Origin: Thermanaeromonas toyohensis ToBE
Lineage (GTDB): Bacteria > Bacillota > DSM-521 > Neomoorellales > Neomoorellaceae
NCBI RefSeq assembly: GCF_900176005.1
Contig: NZ_LT838272.1
Span: forward strand, 1,383,587 to 1,447,586
Length of the DNA stretch: 64,000 nucleotides
Direction: 5' to 3'
Shown: piece after piece, positions 1-64,000 of the stretch
How positions within the stretch are numbered: position 1 is the first letter of the stretch
Layout: each line of letters opens with the position of its first letter
Program-made: the position numbers and the translations under genes
The notes under the pieces: generated by a model
The model's database searches: none
What the model was told of the DNA's origin: nothing
What the model saw: the letters and a program-made list of their open reading frames with translations, nothing else

Positions 1-198
1 GTTAATGGCAAAAAAGCCCCTGGCAAGAAGGACGCAAGAGCCCTTATTACAGCAACAACCAGCACCCTGGTAGACATAAGGCTCAGGCCGGAGCGCGCGG
101 TGGATGAGACATTTTACGCGGGCAGGCTTGGAGATATAGATCAGGTTTTCTCGAAGATTAAAGAAAGGCTAGAATCACTGCAAAAAAACAGGGTGTGA
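1..198 (+). CDS. C-terminal fragment of unidentified protein
   Basis: Open from base 1 in frame 1 to a TGA at 196-198, giving the last 65 residues of a longer protein whose start lies left of the window. The tail has a charged helix ending in ESLQKNRV. I do not recognise the family. It ends four bases before the ATG of a MIG/MutY-like glycosylase, so the two are probably one operon. Glycosylases of that type often travel with restriction-modification genes, so this could be the end of a methyltransferase or nuclease; that is inference from position only. Confidence 0.55.
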   Translation, partial: VNGKKAPGKKDARALITATTSTLVDIRLRPERAVDETFYAGRLGDIDQVFSKIKERLESLQKNRV

Positions 199-202
199 GA
201 GC

Positions 203-1111
203 ATGACGGAAGTTGAATTTCAGTACCTAGTAATCCGGTGGTTCGAGTCAAACGGGCGAGCGTTCCCGTGGCGGCGAGGAGGCATTGAGCCAGCAGTTGG
301 CCTGCTTACGGAGTTATTGCTACGGAAAACAACGGCTGAGCAAGTCAGTAAAGCCTATACTGAGATAATCGCTTATGTGAAGGAGTTTTTATCTTCAGGG
401 CAGAACCGTGAAGAGCTTTACAGGGCACTAAAGCCCCTTGGCCTGCAGCACCAGCGGATGGTTGCTATAGATGAAATCGCAAAGTATTTGCGTACCAATT
501 ATAGTGGCAAATTACCGCAGGACCTGGGCCAGCTGTTAGAAATCCCTCATATAGGGCCATACATAGCTAACGCGACGCGGTGTTTTTACCTTGGTCAGCC
601 AGCACCTATTGTTGATGCTAATATAGCCAGGTTACTGGGCAGGTTTTTCGGAGTTCCAGGTAATACCTCAAACCCGGTGAGGACAAGGGCTTACTGGTTG
701 ATAGCTTCTGCTTTGCTGCCAAAACAATGCGTGAAAGAGTACAACTGGGGCTTGCTGGATTTGGGGGCTCTTATGTGTACCCCGCAGCAACCGGATTGTG
801 TTGCTTGCCCTCTAAATGCAGGCTGCTCTTATGCAGGTCACTCTTCCGTGTGGCAAGGCTTAAGTGCTATGCAGAGGTTGGAGCTGTGTAAATTACAGTG
901 GGACTTGGCACAAGTCCCCTTACGGCTTGCTGAATTAGTAGGGTTAGGTAGCGTCCCCAAAGCCAAAAGTATTTTGGGGTTAATCGCGAAATATACCCGG
1001 GCCCCTATAACTAGTGGGGCTATTTCTGAGTTGGATATGAGGCGGTTTTCAGTACAACATTACTGTGGCGCTAGCTTGGAAGGCAAGATAGCCTGGGTGT
1101 ACGGAGATTGA
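203..1111 (+). CDS. HhH-GPD DNA glycosylase, MIG/MutY-like
   Basis: 302 aa. An HhH-GPD base-excision glycosylase that removes a mismatched or damaged base from DNA. The helix-hairpin-helix reads IPHIGPYIANATR at about residues 113-125, followed by the GPD-type catalytic Asp in PIVDANIAR (about 136-144). A four-Cys iron-sulfur loop follows (CTPQQPDCVACPLNAGC, C-x6-C-x2-C-x5-C). At the position where endonuclease III has its catalytic Lys this protein has Tyr (GPYIA), as in the thymine glycosylases such as Mig.Mth that repair deaminated 5-methylcytosine and are often encoded beside cytosine methyltransferases. The last 90 residues lack an obvious MutY 8-oxoG domain. ATG at 203 lies four bases after the preceding stop, so translation is probably coupled. 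Confidence 0.85.
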   Translation: MTEVEFQYLVIRWFESNGRAFPWRRGGIEPAVGLLTELLLRKTTAEQVSKAYTEIIAYVKEFLSSGQNREELYRALKPLGLQHQRMVAIDEIAKYLRTNYSGKLPQDLGQLLEIPHIGPYIANATRCFYLGQPAPIVDANIARLLGRFFGVPGNTSNPVRTRAYWLIASALLPKQCVKEYNWGLLDLGALMCTPQQPDCVACPLNAGCSYAGHSSVWQGLSAMQRLELCKLQWDLAQVPLRLAELVGLGSVPKAKSILGLIAKYTRAPITSGAISELDMRRFSVQHYCGASLEGKIAWVYGD

Positions 1112-1967
1112 GCAGTAACTGGATTATACGCGGTTGTTTCATTAAAGGAATATCCTTTACCGTCGCACCTGCAGCCTGAAGCAAGGGTTGTTACCCTGCT
1201 CCTCCGAGAGGGTGCTAGTTTGCTGGAATAGCGCCCCAAGGCCCTCCTACCGCCTGGCTGGATAGGAGGTGAAGGAAGGCCCCTACCACTGCCCGGCGGC
1301 CTATAGGGAGTAGCGTGCGGGCATCATGGCTGCTACGTATTGCATGAGTGTGGCTCCGGGTATCTTGGCTTTACCGCGACCGCGTGTACCGCCCCGCTGC
1401 GGGGCCGGGCGTGCTGGTTGTGCTCCCGGCCGCCAGGGCGTGTTATTTTGTTAAGCCGTTACTGAACATGCTTCTTCCCATAAGGTAGTGAGCAATCTGG
1501 TGGCAAGACACCTTTAAACACACAGAAGACTTCCCAGAGAGAACCTTTTGCTCGCTTGAGCACGCCCGTCCCGAACCCCGGGATTTAGTACCAGCCAGGC
1601 TGAACCGGGCATTGCACGGTATGAACCCTATAGTCACCTTGCTGCCCTCCACGCTCTTGTAAAACGGCTCGGGAGCGAGAGCCCGGGGCTATCGTCCTCT
1701 TTATGCAGGATTACCTCATCACACCTGATATTATTATTGCCCGTGAACTGTGGCCGGACGAATAAGATCAATCAGCCCGGGATAATTGTTGGGGTGACCT
1801 CTACGCTATTTATACACCGTTCCGGAAACGGAAAAATAAGATCTCCCCCGGCCGCTCATCCTTCATGCTAGCGTGTCCAGCAAGTGGCCCCTCCGGAGCG
1901 ACCAGGTCCAGAATGCCCGTACTGAATCCCTTAAACTTGATTAGAAGGAGCAGGTATAAGGATTAGC
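1112..1967. other. No gene recognised
   Basis: About 850 bases without a convincing reading frame. It holds several short GC-rich inverted repeats (for example around 1190-1220 and 1390-1435). I see no tRNA or rRNA signature. It lies between the glycosylase and an IS3 scrap and looks like decayed mobile-element DNA. Confidence 0.5.
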
Positions 1968-2072
1968 ATGGACGGGAGAGGTCGGGCTACCGCCAATATC
2001 TTTATCGAACGCCTCTGGCGCAGTCTCAAATACGAAGAAGTTTATCGCACCATCTCTCCTCTCAAATTCTGA
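1968..2072 (+). pseudogene. IS3-family transposase (OrfB) fragment
   Basis: A 34-residue frame from ATG 1968 to TGA 2070-2072 reads MDGRGRATANIFIERLWRSL then KYEEVYRTISP. This is the hallmark of the C-terminal rve integrase domain of IS3/IS150-family OrfB (usual form DGRGRATDNIFIERLWRSLKYEEVY), including the third acidic residue of the DDE triad. Nothing upstream continues the frame, and the following residues are lost where the antisense ImmA gene begins. It is a dead remnant. Confidence 0.8.
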
Positions 2073-2784
2073 CTTGATTTTCCACTAACACTGCTAGTAT
2101 AAATCCTTTCTGTTTCTTGCTGGCATAAATCGTGAAATTATTCAATAGCCAGGCCTTCTCCTGGCCTGGCTTCATGTTATGGAATAACTCTCCTAAGCAC
2201 TCGTGAATTGTCTCCCACGAAAGGTAAAAATCTGGGGTTTCATAAGCAAAAACAACCTGTCCATCCCGTAACAAGATGCAGGCTGAGTTCTTATAAATTT
2301 CAAGCTCGATTATACGCCTGGCCGCAGCTTCCAGGCTTACGCCGAATTTTAATTGCATGGCCTGTAGCAGCTTCAAGGGATTCTTAACCTGACTCGCCAG
2401 TTCTATCACATGGAAAACAGGCATTAGCACTTCTGTAGCAAAGATATCAGCCTCGTTATGCTCTACCGGGTCTTCATGGCACCAATTGCCCGGAGAGTAG
2501 AAGTGAAGTCTTCCCTTATGTTCCAGGTAAAGATGGGCTAGCTCATGGACACATCTGAAACGCTGCCGGGTAATGGGGTGGTTGGCGTTGCTCAGAATAT
2601 GTATGCTTCCATACCAGTCCTTGTCAATCACCAGAGCGCTGACTTCATCTGGCAATCCGCGGCGTTTATGGAATTCCACCGGCTTGGCCAGACCAAGGAG
2701 GTTGGCAAATTGCACTATATCCAGCGGGTATTTGGGCATCAGGGATCTTACAAGTTCCCTGGCCTTCTGGCGGGCTCGGCTCAT
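2062..2784 (-). CDS. ImmA/IrrE-family zinc metallopeptidase
   Basis: 240 aa from ATG 2784, which is preceded by AAGGAGAG; a longer frame to 2919 lacks a comparable site and overlaps the upstream gene. The zincin motif CVHELAHLYLEH gives HExxH, with the downstream EADIFATEVLMP supplying the third ligand as in ImmA/IrrE (COG2856). Such peptidases cleave the XRE repressor encoded next to them, derepressing a mobile element after a damage or quorum signal, as ImmA does to ImmR in ICEBs1. The cognate repressor would be the adjacent frameshifted XRE gene at 2844-3250. The C-terminal 80 residues are family-specific and unassigned. Confidence 0.87.
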   Translation of the reverse strand: MSRARQKARELVRSLMPKYPLDIVQFANLLGLAKPVEFHKRRGLPDEVSALVIDKDWYGSIHILSNANHPITRQRFRCVHELAHLYLEHKGRLHFYSPGNWCHEDPVEHNEADIFATEVLMPVFHVIELASQVKNPLKLLQAMQLKFGVSLEAAARRIIELEIYKNSACILLRDGQVVFAYETPDFYLSWETIHECLGELFHNMKPGQEKAWLLNNFTIYASKKQKGFILAVLVENQVRI

Positions 2785-2843
2785 GAAATCTCTCCTTGTG
2801 TCGATTTTTGTCGAAACAAAAAACGCTACCTTTTTCCGGGCAG

Positions 2844-3250
2844 CTATTCCTCGTCCAGTGCTTGCTTTTTCTTTTTGTCTCTTTCCAGCAGCCGCTTTCG
2901 CTCTAGCTGTTCTATCCATTCTAGCTCCCGCAAGACTTTTTCCCGGCCCTCGGGAGTGAGCCGGCTGAGCCGGGCAAAAAGCCGGATAGCTTCCTCGTGT
3001 TGGCTTTCTTTCTTGTTAGTGTTATTAATATAGCCTGCTGCTGCCATGAGCTCTTCCGGTGTCATCTCCATGGCCTTGGCGAGAAGGTCTATGGTACGCA
3101 ATGTAGGGGTGACTTTCCTGTTACGGGATCGACCCCGTTTTCCAGCTTATCTATATAGGCATGGCTTAGTTTTACCTTTTGTGCAAATTCACGAAGGGAT
3201 AGCCCGTGTTTCTCCCGGTATTCCCTGATCACTTCACCAATAGATGCCAT
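2844..3250 (-). pseudogene. XRE-family repressor, frameshifted
   Basis: The N-terminal half begins at ATG 3250 and reads a typical HTH_XRE domain (IGEVIREYREKHGLSLREFA, then KLSHAYIDKLENG). It runs out of frame at about 3118. One added base restores the continuation VTPTLRTIDLLAKAMEMTPEEL and a charged C-terminus ending KKKKQALDEE at 2844. So a single-base deletion (real, or a sequencing error) splits a repressor of about 135 residues. It lies directly upstream of the ImmA peptidase gene in the usual repressor-protease order. The loss would leave the element's lysogeny switch without its repressor. Confidence 0.8.
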
Positions 3251-3275
3251 TTATTTAAGCCTCCCTGTCTATTAT

Positions 3276-3307
3276 AGCATACAAAACCATTAGCCATAGT
3301 ATGCCCG
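3276..3307. promoter_or_regulatory. Candidate operator between divergent genes
   Basis: An imperfect dyad with arms GCATAC and GTATGC, 16 bases apart, sits in the 50-base gap between the divergently transcribed repressor (start 3250) and the HTH protein (start 3301). This is where an XRE repressor of an integrative element would be expected to bind. The assignment rests on position and symmetry only. Confidence 0.3.
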
Positions 3308-3813
3308 CGGGAAATGTCAAAAACCCTGGTGGGCGGCCTGTGATAATAAATATCGATAAGCTAAAAGAGCTTCACAGCGCTGGCTTGAACGATGGGGAAA
3401 TAGCCGATCAACTTGGGGTTAAACGCACTACCGTGAGCATGGCCCGCAAGCGCCTGGGCCTGCCCGCCAACAGGAAAGTGGGGCAGCATGGCTCGGTGGG
3501 TACCCGGTCTGGCGAGGAGGAAGAAGCTATAGCCTTCTCCCTGCGGGAACAGCACGTGCTAGCTGTTAGAGAGCTTTCTGGTCCCCGCGTCCGGGTTGGC
3601 AACGGTGACCTGCTCAAGTGGGCCAGTAATGCTTATGCGCTAGATATAAGCCACATAGAGTACATATACTCCTTGGACGAAAAATCGAGGCCGGCCGACA
3701 TACCGGAGAAGATACCGGCAGTTATCTCAACAATAGAGGCTGTATCTTACGGGTTCAAGAAAGGGAAAGGCGGGGGTAAAAGAGCGTTGGTGTATAACGT
3801 GGATACGGAATAA
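3301..3813 (+). CDS. HTH-domain protein of mobile element
   Basis: 170 aa. A helix-turn-helix of the resolvase/Hin-like type lies at about residues 17-50 (AGLNDGEIADQLGVKRTTVS). The remaining 120 residues are not recognised and end in a Gly/Lys-rich stretch (KKGKGGGKR). It is divergent from the XRE/ImmA pair and lies upstream of the serine recombinase, the usual place for an early regulator or excision accessory protein of a phage or integrative element. The ATG at 3301 has no strong ribosome binding site. Confidence 0.55.
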   Translation: MPAGNVKNPGGRPVIINIDKLKELHSAGLNDGEIADQLGVKRTTVSMARKRLGLPANRKVGQHGSVGTRSGEEEEAIAFSLREQHVLAVRELSGPRVRVGNGDLLKWASNAYALDISHIEYIYSLDEKSRPADIPEKIPAVISTIEAVSYGFKKGKGGGKRALVYNVDTE

Positions 3814-3836
3814 TATACCGGGATTTGCCTGGTTTT

Positions 3837-4005
3837 TTATTGTGGTCTCAGTTTTACTTCCAGCTTTACATCTAGAGCTTTTGCCACCCTTTTTAGAAAT
3901 CGGAGAGAGGGATTATACCTGCCGCTTTCGAGCCTGGCTATGGCCGACTGGCTCGTATTCCGGTTCGAGTTCTTCGTATTCTTTCCAGAAAGCAGGATTT
4001 TTCAT
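3837..4005 (-). pseudogene. HigA-like XRE antitoxin, internally deleted
   Basis: On the minus strand the frame MKNPAFWKEYEELEPEYE starts at 4005 (in-frame residues GENFKEQL precede it), and a second frame reads SQSAIARLESGRYNPSLRFL then KRVAKALDVKLEVKLRPQ to a stop at 3837. Both halves match the HigA/RelE-associated XRE antitoxin layout, but the 20-25 residues that should lie between them are missing and the frame changes. It is a dead antitoxin with no toxin gene beside it. Confidence 0.65.
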
Positions 4006-4084
4006 TAGTTGTTCCTTAAAGTTCTCCCCACATACCTCCCTTTAAATGCTTTGTATACGGCTGCCACAACGGCAGAAAAGTAAA

Positions 4085-4110
4085 ATGGGACTAGGTTTAA
4101 CTAGTCCCAT
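4085..4110. repeat. Perfect hairpin, possible terminator
   Basis: A 10-bp stem (ATGGGACTAG ... CTAGTCCCAT) closed by a short TTTAA loop. It lies in a gene-free stretch (4006-4423) and lacks a T-run on either side, so it could be a weak terminator, an element end or a recombinase-related site. Confidence 0.3.
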
Positions 4111-4423
4111 AACACGTGGGATCAGGTGGGGCTACACTCCCACATCTCCTAATACCTTTTGGTGGGCGACGGCTGCCTCTTCCGTCCTCTGATCCCCGTT
4201 AATTAATTGTCTTTTTGACAATTCTATTATACTAACTACCTGTAGCACTTTTGAAGATACCATTGTTTCTTAAAGCCAACACGAGATATTCACCCCCCCA
4301 GAAATACTTACATTAGTATCGTGTCGCATTGGCCACAGGGGGCCGGGCTTTTTATGGCCCGGTTTCTTGTTTTTGCATATTTTGATTCGTATTAGGCAGG
4401 CTATAAACAGAGGGGGTGGCGTT

Positions 4424-4606
4424 GTGGGCGATCTCCAGGCAAAGTATAATATAAAGGAAGAAAAAGATCATGTTGTTTATACCCGTAAATATGGTGATAT
4501 TACGGTAGAAAATAAATTTCCCCGCGATGCTCAAGATGCGGATAAAAGGCTAGAAGCATTTCGCTACCTCGCTGCACAAATGATCTGGGCCAGACTGGAG
4601 GAATGA
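4424..4606 (+). CDS. Small hypothetical protein upstream of recombinase
   Basis: 60 aa from GTG 4424, preceded by GAGGGGGTGG. The protein is acidic and basic throughout (YNIKEEKDHVVYTRKYGDIT) with no membrane segment. It ends three bases before the TTG start of the large serine recombinase, so the two are almost certainly cotranscribed and coupled. Small proteins in this position are common in serine-integrase elements; some act as directionality factors, but nothing in the sequence shows that here. Confidence 0.5.
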   Translation: MGDLQAKYNIKEEKDHVVYTRKYGDITVENKFPRDAQDADKRLEAFRYLAAQMIWARLEE

Positions 4607-4609
4607 GCC

Positions 4610-6310
4610 TTGCGGGCAGCAGCTCTATACCGGGTGAGCACTAAAAAGCAAGTTAAGGCCGAGGAAGACAGTATCCCTGTCCAGCAACATTTACTGCGGG
4701 AGTACGCGGCCGAGCGTGGCTGGGAACTGGTCGCTGAATATATAGAGCCAGGGGTATCGGCTTATAAGTTGTCTTCCATAGACAGGGATATTTTACAGGA
4801 TGCCCTCCGCGATGCTGAAGCTGGTAAGTATGACGTGCTCCTTGTCTTCAAGGCCGACCGCCTTAGCCGCAACAGCTTTGAGTACCCGATGGTACTGTGG
4901 CGGCTTTACCGCGCAGGGGTGGAAGTAATTGCCGTGGCCGATGCGCCCGGCGGTAGGAAGCTTAATGTTGATGACCAGATGGAAAAGCTCCTCCGCTTTA
5001 TCGAGGGGTGGCAGGCGGAAACTGAAAGTAAAAATACGTCCATCCGCGTTTCCCAGGCGATGCTCGACCTGGCCCGCCAGGGCAAGTGGACCGGCGGCAG
5101 GCCACCTTACGGCTTCCGGTTGTCTTCCAGTAAAAACGGGCTACCCCTGGAAATAGACCCCGGTGAAGCGGAAGTCTTGAAGGAGATGGTCCGTCTCTAC
5201 CTGGAAGAAGGGGTGGGGAGCAAGAAGATAGCGGAGATACTCAATAGCCGTGGCATAAGGACAAGGGAAGGGAAGCTGTGGCGGGATGTCCGGGTAAGAG
5301 ATGTGCTGCAGAACCCTATTATAGCCGGGTTGCCGGCTTATAACCGTACCAGGCCCGGCAATACTCCTACCTCCCGGTGTAAAGTAAGAGACAGGTATGA
5401 CCTTAATAATCCGGAGATAATTATTCCCAGGGACGAACATGGCAACCCCAAGCCAGTTGAGGAGTATGTTATAATTCCCCTCGAGACCTGGCTTAAAGTG
5501 ATGCAGAAAATGAAAGCCTCAGCCCAGAATCAGGAGCCTGATGCCAGGGCCTTGGATAGCCCGGCGCTGCTTACCGGCTTCCTTAAGTGCGGTTACTGCG
5601 GGCGGGGGTTCATTTCAAGCAGGAGTACCAGGGCAAAAGTAACTAGGCCTAATGGTAAGACTTACATCTATGAGCGCGCTTCCTACCGCTGTGTAACTCA
5701 CGCCAGGATAGGCAAGGAGTTTTGTCCTGGCCAGGGGAGTTACTCTCAGAGAAAGATAGATGCTATTTTTTTGAATGAGCTCAAGATGTTTCTATCCAAC
5801 CTTGACCTCGGCAACCTGGAGAAATATATCGATAGCCGCCAGCAATTTACGGTTATGAGGCTCCAGAAGCAGATAAAGCAACTCGAAGCCGAACTGGAAA
5901 AGGCTAACCGTCGGCTTAAGAACTGGGTGGAACGGCTGAATCAATATTTTGCTGATCCAGCCAGAAGCCTTTACAGCGAGGAGCTAATGGCAGCCGAGAT
6001 AAAAAGGGCCCAGGAAGAGATTGCACTACTGGAAAGGCAAATAGCCGGGGCTAAGGCTGAACTTAGCGCCTGTACTTATGAGCGTGAAAAGCTACAGCAG
6101 TTCGCCAGGATGGCTCCACGGTGGTTTGAGATTTTTGTTGAGGCTCCTGTTGCGGTTCAGAAAAGGATGCTGGCGCAGATAATTGATAAAGTTACACTAT
6201 GGAAGGATAGGCTGGAGATAAGCTACAGAGTGGACCTGACTCAATTTGCCCGGACGACTGGAGAAGAAGGCCACGGTACAGTTGAACTCCGTGTGGCAGT
6301 ATCTTTATAG
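4610..6310 (+). CDS. Large serine recombinase (integrase)
   Basis: 566 aa from TTG 4610. The N-terminal resolvase domain has the nucleophile in ALYRVSTKKQ (Ser about residue 10) and the conserved Arg region VFKADRLSRN. A recombinase domain follows (GGRPPYGFRL, about 163-172), then a zinc ribbon (LKCGYCGRGF ... YRCVTHARIGKEFC) and a long coiled coil (about 415-500), the layout of phiC31/TP901-1-type integrases. These catalyse attP x attB integration and, with a directionality factor, excision. With the HTH and XRE/ImmA genes on its left it marks a small integrative element or its remnant. I could not identify att sites by eye. Confidence 0.93.
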   Translation: MRAAALYRVSTKKQVKAEEDSIPVQQHLLREYAAERGWELVAEYIEPGVSAYKLSSIDRDILQDALRDAEAGKYDVLLVFKADRLSRNSFEYPMVLWRLYRAGVEVIAVADAPGGRKLNVDDQMEKLLRFIEGWQAETESKNTSIRVSQAMLDLARQGKWTGGRPPYGFRLSSSKNGLPLEIDPGEAEVLKEMVRLYLEEGVGSKKIAEILNSRGIRTREGKLWRDVRVRDVLQNPIIAGLPAYNRTRPGNTPTSRCKVRDRYDLNNPEIIIPRDEHGNPKPVEEYVIIPLETWLKVMQKMKASAQNQEPDARALDSPALLTGFLKCGYCGRGFISSRSTRAKVTRPNGKTYIYERASYRCVTHARIGKEFCPGQGSYSQRKIDAIFLNELKMFLSNLDLGNLEKYIDSRQQFTVMRLQKQIKQLEAELEKANRRLKNWVERLNQYFADPARSLYSEELMAAEIKRAQEEIALLERQIAGAKAELSACTYEREKLQQFARMAPRWFEIFVEAPVAVQKRMLAQIIDKVTLWKDRLEISYRVDLTQFARTTGEEGHGTVELRVAVSL

Positions 6311-6376
6311 TCTTATTCTCTCAAGATAAGGTAGAATATAAAGGGGAGAAGATAGAAGATAAACGAGGGAAGCCCC

Positions 6377-6617
6377 ATGGCCCCCAATTTAGTTGAGGAG
6401 TTGTACAATGCATAAGGTTACCCCCGGATCTAAAGAAGGAACTCTATGCAAGATTAAGTGTTATTGAACCCGAGAAGGCAATTATGGTGTTAGACAAGCT
6501 TATTGGGATTGCGGGCGGGCCCCAAGGAAAAGGTTCTCGGACCTTAAGGAGGACTTTGTATGGTGGCTTGCGACCGCTCTAGGATATTTATCGATAGTGG
6601 GGGATTTATTGCTTTGA
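6377..6617 (+). pseudogene. Small membrane-type protein, doubly frameshifted
   Basis: Three overlapping frames read in order MAPNLVEELYN, then LPPDLKKELYARLSVIEPEK followed by AIMVLDKLIG, then SDLKEDFVWWLATALGYLSI followed by VGDLLL and a stop at 6617. Together they would make a protein of about 80 residues ending in a hydrophobic segment. Two indels separate the parts, so it is probably no longer made. Small proteins of this type often follow integrase genes. Family unknown. Confidence 0.4.
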
Positions 6618-6755
6618 TATATCTACTTCAGCTAGCCTTTGGCGCCTAGGCTTTTTGCTAATGAGCTCTAACCCCTCTAGTTCCGTTATATCGGTTTGAT
6701 CAAAAAAATCTGCCAGGGCCTGGAGATCTTCTGTATCCGGTGGGTATTCCTCCAT
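6606..6755 (-). CDS. Small acidic protein, antitoxin-like
   Basis: 49 aa from ATG 6755 with GGAAGGAG upstream. The sequence begins MEEYPPDTEDLQALADFFDQ and ends in a basic tail (KKPRRQRLAEVDISKQ). Size and acidic start recall short antitoxins (CopG/RelB/BrnA type), but there is no clear ribbon-helix-helix and no toxin next to it. It overlaps the end of the broken + strand gene at 6377-6617 by 12 bases. Confidence 0.45.
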   Translation of the reverse strand: MEEYPPDTEDLQALADFFDQTDITELEGLELISKKPRRQRLAEVDISKQ

Positions 6756-7038
6756 TCTGTTCTTCTCCTTCCACAGTTAACTAAAATATTCCCCAAAATA
6801 ATTACACCAACTCCTAAAGGTTTGTAGCTACTTGGGTGCGATAGGAGTGCCGATTGCACCCAAGTAGCGACTAACATTCTTATACTGCCCGATACTGGCT
6901 CCAAGCTTATTTTATCATAGCATAGCTAGTTGCGCTAAGAAAGCTGGTGAAGCTTTTGCGCGACCAGCTCGGCACGCTCTGATTCGAGGACGCCGCTGGG
7001 GAATACCCTGGCGGCCTTAGTCTTTTGAGGTGGTGCTA

Positions 7039-7371
7039 GTGGCTTTGCGGTTTCTTAAATACGAGCGCGGGAACAGCCTTATAGAAGCCCTCCTGGTTCT
7101 GCCACTTTTCTTAATGCTGTTTTTCCTCCTTATCGAGATAGATTTTGTGGTGTGCGACTGGGCGGCGGTGAACTATGCTACGGCCTCGGCGGCAGCGAAG
7201 GCTTCTTCTGAGGGGAGGTTTTCCGAAAGTATCAGGCAGGAGACGTCGTCATATCTCAAGCAGTGGACGGCAAACGGCAAGGACCCGGGTGTAGATTTCC
7301 TGGCCGGGGCACCCTATTATTCCAGTGATACCCTTGTGATCTGGGGGACACCGGCTGGTATGAACGAGTAG
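7039..7371 (+). CDS. TadE-like pilus assembly protein, possibly split by TAG
   Basis: 110 aa from GTG 7039 (preceded by GAGG). The N-terminus has the TadE pattern: short basic lead, ERGNSLIEALLVLPLFLMLF transmembrane segment with Glu at position 5 of the mature-pilin-like stretch, then an ectodomain. It stops at TAG 7369-7371, but the same frame stays open for another 42 codons to TAA 7498-7500 (RRQERIVSVVYPVRFKTFLA ...), which looks like the rest of the protein. So either a nonsense mutation truncated the gene or the amber is read through. No Tad/Flp partners are nearby. Confidence 0.55.
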   Translation: MALRFLKYERGNSLIEALLVLPLFLMLFFLLIEIDFVVCDWAAVNYATASAAAKASSEGRFSESIRQETSSYLKQWTANGKDPGVDFLAGAPYYSSDTLVIWGTPAGMNE

Positions 7372-7550
7372 CGGCGCCAGGAAAGAATTGTAAGCGTGGT
7401 ATATCCTGTGAGGTTTAAGACCTTCCTAGCGAGAGCCCTCGGGCAATCGCTTATCCAGGAGAAGCAGCTTACCCTTATAAGACCGGGGCGGTGGCCATAA
7501 GCGAGGCGTTTTTTGAAAATAGTCGTATGCACTTGTGGTCATAGTGTATA

Positions 7551-7784
7551 ATGGTGGCAGGGGCGATTAGTAACGTGGCCGTTGAGGACAGGAACAACTT
7601 GACAAGTTACCGAGTTATTCACCACTACCTTCAAAGCCGGGGCCTCCAGCGCCGCTTAATTGGTGAGAACCTGGAGCAAATAAGGGGTGCGGTTCGAGAT
7701 GCAGTATGCTGTCATTTTCAAAACAAAGATATGCCTCGGACCATCCGCTTGCGGATCGTGAAAGATGAAGTTATGACAGTGTAA
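7551..7784 (+). CDS. Hypothetical protein
   Basis: 77 aa. Not recognised. It is arginine- and asparagine-rich with a basic C-terminal stretch (PRTIRLRIVKDEVMTV) and two adjacent Cys. The start codon has no good ribosome binding site. It lies between the TadE-like gene and Uma2 on the same strand and may be a further fragment of the decayed pilus-related locus. Confidence 0.3.
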   Translation: MVAGAISNVAVEDRNNLTSYRVIHHYLQSRGLQRRLIGENLEQIRGAVRDAVCCHFQNKDMPRTIRLRIVKDEVMTV

Positions 7785-7819
7785 AGGCAAGACTTGAGTT
7801 TAGGGTGGAGGTGAAACCC

Positions 7820-8392
7820 GTGAACCTGCCGCTTGAAGGGTATTCCGCCAGTGGCAGAGAAACTTGCACCTACGAGGATTACCGCCAGCTCCCCGAGGGA
7901 GCGCCTTATCAACTCATCGGGGGTGAGCTTGTGTTGACGCCTGTACCTTCACCGTACCATCAGATTATTGCCTTTAACCTGGGACTTGCGTTGGGAAATT
8001 TTGTGGTATCAAGGCAACTGGGGAGGGTCTTATTCGCCCCCCTAGACGTTTACCTCACGGAAACTGAGACGTACCAACCGGACATCATCTTCATCTCCCG
8101 TGATCGAATGGATATCATCGAAGCCGAACGTATAAATGGCGCTCCTGACCTTGTAGTGGAGATCCTTTCTCCCACTACGGCCTACTACGACCTACGGAAG
8201 AAATTCAAGGTCTATGAACGGTCTGGCGTCAAGGAATATTGGATAGTGGATCCTGGGGAGAAATCGGTACAGATCTTCGTCCTTAAGGAAGGCAGGTTCG
8301 TCCTCAACCAGGAGGTGGAGGGAATGGGAGAAGTATCTTCTTGCCTCCTTACGGGTTTCACGGTCGCCTTAAGTAACATATTCGAAAGTTAG
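7820..8392 (+). CDS. Uma2-family putative endonuclease (DUF820)
   Basis: 190 aa from GTG 7820, 8 bases after GGAGG. The Uma2/DUF820 fold is PD-(D/E)XK-like: the N-terminal YEDYRQLPEG and YQLIGGELVLTPVPSPYHQ, then the acidic pair in YQPDIIFIS and PDLVVEILSPTT, then KKFKVYERSGVKEYWIVDP. All expected active-site positions are present and the length is normal. The family is very abundant in cyanobacteria and thermophilic Firmicutes and is often duplicated; its cellular role is not established. Confidence 0.88.
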   Translation: MNLPLEGYSASGRETCTYEDYRQLPEGAPYQLIGGELVLTPVPSPYHQIIAFNLGLALGNFVVSRQLGRVLFAPLDVYLTETETYQPDIIFISRDRMDIIEAERINGAPDLVVEILSPTTAYYDLRKKFKVYERSGVKEYWIVDPGEKSVQIFVLKEGRFVLNQEVEGMGEVSSCLLTGFTVALSNIFES

Positions 8393-8469
8393 ATTTCTCA
8401 TACGCTTGCCCTTAAAAGAGGTTGCCTGTACTTGACCGGGAGTGTGTCAGCCGGGTAGAATGGAAGCGA

Positions 8470-8700
8470 ATGGCAGGCAACGAAAAGAAGGGTGTTACCG
8501 ACAGCCTGCATATACACCTTTTGGAAAGAGAAAGCGCCGACTCGGTAAAAGTAGCCCATGGCCTTGTTCTGGATTTTGACACTGGAGGAAACCTTGTCAG
8601 CCTAGACATTGACCAAGCGAGCAAGCGGATAGATTTATCAGGTCTAGAGGCCGATGGCTTGCCTGTCGGTCGCATTATGGTTACCGGCCCAAGGCTATAA
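8470..8700 (+). CDS. DUF2283 family protein, divergent
   Basis: 76 aa from ATG 8470; the length and register then match the second DUF2283 gene at 9444. The pattern is DSLHIHLLERESADSVKVAH, then GLVLDFDTGGNLVSLDIDQA. This corresponds to the family core (DALYIRF ... V..GI.VDY...G...GIEILDA), but several signature residues have drifted. DUF2283 proteins usually follow a DUF4258 or toxin-like gene and are suspected antitoxins; here the upstream neighbour is Uma2. Confidence 0.6.
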   Translation: MAGNEKKGVTDSLHIHLLERESADSVKVAHGLVLDFDTGGNLVSLDIDQASKRIDLSGLEADGLPVGRIMVTGPRL

Positions 8701-8735
8701 CCTAAGAACAGCTCAAAGAAGGCTGGAGTGATCCT

Positions 8736-9065
8736 GTGTCACCTAATCAGAAGGCGATAAGCATAGCTAGATTATACGTAGAAACCTTGAGGAAGAAGAA
8801 CCTACCCATTAAGGCGGTAATCCTCTTCGGGTCCCAGGCGAGGGGAGACTACGAGGCGGATTCGGACATTGATGTTCTTGTCGTTACTGAGAGGCTTGAT
8901 ACGGAAATACGCGAGGCTATCTTGGAAGCAGCCTTTGAGATTAGTCTTAGTGAGGATGTAATGCTGATACCTCTTATATACGACCTTGAGAAGTTTGAGT
9001 CTGCTCTATTCCGGTCTGGGCCCCTTTATCAGAATATAAGCCAGGAGGGGATTATTATCCAATGA
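8736..9065 (+). CDS. MNT-type minimal nucleotidyltransferase
   Basis: 109 aa from GTG 8736 (GGAG 8 bases upstream). The motif VILFGSQARGDYEADSDIDV at about residues 29-48 is the GS(x)nDxD nucleotidyltransferase signature. Family members are usually paired with a HEPN protein in MNT-HEPN toxin-antitoxin modules, where MNT AMPylates and silences the HEPN RNase. Here the next frame (ATG 9062, overlapping the stop) dies after 19 codons and does not resemble HEPN, so the partner appears lost. Confidence 0.8.
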   Translation: MSPNQKAISIARLYVETLRKKNLPIKAVILFGSQARGDYEADSDIDVLVVTERLDTEIREAILEAAFEISLSEDVMLIPLIYDLEKFESALFRSGPLYQNISQEGIIIQ

Positions 9066-9172
9066 GCAAAACCGGATACATAAGGAGATGTTTGCCTCGA
9101 CCCAAGGGAGGAGCAAATTAGCAAAGCAATGAGTATTACTCGCTATTTTACTGAATTGGGAGCTGAGAGAAT

Positions 9173-9426
9173 GTGAAGCCAATCCGCTTTTACAGCCATG
9201 CCGGGAGACAATGGGTTTTCGTGGCGCAGCCGAGAAGGAAGTAATCGAGGCCATTAAGACTTCCCCTTGGGAACCTGCGGAACGCGGTCGATTGGAATGC
9301 CGGAAAAACTTCGCTTATGGGTAGGAGTGGAATAGCAAATTTTATGCCACGAAGCAGGTACGGCCTATTTTCGTGGAAGAAGACACAGAAATCGTAGTGG
9401 TTACCGTGTACGTTTATTATTTCTAG
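9173..9426 (+). pseudogene. DUF4258 protein, frameshift plus in-frame TAG
   Basis: From GTG 9173 the frame reads MKPIRFYSHA. A shift near 9203 continues RETMGFRGAAEKEVIEAIKT and RLECRKNFAYG, then TAG, then EWNSKFYATKQVRPIFVEED and IVVVTVYVYYF to TAG 9424-9426. The pattern (HARE...RG...V..AI, YYTKQVRPIFVEE, VITVYVYYF) is DUF4258. The gene precedes a DUF2283 gene by 17 bases, the usual DUF4258-DUF2283 pair, so a suspected toxin-like partner has been inactivated while its neighbour is intact. Confidence 0.75.
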
Positions 9427-9443
9427 AACGGAGGTGTAGCCTT

Positions 9444-9674
9444 ATGAAAATAACCTATGACCCCGAGGTAGATGCCCTATATATTCGCTTCCTTGAGACT
9501 AGTGTTACCACGAAGCATGTTGACGAGGGCATTGCCGTGGATTATTCGGCAGACGGGCGGCTTGCCGGTATGGAAATCTTGGATGCCCGCAAGCGCTTCG
9601 GCAGCCTAGAGGTATTCCAGGAGATAGCCTTTAAAGGCCTTGGGGTTGTTCCCCTGGCTGCCAAGCACCTTTAA
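9444..9674 (+). CDS. DUF2283 family protein
   Basis: 76 aa from ATG 9444 with ACGGAGGTG upstream. It matches the family closely: MKITYDPEVDALYIRFLE, then VDEGIAVDYSADGRLAGMEI and LDARKRFG. It forms the expected pair with the broken DUF4258 gene just upstream. The function is not established; the constant pairing suggests an antitoxin-like role. Confidence 0.88.
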   Translation: MKITYDPEVDALYIRFLETSVTTKHVDEGIAVDYSADGRLAGMEILDARKRFGSLEVFQEIAFKGLGVVPLAAKHL

Positions 9675-10060
9675 TCTTTCTAGACGAACTATGTTTCTTT
9701 TCGCATATAGCCTGGCAGACCCCAGCCGGGCGATATATTCATACAGGGATCACTTTGGAAGGCCTGCCTACGCAGGCCTTCCTGATTCCAGGGGCCAGGC
9801 AAACTGGATGGAAGAAGCGCCACGCTATGGGCGATGCGGCGCGCTTCTTTTTGAAGGCAGGATAAGGCGCGGTGCTCTGCGCGCTTCCCAGACGCCAGGC
9901 AAAGCCTGGCGCTGTTGAATTCATAAGAGATGCTCAAGGAGGTGCTACACACGGATAGGAGATGCCAAAGCGATGCTTAATCTTTATTGACGCTTTGATA
10001 CTACTTGACTTTATAGAGCGGCTTTCGAGACTTTTCCATAAATTGGAGGGATGATCGCGT
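9675..10060. other. Gene-free stretch with hairpins
   Basis: No convincing gene. It contains several perfect short palindromes, including GGAAGGCCTGC/GCAGGCCTTCC at about 9758-9785 and GCCAGGC/GCCTGGC at about 9894-9910, which may be terminators or decayed element ends for the DUF2283 gene side. Confidence 0.4.
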
Positions 10061-10120
10061 ATGAAACGCTTGACCGTGAGGTTACCAGAAGACGTATAGA
10101 ATGCGCTGGCAGCGGTGCCA
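10061..10120 (+). pseudogene. CopG/RHH antitoxin start, nonsense-mutated
   Basis: ATG 10061 with TTGGAGGG upstream reads MKRLTVRLPEDV, then TAG, then NALAAV before similarity ends. This is the first strand and helix of a ribbon-helix-helix antitoxin (usual form MKRLTVRLPEDVYNALAA). The amber falls on a position normally Tyr or similar, and the rest of the domain has been replaced by unrelated sequence, so only the start survives. Confidence 0.6.
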
Positions 10121-10503
10121 ATCTTTCCTAATCCTCTCCGGGTGGGAGCCCGGCAGGCGGGCGTTCGCACCACTTCGCCGTTTGGAAGGCACGTGTTCAC
10201 TGGGGAGGACGGTGGCCTTTTGGCTGCCGTGCGATGCCCCTGGGGGCACGTGTGCGACTGTTTCGGGCGGGGCTCCAGAAGCCGCGGTCCACCTGTGCTG
10301 CCAGCCGTACAGGTGGGGGTATAACCCGGCCTCTCGGAGAGCGTGAACTTCGAGCCTGCTTTGCTGCCAGGTTGCTGTCTTTTGATAGAACCTGGTAGCA
10401 AAAATGAAACAGATCATCGCCCTGCTCTTCGTTTTCCTACACCCGGCCCAGGCCGCCTTCGAGCGGCCTCCTTTATTTGCCGGGCCGTACCTGCCGCCAG
10501 TAG
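10121..10503. other. No gene recognised
   Basis: GC-rich stretch with overlapping frames on both strands but no domain, codon pattern or ribosome binding site that supports one. A 7-bp hairpin (AGGCCGC/GCGGCCT at 10450-10469) followed by CCTTTATTT could be a weak + strand terminator. Confidence 0.4.
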
Positions 10504-10902
10504 TCAATGGGTGAGGATAATCAGCTCTTCTATTGGGTAATGCCTTTCATTGGCCGTCACTAGGATCAAGTTGTTACGGACGGCTACGGCTGCTATGAGG
10601 GAATCAGTAAGGCTAAGGGTAATGCCTTTCCGAGCGTAGGTATAGCGCCAGCGGCCAGCCAGGCGGGAGGCCTCGTAATCTATGGGATAAAACTTCAGGC
10701 TAGATAAAAACAGCTCTATTGCGGGCAGCTCCTTTTCCCTGGCTCCGGAAAATACCTCGGCCACAGTTATAGGACAGGCAGCCAGAGGAGCTTTCTCCTT
10801 GAGCACTTCTAATAGCGCTATGGTGTGTTTGTTCCCGCGGAAGAAGTCAATTAAGGCTGTGGTATCCAGCAGAAAGCCTTTGACCGGAGCCTTATCTTTC
10901 AT
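10504..10902 (-). CDS. PIN-domain toxin, VapC family
   Basis: 132 aa. VapC toxins are Mg-dependent RNases that typically cut tRNA or rRNA. The conserved acids are visible: Asp in FLLDTTALIDFF (about residue 13), Glu in ITVAEVFSG and Asp in SLTDSLIAAVA. The fourth position, usually D/N in VTxNxxHF, is VTANERHYP. It overlaps the RHH antitoxin gene by 11 bases, the standard vapBC order. Confidence 0.9.
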   Translation of the reverse strand: MKDKAPVKGFLLDTTALIDFFRGNKHTIALLEVLKEKAPLAACPITVAEVFSGAREKELPAIELFLSSLKFYPIDYEASRLAGRWRYTYARKGITLSLTDSLIAAVAVRNNLILVTANERHYPIEELIILTH

Positions 10903-11176
10903 CCCTAGACCACCTGGCCAGCCTCTCCTCTGCTTCCAGGCGCAAATTTCTTACCCAGGCTTCTATGTTTTCCCGGTCCTTAAATTCCGGGTATTGGTCA
11001 GGGGAAAATATCCCCGCGCATTCTTTGAGGGCTTTCGCCTGCTTGAGCCGCAGGAGAGCCTCTTCCGTAGCCTTGATAATGAAGTCGCTCTGTTTACCTT
11101 TCCGTACATGCTTATTCAAGTCCCGGATAAGGTACGCGGGAAATCTTATGGCCTTGAGGCGTGTCTTTTCTGCCAT
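10892..11176 (-). CDS. RHH-type antitoxin of vapBC pair
   Basis: 94 aa from ATG 11176, preceded by GGGAGG; an upstream in-frame start at 11239 is less likely. The N-terminal part MAEKTRLKAIRFPAYLIRDL followed by KQSDFIIKATEEALLRLK is a ribbon-helix-helix DNA-binding domain, followed by a charged tail (about residues 50-94) that would wrap the toxin. It would neutralise the PIN toxin and autoregulate the operon. Confidence 0.8.
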   Translation of the reverse strand: MAEKTRLKAIRFPAYLIRDLNKHVRKGKQSDFIIKATEEALLRLKQAKALKECAGIFSPDQYPEFKDRENIEAWVRNLRLEAEERLARWSRDER

Positions 11177-11241
11177 ATCAAGACCTCCCAGAGAGTTGCT
11201 ATAGATCAAGTATAACACGAGGGAGTGACCTACTCCCACCC

Positions 11242-11988
11242 TTAAAAGAGTGGGCTTTCCCCGCGGCCTCTCGTAAGTTCGGCAAAATCTCTATCGACGT
11301 AATGTATTTCTAGTCCGCACGAACAGACGCTCACTAGGCTCCGTTTGGTAGGGTAAAGGAGCGTGCCGCAGTGGGGACAGCTGACCGGTACGCGCGTACT
11401 CCTGTCAATGAACTCTACATAAGAGATTGGGATCGAAGGCTGGGCCATCAGTTTCTCAATTTTGGACTTAGGCATGAACTTCTCCAGAGCTATGGCCATG
11501 GACTCCTTTGAAACGTGGAATATTGCAGTCAGCTGGTGAATCGACTGGATGCGGTGCTTTTTCAGGACTGCGTGGAGGAAAGGCGTGGGGATGAGCAGCT
11601 CTTCGGCGAAGATGTCGGCCTCCCTTTCTTCCTCCGGGTCCCTCTCTACGTCGAAGCTGTCGATGGGGTGGAGGGAGTGACGCAGGACGGCATGACCCAG
11701 TTCGTGGGCGCCCGTCCATCGGCTTTTCACGTAGGACCGTGTGCTGTTGATGAAGACGGCATACCGCCGGTGCTTTGCCAGGTAGCCCGACCAGCCGTCA
11801 ATGTCGACTCCGGCCACCCACTGAATGTCGACGGCATCGATGCCGTGTGAGCGGTAGTTCCTGAGAAGCCTGAAGGGATTTACCGGAAGACAAGTAATAC
11901 CGGCCTCGACCAGCAGTCTCCTCGCGGCCATGCGGGCGTGCGCCCTGCCGTAATCCGCTTCCTTCCATATGTCCCAGGAAGAACCCAT
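11242..11988 (-). CDS. ImmA/IrrE metallopeptidase with C-terminal zinc ribbon
   Basis: 248 aa. GAHELGHAVLRH (about residues 93-104) is the HExxH zincin motif and EREADIFAEELLIP supplies the third ligand. The N-terminus (ARMAARRLLVEAGITCLPVN) is typical of the family. Unlike the copy at 2062-2784 it has a C-terminal CPHCGTLLYP ... CSCG zinc ribbon, which may read DNA or a partner. It lies 20 bases downstream of the XRE/S24-like regulator on the same strand, the usual repressor-protease pair. Confidence 0.88.
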   Translation of the reverse strand: MGSSWDIWKEADYGRAHARMAARRLLVEAGITCLPVNPFRLLRNYRSHGIDAVDIQWVAGVDIDGWSGYLAKHRRYAVFINSTRSYVKSRWTGAHELGHAVLRHSLHPIDSFDVERDPEEEREADIFAEELLIPTPFLHAVLKKHRIQSIHQLTAIFHVSKESMAIALEKFMPKSKIEKLMAQPSIPISYVEFIDRSTRVPVSCPHCGTLLYPTKRSLVSVCSCGLEIHYVDRDFAELTRGRGESPLF

Positions 11989-12008
11989 TTCTCTTCCCCG
12001 CCTTTTCT

Positions 12009-12875
12009 TTATTTTTTTCTCTCGAGCGCCCTCAGGTATGCCTCCATAGCTGCTACCATTGTCTTTTTCTCTTCGTCGGACAGCTGCCTCCTGGCGCGGC
12101 CTACCAGGCGGATAACCTCACGTACGTCGGGGTCTCTGAGGTCTTCTCTCGAGATGCCTATGTCATGGAAATCTTCAGCCGATGGGGGAACGCAGAAGTC
12201 CCTGTAAGCTCCGGTCCTGCTGATGACATAGACCACGCTGCCCGCGACCGCCTCGTCTGGGTTGACGGGGAGGTCTTCAATCAGGGGGTTCATGGTCCGG
12301 AGTACCCAGCCCCTGTGGTGCCGGACGAGGTACCGCACGAGGGCATTTTTTGTCGCTTCGGAGGGATACAGGACGACCAGCTCACCGTCCACCGGAGCAC
12401 CCCTCCGGCATATCAAGATGTCGCCCTTTTTGAGGGCTGGCATCATCACGGCCGCATCGGCTTCGGGCACTTCCACGGCGAAGTCGGCCTCCCGGTACTC
12501 GGGCAGGTTGATATAGTCCACGACGTTTTCTATGGCGAACAGCGCGTCTCCTGGAACCACTTTTTCCACGAGGGGCACCCGCCTCCAGCGCAGGACTTCC
12601 GATAGGGGCCTTTTTAGCATGTCGTTAAGTATGTCGTCAATGTTCCTGGAGGGAGGGGCTTCCCCCGTAAGCGTAGAGATGTCCATTTCCAGGGCCCGGG
12701 CTATTCTGCTGATATCGTCGTACGTAGCCGCCTGGTAGCCGAGCTCGATCCGCTGTATCCTGTACGGGCTTAGCCCGGTCCGGTCAGCCAGTTCCTGCCT
12801 GGTGACCCCGCGGGACTCCCGCGCTTCCCGTATCCTCCTCCCTATACCTTCGTCTTCAGGCCTTTTTGTGCTCAT
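12009..12875 (-). CDS. XRE regulator with S24-like C-terminal domain
   Basis: 288 aa. HTH_XRE at about residues 10-65 (IREARESRGVTRQELADRTG, then LSPYRIQRIELG). The C-terminal half resembles the LexA/CI S24 fold (VEVPEADAAVMMPALKKGDI). Where LexA-type proteins have GDSM with the nucleophilic Ser, this one reads DAAVMMP, and the Lys region reads NALVRYLV, so self-cleavage is unlikely. Induction would then depend on the adjacent ImmA peptidase, which fits its position. Confidence 0.8.
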   Translation of the reverse strand: MSTKRPEDEGIGRRIREARESRGVTRQELADRTGLSPYRIQRIELGYQAATYDDISRIARALEMDISTLTGEAPPSRNIDDILNDMLKRPLSEVLRWRRVPLVEKVVPGDALFAIENVVDYINLPEYREADFAVEVPEADAAVMMPALKKGDILICRRGAPVDGELVVLYPSEATKNALVRYLVRHHRGWVLRTMNPLIEDLPVNPDEAVAGSVVYVISRTGAYRDFCVPPSAEDFHDIGISREDLRDPDVREVIRLVGRARRQLSDEEKKTMVAAMEAYLRALERKK

Positions 12876-13088
12876 AAGCCTTCCGGATGCTTCCCACCTT
12901 TCAGCAAAATTTCTGCGAAGTTTCCTTCGGCCCGCTTATCCAAACAATGCGCCTTCAAGTACAGAGCCCTGACTTCAGTGCCGTTTATGATTGTTTCCCT
13001 GCGTGGTAAAACCTAAACATTAGGTGCTTAGAAAAGTATTTCGGCATCCACTAGGTATTCACGTAGATACCTCATACCCGTTCTAAGC
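12876..13088 (-). ncRNA. Possible right end and omega RNA of IS607-type element
   Basis: Gene-free stretch directly 3' of tnpB. In IS605/IS607 elements the guide RNA (omega/reRNA) overlaps or follows the 3' end of tnpB and stops at the element's right end, so it should lie here on the minus strand. I see GC-rich dyads but cannot fix the boundary by eye. Confidence 0.35.
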
Positions 13089-14603
13089 TTACCCTGCTGT
13101 CGCCAGCCTACTATTTCCTATCCCTAAAAGGGACTCGGCTTTACTTTTAAACCCGTAAATGAATTCATAGAGCGTAAACTTTAACGGGGTGCTCAACTTG
13201 TAAAGGAGGACTTTGAAGTTCAGCGGAACTTCGCGGAGCTGCGCTCCTACTTTTAAGATGTTTAGGGCACCGTTCAAATCGGCGTTGAAAACTTTATTCA
13301 GCGCATCATCCCGGTAAAGTCCGCGCTCGATTCTCTTACCGGAACACTTAATTGTTACGTTTTCCTGCTTTTCTTTAGCTTCAGCGTACTTTTTCTGGAT
13401 CTCCAGGATGTCGTCTGATAAAGACGAAGCCTTACTGGTGTACGGTTCGTCCTTTTCTTCCGCTTGCACGCCCAGCTCCTCCAGCTTGTACTTCAAGATA
13501 GATATGAACCTGCGGAAGGGAATGCCCATAAGGTTCTGATTGGTAACCCTGCCCAGGTTTATCCCGTCCTTGCTTGTTGTGGCCCCGCTGCCGATGTAGA
13601 CTTTCTTGTGCCCCGTCTCGTAGAGGAAGTCCGCCAAAATGCGGGCTATCCTGTGAAACTGGGTTTCTATCCACCGTCTGCGGTAGTTGCACAGGTTGTG
13701 GAAGTAAAGCCTTAACTCAGAAAGTTCTTCCAGCATAGATTTTTTCCGTGCTTCATCTTTCTCTTCTGCAACCTTGTTGTTTAAAGTGTCTATAGCTGAA
13801 CGTAGTTCAGCCGCTTTTTTGTTGAACCAGCGGTTGAAAGACTTGATTTCCTTGCCAGAAACAATCAGGCTCCTCACCCGCGGGTTGGTCGAAATAAGCG
13901 AGACAAGGTTGTCCAGCCCCAGGTCTATCCCCGCTAAATAGCAGAGTTCGCCTTCTGGAGCCTCTAGCTCTCTTTCGTATACCACGTCTACCCAGGCGTC
14001 AGACAGGTGGTAAGTTAGCCTGACCGAAGAGACGTTTTCTATTCCCGCGGGAAGCTTTATTTTAATCTTTTCATCGCCTTTTACCCTCAACCGGAGGACC
14101 AGGGCCCTGCTAGTGGCTTCAAAAGCGTTGCTGTTAAACTCTGCGGTAACCTGGGCGATCGTTTTTAGTTTCTTCGGTCTGGGTGGCCGCGGTTGTTCTT
14201 TAAATTTCGCCGGGCTGGTGCGGTATTCGGTTATGGAGTTGAGGAAGCCCCTGTAGTCTTTGATGACCTGGCGGATGGCCGTCTGGAGGACGTAATTGTT
14301 ATCCAACTTAGCTTTCTGTTCTTTCATCCTGCCGACAAGGGCTTTGAGTTCCGGGTCCTCCATGACCCTTACGGACACTTCCCGCAGTGCTTCCTCCTGT
14401 TCAGGGCTTTTGTTCTTGGTTTTATCGGCCAGAAGGGAATAAATGACGCTTTCGTTCAGTATAAACTGCCCGAAGAGTTTATGATACCTGTCCTGGAAGA
14501 TCAGGAACAGGTTGCGGAACTGGGCCAAATCTAGAACGAATCTCTTAACCCTGGGTCTTCTCTTGGCGGAAATCCTGATCCGTAAAGTACGTTTAACTTT
14601 CAT
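13089..14603 (-). CDS. tnpB: TnpB RNA-guided nuclease of IS607-type element
   Basis: 504 aa from ATG 14603 (TTGGAGG upstream). TnpB proteins are RuvC nucleases guided by an omega RNA from the element's right end. RuvC-I is LAGIDLGLDNLVS, RuvC-II lies near KKVYIGSGATTS, and RuvC-III is KVFNADLNGALNIL. Like one known TnpB branch it lacks the CxxC zinc ribbon and instead carries KCSGKRIERGLYRDD. The catalytic Glu is not in an obvious place; VYIGSG stands where VIEG/IVIE is usual. It lies 86 bases downstream of a dead IS607 TnpA on the same strand, so the element is probably immobile alone. Confidence 0.85.
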   Translation of the reverse strand: MKVKRTLRIRISAKRRPRVKRFVLDLAQFRNLFLIFQDRYHKLFGQFILNESVIYSLLADKTKNKSPEQEEALREVSVRVMEDPELKALVGRMKEQKAKLDNNYVLQTAIRQVIKDYRGFLNSITEYRTSPAKFKEQPRPPRPKKLKTIAQVTAEFNSNAFEATSRALVLRLRVKGDEKIKIKLPAGIENVSSVRLTYHLSDAWVDVVYERELEAPEGELCYLAGIDLGLDNLVSLISTNPRVRSLIVSGKEIKSFNRWFNKKAAELRSAIDTLNNKVAEEKDEARKKSMLEELSELRLYFHNLCNYRRRWIETQFHRIARILADFLYETGHKKVYIGSGATTSKDGINLGRVTNQNLMGIPFRRFISILKYKLEELGVQAEEKDEPYTSKASSLSDDILEIQKKYAEAKEKQENVTIKCSGKRIERGLYRDDALNKVFNADLNGALNILKVGAQLREVPLNFKVLLYKLSTPLKFTLYEFIYGFKSKAESLLGIGNSRLATAG

Positions 14604-14688
14604 GGAGCGCTGCCTCCAAGCATTTTTTTATTTTCCTCCTTCTGGAGTAAAACTTCATGGAAAAACTGTGCAGTAAAGTGAAAATTTC

Positions 14689-15202
14689 TTACATCAATTC
14701 TTCCGGGTCGGATTTTTCGTTGGTGTAATTGTTAACGACGACTATTTCCGCACCGAAGGCCCTGAACAGGTTTTCGAAGAAGTTGAAGCCGGTCCGGGTC
14801 AGCCTGTCCTTGTATGTGATCACGACTTTTTCGATCCGATAATTAAGGACATCTTTAAGCAAAGCGTTAAAATCTTTCCGACTGTCGAAGTCTAGAGCAG
14901 AAGCGATATCTTTCTAGATTCCATCGATCGTCCAGCCATTGTTCAGGCAAAACTGCTTCAACAGTTCGATTTGGTTTTCCAGGTCCCTCCTTTGCTTGTT
15001 AGTAGACACCCTGCCATAGAGTACAATTTTGCTCTTCACAGGCTTCCCAGTGGTTTTAAGCAAATACTCGTAGACAGATTTTTCATCGTAATCGTAAAAG
15101 CCGTTAGGGAGTCTGTGTGCCTTTATTTTTGTTCTCCCACCGTAACCTGTTGAGAGTGCTACGGCTAATGCGCAAGAGTTCCATAACTTCTTTTGCTTTC
15201 AT
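14689..15202 (-). pseudogene. tnpA: IS607-family serine transposase (TnpA), broken
   Basis: Starts at ATG 15202 with a MerR-like HTH (MKAKEVMELLRISRSTLNRL). It shifts frame near 15120 into KAHRLPNGFYDYDEKSVYEY, then KIVLYGRVSTNKQRRDLENQ with the catalytic Ser. An in-frame TAG follows (TIDG-I-stop-KDIASALDFD), then the rest (RIEKVVITYKDRLTRTGFNF) to a stop at 14689. Order, strand and domain layout are those of IS607 OrfA. One frameshift and one amber make it nonfunctional; the downstream tnpB is intact. Confidence 0.85.
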
Positions 15203-15360
15203 AGTAAATTTTAATATAGCCAGACGACTACACTATGTCAAGCATACAATCAAACTACATACTATATTCTCCAAAAAATCCGCGTTTCCTGCCATGTGGC
15301 ATAAAAATGTATCTGCGATAATCGCTATGCTACCCACAATAAAAATCGCACCACAGTACC

Positions 15361-15390
15361 TTGCACGGAACGCATACCTCATGTTAAAAT
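15361..15390 (+). promoter_or_regulatory. Sigma-A-type promoter for the 15436 gene
   Basis: TTGCAC at 15361-15366 and TAAAAT at 15385-15390 with an 18-base spacer, 45 bases upstream of the ATG. A small dyad (ATGCAT ... CTGCAT, about 15405-15420) lies between it and the ribosome binding site and could be an operator. Confidence 0.45.
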
Positions 15391-15435
15391 AGACACGTAA
15401 CCGTAATGCATAATCTGCATGGAAGGAGACGGCGG

Positions 15436-16869
15436 ATGGCGAATCTCACTGCCATGCAAGAAAGAGTACTGACCCTCAGGTCCCAGGGCCTCGGAGTTAA
15501 AAAAATTGCGGAGGTGCTGGGCCTGAGCGAGAGCACCGTTAAAACCCACCTGAAAAGGGCACAGGCCAAGCTCAGCAACCCCCGCGAAAGTGAACCTCCT
15601 CCGGACGACCTCCAGGAGATACTCAAAGAGCTGGAGCCCGAATCCAGCCTGACGGTAAAGATAGAAAAGCTCGCCCGGAGGGGCATCCCCAAGAAAATCA
15701 TAGCACAGCTGACCGGAACCACACAAGCCACGGTGAGACAGATAGTCCACCGGCAGAAGAAAAAAGAAGAGGACGAAAACAACGGGCGAAGGCAGAGAGA
15801 AAGAGTAAGGACCTACAGGCTGGAAGGCGAAGAAAGAGAAAAATACAAGAGCCTGCCACCTGGGAATAAAGTGCCCGATGAGGCAGCCTTCCTTTACAAG
15901 ATCTACGTTGAAATTGGCATCGAAAACCTGAAACCGGAAGCCCTAGCCCTTCTGGGGACCCAGGGGCTGGGGGGCTGGCGCGGCCGCCAGGCAGTGTTCC
16001 GGGCGCGTAAAGAGATGACCCACAGGTTGTCCTTCACCGGACGCATTGCGGCGAAGCAGTGGTCTTCACGAAAGGTGGCCGAAGAGATAAGAGAGCTGCA
16101 CGCGGACGATGCAGCTGTGACCGGAACTCCCAGCCTCGAGCGGCCGTTCAAGGCCAGGTCGAGTGCCGGCACAATCAAGGAGCGCCGCGGCAACGTCTGG
16201 TGGGCCCTCTGCGAAGACCTGCTGGAAGACGCCAAGCGCACGGCAGGGCTGTATCGGCCCAGGAGCTGGAACGGGTTCATGGAAGAGCTGGCGGGCCGCG
16301 TGAGGGACGCCCTGACGGGACTCCTCATAGAACAGCTCGGGCACCGCGACGGATACGAAGTCTACAGGGTCTGCATAGAGAGGACGCCCGCGGTCGCCGT
16401 GAGGGCTTCCGACCAGGGCGGAGCGGTGGTCGAGCTGGTGTGGGAGGTAGAGGGTAAAAACCGGAGGAACGGCAGGAACGGCAAGAGCCCGAAGCTAAAG
16501 GGCACTGTGGTGCCGCTGGACAAGGGCAGGGTGGCGCTGGTGAACGGCAACGAAAGGATGGTAGTCGACGAACCCGCGGGCGTGAACTTCTCGGCCCGGG
16601 GCAAGGTGTGGGTGGCGGCCACCCTGGAGACCGGCACGACCAGACTGATCCGGAGGGGCGACGTAATAGAGATGGATGGCGGGATTGCCCGGATAGTGAA
16701 GTGGTCGGGTGAGCATAAACCCAAGGTAATGGAGTTCTCGGGGGCCGACCTGGCGTGGGCGATAGCAGCTTACGTAGTACGGAAGCCGTGCTGGCTCGTC
16801 GTTGAAAGGCCGGACGAAAAGGCCCGGATGTGGGACTTCACCGACCTGGACAGGAGGCTGGCGGCATAG
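15436..16869 (+). CDS. Plasmid/phage-type DNA-binding protein, two HTHs
   Basis: 477 aa from ATG 15436 (AAGGAGACGG upstream). Residues 1-60 form a LuxR/sigma-4-like HTH (GLGVKKIAEVLGLSESTVKT), and a second HTH follows at about 75-105 (GIPKKIIAQLTGTTQATVRQ). The remaining 370 residues, basic with many Arg, are not recognised. It heads the cluster that ends in the iteron origin at 18.4 kb, so a role in replication control, partition or transcription of that module is plausible, but the sequence alone does not settle this. Confidence 0.6.
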   Translation: MANLTAMQERVLTLRSQGLGVKKIAEVLGLSESTVKTHLKRAQAKLSNPRESEPPPDDLQEILKELEPESSLTVKIEKLARRGIPKKIIAQLTGTTQATVRQIVHRQKKKEEDENNGRRQRERVRTYRLEGEEREKYKSLPPGNKVPDEAAFLYKIYVEIGIENLKPEALALLGTQGLGGWRGRQAVFRARKEMTHRLSFTGRIAAKQWSSRKVAEEIRELHADDAAVTGTPSLERPFKARSSAGTIKERRGNVWWALCEDLLEDAKRTAGLYRPRSWNGFMEELAGRVRDALTGLLIEQLGHRDGYEVYRVCIERTPAVAVRASDQGGAVVELVWEVEGKNRRNGRNGKSPKLKGTVVPLDKGRVALVNGNERMVVDEPAGVNFSARGKVWVAATLETGTTRLIRRGDVIEMDGGIARIVKWSGEHKPKVMEFSGADLAWAIAAYVVRKPCWLVVERPDEKARMWDFTDLDRRLAA

Positions 16870-16905
16870 AAAAACGGTGGCGGCATTAGGAAAGGAGCTG
16901 GGTGG

Positions 16906-17250
16906 GTGCGAAAGTCGGACGCGAGGAAGGTGTACCGTTTAGCAAAAGACCTGGCCGACGACGTGGTGTTGCTGGCCGAGAAAGCCAAAAACCTGCAGCT
17001 AACATCTTCTGAAGTTAGCAAGCAGGCGCAGGAAATCGTGGACAGGTACCGGCTGCGGGTGGAAAGGATAAAAAGAGGCTGTAACGGTGAGGCACTAAAA
17101 AGCATCAGGGATTGTACGGGGAAAATATCCGCAGCAGCCCGGGCGTTCGCAGCAAAGGACACTCCACCGGAGCAGGTGGCCGCGGTTTTGCGCAGTATAG
17201 CTGACAGTTTGATGCAGCAGGCCGCTTCGCTCTTGTCGGCAAAAAGGTAA
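16906..17250 (+). CDS. Small all-helical hypothetical protein
   Basis: 114 aa from GTG 16906 with AGGAGCTGGG upstream. Predicted almost wholly alpha-helical with alternating charges and alanines (VYRLAKDLADDVVLLAEKAK) and two Cys. No family recognised. It lies 36 bases after the two-HTH protein and is followed by a terminator at 17351-17382, so these two genes form a unit. Confidence 0.55.
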   Translation: MRKSDARKVYRLAKDLADDVVLLAEKAKNLQLTSSEVSKQAQEIVDRYRLRVERIKRGCNGEALKSIRDCTGKISAAARAFAAKDTPPEQVAAVLRSIADSLMQQAASLLSAKR

Positions 17251-17350
17251 ACTTTTAGATTGTGCCGGTACGGGTACGTTCTGGAGAACCCGAAAGCGAG
17301 CATGCATTTGTTGTGGCATAGCCCTACCCGGTGACATGGCGTGTTAACAG

Positions 17351-17382
17351 GCCCACCGGGACGGTGGGCATTTGTTTTTTTT
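17351..17382 (+). terminator. Rho-independent terminator
   Basis: GCCCACC/GGTGGGC stem with a GGGAC loop followed by ATTTGTTTTTTTT. It closes the 15436-17250 unit upstream of the candidate replication initiator. Confidence 0.75.
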
Positions 17383-17428
17383 AGGGGGAAATAATCGCTG
17401 AAGACTGGGGGAAAGGGGAGCAAAGTCG

Positions 17429-18364
17429 TTGACGAAGGCCGTAGAAGGCGCGAGGTGGGAATGGGACTGCGGCGACCCAGTCCTCCTTGTGGACAGAAAC
17501 GTCGCCCGGGACGTGAAGCTTACCCGGGTGCCTCCGAAGGGAAACGTGGTGGGGGCGACCGCTATGCATACGGGGGAGGAGGTCGACGCAATAGCGTGGA
17601 AGTGGCCGGACGACGGCAGGGTCTTTCTGGTCCCGAGAGAACTGCTGAGGCAGCTGAAGCCGACGATGCCCCTGGTAAGGGATGTTATTGTGGCCGCGGG
17701 GCACCTGTACCGGACCTCCGGGTACCCGGAAAACCGAGTCATTGAGACGAGCTACCGGCAGCTTGCGCAGACGCTGGCCCTCTCCTGGACCGGGAAGCTG
17801 GTGGCCGATAAGGAGAAGGTGATAGGTCCGCTGGAGATGGCCCTCACGCTGGCCCGGTGGCTAACGATCAAAGGGCAGCCGGTGATACGCCGTGTTGACC
17901 AGCACGGAAGGATAGAGGAAATCAGCTACGAGACGTTCGGGTTCATAGACCGCGTATCGCGCATAGCGGTCAGGAACGGCAGAGAGCTGCCGGTCAACAA
18001 ACAGCCGCTGGAAATAGAGCTGTCCGCAATGTATACCCTTATGCTCGAGATGCTGCCGGCGGTCCCCTTTCCGGTCAAAGCACTGGAGGCCGCGCACAGG
18101 GCGCCGCGGAGGCTGAGGACGGCCACCAAAAACCTTGCGTATTACTTGGCAGGGAGGGTCCCGCTTGAGAAGATCACTCTTGCTGTAAGCACCCTGGCTG
18201 ACATTACGGGCTTCAGAAATTCGCACAGGACTGAGCTGCGGCGGTCGGTGGAAAGAGTGGTCGGTATTTTGAACCCCATCATGATACGTGATTACTACGT
18301 AGAAGGTGATGTTTACGTATTTGAACTGGCAGGGAGACTATGCACGAAATCGGATGGGAGGTAA
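17429..18364 (+). CDS. Candidate plasmid replication initiator (Rep)
   Basis: 311 aa from TTG 17429 (GGGGAG upstream). I recognise no signature motif, but the protein is basic, has winged-helix-like stretches (VIETSYRQLAQTLALSWTGK at about 106-125, and a second near 250-280) and ends inside the first of five perfect iterons: its stop codon TAA at 18362 lies within that repeat. An initiator gene directly followed by iterons that bind it is the standard layout of iteron plasmids. Assignment as Rep is from context; it could instead be a regulator of the same origin. Confidence 0.55.
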   Translation: MTKAVEGARWEWDCGDPVLLVDRNVARDVKLTRVPPKGNVVGATAMHTGEEVDAIAWKWPDDGRVFLVPRELLRQLKPTMPLVRDVIVAAGHLYRTSGYPENRVIETSYRQLAQTLALSWTGKLVADKEKVIGPLEMALTLARWLTIKGQPVIRRVDQHGRIEEISYETFGFIDRVSRIAVRNGRELPVNKQPLEIELSAMYTLMLEMLPAVPFPVKALEAAHRAPRRLRTATKNLAYYLAGRVPLEKITLAVSTLADITGFRNSHRTELRRSVERVVGILNPIMIRDYYVEGDVYVFELAGRLCTKSDGR

Positions 18365-18463
18365 TATCGAAGCCCCAATGGGAGGTAATATCGAAGCGGA
18401 ACGGGAGGTAATATCGAAATCAACGGGAGGTAATATCGAAGAGGAATGGGAGGTAATATCGAA
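18356..18463 (+). repeat. Five iterons, candidate plasmid origin
   Basis: Five identical copies of GGGAGGTAATATCGAA begin at 18356, 18380, 18403, 18425 and 18448, that is 22-24 bases apart, about two helical turns, with unrelated spacers. The regular phasing and position right behind a DNA-binding-protein gene are typical of a replication origin whose initiator binds the repeats. A second motif, TGCGTAGAT, occurs twice just downstream (about 18518 and 18542) in an AT-richer stretch that could be the melting region. Confidence 0.75.
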
Positions 18464-18564
18464 ATCGGCAATCCCGTAAAGCTTAGGGATTCAACGCATA
18501 GCGGTTTTCGGGGAAATGCGTAGATCATGATTAGTAGATTCTGCGTAGATACGCATATATTAAT

Positions 18565-18599
18565 AAAGGCGCGGCTTTTTAAAAGCCGCGCCTTTTCTT
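18565..18599. terminator. Strong bidirectional terminator
   Basis: AAAGGCGCGGCTTTT/AAAAGCCGCGCCTTT: a long perfect stem flanked by A-run and T-run on both sides, so it can stop transcription in either direction. It separates the origin from the small-RNA region. Confidence 0.85.
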
Positions 18600-18727
18600 A
18601 CCTACGTAATGGGAGGGACGTCCGCTAAGGCGCGGACAGCGTTGCGGTATATGGAACTACGGTCAACAGCGGGAAGGAATCATATACTGCCGGAGCAGTG
18701 CATAATAAATTCCACACGGAAGAGGGA

Positions 18728-18756
18728 TTGACTGCGATGCGATGACGTCGTATAAT
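18728..18756 (+). promoter_or_regulatory. Consensus sigma-A promoter of small RNA, copy 1
   Basis: TTGACT at 18728-18733, 17-base spacer, TATAAT at 18751-18756. Transcription should start near 18763. The second copy of the same RNA motif has an equally good promoter at the same distance (37262-37290). Confidence 0.75.
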
Positions 18757-18762
18757 ATAATA

Positions 18763-18899
18763 ACAAAAACAACCGAGAGGTGCGAGTGATAAACCCGGGG
18801 GTGACAAAAACGTTAACAGGAATCCCTGGGCAGTGAGTTTTTTGTCTTCGAAGAAAGAAAAATAAGAGGCCGCCCAATTTTGCGGGCGGTTTTCTTTTT
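18763..18899 (+). ncRNA. Unassigned structured small RNA, copy 1
   Basis: About 135 nt from the promoter at 18728 to a terminator. It contains GTGACAAAAACGTTAACAGG (18797-18816) enclosed by a CCCGGG ... CCCTGGG stem. The same core, with the stem changed to CCCCGGG/CCCCGGG, recurs at 37335 behind an identical promoter layout. No good reading frame with a ribosome binding site is present. I do not recognise a known riboswitch or sRNA family; it could be a regulator, a decoy or a leader of the 19101 gene. Confidence 0.6.
18868..18899 (+). terminator. Rho-independent terminator of small RNA
   Basis: CCGCCC AATTTTGC GGGCGG stem-loop followed by TTTTCTTTTT. Confidence 0.8.
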
Positions 18900-18995
18900 C
18901 TTCGGGTAGAGTTCCCGGCTACAGCATGGTGTTACGCGCGTACCGTTCTTTGCTGAAAGTTCTATCTGACTCCAAGGGGGACAAGTGTTTAGAAG

Positions 18996-19027
18996 CCCGG
19001 AAGTTTTCTTCCGGGATTTTCTTTTTT
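18996..19027 (+). terminator. Rho-independent terminator
   Basis: CCCGGAAG TTTT CTTCCGGG followed by ATTTTCTTTTTT. It sits 70 bases upstream of the Cys-rich gene and may act as an attenuator of read-through from the small-RNA region. Confidence 0.75.
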
Positions 19028-19100
19028 GGAGGAGGGGCTTATTTTCTCCGCTTTCCCAGATAGTTTTTGCCGGACATTGGCCCAGTGGAGGTGAGAGACC

Positions 19101-19295
19101 ATGAATGACCTTATAGATTGTTGCCCCGTGAGCTGTGATCTCATAAAGGCCATTTTCACAGAAGTCGATGCTTGCTGCCGCAGCTGCCCGGAACATCTCG
19201 AAGGGGATTGCCCGGAATACTGCTTGGCTTACCGGTTGCTGCGACTGGTACCGGCAGACTTTGACTTTGGGGTGGTCGAGAAGAATGAACCTTGA
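19101..19295 (+). CDS. Small Cys-rich protein
   Basis: 64 aa from ATG 19101 with GTGGAGGTGAGAG upstream. Nine Cys in the first half (CCPVSC, CCRSCPEH, CPEYC) suggest one or two zinc or Fe-S knuckles. It overlaps the start of the ParB-methyltransferase gene by 11 bases, so the two are translationally coupled. No family recognised. Confidence 0.65.
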   Translation: MNDLIDCCPVSCDLIKAIFTEVDACCRSCPEHLEGDCPEYCLAYRLLRLVPADFDFGVVEKNEP

Positions 19296-21054
19296 GCATG
19301 TACCAGTAGAAATAGTGCATCCACACCCTGACAACCCGCGGCTAAAGGTGCGCGAGGACGTAGTAGAAATTCTAGCTAGCCGCATAAGGGAGCAAGGTTT
19401 TCAAGAATGTTATGCTATTGTGGTGCGTCCGTGGAATGGAGGGTACCAGGTGGTATCCGGCCATCACCGTTTGGAAGCGGCAAAGCGGGCTGGCTTGAAA
19501 ACAGTACCCTGCTGGGTGAGGGAGATGACCGATGAAGAGGCTTTTATGGAGCTCCTCCTGAGCAACCAGCAGGGCGAGCTGACTCCTTTGGAGCGCGGGA
19601 AGCACGCCTGGGAGGCGGTGCAGAAGTACAGCCGCAACGGGCTCTCCGTGACCGAGTACGCACGGAGGGTTGGAATGGCCCACAACACGGTCAGCGACCT
19701 GATGGCAGCCTATGAAGTTTACCAGGAATGTGTCGCGCGCGCGACAAATTTAGATTCGCTGACCGCGACCCACCTTCGCATCATCTCCCGTGCCGACCGT
19801 GAGGATTGGCCTTGGCTGTGCCAAATGGCCGCCGAAAAGGAGTTGTCCTCTCGTGTTCTTGAAGAGGCTGTGGCCGAAGCCAAGAAGGTAAGCGTTCCTC
19901 CCGAACTGGCCGGCTGGCTCGACCAGACCGAACTCAGGAAACAGGTCGCTGCCGACCTTCAGCGGAAGGCAGGCGACCGCTGGGCTGGCGTCATAGCCAA
20001 GGCATTTGAACTGTACCAATCCCTGCCTGAAGAAACTGAGATATGGGTTGTAGACGTAGAAAAGGACACGGCTGAAAAAATAACGGTAAAGCCGCGCAAA
20101 GAGTTTGTCAAACTGCTAAAGGAGAAGGAAGTGAACACACAGTCGGGATGCGAGAAGGCGAAGCTTGACGTTCTGGCCTGGCTGGAGGAGAATGCAAGGG
20201 CATATGCGGCATGGCAGGCCCGAAAGGCGGCAGAGGCCGAAGCCGAGCGGCGTAGGCTAGAAGAAGAGAGGCAACGCATGGAAGTTTTGCGGAAGTTGGA
20301 ACCCAGGGTTTACTATAAGTCCTGCCTGAACATGGAGGAAGTGCCTGATGAGAGCGTGGATTTGATTTTCGCCGACCCTCCCTATGGAGTTTCAGACGGC
20401 GGGGTTACCGTGCGTTCTGGGGAGTTGGCACCGGTGGACAAGGGCGAGTGGGACAGGCCGGAGAACGTGCCGGACCCAGAGCTCTGGCTGAAGGAGTGCT
20501 GGCGGGTGCTGAAGCCTGGCGGCAGCATCTACGTATCCGGCACACTCCACAACATCTTTGACGTAGCGGTGGCAATGCGGAGGACCGGTTTCACCATCCA
20601 AAATGACATAATCTGGTACAAAAAGAACGCTCCCCCTCTTCTGGCACGCCAGGATATGTATGTCCCGAGCCACGAGACCATTCTTTTCGCAACAAAGGGA
20701 CCCCGTCCCAGCTACTTTGACTACGAGGGCTTGAGAGCGGAAAACGATGGGAAGCAACTCAGGGATGTGTGGGAAATACCGGCACGCAGTGCAGCAGAGA
20801 CCATCTGGCTGGCCGAGGGGGTCCCGGCGAACCCCGCCCAGAAGCCGGAAGCACTCCTGGAGAGGATAATACGTGCCAGTTGTCCCCAGGGCGGCACGGT
20901 GCTGGATCCGTTTGCCGGCACGGGCACGACACTGGCGGTGGCCAAAAGGCTGGGACGTTCGTCTATCGGGTATGAAACCGACGAGAGGATGCGGCCGGTG
21001 ATAGAACAGCGGCTAGACGCAGTAAGAGTGGAGGTGCCCCTTGGTGCCCTATGA
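19285..21054 (+). CDS. ParB-like/DNA methyltransferase fusion
   Basis: 589 aa from ATG 19285; a longer frame starting at 19168 overlaps the Cys-rich gene. Residues 1-110 are a ParB/Srx-type N-terminal domain (VVSGHHRLEAAKRAGL at about 57-72) and about 115-150 an HTH (LSVTEYARRVGMAHNTVSDL). A linker with a coiled coil follows, then a beta-class amino-methyltransferase: motif IV ADPPYGVSDGG at about 361 and motif I GGTVLDPFAGTGTTLAVAKR near 536, giving N4-cytosine or N6-adenine methylation. Such fusions occur in phages and plasmids. It overlaps the following nuclease gene by 14 bases, so modification and cleavage activities may work together. Confidence 0.88.
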   Translation: MNLEHVPVEIVHPHPDNPRLKVREDVVEILASRIREQGFQECYAIVVRPWNGGYQVVSGHHRLEAAKRAGLKTVPCWVREMTDEEAFMELLLSNQQGELTPLERGKHAWEAVQKYSRNGLSVTEYARRVGMAHNTVSDLMAAYEVYQECVARATNLDSLTATHLRIISRADREDWPWLCQMAAEKELSSRVLEEAVAEAKKVSVPPELAGWLDQTELRKQVAADLQRKAGDRWAGVIAKAFELYQSLPEETEIWVVDVEKDTAEKITVKPRKEFVKLLKEKEVNTQSGCEKAKLDVLAWLEENARAYAAWQARKAAEAEAERRRLEEERQRMEVLRKLEPRVYYKSCLNMEEVPDESVDLIFADPPYGVSDGGVTVRSGELAPVDKGEWDRPENVPDPELWLKECWRVLKPGGSIYVSGTLHNIFDVAVAMRRTGFTIQNDIIWYKKNAPPLLARQDMYVPSHETILFATKGPRPSYFDYEGLRAENDGKQLRDVWEIPARSAAETIWLAEGVPANPAQKPEALLERIIRASCPQGGTVLDPFAGTGTTLAVAKRLGRSSIGYETDERMRPVIEQRLDAVRVEVPLGAL

Positions 21055-21520
21055 TTTTGCCAGGCAGCTAAAGATAGGGAAAGCGGGAGAGCGGAAGCTG
21101 AACGGGCTGTGGAAGAACGTTCGGATAGTGGACGTTTCAGACGATCCCGGCTGGCGAGGGACCGGCATCGACAGGGTGCTGGAACTGGTGGACGGCCGAA
21201 AGGTTCCAGTAGAATATAAGACCGACTGCATCGCTCACCGGACCGGGAATTTGGTGTTTGAGATCATCAGCGACGATGTTACCGGCACTCCCGGATGGGG
21301 CCTCGCCAGTAAGGCCGAGTACCTGGTCTACCTCCTCGAAGGGACGGAAGAAGTTTACGTCATTAGGTTACCGGCACTGCGGCGGTGGGTTTTAAAGCGT
21401 GTCTCTTCGTTCCGAACGGTAGAAGCGGATAACGGGGTCTACCGCACGGTGTCTCTTCTGGTGCCGCTTTTGGAACTGGAAGGTCTACCATTTGTTAAAA
21501 AGCTGAAATTGTCAAAATGA
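21041..21520 (+). CDS. PD-(D/E)XK-like nuclease
   Basis: 159 aa from TTG 21041, overlapping the methyltransferase stop. GTGIDRVLELVDGRKVPVEY followed by KTD fits the D ... ExK active site of PD-(D/E)XK nucleases (Asp in GIDR, then V-E-Y-K). The rest is mixed alpha/beta of typical size. Coupled to the ParB-methyltransferase fusion it could be the cutting half of a restriction-modification-like pair or a phage-type resolvase. The fold call rests on the motif and secondary pattern only. Confidence 0.6.
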   Translation: MVPYDFARQLKIGKAGERKLNGLWKNVRIVDVSDDPGWRGTGIDRVLELVDGRKVPVEYKTDCIAHRTGNLVFEIISDDVTGTPGWGLASKAEYLVYLLEGTEEVYVIRLPALRRWVLKRVSSFRTVEADNGVYRTVSLLVPLLELEGLPFVKKLKLSK

Positions 21521-21536
21521 AAGGGAGATGGAAACC

Positions 21537-22580
21537 ATGATGGTAACAGAATATTCCGACTGCCTGGCCTTACGGTTCACGAACATCCCGGAGGCCGAGG
21601 TGGACAAGACCCGGGAAGACTTTGAACTCACACTGGTGCTACCTGGTAAACAAGAAATAACAATCACTGTAGTAGCACATAGAAAGAAAAGTGGAGTGCT
21701 TGTGGTTGCGGAACTGCTCTTGGATAAAAGCACATCAGAGCAGTGCATCCGGGAGATAGCTGAACTGGAATGGCACATTTTCCCAGCCAGTCGCCGCGGC
21801 AAGAAGCTGGGGCCGGTGGTGGCCTACTGGGAAGGGTGGGGGCACGTGGTGGCGGCCTGCCTGCCCGCAAAGTACGGCCTCGGGCGGCGCACGTTTGAGA
21901 AGGAGGCGCGGCCGGACGGCTTCCCCTACCCCCGGCAGGTGTGCTGGTGGCCGGACCCCGAGCTGTGGGACGAGCTGGAAGACGTCGGCGGGCTACCGGA
22001 GATAACTGAGAGAGCCGACGGAGCGGCAGTAATCCCCTTTCATACGTTCTCCAGCTGGGCGGCGGGGGGCACTGGTGCCGACCTTTCTGTGGAAGAGAGG
22101 CCGGCTGGTTACTCGGCGTATCTGAGAAGGCTGCGCACCGCACTGCTGTGGTACGTCCAGAAGGGGAGGGGGGTGGAACTGGAGGTGGTGGAGCTTTTGG
22201 CTCCGGGGCTCTATTCTGAGAAGGTACCCATGCAGGGGGTTTACGTCGAACGCAAGACGCCCTGTGTTCCATACAGGCCGGTCGGTGTAGTGGGGCCCCT
22301 GTGGGGTGTCGTGAACCTGTTCGGCCATTTGGGCGAGATGGCGCCCGTTGTGGACTGCATATCGCTTACGGTGATGGCAGGCAACACCCCTGTGGAGGAG
22401 ATATTCGTGTGGATGAACCCCCTGGCGGGGGACAGCGCAACGGAGGAGGCATTGAGGTTTATAGTGGGTGAGACCAAGCGCATGGGCCTGCAGAATGTTA
22501 TTTGGCCCGACACCATTTTTTGGTTCCGGGTGTGCAGGTTCTGTGGCGATATTACCACGGTGGTGCCGGACGCAAATTGA
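21537..22580 (+). CDS. Unknown family (CWWPDPE paralog 1), upstream of cas6
   Basis: 347 aa from ATG 21537 (AGGGAG 9 bases upstream). Not recognised. It shares a domain with the genes at 43253 and 56115: a W-[HY]-I-F-P segment (LEWHIFPASRRG), P-x-x-A-x-W, then VVAACL, then CWWPDPELWD, SAYLRRLRTALLWY and VWMNPLAG. A CxxC pair (VCRFCGD) ends the protein. It lies 18 bases before cas6 and directly after the nuclease gene, all on one strand with strong ribosome binding sites, so it is probably cotranscribed with the CRISPR genes. Whether it takes part in CRISPR function is unknown. Confidence 0.6.
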   Translation: MMVTEYSDCLALRFTNIPEAEVDKTREDFELTLVLPGKQEITITVVAHRKKSGVLVVAELLLDKSTSEQCIREIAELEWHIFPASRRGKKLGPVVAYWEGWGHVVAACLPAKYGLGRRTFEKEARPDGFPYPRQVCWWPDPELWDELEDVGGLPEITERADGAAVIPFHTFSSWAAGGTGADLSVEERPAGYSAYLRRLRTALLWYVQKGRGVELEVVELLAPGLYSEKVPMQGVYVERKTPCVPYRPVGVVGPLWGVVNLFGHLGEMAPVVDCISLTVMAGNTPVEEIFVWMNPLAGDSATEEALRFIVGETKRMGLQNVIWPDTIFWFRVCRFCGDITTVVPDAN

Positions 22581-22598
22581 AGGAAGGAGCGTTGTTGA

Positions 22599-23279
22599 AT
22601 GGTCTTACCGAAGTCGAGAATAGTAACTGTAATGTTGAGCAAGCCGGGGGCCCGGATTCCGTGGTGCTGGCGGGATTACGTACAGCCCTGGCTCTACGGG
22701 TTCATTGACGACGGTGGGAGAGTGCATACGGCGAAGTACAGCCTGTTTACTTTTTCTTTCCTGCCAGTCGGTCCAGTGTTTACGCCAGAAGGCCTGGGTT
22801 CACAGAATGGGGTGTGGGTTTTCCGGTTTGCATCCGCCCTTCCATGGGTGCTTGAGATGGTTTCGCGGGGCGTACAAAAAAGTCGTACTGTAAAGATAGG
22901 AAATGCTGTGCTGAAGCCAGCAGTGGTAACGGAGGAGCCGTTGTCGAGGCGGGCAACTTACCAAACAGGAGCACCAGTCTTGGCAGCAAAGCTAAAAGAA
23001 AGGGGGTTTTGGACGCCAAGGGAGCGAGAATTTGCGGATGCGGTAGCTAGGTCGCTGACTAACCGTTGGGCGTACCTGACGGGAAATGAAGTTTCTCCAG
23101 AAAGTATTCGGTTTGAGTTTCTCGGTTCCGTTCGGCAGAAACTGGTTCAATACCGGGGGCGCAATTTGCTGGCGTTCTCCGGGATTGTGCGGCTTGGCGC
23201 CCCCGATGAGATGCTGACTTTCGCGCAGTGTGTTGGGCTGGGGCAGAAGCCGAGTTGCGGATTCGGTTTTATTATTTGA
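22599..23279 (+). CDS. cas6: Cas6 CRISPR RNA endoribonuclease
   Basis: 226 aa from ATG 22599 (GGAAGGAG). Cas6 cuts precursor crRNA within each repeat, leaving an 8-nt 5' handle. The C-terminus FSGIVRLGAP ... CVGLGQKPSCGFGFII carries the Gly-rich loop (GLGxKxxxGFG) diagnostic of Cas6 RAMP proteins, and the length is normal. A candidate catalytic His lies in GGRVHTAKYSLF. It is the first recognisable gene of the type IV operon and is followed by a strong hairpin and a degenerate mini-array. The crRNA handle would be GTTGTAAC from the adjacent arrays. Confidence 0.85.
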   Translation: MVLPKSRIVTVMLSKPGARIPWCWRDYVQPWLYGFIDDGGRVHTAKYSLFTFSFLPVGPVFTPEGLGSQNGVWVFRFASALPWVLEMVSRGVQKSRTVKIGNAVLKPAVVTEEPLSRRATYQTGAPVLAAKLKERGFWTPREREFADAVARSLTNRWAYLTGNEVSPESIRFEFLGSVRQKLVQYRGRNLLAFSGIVRLGAPDEMLTFAQCVGLGQKPSCGFGFII

Positions 23280-23288
23280 GATGTGGCA

Positions 23289-23333
23289 GCCGTCGATCCC
23301 TTGGGGTTTTTCCCAAGAGCAGGGGTCGACGGC
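23289..23333 (+). terminator. Large hairpin after cas6
   Basis: GCCGTCGATCCC pairs with GGGGTCGACGGC, with an inner CTTGGG/CCCAAG stem and a GTTTTTC loop. It starts 9 bases after the cas6 stop. No T-run follows, so it may be a processing or stabilising structure or a partial terminator rather than a classical one. Confidence 0.6.
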
Positions 23334-23383
23334 ACGCAAATAGGTAGCAGGGGTTGATGCGATTGAGATTTACGCTCGGGTAG

Positions 23384-23539
23384 GGTTTCCACCTTTTAAG
23401 GGGTTGTAATTAATATGGCAGGTGGAGGAGTAATGCCAGACGTTTGCTTGGCATAGTTTTTACCTTTTAAGGGGTTGTAAGCCCATAGCTTTCGGTAGGT
23501 GGCTTTCCTGGATGGTTTCCGACCGCAAGGGATCGTAAA
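23384..23539 (+). CRISPR. Degenerate mini-CRISPR between cas6 and the protease gene
   Basis: Three repeat-like units end in AAGGGGTTGTAA, AAGGGGTTGTAA and AAGGGATCGTAA at 23384-23409, 23455-23480 and 23514-23539. They resemble the main array's variant repeat (TTTCTACCTTAAAGGGGTTG), separated by spacer-like stretches of about 45 and 33 bases. A further remnant may lie near 23595. The first two are close to each other; the third is drifting. It looks like a relic array or a repeat-derived regulatory region. Confidence 0.7.
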
Positions 23540-23835
23540 CCTTGACTTCATTCATGGCGTTGAACTGAGACAGCTGAGTACGGTTTGTAATCTTTACCGG
23601 TTAAAACGCCAAAAAAGGCTTGGACGCGGAGGTTTTGATTCAGGGCTCGTTTTAACCCAACGAAGGATTGCGAGGAAAGAAGTTGCCAAAAAGTGTTGCG
23701 CGAACAAGGTGGGCTCTAATTTTCCTATAAGGGGTAACTCCCGGCTTTAGAGGAAACCGTCGACACGGTCCCGGCAAGGGTGAATTTTCTTTGGTCTTCG
23801 CGGTGATTTCCTATGAGGAGGTAGATAAATAGGCT

Positions 23836-24717
23836 ATGTCAGAAGAACAAAATGAAAGGAACAGCACGAAACCCGTGGAAATTGCCTGGCCTGCCGAAGC
23901 AATTGCCAGGACAGTTAAGGACCTGCTAGGGGTTTTCGACTGGGCCTGGCCTTTACCAGTTTGTACCTCAGCTTACCTTTCGCCACTTTTTGCTTCGGCT
24001 TCCCTTTCAGCAGTGACGTTGCCTTTTAGGCAGGCGTCGCTGGCAACGGGCGGCGGGGCAGATGCCTTCTTGTGTTTCCGCAAGATGGCAGCTATCAGCC
24101 GGAATGAGATTGAAGAGCAGTATGCGCAGTGCAAATTTCAGGTGGACATCTCAGATATTTGGCCTAAGGTATTTGGGGGAGGAAGATTTTTCGACATTGT
24201 TGAGGCAGCAGGAAACTTTCTTCCAGTGGAACGCCTGTTTGGAGAATATGTTCCGCGGCAAAATATTGTAGTGCTGTACAGAAAATCGGTAATAGAATTT
24301 TCACGGACAGTTTGTGGCTTCCCGTGGGAAGCCTTGGAATTTGCCGTGGCAGTCCACGAGTCCACCCATGCCCTGATGCACCTTAGCACGCCTGCCAGCA
24401 GTAGGGTACCGGATGATGTTGGGGAGTTACTGGCAGATATTGTTTCCGGAGTGAGCTTACGGTTAATTTCTGCCTTCGGCGTGCCGGAGTTATGGGCAGC
24501 GTGGAGAGCGCTTGACCGGTTCCGGTTCGGGCTGGCGGACTGGATAGAAGAGTACGTTTTCAGTCCTGAAGCGGCAGCATTCCTTGTTGTGGAAAGCCTC
24601 CCTCATGGAGAAAGCGCTGGAAAGGTCGTAAGGCTACTGTCGGAGGTTTTAGCCGAACGACTCGCCCGGTGGAAGCCAAACTTTGTGGCCCAGGCTTTGG
24701 ATGGCGAAAGGAGGTGA
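23836..24717 (+). CDS. CRISPR-operon gluzincin-like metallopeptidase
   Basis: 293 aa. No known Cas family. It contains VAVHESTHALMHL with HExxH (H174, E175, H178) and, 18 residues on, GELLADIVSG, giving E197xxxD201. HExxH ... ExxxD is the zinc-binding signature of gluzincins such as thermolysin. The N-terminal 100 residues hold hydrophobic stretches (VCTSAYLSPLFASASLSAVT) and the C-terminal 70 are helical. The gene lies between the mini-array and csf1, 6 bases upstream of csf1, with AGGAGG upstream. A protease inside a type IV effector operon suggests crRNA-dependent proteolysis or processing of an effector subunit; this is inference. Confidence 0.7.
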   Translation: MSEEQNERNSTKPVEIAWPAEAIARTVKDLLGVFDWAWPLPVCTSAYLSPLFASASLSAVTLPFRQASLATGGGADAFLCFRKMAAISRNEIEEQYAQCKFQVDISDIWPKVFGGGRFFDIVEAAGNFLPVERLFGEYVPRQNIVVLYRKSVIEFSRTVCGFPWEALEFAVAVHESTHALMHLSTPASSRVPDDVGELLADIVSGVSLRLISAFGVPELWAAWRALDRFRFGLADWIEEYVFSPEAAAFLVVESLPHGESAGKVVRLLSEVLAERLARWKPNFVAQALDGERR

Positions 24718-24723
24718 TGGCGT

Positions 24724-25659
24724 GTGACGCAGTGGAAGGACTTGGGCCCCCTACACCCATGCGTGACTTTCACCCAGCTGGTCACGTTTGCTGATGAATT
24801 TTACGATTTTACCGCCTCAGGTAATGCTAGTGATGAGGCTATTGCTACCGCGAGCACCAAAAAGAACCGCCGGAAGAGAGCCAAAGCTAGGGAGGGCAAC
24901 AAACTGAAGAGCCCTTCTCTTGAACAAGGCGAAAACGGTAAAAAGAAGGAGAGCTGGTTAGAAAAGGTCGGAGAGCGTGCTGAAGAAACTAAAGAAGAAG
25001 CCAAAAACAAAATAGGTGGTCACAGTGCAAAGATAACGCTCAGAGAGTTCCTGCCAAGAGCGGCCGACCAGGTTGTTGGGTGGTGCCGGGAATGCGGGGG
25101 CCCAGTAATTGCAAGGGATCCCTTACTGGTGCTGGCCAGGTCGAGGAGAGAATTTGTCGGTACTACGAAGTCTTCTGTATATAGATCTACCTGGGCAGAT
25201 GAAGGCTGTATAAACTACAAGCAGTCGTTGTGGGTATGCGGGGGCTGCAGGAGGTTTAAGAAGGAATCTGACCGCAGCTGGTGTAACATGGGGAGGGGGG
25301 AAGCGCTACTGGCAGAACCGGGACGACTAACCAAAATCGGACTGGCTGACGCGATCCGCAGACTGAGTATCGGAGAAGTAGATATTCCGTTCTGCCTGGT
25401 TTTGGGCAATCCCAACGGTAAAAACCCGGACCATTATTACTTCGGCGTACCGGTGAACTGGTCGCTGGACGGGTGGGTGATGGCGCTCCGGAGCCAGGCA
25501 GGAGGGCATGCGGTGGTACAATTCAGGCCCGGGAGGGTGATGAGTGTACTAGATGCCTTGAGTCCTGAAGCTTCCAGCAAAGAGATCAAGCAGCTTTGCT
25601 CCGATGCGGGCTTGTTTCCCGCGGAAAAACTGGTGGTCTTTCTGGCCAAGACCAATTGA
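24724..25659 (+). CDS. csf1: Csf1-like zinc-finger subunit of type IV CRISPR
   Basis: 311 aa from GTG 24724 (AAGGAGGTGATGG upstream). Two CxxC pairs, WCRECGGPV (about residue 121) and WVCGGCRRFKKES (about 170), form a four-Cys zinc finger like that of Csf1, the small Cas8-like subunit of type IV complexes. The first 100 residues are unusual: a short globular start then a Lys/Glu-rich low-complexity linker (KKNRRKRAKAREGNKLKSPS). Position directly before csf2/csf3 supports the call. The linker and the length above typical Csf1 are notable. Confidence 0.7.
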   Translation: MTQWKDLGPLHPCVTFTQLVTFADEFYDFTASGNASDEAIATASTKKNRRKRAKAREGNKLKSPSLEQGENGKKKESWLEKVGERAEETKEEAKNKIGGHSAKITLREFLPRAADQVVGWCRECGGPVIARDPLLVLARSRREFVGTTKSSVYRSTWADEGCINYKQSLWVCGGCRRFKKESDRSWCNMGRGEALLAEPGRLTKIGLADAIRRLSIGEVDIPFCLVLGNPNGKNPDHYYFGVPVNWSLDGWVMALRSQAGGHAVVQFRPGRVMSVLDALSPEASSKEIKQLCSDAGLFPAEKLVVFLAKTN

Positions 25660-25722
25660 AGGTTAACAGTATTCAATATTCACCGAATAACTTAACAAAT
25701 ATTACGCAAGGAGGGTACTTTT

Positions 25723-26943
25723 ATGAACAAGTTTGATGCTGCCAGCTTAAAGCCTGTTCGTGAGGTGTTTATTAAATACCGTACTTTAAGCCCTGTAATA
25801 CAGACATATCCTTCCGATTCCCAGGGCGAACAGGGAACGGTTTACGGGAGGACTATGCCCGTATTTGTGAGGAAAGACGACGGTAACGGGTATGAGCGCG
25901 TAGATCTGCCAGTAGTGAGCGGGAGCGGGGTACGCTGCCCAGCGCGCAGTGCTTTCGTACGCGCCGTCCTCGCTAGGCTGGGGTATGTAAAGGATGGCCG
26001 GGTAGAGATCCCGGGCGAAAACGGCTTTGCCCTTGCCGAAACCTTGATCAAGGGAGGCAGAAACACGGCAGGAGAAAAACCTCTCGACTTGAGCCACGAG
26101 GACTTGCGGAAGGTCTATACCGAATTGCCGTTTTTCGGAATGTTCGGCAGCTTCCAGGTTCCGGGATGCCTCGGGGTCTCATTTGCAGTCCCGTTGGTGG
26201 AGAGGGGGTTGCTTGGACTGCCCAAGAACCATAGTTTTGCGGGAGACGCGATACCCGCTGACGGCCTGAAGGAGCACCGGGAGTTCAGTGGAGTTTACAC
26301 GGAGGTAGAAGGCGTTGCCGGCGATGAAGGGGCAAGCATAGAGCGTTTTATAGCTTTCTGCTCGGAACTGAACAAAGGGCTCGGGGACGCGGTCGAGACT
26401 GACTTCAACGACACGCCGCCCGGTGAGCAAAAAGCGCGAACGGCGCAGTTCAAAGAATTCATGTACGGGCTTTCGCGTGTCAATCTATCGAGTTTTGATG
26501 ACCTTGCCTCGAAGCTCGCTGCCAGGCTGAACGTAAAGTTCGATAAAGACACCGTTGATGCCAAGATCGGGGCCCTAGCGAACAAAATTTCTGGCCTTAT
26601 GCGGAGACAGAACATATACAAGGTCGTCCACTTTATTCCTGCGGGAACACCGCTGCTATGTAAGATTTACCTGCTGCCGAACCCGGGTGAAGACCGGATG
26701 GAAGAGTGCTTTGACGCGTACGTAGAGTTTGTCCTTGCCCGGCCAACGCTCGGGGGGATGGCCGGCAGGGGGTTCGGTTTGGTCGAAGCGGAGGCAAGGT
26801 TCGCGGATAATACCACATTTGAAGAGCGTTCCAGAGCACAAAATTTCTGGACATGGGTCGACCAGAATGCCGAAAGCATTAGGACAAATCTGGAATGGCT
26901 TCGAGAGAAATTAGTAACTCCTGGCAGAACTAAGAAAAAATAA
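25723..26943 (+). CDS. csf2: Csf2, Cas7-like backbone subunit
   Basis: 406 aa from ATG 25723 (AAGGAGGG). Cas7-family RAMP that polymerises along the crRNA spacer. The N-terminus shows the type IV Cas7 pattern (YRTLSPVIQTYPSDSQGEQG, then VDLPVVSGSGVRCPARSAF, the usual VSGNSIRG region), and the C-terminus has the Gly-rich loop GGMAGRGFGLVEAEARF. A helical insertion lies between about 190 and 290. The order csf1-csf2-csf3 is conserved in type IV loci. Confidence 0.82.
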   Translation: MNKFDAASLKPVREVFIKYRTLSPVIQTYPSDSQGEQGTVYGRTMPVFVRKDDGNGYERVDLPVVSGSGVRCPARSAFVRAVLARLGYVKDGRVEIPGENGFALAETLIKGGRNTAGEKPLDLSHEDLRKVYTELPFFGMFGSFQVPGCLGVSFAVPLVERGLLGLPKNHSFAGDAIPADGLKEHREFSGVYTEVEGVAGDEGASIERFIAFCSELNKGLGDAVETDFNDTPPGEQKARTAQFKEFMYGLSRVNLSSFDDLASKLAARLNVKFDKDTVDAKIGALANKISGLMRRQNIYKVVHFIPAGTPLLCKIYLLPNPGEDRMEECFDAYVEFVLARPTLGGMAGRGFGLVEAEARFADNTTFEERSRAQNFWTWVDQNAESIRTNLEWLREKLVTPGRTKKK

Positions 26944-27111
26944 CGAGCTAAATATCGTATCTCCACAGGCAGGGCAGTGCTGCTGGTTCCTCGCATTAGT
27001 CTTGTTTTGTAGCAATTTTTAAAAAGTGCTACCCATAGTGAGGAGCGGCACACTGCCCAAGCCCCGGGTCAAAGCTGACAGAGGGCAAGAACTGCAAGGA
27101 GGGCTTCCCAA

Positions 27112-27861
27112 ATGAGACCCCTCGTTATAGATATGTACTTGGCTTCTCCCTTGGCGCTTCCCTATAAGAAGCCCGTGTACCCGCTCCATTTTGACTCACT
27201 GGTAGTAGCCGCGCTGGCGCTGGAGCAGCGTAGCTACTACCGGGCCTTTGCTGGGGACGGCTTCGATCCGGAAAATGACGTGTTTTCTCCCGGCCGCAAC
27301 CCCGATGTACCCCTAGCCGTGCTGGAAAAGAACGGTATAAAGATTTACTGTGCCTCTGCTGCAATAGTGCCTGATGCCAGCAACGTTAGCGCGCTCCGTG
27401 TATCCTGGGTTAAAACCGCCCCAGAACGGGCGCTTATCGATGCTGCAAAAGGGATTTATGACAATGTGTGGAAGGAGCCGCGTCCAGGCAGTTACCTCTG
27501 TCTTTGCGTCCCAAGAGTGCGGTTTTTCTGCGTTGGGGACAGCAAGAGGTTAAAAGACCTCCTGTCGCTGATAAGGGGGGTGGGGGTCGGGAGGCAGGCG
27601 GGTTTCGGCCAGATTGAAGCCGTCCACATTCAGCCAGCACCGTCGGGCGCAGACCCCGAGGCGTGGGGGGTGTTGTGGCGCGGGACACCCGTGCGCTACA
27701 TACCGGTTGGCATGTACCCGGACGGGGCCGCTAAGGGTTGGCGGAGGGTGTGTGCGGCAGCCAGGCCGCCTTACTGGCACCCGGCAATGCGCGAACTGTG
27801 CTGGGCACCGTCGGGGATTTTGCTGGCCCCGGAATGCGCGACCCTTTACCTTGAGAGATAG
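27112..27861 (+). CDS. csf3: Csf3, Cas5-like subunit
   Basis: 249 aa from ATG 27112 (AAGGAGGG). Cas5-family RAMP that caps the 5' handle of the crRNA. The N-terminal strand MRPLVIDMYLASPLALPYKK followed by HFDSLVVAALALE matches Csf3, and the Gly-rich loop GVGVGRQAGFGQIEAV at about 154-169 is the RAMP signature. The C-terminal part (VRYIPVGMYP ... RPPYWHPAMRELCWAP) is also Csf3-like. Confidence 0.82.
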   Translation: MRPLVIDMYLASPLALPYKKPVYPLHFDSLVVAALALEQRSYYRAFAGDGFDPENDVFSPGRNPDVPLAVLEKNGIKIYCASAAIVPDASNVSALRVSWVKTAPERALIDAAKGIYDNVWKEPRPGSYLCLCVPRVRFFCVGDSKRLKDLLSLIRGVGVGRQAGFGQIEAVHIQPAPSGADPEAWGVLWRGTPVRYIPVGMYPDGAAKGWRRVCAAARPPYWHPAMRELCWAPSGILLAPECATLYLER

Positions 27862-27883
27862 AAAACTCTGGTGGAGGTGAATC

Positions 27884-30466
27884 ATGGTGTCGGCAGCTGA
27901 GACCCTGAGCGTGCGTGTTATTTCGGTTCCCAGAAGACTGGAGGCCGGGGCGGAAGACCCGGGGGCGTGGGGTAAGTTTTACATCTTTCACGGCCCGCGC
28001 AAAGGTGAAGAATACCTATTTACCGGGCCGGTGCTTGAAGTATGCAAGCTCATAAAGCCCAACATCCTGGCCGTAGTGAGAGGAGAATTTGTCCCGTGCA
28101 GTATTGACAGAACTACGGGACGGGGCTTTTACGTGCATAAGGCTGGGGACTTTGTAGTGGCACCGGACCCTGATGTCCTGGCTACAATGGCAGACATTAC
28201 CGGTGTTCCTATTTCGTTTGAGGAGTTCAGCTCCTGCCTTGGATACCTTAAGGCGTGCAGCCTCCAGGAAGCGAGGTGCGTTCTGGAAGCGTCCCCGGAC
28301 CGGATCGACGGCCTGATTTCCGCTGTGGGCGCGGAACTGGCAAACAAGTTCCTCAAGTGGATAGGTTGGGAGAGGAAGTGGGGGGCGGACCAGCTCGAGG
28401 GTTTATTCCAGGCATGCGGCCTTGAGAATGAGCTGGACTACAGCTACGTCTGGAGTGCTGCAAAAGCACTCCGCTTCCGCGCTTCTCGCAGGGGAGTAAA
28501 CGTGGCGGACCTTGTCCGGGAACACCCGTATGTTCTTTCCCAGGTGTGGGACGACGACGGGCTCACACGGCAGGTGATAAAGGCTGTACTTCGCTCAACG
28601 GGGTGCTCCGATTGGGAAAGGGCGAAGGAAATGGCGGCCGTCGCCGCCGTGCAGTTAGTCAAGAGGGAAATGGATCGGGGGCACTCTTTCACCTGGAAGG
28701 AACGGGTCACTGGAGCCATGCTCAATGCGGCGGAGGATGAAATGCCCGGCCTCAAAAGAAATGACGCCGAGCGTCCCGAGCTGCTAAGGCAGGTGTGGGA
28801 CGTACTGCACTCGAGCGATGCGAGCTTCCTGCATGGAGGCCTCAGGAGCGAGAAGGACGGTACTAACATATCCTTCCAGGAGATAGCACGGGAGACTGAA
28901 ATCGTACCGAAAAACAACAAGTTCATTGCTGTATACGCGACGGGTGTGTACTTCGCAGAAAAGAAGGCGGCAGAGCGGCTGGCGGATGTGGTCTTTTCGG
29001 AAAGTAACATCGAAATCGACGAAGACGAATTGCTGGAGCAGTTCACGCGTGCTGCCACAGAGGAAGGGTGCAAACCGGACCAGGAGCAGCTGGACTTCGC
29101 CAGGTCCGTGGCGCGGAACAGGGTGACCGTGCTGGTGGGCGAAGCGGGCTCTGGTAAGACAAAGGCGGTGCGCTGGCTGGTGAATGCCCTTAACCGTGTG
29201 CTGCGGGGCTACCATGCACCGGTTCTCGCCCCGACGGCGCTGGCAGCGTACCGTGCTGCCCGGAAGACTACAGGGGATCCCTCGACGATACACCGCTTTG
29301 TTAGGTTCCTGACTGAGGACGCCGACGTCTTTATAGAAGACCCCTCTGGTTTTGAGGAGGGCAGCGGGGAATACGCACTTCCGCTGGTGGTGGTTGATGA
29401 GAGTTCGATGTTGGGTCCCGTGCTGCTGAGGAGGCTGCTCTGGTACTGCGGTACGGCGACACGGTATGTTTTTGCTGGGGATCCCGTCCAGCTGCCCCCT
29501 GTGGGGCCAGGCGGAACGTTTAATGCGCTGATCCGGCTCGCCCGTGAGGGCACGCCGGGGTTCAGCCTGGTGGAACTGACGCAGAACCACCGCGTTGCCC
29601 AGGGGTCGGAGATCTACGATGCCGCACGGCGCGTTAGGTCCGGATATCCACTGCCCGAAAGAGCGAAGGGCATCGATGTTATATATGCGAAGTCAGCCGC
29701 TGAGGCAGTGGAAAAGTGTGTTGAGGTGGTCCGGGGGATGTACGCAAAATGGCCCGACGCGCCGGGTGAGCTGCTTGTGCTGACGCCTCGCAGGCATCGC
29801 TCGGTGGGGCTCGTGGGCGCGGAAGACCTCAACGACGCCCTGGCTGCAGCCTTTGGGTTTTCGCAGGGTTTCGCCCCCGGGGTTCCGGTGGTGGCGGTGC
29901 GAAATGATTATGCCGACCGGCCGGACATCCACCCCAGGTGGGTGCGCGAGAAAAGGCATCCGAGGAGGAACGTCCACGTGTTCAACGGTACTCCCGGGGT
30001 AGTGCACAGGGTGCGCGGGGACGAGCTGTCGGTCGTGTACGATGTTGCGGGCGACTTCCAGGAGGTATGGTACACGAAGGAAGAGGCACCTTACTTTGTC
30101 GAGCGCGCGTTTGCGATGACGGTGCATAAGGCCCAGGGCGGGCAGGCCAGAAACGTAGTGCTCGTCCTCCTCAACAGGCTCGCAGACCGGTCGCTGCTGT
30201 ACACCGCGGTATCGAGGTGCAATGACGAACCGGCGGGCATTGGGCGGGTTGTAATAATAACGAGGCCCGAATTTGCCGAGGCGCACTATGCCCGGCCTGA
30301 GTGGGCCGAGCTTGCTGAAACGGAGGATGCAGGAGACGAAGCAGCCCCTGTCCAACGGCCGGTGCTGGCTGCTCTCTACCACAGGGTAAAGAGGGAGATA
30401 GGGCGCAGGCCGGGCGCGGTGTTCATAGGGCGCCCTGATGAAGAGATACCGGTGTTCAGCGCATGA
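27884..30466 (+). CDS. RecD-like SF1 helicase of type IV-D CRISPR
   Basis: 860 aa from ATG 27884. ATP-dependent SF1B helicase. Walker A GEAGSGKTKAV at about 418, Walker B VVVDESSML near 501, motif III FAGDPVQLPPVG, and the C-terminal UvrD-like MTVHKAQGGQARNVVLVL (about 744) with LLYTAVSR (about 773). The N-terminal 400 residues resemble the helical/HhH regions of RecD2. Type IV-A systems carry DinG here; replacement by a RecD-type helicase marks IV-D. After target binding the helicase presumably unwinds DNA or strips the complex, since no Cas3 or nuclease is present. The gene ends 100 bases before the main array. Confidence 0.87.
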   Translation: MVSAAETLSVRVISVPRRLEAGAEDPGAWGKFYIFHGPRKGEEYLFTGPVLEVCKLIKPNILAVVRGEFVPCSIDRTTGRGFYVHKAGDFVVAPDPDVLATMADITGVPISFEEFSSCLGYLKACSLQEARCVLEASPDRIDGLISAVGAELANKFLKWIGWERKWGADQLEGLFQACGLENELDYSYVWSAAKALRFRASRRGVNVADLVREHPYVLSQVWDDDGLTRQVIKAVLRSTGCSDWERAKEMAAVAAVQLVKREMDRGHSFTWKERVTGAMLNAAEDEMPGLKRNDAERPELLRQVWDVLHSSDASFLHGGLRSEKDGTNISFQEIARETEIVPKNNKFIAVYATGVYFAEKKAAERLADVVFSESNIEIDEDELLEQFTRAATEEGCKPDQEQLDFARSVARNRVTVLVGEAGSGKTKAVRWLVNALNRVLRGYHAPVLAPTALAAYRAARKTTGDPSTIHRFVRFLTEDADVFIEDPSGFEEGSGEYALPLVVVDESSMLGPVLLRRLLWYCGTATRYVFAGDPVQLPPVGPGGTFNALIRLAREGTPGFSLVELTQNHRVAQGSEIYDAARRVRSGYPLPERAKGIDVIYAKSAAEAVEKCVEVVRGMYAKWPDAPGELLVLTPRRHRSVGLVGAEDLNDALAAAFGFSQGFAPGVPVVAVRNDYADRPDIHPRWVREKRHPRRNVHVFNGTPGVVHRVRGDELSVVYDVAGDFQEVWYTKEEAPYFVERAFAMTVHKAQGGQARNVVLVLLNRLADRSLLYTAVSRCNDEPAGIGRVVIITRPEFAEAHYARPEWAELAETEDAGDEAAPVQRPVLAALYHRVKREIGRRPGAVFIGRPDEEIPVFSA

Positions 30467-30568
30467 GCCGTAGCTGTTTGGCGTCGTTCTTCAGCAATCT
30501 GTTCGCAATCGGAGGTAGACGACAGGACGTATCCAGGACTGCTTGCAGCTAAGAGCTATCAAGCAGGA
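30467..30568 (+). promoter_or_regulatory. Presumed leader of main CRISPR array
   Basis: About 100 bases between the helicase stop and the first repeat. The repeats are best conserved on this side and decay at the far end, which places the leader here. No AT-rich typical leader or clear -35/-10 pair is visible; the array may be read from the cas promoter. Confidence 0.45.
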
Positions 30569-33500
30569 GTTTAGTTTCCACCTAGAAGGGGTTGTAACGC
30601 CAGTGCCCCTGCAAAGGCGCCGGCTGCGGCATGAGTGTTTAGTTTCCACCTAGAAGGGGTTGTAACATCATGCACTTGTTGGCGTGTACGCATAGAAATA
30701 TAGTTTACTTTCCACCTAGAAGGGGTTGTAACCGGATCTCTATGCGGGACACGCGTTCAATGAAGGCGAGTTTAGTTTCCACCTGTAAGGGGTTGTAACG
30801 TTTACTACCGTGGGCTTGGTAGAACTCCATGAAGGCGTTTAGTTTCCACCTATAAGGGGTTGTAACGGTGCTTGGAAATAGCTAGCCAGTACGTCTACCG
30901 CGGTTTAGTTTCCACCTATAAGGGGTTGTAACAAGCGGACGGCAAACATTTCGTCCGGGCAGGAAGGGGTTTAGTTTCCACCTATGAGGGGTTGTAACTG
31001 GAGTGTAACAACGCGCCGACTGTCACCGGTATGGTAGTTTAGTTTCCACCTATAAGGGGTTGTAACATAAGTCTTACGGCTCTCCAAAAAGATAGCTAGC
31101 GTGTTTAGTCACCACCTATAAGGGGTTGTAAGCTGTTTTTAAGCTTCCCCGCAAAAATTTCACCCACAAGTTTAGTTTCCACCTATAAGGGGTTGTAACC
31201 CACTAGTTTCCGGCCATCCGGCGCCCGGAAGAGCTGTTTAATTTCCACCTATAAGGGGTTGTAATAAGGCTAACCTTCCGCAAAAAGCGAAAGTGTGGGA
31301 ACGCGTCTGGTTTCCACCTATAAGGGGTTGTAACAGAGCGTCGCCAGCCAATGGCAGGGTATAGTTTAGTTTCCACCTATAAGGGGTTGTAACATATGAA
31401 GAGCAAATGCATGCGCTGATGTTGACTGAGTCGGGTTTCCACCTATAAGGGGTTGTAAAATATGGCAGGAAATATCACAGTGGGCCGAGAAGTTTGGTTT
31501 CCACCTATAAGCGGTTGTAACGAGTGGATTAGCGGGTAAGCCCTGTCTTCCTTTGCCGGTTTAGTTTCCACCTATAAGGGGTTGTAACCTGTCATAAACT
31601 AGTATGATTGCTTTCCCTTGCCAGTTTAGTTTCCATCCATAAGGGGTTGTAACTATGTCGCTATCACCCACTTAGCTAGCTGTGGAATAGTTTAGTTTCA
31701 ACCTATATGGATTGTAACGCATATAAAAGCTCGGGTGCTGGTCGTTATGTGCCGGGTTTAGTTACCACCTATAAGGGGTTGTAACGGAGTAGGGAGGAAG
31801 TCACTTACCTCAGTTAACCTGGTTTAGTTACCACCTATAAGGGGTTGTAACGAACGTAAATTCGACCCAAACACCAAGCTTTGGTACGGTTTAGTTACCA
31901 CCTATAGGGGTTGTAACACTAAAGCATGTTTTTCTTGATGCTCAGACTGATGGTTTAGTTACCACCTATAAGGGGTTGTAACGGATCCTTTACCCCTCGC
32001 CCAATCATGTCCACAACGGTTTAGTTTCCACCTATAAGGGGTTGTAACAACACTGGTCCATATTCTTGCGCTTCCCATTCTCCGGTTTAGTTTCCACCCA
32101 TAAGGGGTTGTAAGAGATTTATGAACTCGCCTACTTTCCAAACATCAAACGCGTTTGGTTTGCGCCTATAAGGGGTTGTAACGCTATCATCAAAACCGGG
32201 TCGGCCAGAGGACCCCGAGTTTGGTTTGCGCCTATAAGGGGTTGTAACCCGCGCTCCCCAAAGGCCCTCAGGGCCACCAAAACAGGGTTTAGTCTCCACC
32301 TATAAGGGGTTGTAACGGAGCTATCCTGTACAGGCCAGGGAGGTGCTGGAGGGTTTACTTTCCACCTATACGGGGTTGTAACAAAGTAGTCCACAGCGCG
32401 TGGCGCAGGATGTTTTGTTTCCACCTATAAGGGGTTGTAATGTCTGTGCCCCAGCATCGCGCTGTATCTCCTGTTTGGTTTCCGCCTATAAGGGGTTGTA
32501 AGCCACTTCGGGGGTTCGGGCCTGCTTCCCGAGCGTGAGTTTTGTTTCCACCTATAAGGGGTTGTAAGGGTTTCTGTCTGATATAGCTGAGGTTGAACGG
32601 GTAGCGTTTAGTTCCCACCTATAAAGGGTTTTAACGGTTGCCAACGGGTTCCCGGTCCAGTCGGAAGGGTCGCGTTTGGTTTCCACTTATGAGGGGTTGT
32701 AAGAACGTACTCATACCCGACAAAGTGCGGGCTAGAGAAGTTTGGTTTCCACCTATAAGGGGTTGTAACTCGCATCATCGCCCGTTATACCCAAATGCTT
32801 TAGCGTTTTGGTTTCCACCTACAGGGAGTTGTAACCCTTTTTGCCCATTTTTCGTGTCCCCTGGCTGAGTTTAGTTTCCACCTATAAGGGGTTGTAACCA
32901 ATAGGCATATTAAAAATTGTCAGGGCTTGGGCAAGGTTCAGTTTCCACCTATAAGAGGTTGTAACATAAGGGGTTGTAACGCGGTAATTTCGTCTGCTCC
33001 CAAGGCCTCCAGCAAGTTTAGTTTCCACCTAGAAGGGGTTGTAACTGGCTAGCAGGATGCCCTCTGCCACTTCTTCACGTTCGTTTAGTTTCCACCTAGA
33101 AGGGATTGTAATCCTGCTAATCAATACGTACGCAAGAAGTGCGTACCTGTTTAGTTTCCACCTAGAAGGGGTTGTAACGGGCACGTATGGAAAGGCCCTT
33201 GCTCTCCCTAATCCGTTTAGTTTCCACCTATAGGGGCCTGTAACGCAGCGAAAAGGCTCTCCGTGTCTATCGCGCCTTCCACGTTTAGTTTCCGCCTATA
33301 AGGGATTGTAACCGCTAAACGGTGGGCTTCAACAGCTCGGGCGTAACGTTTAGTTTCCACCTATAAGGGGTTGTAACAACCCTGGTCCATATTCTTGCGG
33401 TTCCCATTCTCCGGTTTGGTTTCCATCTATAAGGGGTTGTAAGGGAAAATCAGCACTATTGTGGGGGCAGCATTGGTTGTTTAGTTTCTGCCCATAAGGG

Positions 33501-35371
33501 GTTGTAACGGCCATGCTGGTAAGTCTTCCAGGAAACCGGATCCGCGTTTAGTTTTCACCTATAAGGGGTTGTAACGATTTAGAGCCAGATCGTGAAGGTT
33601 AAACCCGCGCGGGTTTAGTTTTAACCTATAAGGGGTTGTAACTCCAGGTATAGCCACCATACGCGGCAGTGCCAGAAGGTTTAGTTTCAACCTATAAGGG
33701 GTTGTAACGGTAGAAATTTTAGAGGCCACGGTAAACACCACAGGTTTAGTTTCAACCTATAAGGGGTTGTAACCCTTCCACGTTCTCTCTTTTTAGCAAC
33801 GATTTTATTGTTTAGTTTCAACCTATAAGGGGTTGTAACATGACCTGTTCGTAGGTATGCCCCCAGGCAATTTGGTCTAGTTTCCACTTATAAGGGGTTG
33901 TAACGTAAGCCTCGTACTCGGGGCGGCAGGGTACCACGGGTTTAGTTTCCACCTATAAGGGGTTGTAAGATAAGTACATCCAGAAGGTTCTAAACCAGAA
34001 GTTGGGTTTAGTTTCCACCTATAAGGGGTTGTAAGGGCAGTCTCCACAAAATACTATAACACAAGAAACAAGTTTAGTTTCCACCCATAAGGGGTTGTAA
34101 CTTCGAGCGGTCGCGGTTCCAATGCTTGGCGTCAGGGGTTTAGTTTCCACCTATAAGGGGTTGTAACTTGTAACAAGGTAAACCCCGCTGGCAGTCTGCA
34201 ACAACCTTAGTTTCCACCTATAAGGGGGTGTAACGCTTTAATTGCTGCCGCCATTTCGCCTCGGACGTCGAAGTTTACTTTCCACCTATAACGAGCTGTA
34301 ACTGGCGAAGAACGATACGGGCGCGACGTGGGTGGACCGTTTAGTTTCTACCAATAAGGGGTTGTAAGATAAGGAGTTGTAACAGGGTTTGATATCGTTG
34401 GAGGTTCATTTTAGGTTTGGTTTCTACCTTAAAGGGGTTGTAACCGGATGGCCTTTAGTCGGAGTTTATACTTGTACCAGGTTTGGTTTCTACCTTAAAG
34501 GGGTTGTAACAGCTATCGCCGCGGTGCTGGTGAAGGAACCTGCGGGTTTGGTTTCTACCTTAAAGGGGTTGTAACGCTCTTTACCCTTCGCCACGTCGTA
34601 AATCAACTTAAAAGTTTGGTTTCTACCTTAAAGGGGTTGTAACCCGTTTCCGCTTACTCTCATACAGGCCCAAGTACGCGTTGGGTTTCTACCTTAAAAG
34701 GGTTGTAACTAGTGTTGGAGTGATTCGTGTGTTACGAGAGCTCCAGTTTGATTTTTACGTTAAAGGGGTTGTAACAATTAGGTTTACTCCATGCTCAACT
34801 GAAATAACAAGTTGGGTTTCTCCCTTGAAGGGGTTGTAACATGGTAAGTCTGTATTTACCCAAGCCGCATCTTTTACCCTTGGTTTCTACCCTAAAGGGG
34901 TTGTAACTGACACCAGCACTCCTGCTCAGGTTTCGCGAGTCCGTAAAAGTTTGGTTTGCACCTTAGAGGGGTTGTAACCAACTCATGGTGCATTAGCGGC
35001 AGGACCTGGTACCGGGTTTGGTTTCTGTCTTAAAGCGGTCGTAACGCTATAGGGAGATGGCTATGAGATGTTGAAATTCGCATTTGGTTTCCACCTTAAA
35101 GAGGTTGTACCAGAGAGTTCTAATCGCACTTCCTCCGCTTCCCGCTCGGTTCGGTCTCTACCTTAAAGGAGTTGTAACGAAAGTCGGTTTCTCGGGGGCT
35201 GGCGACCTTGAAGGTTTTCTGCCTTAAAAGGGTTATAACCGTATGACCTGCCTTGCTTGTCCTGTGATCCATTTGGGGCTTGTTTCTACCGTTAAAGGGG
35301 GTATAACGGTTTTTATTCCAGGCGGCGGCACCTGGTGTTCAGTTTTGTTTCAATGTTAAACGGGTTTATAA
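30569..35371 (+). CRISPR. Main CRISPR array, about 73 repeats
   Basis: Thirty-base repeat GTTTAGTTTCCACC followed by TATAAGGGGTTGTAAC, with spacers mostly 35-40 bases; I count about 73 repeats by eye. Repeats vary: early ones have CCTAGAAGG, the middle CCTATAAGG or TTACCACC, and from about 34414 onward the variant GTTTGGTTTCTACC with CTTAAAGGGG, with strong decay after 35080. Two repeats carry an extra 15-base half-repeat (ends 32980 and 34383), and two spacers are nearly identical (32049-32084 and 33378-33413). No cas1/cas2 accompanies it, so spacer uptake must rely on another system or be past. Confidence 0.97.
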
Positions 35372-35407
35372 CTTACCCGGTTTGCGCTACCACGGCCTGG
35401 TGTTCCA

Positions 35408-35639
35408 GTCTGTTTTTGCTTCCGCGTTCAAGGAGTTATTAAGAAGGGATTATAGCAAAGATCTTGCTTCGCCAAGCGGGGGAAATTGGATTATTTTGTT
35501 TTTGCCTGAAAGGGATTTATTAGGCACGCTAGACACGAGAGAATTTTACGAATACAACCGGATTTCCCGAAAGTATTTGTGGGGCTGGCGCGGTTTGGAG
35601 AACGGGCCCGCAGGGGTTAGCGGGAGAAAGCGCCTCTAG
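35408..35639 (+). pseudogene. AbiEi-like antitoxin fragment
   Basis: The frame reads LPERDLLGTLDTREFYEYNR then ISRKYLWGWRGLENG to a TAG at 35639. This matches the middle of the intact AbiEi-like protein at 36574-37200 (FEYHRISRRFFWGWRDLGNG). The beginning is lost in the decayed end of the CRISPR array, and the end breaks after GRKRL. It is a partial duplicate, probably left by an earlier insertion or recombination at the array's trailer. Confidence 0.7.
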
Positions 35640-35687
35640 ATTTTAGAAGATATCTGCCAAATTTCGCGAACGGTAGATGGGCTAGGT

Positions 35688-35716
35688 TTGACAAAATTAA
35701 CAAGAAAGTATACAAT
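35688..35716 (+). promoter_or_regulatory. Consensus promoter of abiE operon
   Basis: TTGACA at 35688-35693, 17-base spacer, TACAAT at 35711-35716, 20 bases before the TTG start of the AbiEii-like gene. The -10 lies close to the start codon, so the 5' leader would be very short. Confidence 0.7.
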
Positions 35717-35735
35717 GTGAAACGGGTGGTGCCAC

Positions 35736-36638
35736 TTGCTATGGGATGAAATTCTGCGCCGCAGTAAACATTTTAATGTGGAGGCCGAGGTCATCTTTCG
35801 TGAAGAAGTTCAAAAAACAGTTTTAACCTATTTGAGCCTTAAGAGGTTTTTCTCCGATGCAGTCCTTCAAGGAGGTACAGCACTCCGGCTTTTTTACGGT
35901 AGCCCACGGTTTTCAGAGGATCTTGATTTTGTGTTTACCGCCAGAGACAGTAAGGCATTTAGTACCGCAGAACACTGGCTTCATGGTGTCGAAACATTTG
36001 TCATGCAAAATTTCCCTTTTATCCAGGAGGCCAGTCTTAACGAGCAAAGAGAAAATGGTAGCCTTAGATGGTTTGTTCTTCGAGCAAAAACTGCCACGGT
36101 AAGGAGGAGTTTAAGGATAAATATAGAGCTGGCAAATGTTCTCTCCTACCATCACAATGTTGCCGTTCTTCAGCAGCCGCCCTTAAATCCTGCTGTAAGG
36201 GTTGAAAGTCCTTCGGAAATTATGGCTGATAAGGTAGTTGCGATTGCGTTGCGCGATTATATCAAAGGGAGGGACCTGTGGGATATCATTTTCTTATCCG
36301 AGAACAGAAACGTAGGTATTGACGTTTCTTTAACCGCTCAGAAAGCTACTGATTATGGGAGTAATCAGGACGAATTTTACGAAAAGCTTCTAGCGGCAGC
36401 AGAAAGAATTCGCAAGGGAGGAGTTGCTTCACTGGAGCGAGAAATGGTACGGTTTCTTCCCGGCTCTGTCGCACCCCTTTACGTTCCCAAGGTGGAAGAA
36501 ATGGTCGAAAAGGTCACCGCTCTACTTGCAACTGTTGCGACGAATTTGAGACATATATTGGAGGCCCAAAACGATGCGGCTGACCGAGTGGCTAAACTTT
36601 TTTCGGCAAAACGACCGCAAAAAGGTTTTCGCCTTTAG
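35736..36638 (+). CDS. AbiEii-like nucleotidyltransferase toxin
   Basis: 300 aa from TTG 35736. VLQGGTALRLFYGSPRFSED followed by LDF (about residues 42-66) is the nucleotidyltransferase signature of PF08843/AbiEii. Such toxins inactivate tRNA by adding nucleotides (MenT family) and block phage growth in type IV TA systems. The N-terminus (EILRRSKHFNVEAEVIFREE) and IMADKVVAIALRDYIKGRDLWD are also typical. The order here is toxin first, with the antitoxin overlapping its 3' end, the reverse of the usual abiEi-abiEii order. Confidence 0.88.
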   Translation: MLWDEILRRSKHFNVEAEVIFREEVQKTVLTYLSLKRFFSDAVLQGGTALRLFYGSPRFSEDLDFVFTARDSKAFSTAEHWLHGVETFVMQNFPFIQEASLNEQRENGSLRWFVLRAKTATVRRSLRINIELANVLSYHHNVAVLQQPPLNPAVRVESPSEIMADKVVAIALRDYIKGRDLWDIIFLSENRNVGIDVSLTAQKATDYGSNQDEFYEKLLAAAERIRKGGVASLEREMVRFLPGSVAPLYVPKVEEMVEKVTALLATVATNLRHILEAQNDAADRVAKLFSAKRPQKGFRL

Positions 36639-37200
36639 CGACCTTGTGCAGATGACCGGTATACCCAAAGACACCTTGCGGGTAGAACTTTCGCGCCTTG
36701 TAGCCCGTGGGGTAGTCCGCCGGCTGGCACGCGAATGGTATGCAAATCCCTTTTCGCCGCCTTCAGTGGAAGAGGTTGCAATGGTATTGCGCTGGCCTTC
36801 TTATGTTTCTCTTGAATACGCTCTTTCGGTTGAGAGTATTCTCAGTCAGACAGCTTTCACGATCACGTGTGTTACCTTAAAACTTCCTGTTGTTATCCGC
36901 ACGCCGTGGGGACCGATTTTTGAATACCACCGTATCTCGCGAAGGTTCTTCTGGGGGTGGCGCGATTTGGGGAACGGGGTTCGCGCGGCGTGGCCGGAGA
37001 AGGCGCTCCTGGACTTGATCTACATCCGGCATCTGAGGACACGAGAGCTCAACGAAGAAGACCTGGCTTCAATGCTGGAGGACATGTACCTGGAGGATTT
37101 AGATATGGGGCGGTTGCGTGAGTTCATTGGCGGCTTCGGGTCCCCTTACGGCGAGAAGATGGCTGCTGTCCTCATGGGAACAGGCCGGGTAAACCTGTAG
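36574..37200 (+). CDS. AbiEi-like antitoxin
   Basis: 208 aa from ATG 36574 (TTGGAGG upstream), overlapping the toxin gene by 65 bases. The N-terminal winged helix (FAFSDLVQMTGIPKDTLRVE) and the C-terminal AbiEi domain (FEYHRISRRFFWGWRDLGNG then AWPEKALLDLIYIRHL) match the transcriptional-regulator antitoxin family that represses its own operon. A broken copy lies at 35408-35639 and an orphan relative at 48121-48747. Confidence 0.87.
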   Translation: MRLTEWLNFFRQNDRKKVFAFSDLVQMTGIPKDTLRVELSRLVARGVVRRLAREWYANPFSPPSVEEVAMVLRWPSYVSLEYALSVESILSQTAFTITCVTLKLPVVIRTPWGPIFEYHRISRRFFWGWRDLGNGVRAAWPEKALLDLIYIRHLRTRELNEEDLASMLEDMYLEDLDMGRLREFIGGFGSPYGEKMAAVLMGTGRVNL

Positions 37201-37261
37201 CAAGCAAAATGCTATGTCATGCGTCTTTCTGAGAACCGAATATTGCGGAACAAAGTTTAGG

Positions 37262-37290
37262 TTGACCAGCAGTTTTGGCTTAAGTATAAT
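37262..37290 (+). promoter_or_regulatory. Consensus promoter of small RNA, copy 2
   Basis: TTGACC at 37262-37267, 17-base spacer, TATAAT at 37285-37290. Spacing to the conserved RNA core is nearly the same as in copy 1. Confidence 0.75.
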
Positions 37291-37296
37291 ATAGCT

Positions 37297-37392
37297 GACG
37301 GAAAATAAGAGCCGGGCCACCTGAACCCCGGGGGTGACAAAAACGTTAACAGGTTCCCCGGGAGAGTTGGTGTCTGGCTTTTTATTTTTTTT
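37297..37392 (+). ncRNA. Unassigned structured small RNA, copy 2
   Basis: About 95 nt from the promoter to a long T-run (CTTTTTATTTTTTTT at about 37378-37392). It contains GTGACAAAAACGTTAACAGG (37335-37354) inside a CCCCGGG/CCCCGGG stem; the equivalent stem in copy 1 at 18788 is CCCGGG/CCCTGGG. Outside this core the two sequences differ, so the core and stem are under selection. It lies between the AbiE genes and the first tRNA. Function unknown. Confidence 0.6.
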
Positions 37393-37482
37393 GTGGAGGG
37401 GCTAGCGGGCAGCCCTTTTTTAAAATCCTGCACGTTGGCAGTCAATTTTCCGGGGGATAAGCTATATTTCAACGTCCGGCGC

Positions 37483-37558
37483 AGGGGAGTAGCTCAGCAG
37501 GTAGAGCGGCCGGCTGTTAACCGGCATGTCGCAGGTTCGAGGCCTGCCTCCCCTGCCA
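37483..37558 (+). tRNA. tRNA-Asn (GTT), copy 1
   Basis: Acceptor AGGGGAG/CTCCCCT, D arm starting TAGCTCAG, anticodon loop CTGTTAACC (GTT), T arm GCAGG TTCGAGG CCTGC, encoded CCA at 37556-37558. All stems pair. It is the first member of a tRNA cluster on this element. Confidence 0.95.
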
Positions 37559-37701
37559 GCGAAATGTATGTCTGCATCAGTGCAGGCTAAGATTGAGATG
37601 GCTGGCGGTGTTTTGAGCAGCCGGTACTATCAGGTTGCCTTTAGGTATTTGGGCGTTGAAATCCCCGGGACGCGGGTTCGGGCCTCGCCTTTCCCACACG
37701 C

Positions 37702-37777
37702 GGGATTGTAGTTCAATCGGCAGGAAACCCGCCCCGCAAGCGGAGGGTTGCCGATTCGAGTTCGGCCGATTCCGTCA
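37702..37777 (+). tRNA. Degenerate tRNA-like sequence
   Basis: Acceptor GGGATTG/CGATTCC pairs with two wobbles and the T arm GCCGA TTCGAGT TCGGC is perfect. However, the D stem has an extra A, the anticodon region (CCCGC CCCGCAA GCGGA) has C instead of U33, and the 3' end is GTCA rather than CCA. It is probably a decaying tRNA gene; the anticodon cannot be assigned safely. Just upstream (37668-37695) a second T-arm-like piece (GCGGGTTCGGGCCTCGC) suggests another tRNA lost here. Confidence 0.4.
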
Positions 37778-37932
37778 TTCCTGCAAATAAACGGGGTGGG
37801 CAGAGCAGAGGACCCTTGTTTACATTTAGCCCGCGGTGGAGTTGAGGGAAAGAAAAAAGGAATGATAACAGCGGGTTTATTCTTAACCTATGGTGGGATT
37901 GAAAGTACTGCAGGGGTGCTGGAAAGTGGGTG

Positions 37933-38016
37933 ATGCCCTGCTACAGCGACCCGAGGGAGCAGTGGTACGCCGAGTGGGCGAGGACGGGCCGGAGGCCCGC
38001 CTGGCGGTACTGGTGA
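37933..38016 (+). CDS. Very short frame, Trp/Arg-rich
   Basis: 27 codons from ATG 37933 (GTGGGTG upstream): MPCYSDPREQWYAEWARTGR and a Trp-rich end. It resembles the start of a longer protein that has been cut off. I give it little weight. Confidence 0.2.
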   Translation: MPCYSDPREQWYAEWARTGRRPAWRYW

Positions 38017-38112
38017 AGGGTATGGCCTGTCGTCTTCCCGCTTTTTAGGTGGGCTGGGTTGGCTTAATGCCCCGCGCCGTCGCGGGGCTAGACGGGACGG
38101 GAGGGGTAAAAG

Positions 38113-38346
38113 TTGACCAGAGTAGTACACCAACCGGAGCTTGACTTTCTCGAGGACAATTACCGGGACTTAGTGGTGAAGTTTAAAGATAAGTGGGTCG
38201 CAATCAGCGGATATTCCCTCGTTGGTGTGGGAGATTCAGCTGCCGAGGCCTTGCGGCAGGCCGTCGCCGCCGGGTGCCGCCGCCCCATGTTGGTTCGTTT
38301 GGCACCAGAAGCATGGGAGGAGCCTTTTTTCGGATGCTATCGTTAA
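38113..38346 (+). CDS. DUF5678 family protein
   Basis: 77 aa from TTG 38113 with GGAGGGG upstream. The pattern FLEDNYRDLVVKFKDKWVAI, then DSAAEALRQAVAAGCRRPML, is that of DUF5678, short proteins widespread in thermophilic Firmicutes and archaea. Function unknown; often found near toxin-antitoxin and aspartyl-protease-like genes. Confidence 0.75.
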   Translation: MTRVVHQPELDFLEDNYRDLVVKFKDKWVAISGYSLVGVGDSAAEALRQAVAAGCRRPMLVRLAPEAWEEPFFGCYR

Positions 38347-38590
38347 GACGCAAGCTGAAGAGCAGCGGCACGGGGTTAGACGAAGGTGGAAGGCGGCGGG
38401 GTGGCCGGCGGGTCCGGCAGGGTTTAGGGGTTCCTGTGGTGGGATAGAAATAAGAGGAACTTGCAGCGGTCTCGCTAAATAAGTAGGACAAAAAAATCCC
38501 GCAAAGGTTGACCGCGCCCGCCGATCCAGCGGAGCGGGCCGTCCGCACCTATCCAGCACGGCGCGACGGCGAAAGGGGGGGTGCAGGCTT

Positions 38591-39295
38591 GTGAAGCCCC
38601 TTGGCATCAAGGCTTACGGTCACATACCGCATTTGATCGGCTCCCGGGTCGGCCCCGGCGATCACACTGTCTCCGAGGGGCAGCACCGCATCTGCACCGA
38701 AAAGGCCCGGGACAGGCATGACGAGATTTTCGTCGAGGAAAAGCTCGACGGGAGTTGCGTGGCCGTCGCCCTGGTGGGCGGTAAGATAATTCCCTTGGTG
38801 AGGGCGGGCTACGTGGCTTGGTCTTCCCCCTACGAGCAGCACCACCTGTTCGCCTGGTGGGTTCGGGAGAACGAGGAGAGGTTCCGCGCGGTGCTCAGGG
38901 AGGGCGAAAGGCTTGTGGGCGAGTGGCTGGCCCAGGCACACGGGACAAGGTACGTCCTGCCCCACGAACCCTTCGTGGTTTTCGACCTGATGCGTGGTCA
39001 CGAGAGGGAGCCGCGTGAAGTCTTTTGGGAAAGGGTCAAGGGCCTGTTTGTGGTGCCGCGACTCATCCACCGCGGCGGGCCGATAAGCATCGGACGTGTG
39101 CTGGAGCTCTTGGAGCCTTCGGGGCACGGTGCCGTCGACCCGGTGGAGGGCGCGGTATGGCGGGTGGAACGCCGGGAAAAGGTGGACTTCCTCGCCAAGT
39201 ACGTCAGGCCGGACAAGGTGGACGGCAGGTACCTGCCGGAGTACACCGGAACCGGACCGGTATGGAACTGGATGCCTGCGACGCAGTCACGATAG
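38591..39295 (+). CDS. RNA ligase, T4 Rnl2-like
   Basis: 234 aa from GTG 38591. ATP-dependent RNA ligase that seals 3'-OH/5'-phosphate breaks. Motif I EEKLDG with the AMP-accepting Lys at 51, motif III-like FVVFDL at about 128, motif IV PVEGAVWR (Glu 186), motif V FLAKYVRPDK (Lys 203, Lys 209). The compact size suggests a nucleotidyltransferase domain with little C-terminal extension. It lies 27 bases upstream of a tRNA-Ser gene and a cluster of four tRNAs. Phages use such ligases to repair tRNAs cut by host anticodon nucleases; the neighbourhood suggests a similar role here. Confidence 0.85.
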   Translation: MKPLGIKAYGHIPHLIGSRVGPGDHTVSEGQHRICTEKARDRHDEIFVEEKLDGSCVAVALVGGKIIPLVRAGYVAWSSPYEQHHLFAWWVRENEERFRAVLREGERLVGEWLAQAHGTRYVLPHEPFVVFDLMRGHEREPREVFWERVKGLFVVPRLIHRGGPISIGRVLELLEPSGHGAVDPVEGAVWRVERREKVDFLAKYVRPDKVDGRYLPEYTGTGPVWNWMPATQSR

Positions 39296-39321
39296 TTGGG
39301 GCAGGTATCGGTTTGTCACAC

Positions 39322-39412
39322 GGAGGGGTGCCCGAGCGGCTAAAGGGGGCGGCCTCGAAAGCCGCTGGGCCTCTGGTCGGCCCCGTGGGTTCGAATCCCA
39401 CCCCCTCCGCCA
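39322..39412 (+). tRNA. tRNA-Ser (CGA)
   Basis: Acceptor GGAGGGG/CCCCTCC, long variable arm of a class II tRNA, anticodon CGA in CCTCGAAAG, T arm GTGGG TTCGAAT CCCAC, encoded CCA at 39410-39412. Confidence 0.95.
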
Positions 39413-39417
39413 CGCGC

Positions 39418-39492
39418 AGGTGAGTAGCTCAATGGTAGAGCGACCGGCTGTTAACCGGGCGGTTGCAGGTTCGAGTCCCGCCTCTCCTGCCA
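39418..39492 (+). tRNA. tRNA-Asn (GTT), copy 2
   Basis: Anticodon loop CTGTTAACC as in copy 1. Acceptor AGGTGAG pairs with CTCTCCT except for a T4-T69 mismatch; encoded CCA at 39490-39492. It has diverged from copy 1 in acceptor and variable loop. Confidence 0.9.
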
Positions 39493-39498
39493 ATTCGT

Positions 39499-39570
39499 AG
39501 GGGTGTGGCCAAGCGGTAAGGCAGCGCACTCTGGATCCGCGATGCGCTGGTTCGAAACCAGCCGCCCCTG
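39499..39570 (+). tRNA. tRNA-Gln (CTG)
   Basis: Acceptor AGGGGTG/CGCCCCT, D arm GCC/GGC, anticodon CTG (loop CTCTGGA), T arm CTGG TTCGAAA CCAG. The anticodon stem has a C30-C40 mismatch and the gene is followed by CTA instead of CCA, so the end must be made by the CCA-adding enzyme. Confidence 0.85.
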
Positions 39571-39673
39571 CTAGCAAAACATACAACAATTACGCTGCCT
39601 ACCAGGATGCGATTTGCTGGTACAGTTTTTGGGATCTGATATTGTGAGCTGGTTTTCGGGCAGCGTTTTATAG

Positions 39674-39766
39674 GGAGGGCTGGCCGAGCGGCGAAGGCAC
39701 CCGCCTGCTAAGCGGGTGGGCGGCCCTGAGGTCGTCCCGGGGGTTCGAATCCCCCGCCCTCCGCCA
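39674..39766 (+). tRNA. tRNA-Ser (GCT)
   Basis: Acceptor GGAGGGC/GCCCTCC, class II variable arm, anticodon GCT in CTGCTAAG, T arm CGGGG TTCGAAT CCCCC, encoded CCA at 39764-39766. Confidence 0.95.
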
Positions 39767-39876
39767 GGTGAGTAATCATGGTTCCTGGGATCCCCTTCGG
39801 AAGACAACCAGTATTTCTGGCGCTACCCGGTTCGACAGAGTAATAAGCCGGTTTTGGCGCAGGGGGCAAAGCTCAC

Positions 39877-40221
39877 GTGTTAAAGGAACAGTTAGAGATC
39901 ATTCCAGACGGGGCGATAGAGAAAATACCGATTACGGAATCCTCGGATAAGATCGACAGCCTGTTCGCGCGGGCTGTCAGGGAACTGGAGGCCAAAAGGC
40001 GGACGTTCGCCAGGCTTCAGGAGGATCCCGAACTGATACTGAAAGAGCTTTTCGACCCGGCGCGGGATAGGCCGTACTATGCTTTCCCGTTTCTGGTGTT
40101 CGAGAGGTGCCGCGAACTGGGGCTGCCAGGATGTGAATATCACTGGCTCCAGGATTACCTTGTGGGGGTGATTTCCCGACATTTGCAAGGAATCGATCCG
40201 GACATAGAAGTTGTGGCCCAG
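39877..40221 (+). pseudogene. Unknown gene interrupted by IscB element
   Basis: From GTG 39877 (CAGGGGGC upstream) the frame runs about 115 residues: MLKEQLEIIPDGAIEKIPIT, helical middle, then GVISRHLQGIDPDIEVVAQG. It then enters the left-end hairpin of the IscB element, where an artefactual tail leads to a stop at 40278. The coding character ends at about 40221. After the element's right end (about 41913) a short continuation may exist, but the reading frame after precise excision is not certain. No family recognised. Confidence 0.6.
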
Positions 40222-40450
40222 GGTCAACTACCCCGTCCTGAAGGACGGGGCTTGCAGGCGGGGGCGTACTGTCTGTGAGTTTCCCTTTTAGGGAGGTAGT
40301 TGAACGCGGGTGTACCGCTGCGGGACCTGACGTTTCAGGGCGACACTCCCAGCTCTGAGAGACACCGGTGCAATCCCGGGGCCTGACGCGTGGTGCGGCG
40401 GTACGCCTCAGGGAGACCCACCACCTTTTGGTGCCCGGATCACAGGGCTC
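40222..40450 (+). ncRNA. Omega RNA (HEARO-type) of IscB
   Basis: The 230 bases directly upstream of iscB are GC-rich, gene-free and full of complementary segments: TCAACTACC (40223) with GGTAGTTGA (40298-40306), GCGGGTGTACCGC near 40308, and CCCACCACC TTTT GGTG near 40418. IscB guide RNAs lie in exactly this place, with the guide at the 5' end reading into the left flank, here GTTGTGGCCCAGG. The structure was judged by eye. Confidence 0.75.
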
Positions 40451-40468
40451 CTTGTGGGAGGTATCCAT

Positions 40469-41869
40469 ATGGTGATATTTACTGTAGACAGGAATGGGAA
40501 CCCCGGTCATCCGACCAGGAGATTTGACATGATCCGGAAGCTGAGGAAGCGGAAGAGGGTAAGGATTATCGGCGGTGGGAAATCGGGCAAGCCGCCGGTT
40601 GCAGTCTTTCTGGACAGGGAATTTGACTATTCGCGCACTGTAGGGAGAAAGCTGGTCATAGTCCTAGACCCTGGTTACCGCTATATAGGTTTTGCCGTAT
40701 GCGAACCGAGGGGTGGAAAGCTGATTGTTTACTGCCGCGGTGTCCTCCGTACGCGGATTCCTGAGATCAAAGGGCTGATGTCCGATAGGAGGTCCTTCCG
40801 CCGGTTCAGGAGGTATCTGTCGCGGTACAAGAAGAAGCGCCTTTCTGCGAGGCAGTGCAGGGTGCTGACCAAGTTCAAGGCACCGAGGGACGTGAGGTCG
40901 AAGGACAGGAGCAATGCCACCCTCAGGCACGGCGTAGAGACGCACCTGAACCTTTACCGGAAGCTGCGCAGGTTTTTCCCTTTTCCGGCGCACCAGGTAG
41001 AGTTTGTCATGGAGGACAACGTATTCGACGTCAGGGCCATGACCTGGGGCAAGGTATACGGAGCTGATTACCAGGTATCGCCCCGCGCTCCTGAGGGTGA
41101 AAGAAAATGCATTCTGTGTGGTTCGCAAGAGGACCTTCACCGGCACCATCTTGTTCCGCGGAAGAGCGGGGGCACAGAAGTCAGGGAGAACAAGGTGTAC
41201 CTCTGCGCGGGCTGTCATGAAGAGGTCCACGCCGGCAGGGTGTTTCTTCCGGTCAGGGGCATCAAGCAGTGGCGCGAGCTGGGGACGATGAACGCTGTTA
41301 TGGGGGTACTGCGTGAGGTGCCGTATATCAGCTTTGTGCCTGCGCCCGAGGTGGTCCTCAAGAGGAGGGAGTTGGGCCTAGGGAAGGACCATGCTGATGA
41401 CGCTCTTGCGGCAGCGGCCGCTTTCTGCGGCTGTACTGGTTTTGACGCCTCTGTGGAACGCCGTCTCATGCTGGTCAAATTCAGGAGGCACGCCAGGGCG
41501 AGGGTACACGCTCAGAAGGACAGGCTCTACAAGGTAGACGGAGTGATCATAGCGAGGAATAGGCGGAAGAGGGGGGACCAGAATGATCCTTCCTTTGCCG
41601 ATGTGTTTCCTCTTTCTCCAGAGCAGCAGAGAGGCCTGAAGGTATACCCGGGAACCAAAATACTCAACCCGTTCAGGAACGATGTTTTAACCATCGGAGG
41701 CGACGTGTGGGTTCATATTCCGACCGGCAGGCGTTTTGTAGCGACCGGTGTGATATCGGAGAAGTACCTGTACTCCCCGATGCTAGAGGAAATTACAGGA
41801 AAGCCATACATTCACCCCGATCAATGCCGACGGGTGATCCGCAGTGAAGGGATAGTAGTATGGAGCTAG
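40469..41869 (+). CDS. iscB: IscB RNA-guided nuclease
   Basis: 466 aa from ATG 40469 (GGGAGG 6 bases upstream). The ancestor-type relative of Cas9. PLMP-like N-terminus (MVIFTVDRNGNPGHPTRRFD), RuvC-I VIVLDPGYRYIGFA (Asp 67), Arg-rich bridge helix (about 107-128), RuvC-II EFVMEDNVFDVR (Glu 182), HNH with CILCG ... LHRHHLVPRKSGG ... CAGCHEEVH (about 214-254), RuvC-III GKDHADDALAAAAA near 311, and a C-terminal domain with IHPDQCRRV. All catalytic positions appear intact. The omega RNA lies just upstream. Confidence 0.92.
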   Translation: MVIFTVDRNGNPGHPTRRFDMIRKLRKRKRVRIIGGGKSGKPPVAVFLDREFDYSRTVGRKLVIVLDPGYRYIGFAVCEPRGGKLIVYCRGVLRTRIPEIKGLMSDRRSFRRFRRYLSRYKKKRLSARQCRVLTKFKAPRDVRSKDRSNATLRHGVETHLNLYRKLRRFFPFPAHQVEFVMEDNVFDVRAMTWGKVYGADYQVSPRAPEGERKCILCGSQEDLHRHHLVPRKSGGTEVRENKVYLCAGCHEEVHAGRVFLPVRGIKQWRELGTMNAVMGVLREVPYISFVPAPEVVLKRRELGLGKDHADDALAAAAAFCGCTGFDASVERRLMLVKFRRHARARVHAQKDRLYKVDGVIIARNRRKRGDQNDPSFADVFPLSPEQQRGLKVYPGTKILNPFRNDVLTIGGDVWVHIPTGRRFVATGVISEKYLYSPMLEEITGKPYIHPDQCRRVIRSEGIVVWS

Positions 41870-41956
41870 CCGCCTTTCATCTCCGCCCTGAAGGGCGGAG
41901 TCTTCCCGGCGGCAAAGATAAAGCAGGAAAACGTTCTGGCAAAAGGGGTGGTAGTA

Positions 41957-42214
41957 ATGTTTTGGTGGCGTTTTCCCTGGTGCCGGGGAGGCTTTGGCCG
42001 CGGTTGGCGGCACATGTATTGGGCCACGGGCTTGCCGGGCTGGCTGCGTTTCGGGTGGAGCCCATTGTTTGCCGCTGGTGGGGCAGTCTCAGCTTGGCGA
42101 CGTGATCTGTACGCGGAATGGCTGAGGGGATATGCTGGGTTCTTGGAAAGCCAGCTCGATGCGCTCAGGGCGCAAATTGGGGCTTTACAAGGAAACAGTA
42201 AGGAACAGCAATAA
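41957..42214 (+). CDS. Small Gly/Trp-rich protein with C-terminal coiled coil
   Basis: 85 aa from ATG 41957 (GGGGTGG upstream). The N-terminus is rich in Trp, Arg and Gly (FWWRFPWCRGGFGRGWRHMY), followed by a helical end (FLESQLDALRAQIGALQGN). The layout recalls DUF5320 proteins, which pair a Gly-rich head with a short coiled coil. It starts only about 45 bases after the IscB element's right end, so the upstream part may have been changed by that insertion. Confidence 0.55.
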   Translation: MFWWRFPWCRGGFGRGWRHMYWATGLPGWLRFGWSPLFAAGGAVSAWRRDLYAEWLRGYAGFLESQLDALRAQIGALQGNSKEQQ

Positions 42215-42323
42215 GCACAAAAATAAGGCGTACGCGCGTACCAAGTATGCGGGTGATGTCCTGCATGATGAGGAGAAGCTGTGGTACGGCAGAGCGTACC
42301 AGCGAACGTATCGGAGAGTAGCG

Positions 42324-42357
42324 GCCCTACCAGTTTGGAGTGGTAGGGCTTGTTTTT
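42324..42357 (+). terminator. Rho-independent terminator
   Basis: GCCCTACCA/TGGTAGGGC stem followed by TTGTTTTTG. It lies downstream of the coiled-coil protein and upstream of thyX. The segment between (42215-42323) carries one copy of the GTACGCGCGTAC palindrome at 42231. Confidence 0.8.
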
Positions 42358-42554
42358 GTGTATTTAACTGAAACTGTCCGTTAAGGTTTCATCTTCGGGT
42401 TTTCCTTTTGAGAAGGTTCACAAAAGAGAAGGGTCTGCGTAGGTTGCGGCTGTGGCCAATCTTTTTCCGCGACCGGCGGGTAAAGGTGTCTGCGTGGTGG
42501 CTATTGCGAGCGGAAAATAGTAAGGTTACCATTTACCATAATGGGGTGAAATAG

Positions 42555-43226
42555 ATGCGGGTAATCAGGCCGTATGTATGCGTTCCGGCCGGGGTCGACG
42601 GCGAAGCAATACTCCGCCGCATCGAGCGCGTCGGCCGGGTCTGCTACAAAAGCGAAGACAGGATTACTGAGGGCAGCGCTCGCCAGTTCGTGGCCTCCCT
42701 GATCCGCCGGGGCCACGAGTCCGTACTCGAGCACGAGAAGCTGACGGTTAGAATCGTCTGCGACCGCGGAGTAAGCCATGAGCTGGTAAGGCACCGTATA
42801 GCTTCTTACAGCCAGGAATCGACTCGCTTTTGTTCTTATGCCAGCGAACGGTTCAAGGAGGAGATCACGGTTGTGGCCCCCTGCCTTTCCGGGGGTCCCG
42901 AGGCGTACGCAGCGTGGCACAACGCCTGCCTGGCGGCCGAGCAGGCGTACCTTTCGCTGGTCCGCATGGGGGTGCCTGCCGAGCAGGCCCGCTCCGTGCT
43001 GCCCCACTCCCTTAAGACAGAAGTGGTGGTAACAGCTAACCTGCGGGAGTGGAGGCACATTTTCAGGCTCCGGGCCGACCGCCACGCCCACATAGAGATG
43101 CGGCGGATAATGGTGCCGCTGCTTCTGCACTTCCGGAGGGTCATACCAATCGTTTTTGACGATGTCGGGTACGACGAATCGCTTCCACACGAGCTGTACG
43201 CAGAAGTTTTCGAAGAAGCATGGTAG
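42555..43226 (+). CDS. thyX: Flavin-dependent thymidylate synthase ThyX
   Basis: 223 aa from ATG 42555 (GGGGTG). Converts dUMP to dTMP with methylene-THF, FAD and NADPH. The ThyX signature [14 protein letters not shown] (RHRx7S) lies at about 78-91, and ITVVAP ... [20 protein letters not shown] with the second His/Arg set follows. ThyX is common on phages and plasmids, where it secures dTTP for replication. It overlaps or abuts the next gene. Confidence 0.95.
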
Positions 43227-43252
43227 GGAAAGCATACAAGGGAGGCTTTGCT

Positions 43253-44530
43253 GTGCCGAGAATTAGAAACAAAGCAGATAAAGTTATCGTCGACTACTGC
43301 CGCCCTTCCGGGGGTGAAAGGCGGTCATTTGCCCTCTGTCTTACACACCTGAACGGGTATGAAGCCGCTTTTACACTCGTCGCGGAAAGGCGGCCTTCAG
43401 GCGCCTGGAAGCCGCTCCGGGCGGCAGTTGACGTTGATGAAACGGATGCGGACCCGGACGAGGTCGCGCGGGACCTGGCAGACCTGCGGTGGTACATATT
43501 CCCTGCCAGGGAGCGCGGGCGCGTCCTGCCCCCGGTTATCGCCGTGTGGGAAGAAGGGGATTTGGTGGTGGCGGCGTGCCTGTCGGACAGGTACGGCGGG
43601 AAGCGGCTGCCTTACGCGGAGCAGGAGCGGTGGTCCGGGAGCGACGCTGAAGGAGAAGCTCCAGACCCCGGGAGGTTCCTGTGCTGGTGGCCGGACCCAG
43701 AGGCATGGGACGCTTCGAAAGAAGCGGCTGAACACCTCAAGCTGGTGCCCGTAAAAGAAATAGCGGTAAACTTCTTCCCGTTCGGCGAGTGGTTCAAGCG
43801 CGCGGACGTGATCCGGGAAATGGAGGAGTACCGGACAGAACTGGAGGAGGCAGAAGACGACCCGGAATTGCTCGCTGAAGTGCTGGCAGACATAAGAGCG
43901 GAAGAGTACGCGCGGTACCTTCGCCGGGTGCGTACCATGCTGCTTTACTGTCGGGAAAGGAATATCTCTGCAAAGGTAGTCGTTGGCGACGTCCGGCGGG
44001 CGGAGGCGTTTTTTAAGGAAAAAGGGCTTGACGCGCTGGAGCCCCCAGCCTGGGCAGCCGCTTCTGCCGTATTTGAGCCGATGCCCGATTTTCTGATCGA
44101 GGAGTTGGGCTTCTGCGGCCCGCTGGGCGTGGCGGCCTCGGGGCAGAAGCTCAAGGCCGCGCTGTCCCTCATCAGCCACCTGCCGGGCGTGGCCCCCGCG
44201 CCGGATGCGGTCGGCGCGGTCGTGCACGCAGGTACCAGGCACGTTGCCAGCCTTGTAGCCTGGGTCAACCCTTTAGGCGGGTGGGAGGCCGTTGAGGGGG
44301 CCGTGGACGCGCTCGTCGAAGAGCTCTCCCGGCGGGGCGTAAAAGAGATGACGATGATAGACGGGCTTCTCCCGTTTGAGGCGTGCCCCTGCTGTGGGAG
44401 GCTAAGCCTGCGCGTGCCTGACGACTGGTTGAGGCCGGAACCGGTCAGGGCGAAAAAAGTCGGGCGCAACGAGCCGTGCCCGTGCGGGAGCGGGCTGAAG
44501 TACAAAAAGTGTTGCGGAAGGTCTTTTTGA
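43253..44530 (+). CDS. Unknown family (CWWPDPE paralog 2) with SEC-C motif
   Basis: 425 aa from GTG 43253 (AAGGGAGG); an earlier ATG overlapping thyX has no site. It shares with the 21537 protein the segments [56 protein letters not shown] and AWVNPLGG. The C-terminus adds [15 protein letters not shown] and a SEC-C zinc motif ([19 protein letters not shown]). SEC-C motifs bind zinc and often mediate ribosome or protein contacts. The family and role are unknown; it is one of three members in the window. Confidence 0.65.
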
Positions 44531-44560
44531 GGATTTTGACTGGAACAGGAGCGAACGTAA

Positions 44561-44761
44561 ATGGCCGGTGTCGGCTGGGTGCTAATATTGCTGTCGCTGT
44601 TTGCGTGGGTCTTCATCGGCAGGGGAGACAGCCCCGTCTTTGTTGCCCTTACCTGGCATGCCGCGGTACTTGGGGGGTTCCTGGTTGGAAGGGGCTGGCG
44701 GGAACGGCGGCTGTCTCGACAGAAGCAGAAGTGTGTAGGGTCGGAAATGTTGGGAGAATGA
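44561..44761 (+). CDS. Small membrane protein
   Basis: 66 aa from ATG 44561 (CAGGAG upstream). Two hydrophobic segments (GVGWVLILLSLFAWVFIG and FVALTWHAAVLGGFLVG) joined by a short GRGDSP loop, then a basic cytoplasmic tail. No family recognised. Confidence 0.55.
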   Translation: MAGVGWVLILLSLFAWVFIGRGDSPVFVALTWHAAVLGGFLVGRGWRERRLSRQKQKCVGSEMLGE

Positions 44762-44910
44762 TAGTTGCCCTGGGTTTCGTCTTATGGAATGGAGTGGCGT
44801 TGGCTTCTATAGTCCGTTTTCTTAATTTGTTTTAATGAAGAAGTGAGGCGGGTGTATTACAATGAAACCAGTAAAGATTTAAGGAGCCACAACGGAAGGA
44901 GGTGTATAAT

Positions 44911-45594
44911 TTGCGCAGGAGCAGGAAAGTTTTAGCCATAATGGTGGTGTTTGCTCTTTTGGTGCTGGTCGGGGCGGGCACAGCGGCAGCCGCTACCGGT
45001 ATTGGCTCGGTTGCAAAGGGTTCCCTGTACCAGACTTTTATTTCTCAGTTGGCGGCCAACCTGGGTATTGACCAGGCTAAGGTTGAGCAGGCGTTAAAGC
45101 AGGCTGCCGTAGAAACAGTGGATGAAGCTGTCAAGCAGGGGATCATCCCGCAAGACAGGGCGTCTAAACTGAAGGAGGCCATAGAAAGCGGTAAGCTGCC
45201 GCCATTCGGCTGCATGGTGGGCAGGGGCGGTTTCGGGCCCGGTAAGGGCGCGGGTCCCCTGCATGATGAGCTGGCTTCCGTTCTCGGCATGACCGCCGAA
45301 GAGCTCCATAACGCCATACGGAGCGGCAAGACGCTGGAAGAGATCGCCGCTTCCAAGGGCTTTACTCTGGACCAGGTCAAGGAGCAGCTCATCGCGAAGG
45401 TGAAGGCAGTACTGGACGAAAAGGTGGCCCAGGGGCAGCTTACCGGCGACCAAGCCCAGCAGATCCTTTTCCGCCTCCAGCAGGTCGACCTGAGCAAGAT
45501 AGGCAGGTTTGTGACGAAGCAGTTTGGGCCGAAGGCTGGCGGGATGGGGAAGAGTTGGGGACGCGCTTGGCCCCCGCAGCAGCAAGGCCAGTAA
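44911..45594 (+). CDS. Secreted helical protein with signal peptide
   Basis: 227 aa from TTG 44911, 8 bases after GGAGG. A clear signal peptide (RRSRKVLAIMVVFALLVLVG with AAA cleavage region), then a mostly helical, Lys/Gln/Ala-rich body with two repeats of the type DQAKVEQALKQAAVETVDEA / DQVKEQLIAKVKAVLDEKVA, a Gly-rich middle (GRGGFGPGKGAGP) and a Gln-rich end. This resembles the DUF2680/YckD-like secreted proteins of Firmicutes. It is followed by its own terminator. Confidence 0.65.
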   Translation: MRRSRKVLAIMVVFALLVLVGAGTAAAATGIGSVAKGSLYQTFISQLAANLGIDQAKVEQALKQAAVETVDEAVKQGIIPQDRASKLKEAIESGKLPPFGCMVGRGGFGPGKGAGPLHDELASVLGMTAEELHNAIRSGKTLEEIAASKGFTLDQVKEQLIAKVKAVLDEKVAQGQLTGDQAQQILFRLQQVDLSKIGRFVTKQFGPKAGGMGKSWGRAWPPQQQGQ

Positions 45595-45610
45595 GCAAGC
45601 AGGCGCTATA

Positions 45611-45652
45611 CCGCACGCCGGAAGATGGCCGGTGTGCGGTTTTTGTTTTTTT
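45611..45652 (+). terminator. Rho-independent terminator
   Basis: CCGCACGCCGG/CCGGTGTGCGG stem with a short loop followed by TTTTTGTTTTTTT. Confidence 0.85.
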
Positions 45653-45873
45653 GAAGTGGAGGGGTGCTTCTTCACCTGGAACAGGCGTGAATTTGCGGAA
45701 GCAACCTGTTACTAGCAGATAGTGCAGGGATGAGGGTTTGGGGGTCAGTGCTTGTGGGGTGGAATATTTTGTGGCAAAATATAGGCATCAAAGTTTGAGA
45801 GGGATGAGGAACCCTTTACCCACCCTTGGTGCAGTTGCCAGTCTGAAAAAATATGCTGGATTGAGAGATCAGA

Positions 45874-46181
45874 ATGATCATTACGACTGCTCCTAGCATA
45901 GAAGAAAAACCTGTTCGTGAATACCCGGGAATTGTGAGCGGAGAAACCATTATGGGAACCAACATTTTCTAGGACATTCTTGCGGGTATCAGGGATATTA
46001 TTGGTGGTCGGTCGCGTGCCTATGAGAAAAAACTTTCCGAGGCCCGTCAGATAGCCCTTAGGGAAATGATAGGCAAAGCTATGCGGCGAGGGGCAAATGT
46101 CGTAATAGACGTAAAAATTGATTACGAAGTTATACAGGTCTGCTGATGGTAACCGCAACCGGTACGGCAGTTAAAGTCTGA
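45874..46181 (+). pseudogene. YbjQ/UPF0145 protein, TAG and frameshift
   Basis: From ATG 45874 the frame reads MIITTAPSIEEKPVREYPGI then GETIMGTNIF, TAG, then DILAGIRDIIGGRSRAYEKK and GANVVIDVKIDYEVIQ. It shifts near 46143 to LLMVTATGTAVKV and TGA. This is the whole UPF0145 (YbjQ) fold of about 102 residues with one amber and one indel. The amber replaces a residue that is normally Lys or Arg. Confidence 0.8.
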
Positions 46182-46280
46182 TTCGAGACGGGCCAATGCT
46201 TCGAGTTCGTTTCCTGGTTGAGATTGTTCCCGAAAGGGATATTTGTTTCCTCGGCTACTTAGGCAGATTGGAGGGATTTT

Positions 46281-46565
46281 GTGGAAGAGGTGCAGAAAGT
46301 GTATTCATCCCTGGTTGAGGCAGTGATCAATGCTCAAACCCGAAATTTTCTGGCCGAAGACAGGCTGGCAAACTTTATCAAGCGGCAAGAGTTCCCGGAG
46401 GAGTATATAGTGCAAATTTTTAACTTCTTCACTGATGTGCCCGTGCCAGCAGTAGTTAAGTTCCTGTCAAGACATGGAATAAGCGTAAAGGAATTGGAAA
46501 GCTACTACAGGGAGTACGTACAAGATATATATCCCAACCCGGAACTGGAGCAGCTCTTTTTGTAA
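46281..46565 (+). CDS. Hypothetical helical protein
   Basis: 94 aa from GTG 46281 with TTGGAGGG upstream. Helical, acidic, no recognised domain (EEVQKVYSSLVEAVINAQTR; SRHGISVKELESYYREYVQD). Its stop overlaps the ATG of the next small frame by one base, indicating coupling. Confidence 0.55.
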   Translation: MEEVQKVYSSLVEAVINAQTRNFLAEDRLANFIKRQEFPEEYIVQIFNFFTDVPVPAVVKFLSRHGISVKELESYYREYVQDIYPNPELEQLFL

Positions 46566-46714
46566 TGGATACTAGAAATTTGCTGGATTTTTTTTCTGGC
46601 GACCAATGGGAGATATTTAATAGGCGGAGGATTTTTGCTGTAGAAAGCAACACTTTGGCAGTAAGAAGCTACTGGCGTTTTAGCTCCGCCACGGGTTGGA
46701 CGGCGCTTTGTTGA
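46565..46714 (+). CDS. Small hypothetical protein
   Basis: 49 aa, ATG 46565 sharing its first base with the preceding stop. Reads MDTRNLLDFFSGDQWEIFNR then RRIFAVESNTLAVRSYWRF. No family recognised. The coupling supports translation. Confidence 0.4.
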   Translation: MDTRNLLDFFSGDQWEIFNRRRIFAVESNTLAVRSYWRFSSATGWTALC

Positions 46715-46831
46715 GAAATAGCTTCACAGATGCGGAGCCCCAAAAACTTTCGAATGCGGAGGCGACCGGCCTCTGCCGCGATACGAGTAGAAAAATGTCA
46801 ACGATATCAACTGGAAGGCAGGTTCGCCGGG

Positions 46832-47320
46832 ATGCTTACTGTTCAAGACTTGTTCAACAGGGTTTCCTGGAGCGATGTGGCAACACAGCTGGTTAAACTC
46901 TACCCTGACCAGGAAGAAAACCTGCCGGGGTACGAGAAGGTATTCCAGCAAGTCCGCTCCTGCGTGCCACTCCCGAACGACGACGGCACGGTGGTTCACG
47001 TTGAGCTTAGAGAAGAAGATGATGGGGAGCGCTGGTACGACGTTTACGGGCGCAAGCCCAGGGACGACCAGGGCTATGCGCTTGAACTGTGCCTGTTCAG
47101 AGAGTGGGCGGGTTTCTATGTGGACCCCGAGCTAATAGAGCGGATGCCCCTTCCGGAAATAGCTGCCCACGTGCTGTGGGAGATGACGTTCTGCGGCTAT
47201 TCGGAGGAAGAGATCCTGGCCCACAGGCGGGAAATAGAAGAAAGGATGCGAGAGTATCAGGAGCACCCGGAGCGGGCGGTGCCGTTGAGTGAAGTTCTGG
47301 GAACGCTGGGGCAGGAATGA
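46832..47320 (+). CDS. DUF6557-like hypothetical protein
   Basis: 162 aa from ATG 46832. The earlier in-frame start gives an implausible Arg-rich lead. MLTVQDLFNRVSWSDVATQL, then VALPNDDGT-type segment (VPLPNDDGTVVHVELREEDD), ERWYDVYGRKPRDDQGYALE and HVLWEMTFCGYSEEEILAHR resemble DUF6557, a small family of unknown role in Firmicutes and their plasmids. Confidence 0.6.
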   Translation: MLTVQDLFNRVSWSDVATQLVKLYPDQEENLPGYEKVFQQVRSCVPLPNDDGTVVHVELREEDDGERWYDVYGRKPRDDQGYALELCLFREWAGFYVDPELIERMPLPEIAAHVLWEMTFCGYSEEEILAHRREIEERMREYQEHPERAVPLSEVLGTLGQE

Positions 47321-47368
47321 ATTATCACGTGTTTCTCTACTGCGGACACGAAAGGGGAGGTTTAAAGC

Positions 47369-47836
47369 ATGAAGCTTGCCGAAGCCTTGCTGGAAAGGAA
47401 ACGCATCAAAGAAGAGATCGCGGCCCTGCGCGAGCGTGCTGAGCGCGACTCCCGGGTTCAGGAGGGCGACAGGCCGGCCGAAGATCCGGAGGTGTTGATG
47501 GGCAAGATTTTGGAACTGGTCGAGAGACTACAGCGGCTCACGGTTGCAATCAACAAAACCAACATGGCTGTAAAGTTGCCGGACGGCCGGACGCTGATGG
47601 AGGCCATCGCCGAACGGGATATGCTGAAACTTCTACATGAGGCGGCCAAAGAGGTGGCCGACGCGGCGGTCGGCGCGCGCGAATGGCGGGTGACCCGTTC
47701 GGAAATTAAGTTCGTGCCGACGGTGGACGTTGCGGCGTGGCGCCGCCGTGCCGACGAGTATGCCAAGAAGTACCGCGAGCTTGACGCCGCCATCCAGGCG
47801 GCCAACTGGGCGAACGACTTGGTGGAAGAGGTTTAG
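47369..47836 (+). CDS. DIP1984/septicolysin family protein
   Basis: 155 aa from ATG 47369 (GGGGAGG). MKLAEALLERKRIKEEIAAL, RLQRLTVAINKTNMAVKLPD and DVAAWRRRADEYAKKYRELD are the conserved blocks of the DIP1984 (septicolysin-like) family: an all-helical coiled coil of unknown role. Length and ends are normal. Confidence 0.85.
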   Translation: MKLAEALLERKRIKEEIAALRERAERDSRVQEGDRPAEDPEVLMGKILELVERLQRLTVAINKTNMAVKLPDGRTLMEAIAERDMLKLLHEAAKEVADAAVGAREWRVTRSEIKFVPTVDVAAWRRRADEYAKKYRELDAAIQAANWANDLVEEV

Positions 47837-47847
47837 CGTGCTCACTA

Positions 47848-48032
47848 AGGCGTAGCCGGGGGTGCCGCTGAGGGCGTCCCCTTGGCCGAGGGGTCAGATC
47901 GGCCGTTCTTACGTTGGGCAGCGGAGGCCCGACTCCGACACGGTGAAGGGGTACCGTGTACAGGGTACGCGCGTACCGTGCATTGCTTAAAGAGTACTAC
48001 CTGGCGCTGGCGGCCTTCCGGTGAGGGCGGGA
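47848..48032 (+). repeat. Dispersed repeat, copy 1 (about 170 bp)
   Basis: Shares about 85-90 percent identity by eye with 48813-49013: GGCGTAGCCGGGGGTGCCGC, GTCCCCTTGGCCGAGGGGTC, TCGGCCGTTCTTACG and the palindrome GGTACGCGCGTACC followed by ATTGCTTAAAG-like sequence. No frame is shared without breaks. It may be an RNA-coding or binding-site repeat. Confidence 0.75.
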
Positions 48033-48120
48033 TAGGGGTATATTCATAGTGTTTGTAACCACGATTGCTATGTACTGCTAGAGAAGGAAATTGATTATGC
48101 GAATTTAGTGGTGGGTGCAG

Positions 48121-48747
48121 ATGATTACCTTAGAAATCTTGAGCTTTCTGCGAAAGACGAGAATATATCCCGTTTCCCCCGAGGTCCTCGCCTATGAGCT
48201 CGGCGAGGGCCTGTCATCAGTGAAACGCGCACTACGTCGTCTGGCGGTAGCAGGCATAATACCGGAGCTATACCGGGGTTTATACTGGAACCCGTTTGTG
48301 GAGCCGGCAAACAATTTATGCCTTCACCAGGTTATCGCCCCAGCTTCATATGTGTCTATGCTGACCGGGATGTGGTGGCACGGGATAATAGAACAGCGTC
48401 CTTTTGTGGTGACTTGTGTGACATGGAGCGGCAGGGGTTTTTCCTGTGAAAATGAATTTGGGCGGTATGAGTTCGTGCGTTTGCCCAAGAAGTTTATTTT
48501 TGGCTTCCATGATGTGCCGGAACACCTGTTTGCTGTTGGAGACCCCGAAAAAGTTCTGCTTGACTATTTTTATGTTGCACTGCATGTAAAAAAGCGGAAG
48601 CCGCGGCTTGTGGAGTTAAATCTTGAAGACCTCGACGTGCAGAAGCTAAAGGAGTACGCAAAGATAATGGGGCTTACTTGGTTTTTGGAGGAGACGGGCT
48701 TGGCTAATCCTGATAGGTGGTCAGAATTTGCGCCGCGCGGCTGTTGA
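48121..48747 (+). CDS. Orphan AbiEi-like regulator
   Basis: 208 aa from ATG 48121. Winged-helix start (TRIYPVSPEVLAYELGEGLS then SVKRALRRLAVAGI) and AbiEi-type body (GRYEFVRLPKKFIFGFHDVP; AVGDPEKVLLDYFYVALHVK). It has the same overall layout as the antitoxin at 36574, but no nucleotidyltransferase toxin is next to it. It is bracketed by the two copies of the dispersed repeat. Confidence 0.75.
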   Translation: MITLEILSFLRKTRIYPVSPEVLAYELGEGLSSVKRALRRLAVAGIIPELYRGLYWNPFVEPANNLCLHQVIAPASYVSMLTGMWWHGIIEQRPFVVTCVTWSGRGFSCENEFGRYEFVRLPKKFIFGFHDVPEHLFAVGDPEKVLLDYFYVALHVKKRKPRLVELNLEDLDVQKLKEYAKIMGLTWFLEETGLANPDRWSEFAPRGC

Positions 48748-48812
48748 AGAGGTTTTTAGCGTCTTGCGTTAGCGGTTCCAGGAAAGGATAAGTCTTGCTG
48801 CAGTTTGTAATT

Positions 48813-49013
48813 TAAGGCGTAGCCGGAGGTGCCGCTGAGGGCGTCCCCTTGGCCGAGGGGTCAGATCGGCCGTTCTTACGTCGGGCAGAGGGGCCTGAAC
48901 CCCGACACGGTGAAGGGGTACCGCGTAGAGGGTACGCGCGTACCGGGTATTGTTCAAAGGGTACTACCAGGCGCTGGCGGTCTTCCGGCGAGGGCGGGAG
49001 AGCGGGTATGAAA
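48813..49013 (+). repeat. Dispersed repeat, copy 2
   Basis: Second copy of the 47848 repeat, again with the GTACGCGCGTAC palindrome (48931-48942) and the same downstream AAAGGGTACTACCAGGCGCT. The two copies are direct repeats flanking the orphan AbiEi-like gene. Confidence 0.75.
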
Positions 49014-49134
49014 GTATGAAAAGCGGGGCTGTGCCTGCAAAAAAGAAAAACTGGCACGCCCTGCTTTTATGTTTGGCGGTGCTACGGGTTTTCGTCATGA
49101 TGCGCTCAAGAAGAAAGCCACAGGAAGGGGATGA

Positions 49135-49731
49135 GTGCACTTGTCGCCAGCTGGCAGGTATCTCAGACACGCGTGGCAGGCGTTTCTTAAGAACGCGTGG
49201 GTTTTAGTTCTCGTGGTAGCAGCGGAAAAATTGCTGGAGGCAGGGATAAAGAAAGCGGGTTCTTTTCCAATGTTAGCGCTGTTCCTGGCAGCCTATTTTG
49301 TTTTGGAGCCCGGGATAGTCTCCATGTTTTTAGCGGCGGAACGGGGCGAGAAGCTGAACGCCGGAGACGTCCTGGCCGGGTGGCAGTACGGGCTCAAATA
49401 CTTTTTAGCGTCTGCTGCTAATATGGTTGCCGTTGCCCTGGGGTTGGTATGCCTGATCCTGCCCGGTGTGTATGTTTTTTACCGGTTCCGGCTTTTCCCG
49501 TACTTTTTAGTCGACCGCAACTGCGGCATTTTGGGTTCCCTGGGGGAGAGCTGGGCCGCCACCAGCGGACGGGTGCTGCAGATGGTTTCCTTGGACCTGT
49601 TGGGGTTGGTGGTGTACGCGTTGGGGGTGTTGTGTTTAATAGTGGGCATCGTACCTGCGTCCGCAGTATACCGCTTGATGTGGGCGAAGTTTTACGGGGA
49701 AATCACGACAGTCCCGAGAGCCGGACTGTAG
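49135..49731 (+). CDS. Integral membrane protein, DUF975-like
   Basis: 198 aa from GTG 49135 (GGAAGGGG). Four to five hydrophobic segments (AWVLVLVVAAEKLLEAG, MLALFLAAYFVLEPGIVSMF, VAVALGLVCLILPGVYVFYR, LLGLVVYALGVLCLIVGIVP). The motif LPGVYVFYRFRLFPYFLVDR with a following SLGESWAATSGR is typical of the DUF975/YciC-like membrane family. Function unknown. Confidence 0.7.
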   Translation: MHLSPAGRYLRHAWQAFLKNAWVLVLVVAAEKLLEAGIKKAGSFPMLALFLAAYFVLEPGIVSMFLAAERGEKLNAGDVLAGWQYGLKYFLASAANMVAVALGLVCLILPGVYVFYRFRLFPYFLVDRNCGILGSLGESWAATSGRVLQMVSLDLLGLVVYALGVLCLIVGIVPASAVYRLMWAKFYGEITTVPRAGL

Positions 49732-49767
49732 GTTCAGCTGAATATAACCCTAGTACGGGATTGGTCG

Positions 49768-50580
49768 GTGCGTTACGTTCTTCCGGATAACGAAAGAATG
49801 GGAAGCAAGCCGGCTGTCCGGTGCCTGGCCCGGTTGGGAAAAAACGGTTGCTGTGCTGCCGGGAGGGTGGGGAGAAACGTGGCTGCAGTATTTTCCAACA
49901 CCAGACATATAGAAACGTTTCCGGACTGCTTGCAAAACAGCATCTACCAATATGATTACCCCAACAGGTGTGATGGCAGGGATCTTCTGAGAGCCATTCG
50001 CGACGCCTCCGTACCCTGCGCCTTCTTCGATCCGCAGTACCGGGGTGTTCTCGACAGGCTCGCTTACGGGAACGAAGGGAGGAGCCGTTGCGCCAGACGA
50101 TCCTTCCTCCCCCAGATGAGCGAGGAAACTATCAAGGAATTCATATCCGAAATAGCGCGGGTGCTGATTCCCAGCGGCCACCTGTTCCTTTGGGTGGACA
50201 AATTCCACCTGTGCGAAGGTGTCTCGGGCTGGCTCCCCCAGTCTTTGCAGGTCGTGGACATGATAGTGTGGAATAAACTGAAGATGGGGATGGGTTACCG
50301 GACGCGCCGACAGTGCGAGTACCTGCTTGTAATTCAAAAACGGCCTATCCGCGCCAAGGGAGTGTGGGCTGTCCACGACATCCCGGACGTGTGGGAGGAG
50401 AAGGCGGCCGGCCGGCACCCCCATGCCAAACCGGTCGGCCTGCAGAAGCGGCTGATCGAGGCGGTGACCAACGCCGGAGACGTGGTGGTTGACCCGGCAG
50501 CCGGGGGCTATTCTGTCCTGGAGGCCTGCCGGCTCAGCGGGCGCCGGTTCCTCGGGGGAGACCTGGTTTATGGTGTCTAG
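49768..50580 (+). CDS. DNA amino-methyltransferase (N4-C/N6-A)
   Basis: 270 aa from GTG 49768; the first 50 residues are weak and the true start may lie further in. Motif IV FFDPQYRGVLD (DPPY variant with Gln) near residue 89 and motif I DVVVDPAAGGYSVLEACRLS near 237 in the beta-class order. The order and the target region FLPQMSEETIKEFISEIARV resemble phage-encoded methylases. No restriction enzyme is adjacent. It would protect element DNA or mark it for regulation. Confidence 0.8.
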   Translation: MRYVLPDNERMGSKPAVRCLARLGKNGCCAAGRVGRNVAAVFSNTRHIETFPDCLQNSIYQYDYPNRCDGRDLLRAIRDASVPCAFFDPQYRGVLDRLAYGNEGRSRCARRSFLPQMSEETIKEFISEIARVLIPSGHLFLWVDKFHLCEGVSGWLPQSLQVVDMIVWNKLKMGMGYRTRRQCEYLLVIQKRPIRAKGVWAVHDIPDVWEEKAAGRHPHAKPVGLQKRLIEAVTNAGDVVVDPAAGGYSVLEACRLSGRRFLGGDLVYGV

Positions 50581-50669
50581 TAAGTACGCCTGATGCCAGA
50601 CGGGAAAGAGGGTCGCATTTAAGTTATAGTTTGCAGGATTATTGAGGAAGGTTCTTCTTATAGGTGGTT

Positions 50670-51035
50670 ATGATGCTGATCCGAAGGGGCAAGAGGGCGT
50701 ATCCGGTGCCTGAATGGGTGCAGGTCACGACACCAGTCCAGTTGCTCTACCACCTGAACCGCGGAGAGGTCGTTGCCTGGAGGTTCGAGGGGGGTGAGGC
50801 ATTCCTGCGTTCGGTGCCGTGTGAAGGCTACTGTGTAATCCTGCAGCCGCGCTTTGGCGAAGGAGAAGAGTTTTGCATAGAGGACGCACGGAAAGTAGCG
50901 ACGATGTTCGAGGAACTAAGGAAGCGAGGGGTATCTTTCTGGGTCAGCCCGGGTGCGAAACTGTTTACCCGGGGAATCTCCTGGTGGGAGCGGCTGCTGG
51001 CAAAGCTTTGGCAGCTGTTGTACAGAACTAGCTGA
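50670..51035 (+). CDS. Hypothetical protein
   Basis: 121 aa from ATG 50670. MMLIRRGKRAYPVPEWVQVT, then a beta-rich middle (VVAWRFEGGEAFLRSVPCEG) and a helical C-terminus (ISWWERLLAKLWQLLYRTS) that may be amphipathic and membrane-associated. No family recognised. Followed by a terminator. Confidence 0.5.
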   Translation: MMLIRRGKRAYPVPEWVQVTTPVQLLYHLNRGEVVAWRFEGGEAFLRSVPCEGYCVILQPRFGEGEEFCIEDARKVATMFEELRKRGVSFWVSPGAKLFTRGISWWERLLAKLWQLLYRTS

Positions 51036-51073
51036 AATAGGCCCGACAATCAAAGTTTAGCGGAATAGCATAC

Positions 51074-51102
51074 CATGCACTGCCCCGGCAGTGCATTTTT
51101 TT
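51074..51102 (+). terminator. Rho-independent terminator
   Basis: ATGCACTGCC/GGCAGTGCAT with a CCG loop followed by TTTTTT. Confidence 0.85.
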
Positions 51103-51165
51103 GTCTCCTCTTTAGGAAGGTATAAACGACGAGAAACAGCAAGGAGAAAGGCAGGAAAAACGACC

Positions 51166-51576
51166 ATGGTAGAAATCGCCCCTCTGAAGGGCAAAGCGGC
51201 ACTCCTGACGGACGAATTTGTGGTAGCCAAGGCAGCGAAAATGGCCGGGCTACGGCCGGTAGTCGAAGTCACGGAAGGGAGCGTTGCAGGGATAGAGCCG
51301 GGGCGGCCGGTGTTCTGGCTCTTTATGGGTCCGCCGGAACGCGTGTGGGCCATCGCGGAAAGAGCTGGCGGCAACTGTGACGAAGCAAAGTCAGGGGACG
51401 AGGTTGCCGTGCAGTGTCCTGGAAGGAGTGGTGGCTGTGCCGCAGGGAAATTACAGATTCGCACGCAGGACAGGAGCCCCGATGGAGCAGGCACTCCCCC
51501 CAGAGGGGTGTGCCCTGGTAAGGCTGTTCCTGCGCGACTTGGTCGCCTACGCCCGTGCGGCCGGGGGGCCGGTTGA
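51166..51576 (+). CDS. Hypothetical protein, end uncertain
   Basis: 136 aa from ATG 51166. MVEIAPLKGKAALLTDEFVV ... PGRPVFWLFMGPPERVWAIA looks protein-like, but from about residue 75 on (QCPGRSGGCAAGKLQ ...) composition becomes Gly/Pro/Arg-rich and overlaps the next gene by 140 bases. A frameshift around 51390-51430 joining it to the following frame is possible. Unknown family. Confidence 0.4.
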   Translation: MVEIAPLKGKAALLTDEFVVAKAAKMAGLRPVVEVTEGSVAGIEPGRPVFWLFMGPPERVWAIAERAGGNCDEAKSGDEVAVQCPGRSGGCAAGKLQIRTQDRSPDGAGTPPRGVCPGKAVPARLGRLRPCGRGAG

Positions 51577-51736
51577 TGTTCGAGGATTCATGCACGAATG
51601 GCGGGCACTCAAGACCGCTGCTTTTGGTCGGGGCCGACTAGGGAAGGGCATAAACAATTTGAACGTATCGCTGCGGCAGAAAGAAGAATTGCGGGACGCA
51701 GGTGTTGATATTGGAGATGGGCAGGGCGAAAGATAG
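51437..51736 (+). CDS. Hypothetical protein
   Basis: 99 aa from GTG 51437 with GGAAGGAG upstream. MPQGNYRFARRTGAPMEQAL, then GCALVRLFLRDLVAYARAAG and VRGFMHEWRALKTAAFGRGR. Helical and basic; the spaced RALKTAAFGRG suggests nucleic-acid binding. No family recognised. Confidence 0.5.
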   Translation: MPQGNYRFARRTGAPMEQALPPEGCALVRLFLRDLVAYARAAGGPVDVRGFMHEWRALKTAAFGRGRLGKGINNLNVSLRQKEELRDAGVDIGDGQGER

Positions 51737-51963
51737 ACCTGGTACGTGCTGCCTATATTGTGTCGGCCTTTTGCGCGGAAGGGCCACCAATTCGTCTGGA
51801 AGTACCTGGGGGCGGTAGATACCGGAGAGGCGGACCCAGGGACGCGGGGGAAGACGGCTTTCGTGGTTGCGGGATAGATCCAGACGCGGAGGCGCCAAAA
51901 AGGCAACCCATTGGTGGGCGTGGCAGGTGTTAGTGTTTTAAAAAGCGGCAGGAGTGGGTGGCG

Positions 51964-52035
51964 ATGCTTATCTTTTTTTCTTTCCTTGTAGCCCTGATTA
52001 CTTTTTCAGCGTTCCTGTCGTTTTTGGAAGACTGA
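51964..52035 (+). CDS. Possible 23-residue membrane peptide
   Basis: MLIFFSFLVALITFSAFLSF then LED, preceded by AGGAGTGGGTGGCG. One hydrophobic helix with an acidic end. It overlaps the 3' end of the convergent MBL gene by 38 bases. Peptides of this kind can be type I toxins or nothing at all. Confidence 0.25.
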   Translation: MLIFFSFLVALITFSAFLSFLED

Positions 52036-52825
52036 TTAAGTATTCGTTGCCCTCCTGGAGTGCCAAAACAGGTGTTCCGCATTTTCTTTCGATGTCTTGA
52101 GCTAGGAGCAGGATTTCGTCATCGGTCCTCCAAGGGGCATGGTGGATCGGGGCAAAAAGGTTTACTTCTGCCTTTTTGGTTATTTCGGCCACTGCTCCCA
52201 CCCAGGAGTGTTTTGCCCTTGCCGGGACGCCGTCTGCTTCGATACTGTGTTCCGCCTCTTCGTCGGTTAGCCAAACTTCATGCATAAGGAGGTTTACCCC
52301 CCTGGCGAACTCAGCTGTTTGCGGGTCAGCCACAGTATCCGTGATGTAGGCGAGGTAATCTCCAACCCGAATTCCTACGGAGCTGCCCGGGTGCTGCTGT
52401 GGCCGGAATCTGAATTCTAGCCCGGCAATTTCCTTTCGGGGTTCTGTGACCGCCTCGATTTCCAGGGGCAGATCATTTAATCTGAGGGGGTAGAGCGGCG
52501 GGCCCAAAAGTTTTTCGAGCGCCTGAAGGGGGTCAGCCTCCACCAGAGGATAGCCGGGCGCGTGGCACACTACCTTCCGGTTAGGCCAAACGCCTGTTAG
52601 GTAGAAAAGTCCACTGGTGTGATCGAGGTGATAGTGCGAAAGTATGATATGCAGTTCTTGTACTTGCTCCAGCTTTGCCTTCACTTCTGGCTTCAAAAGT
52701 CTTATTATACCTGTTCCTGCATCCAACAAGAAAGCAGTGTTTGAAGAAGGCATGACTAGGTAACAAGAGGTATGCCTGTTGTTAAAAGGAAAGAAGCCGT
52801 TAATTCCCAGTGGTATAAGTAGCAC
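51998..52825 (-). CDS. Metallo-beta-lactamase-fold hydrolase
   Basis: 275 aa from ATG 52825. Core motif LSHYHLDHTSG (HxHxDH, about 63-73), with later ligands in QHPGSSVGIR, ITDTVAD and IHHAPW. The fold and ligand set are those of RNase Z/phosphodiesterase-like MBL enzymes, but the tRNase exosite is not evident. It lies 3 bases downstream of the membrane-protein gene on the same strand, so the two form a pair. Possible substrates include RNA, cyclic nucleotides or phosphoesters; the sequence does not decide. Confidence 0.82.
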   Translation of the reverse strand: MLLIPLGINGFFPFNNRHTSCYLVMPSSNTAFLLDAGTGIIRLLKPEVKAKLEQVQELHIILSHYHLDHTSGLFYLTGVWPNRKVVCHAPGYPLVEADPLQALEKLLGPPLYPLRLNDLPLEIEAVTEPRKEIAGLEFRFRPQQHPGSSVGIRVGDYLAYITDTVADPQTAEFARGVNLLMHEVWLTDEEAEHSIEADGVPARAKHSWVGAVAEITKKAEVNLFAPIHHAPWRTDDEILLLAQDIERKCGTPVLALQEGNEYLISLPKTTGTLKK

Positions 52826-52828
52826 AAA

Positions 52829-53473
52829 TTACCCTCCTGTCTTGTGGAATTTCTTTAGTGCAAGCCCTGTTATTATCCAGCAGTCTTCAGGGTGTTCCCA
52901 GAAGTCAGATTCCGCTTTTTTTAGCATTTGACTGCCCCTAATTGTGTTAAGGAAGAAAAGTATAATGGCCGCCAGGCCACTTATTAAAAGAACTATGGTG
53001 TGCTGGAAAGTTTTAAACGATAGACTCCCCATAAGCATTATAATGCCCGCGTTGCACAGCTGAACAAGAATGAAGGAGCGACTGGTGTAGAGAGAAGGGA
53101 GAAATGGGTGGCGTTTTTCTTTAGGAATTGCTTGTGGGGAAATGCACAAGTCTTCTGTGGTAAGGGCAGCTTGGATCAAAAGATGTACATTAACATATTC
53201 GGCATGCCATTTTCTGGCGCTGATCATTGCAAAATACACTGCCTCTCCAAACAGCAACGCTATTCCAAGGATTGAGTTAACAATAACGAGAGTAGTAGCA
53301 TTCCACGATACGTTTAAAAATTCTAGGCCTGCGGCAGCAGAAAAAAGTGTAAAAACTAGTTTTAAATATAGTTCTAACAAGTGATCTCGTTTTTGGTCTG
53401 TGTCGCGAAGATGGTTGTGAACTTCTTGGTCGGTGAGGAGCAACAATTCCCTTAGAAAGCCTTTTTCGTCCAT
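52829..53473 (-). CDS. Membrane protein paired with MBL hydrolase
   Basis: 214 aa from ATG 53473. A cytoplasmic helical start (ELLLLTDQEVHNHLRDTDQK), then two hydrophobic helices (LVFTLFSAAAGLEFLNVS; ATTLVIVNSILGIALLFGEA), a polar middle (residues about 95-140) and two more helices (FILVQLCNAGIIMLMGSL; TIVLLISGLAAIILFFLNTI), ending in a charged tail. Four membrane segments in 2+2 arrangement resemble SLATT-like effectors, though I cannot assign the family. No other gene is coupled. Confidence 0.6.
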   Translation of the reverse strand: MDEKGFLRELLLLTDQEVHNHLRDTDQKRDHLLELYLKLVFTLFSAAAGLEFLNVSWNATTLVIVNSILGIALLFGEAVYFAMISARKWHAEYVNVHLLIQAALTTEDLCISPQAIPKEKRHPFLPSLYTSRSFILVQLCNAGIIMLMGSLSFKTFQHTIVLLISGLAAIILFFLNTIRGSQMLKKAESDFWEHPEDCWIITGLALKKFHKTGG

Positions 53474-53662
53474 ACTACCCCACCCTCAGTAGTCTTTAGC
53501 GATGAATAAGAGGTTTGCTTATGTCACTGTAAATTTCTTGTGGTCGCAATTTATCCACCGAGATAGGTGACACCGGATTTTAACAGAAATGGCTCTTGTT
53601 TTGATTGAAAGATATATTCTTTTCATTAAGGCGCTTCTCCTTCTTTGAATGCATGATTTTAC

Positions 53663-53795
53663 ACGACCGCCGTGAGAAGGCCGTATCCTTTCAAGGGTAG
53701 GGATGAAAGCAGCGGTGGGGTAAGGAAGAAAGGGTTGGTCTGAGCCCTGATCAGACCCTGGGGTTGGACCGGCCCAAAGTCAGAGGAAAAAAGAA
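53663..53795 (+). mobile_element. Short IS200/IS605-like element, copy A (truncated)
   Basis: Left half only: follows TTAC, then GCCGTGAGAAGGCCGTATCC hairpin and GGGATGAAAGCAGCGG, then the covarying hairpin GGTCTGA/TCAGACC and TGGACCGGCCC. It breaks off near 53790 without a right end. Same left end as copies B, C and the TnpB element at 58018. Confidence 0.6.
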
Positions 53796-53870
53796 AAGTT
53801 TATAACAAGTATGGAGTGCTAAAAAAGACAGACAGCCTCAGATAAAGTTCAGTTTTAGAAACGTTTTTAC

Positions 53871-54098
53871 AGAGCCCCCGCGGGAAGGCCCTACCCCTTT
53901 AGGGGCAGGGATGAAAGCGGCGGTCGGGTAGGTTAAAGTAAAAAGGCTCGGCCTGAGCTTTGGTCAGGCCCCAGGGCTGGACCGGTCCGAAGTTAAGCGT
54001 CTGGAGAGGAGGGCCTCTGCGCGGGCGTCTCTGCATCCATGTAAGCCGCCTCGATGAAAGAGGAAGCCCTACGCCTCGAGGCGTAGGGAGGAGGTCAC
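53871..54098 (+). mobile_element. Short IS200/IS605-like element, copy B (complete)
   Basis: 228 bp. Inserted after TTAC; left hairpin CCCTACCCC TTTA GGGGCAGGG with GATGAAAGCGGC after it; right hairpin CCTACGCC TCGA GGCGTAGG followed by GAGGAGGTCAC. The ends match the tnpB element at 58018-59635. The interior has no gene but a GGCCTGA/TCAGGCC hairpin and a GGACCGGTCC palindrome. It is a TnpA-less, TnpB-less (MITE/PATE-like) derivative that may carry only the structured RNA. Confidence 0.7.
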
Positions 54099-54123
54099 AA
54101 CCGGCATTAACACCAGGTGAAAG

Positions 54124-55236
54124 ATGATGCAACAGATGGGGGGTGAGAAAATGGGGAATCGCAAGGTGGACCTTGTTCAGGCCCAACATGCGGTCTGCGA
54201 GGTGCTGAGCAGGAACATACATGCCACCAACAGCGAGCTCGCGGCTGCTCTGGGAGTATGCGCTACAACGGTCCGCAGGGTGCTCAACAGGCTCCTCCAG
54301 TGCGGATCAGAGGATACGAAGTTGCTCATCCAGAAGCGCAATGAAGAGGTCCGGATGCGGTGGTGGTCGCGCAAGGAAATTGACCCCGGGGAAGTACTTC
54401 GAGAGCTGCGGCTGCTGGCTGAAAAGCTCGGAAGGGTGCCGCGTGAAAACGATGTGCCTTCTCTCCTTTTTACCAGGGCCGTAAACGTGTTTGGCTCGTG
54501 GAACGCTGCCATTCGGGCTGCGGGGCTGGGGGTCAACAGGTTCCGACTGCCGCGCGACCGGGAGCTGAAGCGGGAGCTGCTGCTCGATGCCCTGCGGAAG
54601 GTCGCAGAGAAGTTGGGGCGCGTGCCCAAGCAGGGCGAGTACAGGGAAGTAGCGCAGGAGCTGGACGCGCCACGGGATCCGTCGATATACGTCCGGTTCT
54701 TCGGGTCGTGGGAAGAAGCGCTGGGGCAGGCGGGCCTAATACGCACCCGGGAGGACGTTATCCAGGAGGAAGTGGAGAGGCTCGCGTCGCTCGGCAGGCG
54801 GTATGTGAGCGTGAAGGAGCTCCCGCGGCTCTCTTCCGGGGCCCGCAAAGCACTTAAAAAGGCTCTGGGGCAGCGGGGTATAACGGTCGTGCATGTAACC
54901 CCCAAAGTTGCGAAGCTCCTGTCGGCGGCTTTAGAACGCGGCTTTCCGGTGATTGACGGCCTCGACAGGGGGAGAGCGTTCGCCATAAGGCTGGCGTCGG
55001 GGCGGACGTTCAGGTCGATAGCGGCCGATGCCGGCATCACGGGCGAAAGGGTGCGGCAGCTTGCCATGAAGTACCTGCGGGCGGCTGCTGGGTCAGGGAA
55101 GGTGCGCCGCCGTCCTGTGAGGCCGTACTCCAGTGCTTTTTCTAATGCAGTGGGGGAGAGCGTTTCGAGAGGGGGGATCGGTGATAGTGGGCAGGCACGG
55201 AGGGTCGCAGCGTCCTGCGAAGCCACCGGCATTTGA
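54124..55236 (+). CDS. DNA-binding protein with homing-endonuclease-associated repeats
   Basis: 370 aa from ATG 54124; ATG 54151 with GGGGGGTGAG upstream is an alternative. N-terminal HTH (TNSELAAALGVCATTVRRVL), then two repeats of the homing-endonuclease-associated type (VFGSWNAAIRAAGL; FFGSWEEALGQAGL, each preceded by ...AEKLGRVP), then a sigma-4-like HTH (TFRSIAADAGITGERVRQLA). No nuclease motif is visible. Likely a sequence-specific regulator of the element. Confidence 0.7.
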   Translation: MMQQMGGEKMGNRKVDLVQAQHAVCEVLSRNIHATNSELAAALGVCATTVRRVLNRLLQCGSEDTKLLIQKRNEEVRMRWWSRKEIDPGEVLRELRLLAEKLGRVPRENDVPSLLFTRAVNVFGSWNAAIRAAGLGVNRFRLPRDRELKRELLLDALRKVAEKLGRVPKQGEYREVAQELDAPRDPSIYVRFFGSWEEALGQAGLIRTREDVIQEEVERLASLGRRYVSVKELPRLSSGARKALKKALGQRGITVVHVTPKVAKLLSAALERGFPVIDGLDRGRAFAIRLASGRTFRSIAADAGITGERVRQLAMKYLRAAAGSGKVRRRPVRPYSSAFSNAVGESVSRGGIGDSGQARRVAASCEATGI

Positions 55237-55489
55237 GCGCCTCCACCGCGCGATGCGGGGCGAGGTCGAATTTTTCTGGACGTCGTACGGGTCCGGCGGG
55301 TTGCTCTTCAAGGCGGTGTGCAGTGACGCCAGGAAGCTTAAGGAGTGGCTGTGCTCGGTGGGGTTGTCTGGGGTGAGAGTATTCGACCCGGGTACGGCCC
55401 TGCCGAGCGCCACCATGACCGGGAGGACCGCACGCCGTGCCCTGGCGGCAGTGCTGGGTAAGGAGGTTGCGGCCGGTGCCGGAGAATAG
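55181..55489 (+). CDS. Hypothetical protein
   Basis: 102 aa from GTG 55181 (GAGAGGGGGG upstream), overlapping the preceding gene by 56 bases. MIVGRHGGSQRPAKPPAFER, then VEFFWTSYGSGGLLFKAVCS and LKEWLCSVGLSGVRVFDPGT. No family recognised. It overlaps the following 3D-domain gene by 14 bases, so it is probably part of that transcript. Confidence 0.45.
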   Translation: MIVGRHGGSQRPAKPPAFERLHRAMRGEVEFFWTSYGSGGLLFKAVCSDARKLKEWLCSVGLSGVRVFDPGTALPSATMTGRTARRALAAVLGKEVAAGAGE

Positions 55490-56099
55490 AAAGAGGGCGG
55501 CTATTCTACTGGTGGTTGCCGGCCTGCTATTATCCTTTAAAGGGGACGCAGTTCATGCTTCCAAAAAAGTGTTTGGGGTTATCATCGGAGAACCTGGGGT
55601 TTTCGCTCCCGAAAGCGCAGTAGAAAGGAAGGGGGCTGTCTCTTTGGAGGGCAACGAGGATGGCGGGTCTTTCGGGGGAGCAATGGGCAATCCGTCCGGG
55701 AACCCGGCGCATAGCAGTGTCGCTCACCGGCACAACCGGATTCTGGCTTCGCGCGGTGGGTTTTCAAAGGGTGCTGCGAGGATAGTAGAGATGGAAGTTG
55801 TGGCCACCGGGTATTCAGCCAGCCGGGAAGAGGGGACCGAAAAAGGCATCACGGCTATCGGGACGAAGGCCCGCAGGGGCGTGGTCGCCGTTGACCCGCA
55901 GGTGATACCTCTGGGCTCGGAGGTGTACGTCCCCGGCTACGGCTGGGCCCGCGCAGAGGATACCGGGAGCGCTATAAGGGGGCACCGTATTGACCTGTTC
56001 TTTCCCACGCGGGAGGAGGCGCAGCGGTGGGGCGTAAAGAAAGTGAAAGTGATAGTACACCTGTCTGGTGGCAGGGCTTGGGCAACATTTAAGGATTGA
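55476..56099 (+). CDS. Secreted 3D-domain protein (RpfB/YabE-type)
   Basis: 207 aa from GTG 55476 (TAAGGAGG). Signal anchor (AAILLVVAGLLLSFKGDAVHA), a low-complexity middle, then the 3D (Asp-Asp-Asp) domain: MEVVATGYSAS, GVVAVDPQVIPLGSEVYVPG, AEDTGSAIRGHRIDLFFPT. The three Asp (VDP, EDTG, IDLF) are in place, forming a double-psi barrel related to lytic transglycosylase MltA. Such proteins remodel peptidoglycan, for spore germination or, on mobile elements, for passage through the wall. Confidence 0.85.
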   Translation: MPENRKRAAILLVVAGLLLSFKGDAVHASKKVFGVIIGEPGVFAPESAVERKGAVSLEGNEDGGSFGGAMGNPSGNPAHSSVAHRHNRILASRGGFSKGAARIVEMEVVATGYSASREEGTEKGITAIGTKARRGVVAVDPQVIPLGSEVYVPGYGWARAEDTGSAIRGHRIDLFFPTREEAQRWGVKKVKVIVHLSGGRAWATFKD

Positions 56100-56114
56100 G
56101 AGGAGGAAAGCGGA

Positions 56115-57038
56115 TTGTGCGCAGATTTCAGGAATAACAAAGTGAAGTCACCCGGGTGCGAACGTGGGAAAAAGAGATTTAGATTAGGCGCCCAGGTCTT
56201 AGTCAAGCGGCTGGTGCCGTATTTCGTGAAAGGCGAGAAGCAGGGGTTTGTGGTGGATTGGGAGTCCTACTGGGAGGAAGGCCGGACGGTCGAAGTCGGC
56301 GTGGTTGCGGTAAGGAAGAAAAACGGCAGGTGGAAGGTTGTGGAACTGGAGCTGCCGGGTGATGTGCCGGAAGAGGATGCCGAAGACATCCTGCTGCGCC
56401 ACTGGTACGTCTTCGACAAAGATGATAAGCGGAGAAAGTGCCCGCCTCTGTATGCTGTGTGGGGCTTCGATGACCCTCCTGTATGGGTGGCCGCCTGCGA
56501 GAAGCCTACCCATGAGGAGCAGATACCGTTCGCTCAGAGGTTGAAGGAGCTCGAAGAAGGGCCGGACATTGCTTGGGAAGGGATAAATCTTGTTGATGCT
56601 CTGCGCCAGCTAGGCCCCGGGATATGCACCGTTGTTTCTGACCTTACGGTGTTTGATTTTGATATTCTTGATTCCGGAATTTTTGCGAAGCGCGGGTTCT
56701 GCCCGGGATGCGCCGGAGAGGCAGGTAAGGCAGCAGACGAGGAGATAAGGCACCGGCTGGCGCAAATTCTGGCCGGCAGCCGGGCGGCGGGGGTCACGGT
56801 GCGGACGTTTACCCAGGATACCGTGTGCGTGAGGAACGAGCGTTCTGAGCTGGTTCGGGTTCCAGTAAAGGAAATCCGGGGCTTCCTGGTCAGGAATGCC
56901 GGGTGTCGTGAAGGAAGAGTGGTGCTCGAATGCGAAAGGCTTTCGCCGGAGGCGGTCCGCGACGCATACTGTTACGACCCGGCGACCGGCCGGTATATCG
57001 GGCTTATTGTTGATGAACGCGACCACCGGTTTGTGTGA
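56115..57038 (+). CDS. Unknown family (CWWPDPE-related paralog 3)
   Basis: 307 aa from TTG 56115 (GAGAGGAGG). A shared segment with the proteins at 21537 and 43253: LLRHWYVFDKDDKRRKCPPL then YAVWGFDDPPVWVAACEKP, matching W-Y-x-F, P-x-x-A-x-W and V-A-A-C. The CWWPDPE block is absent. A CPGCAGEA pair follows at about 196, and VTVRTFTQDTVCVRNERSEL is beta-rich. More divergent than the other two. Function unknown. Confidence 0.5.
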   Translation: MCADFRNNKVKSPGCERGKKRFRLGAQVLVKRLVPYFVKGEKQGFVVDWESYWEEGRTVEVGVVAVRKKNGRWKVVELELPGDVPEEDAEDILLRHWYVFDKDDKRRKCPPLYAVWGFDDPPVWVAACEKPTHEEQIPFAQRLKELEEGPDIAWEGINLVDALRQLGPGICTVVSDLTVFDFDILDSGIFAKRGFCPGCAGEAGKAADEEIRHRLAQILAGSRAAGVTVRTFTQDTVCVRNERSELVRVPVKEIRGFLVRNAGCREGRVVLECERLSPEAVRDAYCYDPATGRYIGLIVDERDHRFV

Positions 57039-57201
57039 TGCGTAAGGATGATTGACGGACTGGCGGGATGGTTTTTGGGAGAGCTCTATTTGCGGGCTGC
57101 TTCGGGTGTTGTGCCTGTCTTGAGTGTTTGACATTTTTTTGGCATTTTGGTGTTAGGGAGATTAGGGGGGGCGGGTTACTGCAGAAAACCTGGTGGGAAA
57201 T

Positions 57202-57250
57202 TCACTCAATATAGAAAGTCACTCAATATAATAGAAAGTCACTCAATATA
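57202..57250 (+). repeat. Three direct repeats upstream of the split gene
   Basis: TCACTCAATATA occurs at 57202, 57219 and 57239, 17 and 20 bases apart, in an otherwise gene-free stretch (57039-57327). These may be operators for a regulator of the downstream gene or the trace of a small iteron set. Confidence 0.55.
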
Positions 57251-57327
57251 GTGGAAAGGTTCTATGTGGTATTGGTGTATGTCGCGACAAGGCATCTTTC
57301 CTGAGTAAGATAGAAAGGAGATTTTTC

Positions 57328-58017
57328 GTGGAACGGTTTGACACTGCGAAATTAGAGAAGATTATTGAAGAGGTCGTACAGGAAAGAAGAGCGGAGATTA
57401 TTGAGGATCTATGTGCGAAAGTGGCTTATGCGGTTCTTTACGGGACGGAATACAGTCTTACCCACCGTTACGATCCGCCTTGGGACCATAGCGGACGATT
57501 GGCGGCAACAGGTGGGTTCGACGTGGACGAGCACTCAAAGGTAGAAGATTTTCTACGGGAATACAACGGAAGCAGCTGGCCCACTTATCAAAGCGGTATG
57601 GGTATGGCCTACAATACTTACAGCGACGATTACCGCGAATGGATAGAAGACGCCATTAGGGATTGTTGTTGTGAAGCTGTAGAAAGGCTGCGCACGGAAG
57701 ATTCTGAGTATTTTTCGGCCTTAATCGCTTGTCTGAATACTGGCTATGACTTGCTCGACACCAACAGCGAAAGCGGAGAAATTGTGAACGAAATTATTTT
57801 TTCGGGTATCATTGACGATTTTCTGTGGTGCGACCTGGAGTATAAGATCTGGCCGTGGGTGGCGGAGATGAGTCTTCGGCAGGCTGTCGAGATGGGCCGC
57901 GGGCTTGCCAAGCAGTGGCGAAAAGAAGAGCTGGAGGAAGCAGAGCGAAGACGTCGCGAATACGAAGAAAAGAAGCGACGTGCGGAAGAAACATGGGGAA
58001 AGATAGAGTCTGCTTAT
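57328..58017 (+). pseudogene. Unknown gene, 5' part, split by TnpB element
   Basis: From GTG 57328 (AGAAAGGAG) 230 codons: MERFDTAKLEKIIEEVVQER, acidic middle (YNTYSDDYREWIEDAIRDCC), then a long charged coiled coil (LEEAERRRREYEEKKRRAEE) ending ESAY at 58017, where the element begins. Reading across the element's excision gives ESAY-LTRYAKQIPPKLEK in frame, so the ancestral gene was 57328-58017 plus 59636-59833. No family recognised. Confidence 0.8.
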
Positions 58018-58163
58018 AAAGTTGCCGCGGGAAGACCCGCCCCCTTTAGGGGGCGGGATGAAAGCGGCACCCAAACTCATCCCTGCCTTCCGTTCCGTCA
58101 AGACAGCAGTTTCTGGTATAATTGTCTAAAGGCAACTACACTGGAAGGAAAGGAGGTGCCGCC

Positions 58164-59477
58164 TTGGCGTGGAGCAGCAAGTCCCACCCCCACAGGCTCC
58201 TGCTCACCAAGCAGTTCCCGCTGGGCCTGGAAATGCTCGCGCTCTTCCAGCCCGTTATGCTCGCAGCAAATAAGATCTGGAATTCCTGCGTCTGGCACAG
58301 CAGGGAGACCTATAAAACTGAAGGCCGCTGGCCCTCCGAAACGGAACTTAAAGCGAAGTTCAGGGCTTTTGCCGCGTGGAAAGAGCTCCACTCACAGTCC
58401 GCCCAGGCCACAGTCGAAGAGTACTTCGAAGCCGTCTCCTCCTACCGCAAGCACAGGAACAACGGCCACGGGGAAATGAACCCCCCGGGGTTCAAACCGA
58501 AAAACTGCCTCAGGACTGTGACCTGGAAGCGGCAGGGCTTCGCCGTCGAAAACAACACCTTAATACTCAAGCTCTCCCGCACCAGGGAGCCCATCATCCT
58601 CCCAGTGCCCGAAAACTGGGACGTAATCACCCTGCCGGACGGGACCAGAGTTAAAGGCGCTCCCGTCGAGGCCAAAGTAAAGGCGGTCGTCCGCCGCCGC
58701 AGGGTGGAAAACCTCGTGCTCCACGTGACCTTCGACCTGGGAGTGATACCCGTCCGCACCGAGGGGCTGGTATCGGCCTACGACTACAACTCAGCGCTGG
58801 TGGCCCGCACGGTCTCCAATGGCACCCAGGACCTCTTCGTCTGCCGCGAGCTCCTCGCCCTGATGCAGTACCGGAACAAAATAACGGCAGAGTTCCAGGC
58901 GAAGATGAGCCGCTGCAGGGAAGGTTCACGGCGCTGGAAGAAGCTCCTGGCCGCTAAGCTCCGTGCACTCAGGAAGCTCGACCGCCGCATCAAGCAAATG
59001 GAGCATGCCCTGACGAAGCACCTGGCGGAGCTGGACGCGGCTGAAGGGGTCGCCCGGGCCGTGGCGGGAGACCTGAAGGACCTGCGGCGGTCCTCCCGGA
59101 CCGGCATGAAGAACAAGGAGGCCAGCCAGAAAATAAACCAGATGCCCTACCACAGGATGCAGGCCGGGCATAAGTATAAGAGCATAATGCGGCGCGTACA
59201 TTTGGATGCCCGGACGGAAAAGGGCACTTCGGTCACCTGTGGCGTTTGCGGCGCTCGCAACCCCGCCTGGCGCAGGAAACGGGGCCTCTGGGTCTGCGGC
59301 AGCTGCAAAACGACCATGCAGGCCGACCTCAACGGCAGCACCAGCTTTCTCAAAAGAGTGCTGCTGGGAGACTGCATTGGCAGGCAGCTGCCCTTCGCCC
59401 TGAAACCGCCGAGGGTGTGGCGGTGGGACAGAAGGCTTAACAGGTTCGTACAGGTATCGCCGAGGGCTGCGGCCTAA
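58164..59477 (+). CDS. tnpB: TnpB RNA-guided nuclease (variant active site)
   Basis: 437 aa from TTG 58164 (AAAGGAGG upstream; an earlier TTG at 58122 lacks one). N-terminal OrfB_IS605 domain (HPHRLLLTKQFPLGLEMLAL). RuvC-I reads SAYDYNSALVART (Asp kept, usual IDLG lost), RuvC-II AVAGDLKDLRRSS (GDL where EDL is usual), zinc ribbon CGVCG ... CGSC, RuvC-III MQADLNGSTSFL. GDL variants are known in TnpB branches with a relocated Glu, so it may be active; a dead nuclease is also possible. The 3' flank 59478-59635 should encode its omega RNA. Confidence 0.85.
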   Translation: MAWSSKSHPHRLLLTKQFPLGLEMLALFQPVMLAANKIWNSCVWHSRETYKTEGRWPSETELKAKFRAFAAWKELHSQSAQATVEEYFEAVSSYRKHRNNGHGEMNPPGFKPKNCLRTVTWKRQGFAVENNTLILKLSRTREPIILPVPENWDVITLPDGTRVKGAPVEAKVKAVVRRRRVENLVLHVTFDLGVIPVRTEGLVSAYDYNSALVARTVSNGTQDLFVCRELLALMQYRNKITAEFQAKMSRCREGSRRWKKLLAAKLRALRKLDRRIKQMEHALTKHLAELDAAEGVARAVAGDLKDLRRSSRTGMKNKEASQKINQMPYHRMQAGHKYKSIMRRVHLDARTEKGTSVTCGVCGARNPAWRRKRGLWVCGSCKTTMQADLNGSTSFLKRVLLGDCIGRQLPFALKPPRVWRWDRRLNRFVQVSPRAAA

Positions 59478-59635
59478 AAAGCCGGGCACCTGGCGTAGTC
59501 GGGACGGAGTGACGGTCCCCTCCGGGAGGGCCGCCGGCAACGGCGCACACGGCCCGCTCGCACCGGTGTAACCCGGCAGGTGCGTGCACCTGCCGCCAGG
59601 AAGCCCTGCCCCTTCAGGGGTAGGGAGGAAGTCAC
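59478..59635 (+). ncRNA. Probable omega RNA at right end of TnpB element
   Basis: Gene-free and GC-rich, between the tnpB stop and the element end, with several stems (GACGGTCCCC/GGGAGGGCCG-like at 59510-59535; GCAGGTGCGTGCACCTGC at 59574-59592). TnpB guide RNAs end exactly at the right end, with the guide read from the 3' flank, here TTGACCCGTTACGCC. Confidence 0.6.
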
Positions 59636-59833
59636 TTGACCCGTTACGCCAAGCAAATTCCTCCCAAGTTAGAGAAGGGGAACTACCGCCTTTTCCGTCG
59701 GTTGCTCGACGAACTGGACGTCCCGGAGGATGAGATAAGAAACCTGGGAACGATGTTCGCTCATCGTTTTTCTAAAAGCGTAGCCGCAGAAATCAAAAGA
59801 TACAAGCGCGAAAAGCAAACAAAAGTAGGATAA
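59636..59833 (+). pseudogene. Unknown gene, 3' part, downstream of TnpB element
   Basis: 65 residues and a stop: LTRYAKQIPPKLEKGNYRLF, then RRLLDELDVPEDEIRNLGTM, ending YKREKQTKVG. It is in frame with the 5' part at 57328-58017 once the element is removed. It may still be translated alone from TTG 59636, but there is no ribosome binding site except in the element end (GGGAGGAAG), which could drive it. Confidence 0.75.
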
Positions 59834-60123
59834 GAAAACTGTTTTTGACGGATGTTCGGTGGGGTTGCTTAACAGTTAGCTCTTTTGCTGACTTTTGTCT
59901 CTAAGTGTGCTTTCTCCTTGCGCATTCAGGGGTAGTAAAGAAGTCGCGGCCTGCGGTATCTGGATGCCATTGATGGAACTGCGGTTCTGCCACGGTTAAA
60001 AACCTCGCCGCGTTGAGTCTGAAACGAGAGGAGCAGGCTTCAGAAGAGGCATGTCGGGTGGAGGTGGTTTTGGCGGTCCCTGTAGAACGTAAAGAAGCTA
60101 TCGCAATCAGGTGAGTAGACTAT
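59834..60123. other. Gene-free stretch, possible element scrap
   Basis: No gene recognised. ATTCAGGGGTAGTAAAGAAG near 59923 resembles the right end of the IS200/IS605-like elements and may be a decayed fourth copy. Confidence 0.3.
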
Positions 60124-60202
60124 GTGCGGGAGGAGAAACTCATTACTTATAGAGCTGCCAAGAAGTGGTTGCTGGAGGAACTGAGCATAGGGGGAGAGGT
60201 AC
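60124..60202 (+). pseudogene. SHOCT-like recombinase-associated fragment
   Basis: GTG 60124 reads MREEKLITYRAAKKWLLEEL then SIGGEV before running into the next gene's start region. This matches the beginning of short SHOCT-like proteins found near integrases in Firmicutes. Truncated by the downstream gene; low confidence. Confidence 0.3.
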
Positions 60203-62458
60203 ATGAAACCCAGGATACTTGCCTTTCTCCTGTCTTTAGTCACTTTGGTCGGAATTTTGTTTTTATTGCCTCTACCTTCAAGGGCGGCGGAGCAGACAGC
60301 AATATTTACGATAGGGAGCAATGTTTACACGGTCAACGGTCAGCAGTTCCTTATGGACGTTACCCCATACACTAAGGATGGCCGGACCTTTATTCCCCTG
60401 AGGTATGCTGCCCAGGCCCTGGGCGTCACCCCGAAGAATATTCTGTATGATGGCGGTAAAGTCACCCTCATCAAGGGTAATAAGGTTATCCAGCTCACCA
60501 TCGGCAGCAACGTTATGACAGTTAACGGTACTGCTACGGCCATGGACGTGGCCCCGGAAGTTATCGGTGGCCGGACCATGGTCCCCTTCCGGTGGATGGC
60601 CCAGGTCTTTGATGCCCGGATAGAGTGGAACCCAGAACGGCAGCAGGTGGTCATTAGGCTGGACGACCAGCCGGCCACTCCGGTATCCGATAATCAGCAG
60701 CAAAAACCTCAGGCTCCGACCGGGCTGCACCTGGTAAGCATTAGCCCGGCAGGGGTACCTAACCACTATGTAATAACCCTGGGCTGGGACCCTGTAAACA
60801 ATGCGAGCGGGTACAGGGTTTATGAGACCCATTCTTGGACACCCCAGGGGCCCGCCTTCATAGAGACCAATACTAACAGCTACACCAGCACTTTTGCGGG
60901 TACCTCCTGGGAGTTCTACGTCACCGCGGTAAATTCAGCAGGGGAGAGCCCGCCGAGCAATACCATATCCGTCTCTGCTGGTGCGTCAGTTGGGAACAGG
61001 CTTGAAGCACCGACCGGGCTGCATCTGGTGAGCATCACTCCAGAGATAAGCGCCACCTCTCAGCGCATTATAGGGGCCAGTGTAACCATCTCCTGGGATC
61101 CAGTAAATGGGGCTACCGGGTACCGGGTGTATACACTGGTAAGCACTACAGAGAGCAGCAAATGGGTTATCTGCGGATATCCTACCAATCCCACTTTTAC
61201 CATCCGTTATCCCCTCATGGTTAAAAACAACGTCACCGAAGCATTTTACGTGACGGCGGTTAACCAGGAGGGTGAGGAAAGCCCTCCCAGCCAAACATTG
61301 CAGGTGACGCTTCCTGACTGGAATGTTGTAGGGAACGTCAACCAGGCGGCTAGTCAGCCGTCCAATAATCAGGCCCCCAAGCCTGAGGCCCCTACTGGAT
61401 TGCACGTGAACCTTAGCCCGATGAGCAGCTCTGGTATGTCCGGCTTTTGGGTGACCATCTCCTGGAACCCGGTAAACGACGCGGCCGGCTACAAGATCTA
61501 TACTTCTGATTACCTTGATCAAAACGGCACGTGGACTCCACCGCATGAGCTAGCCTTATGTTCTGGGAACAGTTATTCTTATTCTTACGCTGCCTTCCCG
61601 GTTAGCACCACCCTCACCAAAATTTATGTGACGGCGGTGAACCAGGCGGGAGAAGAAGGCCCTCCGAGCGAAACAGTACAGATATCCTGGACAACGAACA
61701 ATGTTTCCTACGGGCAATCCTCGGCCTCCAAGGTGGTGGTCCTTCCTCCCCTTCAATACCCTGGGGGCCTGGAGACAATCCGTAATACGTACACCTGGTA
61801 CTACGAAGGAAAGCAGTTCAGCTGGACCATCGAGGTGCCTCAAGTGCTCGTGAAATACGAGCAGGGCCAGAAAATGATCAAATGGCCCCTCTGGTACGTG
61901 TTTGCAGCTTCAAACCCTGCCATGTGGTTTGCCAGCCTGATCGCAACGGGCTCTCCCATAACCATGGCCCAGGAGATCCTGAATAATATGCTGGTACAGG
62001 ATAGGACAAGCTCGGAGTACATAGGCTGTGTGGCCGATCGTTTAAACCGTGCGGCAGAAGCCCAGGGCTACGACGTTTTCCGCAAGGCCGAATTTATCGC
62101 TGCTTTTGTCCAATCCATACCCTACAAAATCATCTTTCCGACCAACACGGAGTACCCGCCCCAGGTCATTGCCCACGGCGGGGACTGCATCAATAAGTCC
62201 GTGCTTCTGGCAGCCATCTTAAGGAAGCTCGGGTACCGGGTGGCCATTCTGGTCTATCCCCTTCCTATCGCCCATGCCGCAGTAGGTGTGGCCTTCTCCG
62301 TGGATCAGATACCGAGCGATAGGCTGACAATGAACCTGCGAGGCTACTTCCGGGGAAATACGAACTACTACTTCATCGAAACCACTGAGCCGGGGTGGAG
62401 GATCGGGGAGCTGAGCGTCCCCGAAACTGCCAGGCCCGCCATCTGTGAGATTTGGTGA
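60203..62458 (+). CDS. Secreted Cu-amine-oxidase-N / FnIII / transglutaminase protein
   Basis: 751 aa from ATG 60203 (GGGGGAGAGG). Signal peptide (ILAFLLSLVTLVGILFLLPL, cleavage after SRAAE). Two copper-amine-oxidase N-terminal repeats, residues about 35-150 (DGRTFIPLRYAAQALGV; GGRTMVPFRWMAQVFDA). Three fibronectin III domains about 165-255, 265-370 and 395-495 (repeated APTGLHL ... VTISWDPVNGATGYRVY ... FYVTAVNQ.GEE.PPS). A C-terminal transglutaminase-like domain (HGGDCINKSVLLAAILRKLG; AHAAVGVAFS) supplies Cys and His. It is probably a cell-surface protein that binds wall and acts on peptide bonds, or a structural adhesin. The largest open frame after the helicase. Confidence 0.85.
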   Translation: MKPRILAFLLSLVTLVGILFLLPLPSRAAEQTAIFTIGSNVYTVNGQQFLMDVTPYTKDGRTFIPLRYAAQALGVTPKNILYDGGKVTLIKGNKVIQLTIGSNVMTVNGTATAMDVAPEVIGGRTMVPFRWMAQVFDARIEWNPERQQVVIRLDDQPATPVSDNQQQKPQAPTGLHLVSISPAGVPNHYVITLGWDPVNNASGYRVYETHSWTPQGPAFIETNTNSYTSTFAGTSWEFYVTAVNSAGESPPSNTISVSAGASVGNRLEAPTGLHLVSITPEISATSQRIIGASVTISWDPVNGATGYRVYTLVSTTESSKWVICGYPTNPTFTIRYPLMVKNNVTEAFYVTAVNQEGEESPPSQTLQVTLPDWNVVGNVNQAASQPSNNQAPKPEAPTGLHVNLSPMSSSGMSGFWVTISWNPVNDAAGYKIYTSDYLDQNGTWTPPHELALCSGNSYSYSYAAFPVSTTLTKIYVTAVNQAGEEGPPSETVQISWTTNNVSYGQSSASKVVVLPPLQYPGGLETIRNTYTWYYEGKQFSWTIEVPQVLVKYEQGQKMIKWPLWYVFAASNPAMWFASLIATGSPITMAQEILNNMLVQDRTSSEYIGCVADRLNRAAEAQGYDVFRKAEFIAAFVQSIPYKIIFPTNTEYPPQVIAHGGDCINKSVLLAAILRKLGYRVAILVYPLPIAHAAVGVAFSVDQIPSDRLTMNLRGYFRGNTNYYFIETTEPGWRIGELSVPETARPAICEIW

Positions 62459-62592
62459 GGGGTCCGGGAGCCGTTAACATTTTGACGGAGCTGGCCGGGA
62501 GGATTGGGATCAAACATTGCAAAGGGGTCAAAAAATGACTTTGTTTTGCGGTAGGGGAAACTAATGGCGTTAAGTAAGACAGGACTTTGCAA

Positions 62593-62659
62593 ACTGGACC
62601 ACATCCGGAAAACGACTTTTCCAAAGTCATAATGCGCGGGCCACTGGGTCGTATCCGGA
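62593..62659 (+). repeat. 17-bp imperfect direct repeat upstream of HU
   Basis: ACTGGACCACATCCGGA (62593) and ACTGGGTCGTATCCGGA (62643), start-to-start 50 bases, with AAAACGACTTTTCCAAAGTC between. Could be regulator sites of the HU gene or the end of a lost IS element. Confidence 0.45.
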
Positions 62660-62742
62660 CGCCAGCTGCGGTGGAACGGCGACCAGGCTTTTCGAAGGCC
62701 AGTGCTTGAGGTACAATCGAGTCAGGAGGTGAACAGGCGCAT

Positions 62743-63018
62743 ATGACGAAGGCCGAGCTGGTCAAAGCTGTGGCCGAAAAGGCAGGAATGAGCCAGAAGG
62801 ACGCGGGGCGCGCTCTTGATGCGGTGCTGGAAGCCGTCCGGGAGGCAGTAGCCCGCGGGGAGGATGTGCGTCTGCCGGGCTTCGGTGCCTTTGTAGTAAG
62901 GGAGCGCGCAGCACGTAAGGGGCGCGACCTGCGCACGGGGAAGGAAATCACAATCCCGCCAGCTAAGGTTGTGACGTTCCGCGTTGGAAAGCTTCTGAAG
63001 GCCGCAGTAGTGAAATAA
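62743..63018 (+). CDS. hup: HU-family DNA-binding protein
   Basis: 91 aa from ATG 62743 (AGGAGG upstream). Histone-like architectural protein binding bent DNA as a dimer. MTKAELVKAVAEKAGMSQKD, VRLPGFGAFVVRERAARKGR and TGKEITIPPAKVVTFRVGKL are the canonical blocks including the arm with IPP. The ending AVVK differs slightly from the chromosomal type, as element-borne HU often does. It is followed by a terminator. Confidence 0.95.
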   Translation: MTKAELVKAVAEKAGMSQKDAGRALDAVLEAVREAVARGEDVRLPGFGAFVVRERAARKGRDLRTGKEITIPPAKVVTFRVGKLLKAAVVK

Positions 63019-63035
63019 TCCTCAAAACAGGTAAA

Positions 63036-63070
63036 CGGGGGGGTGCGAAAACCGCACCCCGTTTTATTTT
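63036..63070 (+). terminator. Rho-independent terminator of HU gene
   Basis: GGGGTGCG AAAAC CGCACCCC followed by GTTTTATTTT. Confidence 0.85.
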
Positions 63071-63085
63071 CATTTCAGAACTTAT

Positions 63086-63310
63086 AGGAACCGCCGCCGG
63101 AAGGCTCTGCCTTTTCAAAGCTGGAATGAAGACGGCGAATGCGGTAAACTAGCCTGAACTTTAATCAGGTGGCAGGACCGGATCGGCCCGAGCTGCAGCT
63201 CCTGGGAAGGAAGTCCTCTGCATGGATATTAGGGGACAATCTCTGTATCAGCGTAAACCTTCCTTTGAGAGAGCAGAAGCCCTGTGTCTTCAGAGGTGGA
63301 GAGGGGCCAT
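63086..63310 (+). mobile_element. Short IS200/IS605-like element, copy C
   Basis: Follows TTAT; left end CCGCCGGAAGGCTCTGCC with a drifted hairpin, GAATGAAGACGGC, then GCCTGA/TCAGGT hairpin and GGATCGGCCC. The right part keeps AGAAGCCCTG ... CAGAGGTGG but the terminal GTCAC is degraded to GGCCATTAC. About 225 bp, the same plan as copy B with many substitutions. Confidence 0.6.
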
Positions 63311-63323
63311 TACGAGGGGGAGG

Positions 63324-64000
63324 ATGAGGTTGGCGAGAGTAGTGCGGTTGGAAGCGGTATCAGTTCCCGGCGGCCCTGAAAACCACGATGCGTTCGGTAT
63401 TTCTGGGGATTTGTTCTGGGTTATCGACGGGGCTACACCACTTTGTGGCGATGAGGAAGGTGAACTGAACAGGTTTATATCTGATGTGGACAGCGGTCTC
63501 AGGGCCAGAACTTTTTCGGAGAAGCCGTTGTCAGAGATCCTGGCCGAAGTAGCGCGAGAAATGCTGCCCAAATATTGCGGCAACCGGGAGCCGTGGGAGC
63601 AGCCGAGCTGTGCCATAGCCGTGGTACGGCTTCTGGATGGGGCGGTAGAATATCTGGTTCTGGGGGATGCTACGGTAGTAATCGGCAGCGGCAACGGCAA
63701 TAAGATTTTTGTTCTCGAAGACAAGAAGCTCAGGCCGCTAGATGAGAGGGCAGTCGAGGAAAAGACCCGCCTGCAGCGAGAGAAAGGAATGACCTCCCTT
63801 CAGGCGAGAACAGCCATTACACGGCTTTTGCGGGAGCACCGGAGGTTAATGAACAGGCCTGAGGGGTACTGGATTTTTAATGCAGATCCGAAGGCCTGCT
63901 GCCGTGCCAAAACAGGAGTAATCAAAAACGTACGTGGTATTAAAGTGCTGTTGGCAACGGACGGTTTTGCGCGGCTGGTGGACACGTTCGGTTTTGCCAC
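63324..64000 (+). CDS. PP2C-type (PPM) protein phosphatase, runs off window
   Basis: At least 225 residues from ATG 63324 (GAGGGGGAGG), open to the end of the window. ENHDAFGISGDLFWVIDGAT with the metal-binding Asp pair, YLVLGDATVVIGSG, and LLATDGFARLVDTFGFAT match PPM phosphatase motifs (usual xVxDG(A/V)G, LGD, TDG). These dephosphorylate Ser/Thr phosphoproteins or act as anti-anti-sigma regulators. The start codon lies just after short-element copy C, whose right end may supply part of the 5' region. Confidence 0.85.
   Translation, partial: MRLARVVRLEAVSVPGGPENHDAFGISGDLFWVIDGATPLCGDEEGELNRFISDVDSGLRARTFSEKPLSEILAEVAREMLPKYCGNREPWEQPSCAIAVVRLLDGAVEYLVLGDATVVIGSGNGNKIFVLEDKKLRPLDERAVEEKTRLQREKGMTSLQARTAITRLLREHRRLMNRPEGYWIFNADPKACCRAKTGVIKNVRGIKVLLATDGFARLVDTFGFA

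Follow-up and report, generated by a model that had tools for sequence, protein, structure and literature searches.

The RNA ligase gene and the extra tRNA genes that lie next to each other in the 64,000-nucleotide stretch of the Thermanaeromonas toyohensis ToBE genome analysed here (the window) are probably two independent cargo modules, placed side by side in mosaic mobile DNA of conjugation type. We favour this reading because tRNA genes were adjacent to none of 35 related ligase loci and were no more numerous there than the background, the ligase is sporadic, a tRNA cluster without a ligase exists in a genome of the same family, the flanks carry conjugation genes, and the region differs from the host in GC content and in its enrichment in the codon TCG. 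The initial annotation had joined both into a single phage-type set for tRNA repair and replacement. The ligase and the redundant tRNAs are real, but the evidence suggests that they were over-joined and that they are neighbours by chance rather than a repair kit. Were the set true, a conjugative element would be carrying a kit for repairing and replacing tRNAs; what we observed favours ordinary mosaic cargo.

Judged by its motifs and its Pfam match (RNA_ligase, PF09414; E 5e-17, above the cut-off), the ligase is a predicted member of the ATP-dependent RNA ligase superfamily. It carries motifs I (EKLDG, with Lys51), Ia (R71xG73), III (GEW, E111), IIIa (FDLM), IV (VEGAV, E186) and V (K203), and in an alignment of 27 sequences of the ligase family K51, D53, G54, R71, E111, E186 and K203 were invariant, the catalytic lysine of KxDG being present. 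The alignment also disclosed an N-terminal block (KPLGxKAYGSIPHLPGSRxGPxD) followed by KLDG, GEW, FDLM, DPVEGAVWR and KYVRPDK. With the Rnl2-type enzymes (T4 Rnl2 and the trypanosome RNA editing ligases; PF09414) the protein shares the Pfam match and motifs I, III, IIIa, IV and V, but it differs from them in the conserved N-terminal block of its own and in a K-x-V-R at motif V, where K-x-K is usual. Moreover, motifs I-V occupy residues 44-206 of its 234 amino acids, leaving no room for the C-terminal domain of Rnl2 proper.

The AlphaFold model of the ligase had a mean pLDDT of 94.9, its confident part stopping near residue 230, and the top solved structures retrieved with Foldseek were RNA ligases of the archaeal Rnl3 type, at E 1.7e-7 and a TM of about 0.5 (about 0.33 when normalised by the target). 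T4 Rnl2 and the editing ligase ranked below these structures, and the profile matches gave the same picture, with archaeal Rnl3-type ligases best and T4 Rnl2 lower. Since the archaeal structures outrank T4 Rnl2, the term Rnl2-like used in the initial annotation is too specific, whereas the label compact RNA ligase is justified. The protein does not belong to Rnl2 proper, as it has no C-terminal domain and its closest likeness is not to T4 Rnl2 or the editing ligases. It is not an Rnl3 either: although the archaeal enzymes (Pyrococcus abyssi PAB1020, Palaeococcus pacificus and Methanothermobacter MthRnl) are its best profile and fold matches, it is only about 18% identical to them and lacks the additional dimerisation and C-terminal domains of these proteins of about 370-400 amino acids. 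The same figures bear on the idea that the ligase, instead of repairing RNA, circularises or matures one like archaeal Rnl3, which we regard as rather unlikely: the top matches are indeed to enzymes that circularise RNAs (PMC12153264), but the low identity, the TM of about 0.5 and the missing domains argue against a shared role. We propose instead that the first module encodes a stand-alone ATP-dependent RNA ligase that would self-adenylate on Lys51 and seal RNA ends bearing a 5'-phosphate and a 3'-hydroxyl, a form of RNA repair that could operate in any host.

Most likely, this ligase is a new member of an unnamed family of compact RNA ligases. Its match to PHROG 38169 (E 2e-56) covers residues 1-214, and this PHROG is an unnamed phage protein family with no function given, the phage members of which are annotated as hypothetical. 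We gathered relatives at 14 viral and 21 bacterial loci (47-77% identity), plus seven Flavobacterium phage records and four plasmids; most are 235-260 amino acids long. The nearest is encoded in an Ammonifex MAG (77% identical), and those of Flavobacterium phages 6H, 2A and FPSV, also annotated as hypothetical, are about 46% identical. Among 61 related genomes, a single one carries the ligase. The lasting value of these observations lies in this family, unnamed, sharply conserved and minimal (about 235 amino acids), whose members turn up in phages and across many phyla, on plasmids as well as on chromosomes.

Table 1. Ligase, tRNA and AbiE features (window positions unless a locus is named)
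Feature	Position	Strand	Evidence and remarks
AbiEii-type nucleotidyltransferase toxin	35736-36638	+	Pfam PF08843 (E 4e-26), PADLOC
AbiEi-type antitoxin	36574-37200	+	NCBIfam, PADLOC
Extra tRNA-Asn(GTT), copy 1	37483-37558	+	ARAGORN, Rfam (67 bits); CCA encoded; 72% identical to chromosomal Asn, same loop
tRNA-Ala(CGC)-like, weak	37701-37776	+	ARAGORN only; C33 (no U33), without CCA
Compact RNA ligase	38591-39295	+	Pfam PF09414, PHROG 38169; GTG start; 234 aa, single nucleotidyltransferase domain
Extra tRNA-Ser(CGA)	39322-39412	+	ARAGORN, Rfam; 74% identical to chromosomal copy
Extra tRNA-Asn(GTT), copy 2	39418-39492	+	ARAGORN, Rfam; 81% identical to chromosomal Asn
Extra tRNA-Gln(CTG)	39499-39571	+	ARAGORN, Rfam; CCA not encoded, one anticodon-stem mismatch
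Extra tRNA-Ser(GCT)	39673-39766	+	ARAGORN, Rfam; 75% identical to chromosomal copy
Ligase-AbiEii-AbiEi-like neighbourhood	L057, L058, L060, L061, L062 and L122:4466-6738		Five Myxococcota and a Deinococcus plasmid

The arrangement described in the initial annotation, with one Asn(GTT) ahead of the ligase and Ser(CGA), a further Asn(GTT), Gln(CTG) and Ser(GCT) after it, was borne out by ARAGORN, Rfam, Pfam and PHROG (Table 1). The Ala(CGC)-like sequence, absent from the Rfam matches, is probably degenerate and was set aside as doubtful. The genome, a single contig, measures 3.33 Mb and gave 52 tRNA matches with Rfam; each of the four isoacceptors also has a gene elsewhere on the chromosome (Asn, 818305; Ser(CGA), 90956; Ser(GCT), 89976; Gln(CTG), 1879193). 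Those of the window are thus additional to the chromosomal set, and the refuting outcome named in the initial annotation, that they would be the sole genomic copies, did not occur. They are diverged (63-81% identical to their chromosomal counterparts), the Gln(CTG) gene being 63% identical to chromosomal Gln(CTG) and 84% to chromosomal Gln(TTG). The duplicate Asn and the two Ser tRNAs had been taken to point to the target of a nuclease, but they do not single out one nuclease, as the likeness between the two Asn genes is no more than 84% and the genes form a heterogeneous set. A DNA search for the tRNA block in phages returned just short tRNA matches. In a published case of phage tRNAs escaping nucleases the loops are mutated (PMC10264068), and the initial annotation proposed to check whether the loops here differ from the chromosomal ones. 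They do not: the seven-base anticodon loops (CTGTTAA, CTCGAAA, CTGCTAA and CTCTGGA) were the same in all five extra tRNAs and in the chromosomal isoacceptors, a comparison that covers the loop only (stems and modifications may matter), and nuclease-resistant anticodon loops were rejected on this basis.

Linkage between the ligase and tRNAs was not found elsewhere. The 35 ligase loci (458 kb) contained six tRNAs in all, while about seven would be expected from the density in this genome (52 per 3.33 Mb), and in none of them was a tRNA adjacent to the ligase; the Ammonifex MAG locus had no tRNA within 8 kb. Among complete viral or plasmid records that bear the ligase, three of 13 contain any tRNA, and tRNA linkage as a trait of the ligase family was rejected on the 35 loci. 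A genome of the same family (G008) has an extra tRNA cluster (Met, Asn, Leu, Trp and Arg) without a ligase, and the extra Asn tRNA in it is 88% identical to window Asn copy 2, versus 81% for the chromosomal Asn of T. toyohensis. Two considerations go against independent modules: the gap of 26 bases between the ligase stop and Ser(CGA), on the same strand, fits co-transcription, and a lone case leaves room for a link specific to this element. The G008 cluster (L116/L117; G008:C2, about 516.2-517.0 kb) has a degenerate Leu gene and sits between genes that, by sequence appearance only, were named SbcC- and SbcD-like. Near it there is also a copy (L117:4740-5378), 52% identical, of the Cas6-type endoribonuclease encoded at 22599-23279 of the window, whose TIGR01877 match is just under the cut-off.

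These results make it unlikely that the locus is one counter-defence set in which the ligase mends nuclease-cut tRNAs and the extra tRNAs replace them. The adjacency of the genes and the redundancy and divergence of the tRNAs would suit such a set, and phage and plasmid tRNA sets have been proposed as anti-defence devices (PMC10264068, PMC12803027). Nevertheless, of the features of a phage-type repair and replacement set, the locus displays the redundancy with the host but neither altered loops nor a bacterial Pnkp-type healing enzyme. We found no match to bacterial Pnkp in this genome and no PrrC/RloC-type protein above the cut-off, and PrrC/RloC was rejected as a threat to these tRNAs. The ATP-dependent sealing step predicted for the window ligase recalls T4 Pnk/Rnl1 and the bacterial Pnkp1-Rnl-Hen1 system, from which the lack of bacterial Pnkp sets it apart. 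On the other hand, ten PIN/VapC-type genes are present in the genome. PIN nucleases leave 5'-phosphate/3'-hydroxyl ends, which a lone ligase could seal, and such ends keep the idea of tRNA repair alive, with a low probability. For the PrrC class a lone ligase would be insufficient, since PrrC leaves a cyclic phosphate and its product undergoes healing by T4 Pnk ahead of sealing by the ligase (PMC2610378).

Codon use may account for the tRNAs in part. When ORFs of the element and of the host, called mechanically, were compared, TCG, which is read by Ser(CGA), was the most enriched of the 61 codons (from 3.5 to 8.7 per thousand), a codon that the host seldom uses and whose frequency in the element is 2.5 times as high. 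CAG and AAC were modestly up, AGC was unchanged, and AAT and AGT were depleted. These figures offer a reason for Ser(CGA) and, weakly, for Gln(CTG), but not for Asn and Ser(GCT), the codon sets of which were not enriched overall. It is possible, if doubtful, that the tRNAs serve purely as codon compensation for a GC-richer element, the ligase being irrelevant to them; the TCG figure and the modest rises in CAG and AAC fit this, yet the strongly enriched ACG, CCG, CTG and GAC have no matching tRNA in the cluster, and the lack of overall enrichment in the Asn and Ser(GCT) codon sets speaks against it too. That, among the codons of these tRNAs, enrichment extends to TCG and, weakly, to CAG and AAC but no further, in ORFs called mechanically, also counts against the two-module reading that we prefer. 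According to the latter, the second module would supply extra tRNAs that top up or back up the host pool after transfer, with Ser(CGA) serving TCG, Gln(CTG) fitting weakly, and Asn and Ser(GCT) being at most backup copies. In mycobacterial plasmids and mycobacteriophages, tRNA array units likewise place redundant, diverged tRNAs on a mobile element (PMC12803027), but the window has four to six genes instead of a large array, and unchanged anticodon loops. With these loops, and with one tRNA whose codon is the one that most distinguishes the element from the host, the tRNA half offers a small test case for why mobile elements carry tRNAs.

The initial annotation also drew attention to AbiE and VapC toxins nearby. 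The AbiE pair (35736-37200) is indeed 1.4 kb upstream of the ligase, but the PIN protein (VapC; about 10537-10872, minus strand) is 28 kb away from it. At six loci, one on a Deinococcus plasmid and the others in five Myxococcota, the ligase family adjoins an AbiEii nucleotidyltransferase and an AbiEi-like partner, which in Myxococcus is fused to a Ham1 domain; we found no description of this conserved module. While these loci could be taken to mean that the window ligase partners the neighbouring AbiE pair, this is highly improbable, as the pair is of a different clade and tRNA genes lie between it and the ligase. Because of this difference in clade, the closeness of the two is probably a coincidence, and the window AbiEii is probably not part of the ligase-tRNA set. 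AbiEii was found in none of 12 virus or phage records bearing the ligase, and AbiE linkage as a general trait of the family was rejected, being confined to Myxococcota and the Deinococcus plasmid. A broader proposal is that phages and mobile elements have spread the compact ligases as an uncharacterised RNA ligase class of their own, that those of Myxococcota and Deinococcus rebuild damaged tRNA together with AbiEii and the AbiEi-like (Ham1-fused) protein, and that the window is a variant carrying replacement tRNAs; we consider this quite improbable.

Of the genome sequence, the analysis used stretches around the tRNAs, the flanks and sampled regions. The flanks encode a type IV secretion coupling protein TraG/VirD4 (T4SS-DNA_transf, E 8e-43), TrbL (E 4e-62) and TraG-type P-loop ATPases, as well as an M23/SLT wall hydrolase and an actin-like partition protein, and the window contains a serine recombinase, a ParB-methylase, Cas6, AbiE, ThyX and an IscB-like protein. 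GC content was 0.52-0.58 in the region versus 0.49 in sampled host DNA. No phage head, terminase, portal or capsid genes were detected among the proteins scanned against PHROGs, which were a subset of the ORFs. A PHROG tail-protein match at 60203-62458 corresponded by Pfam to an fn3/copper-amine-oxidase-N repeat protein and was not counted as phage evidence. Accordingly, the phage setting assumed at first gives way to a region that is conjugative-element-like and not clearly phage, with both coupling and channel genes of type IV secretion present.

Several other features of the region were observed. It encodes two IscB-like proteins (RRXRR plus HNH) that closely resemble each other, one at 40454-41869 of the window and one at L095:11103-12515, and the window copy may have broken up an ORF at 39877-40278. 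Similarly, a ParB-domain protein with a fused N6/N4 DNA methylase occurs twice, at 19168-21054 of the window and at L093:2773-4548. Finally, a skipping-rope RNA (Rfam, 66 bits) lies on the minus strand at 4118-4196 of the window.
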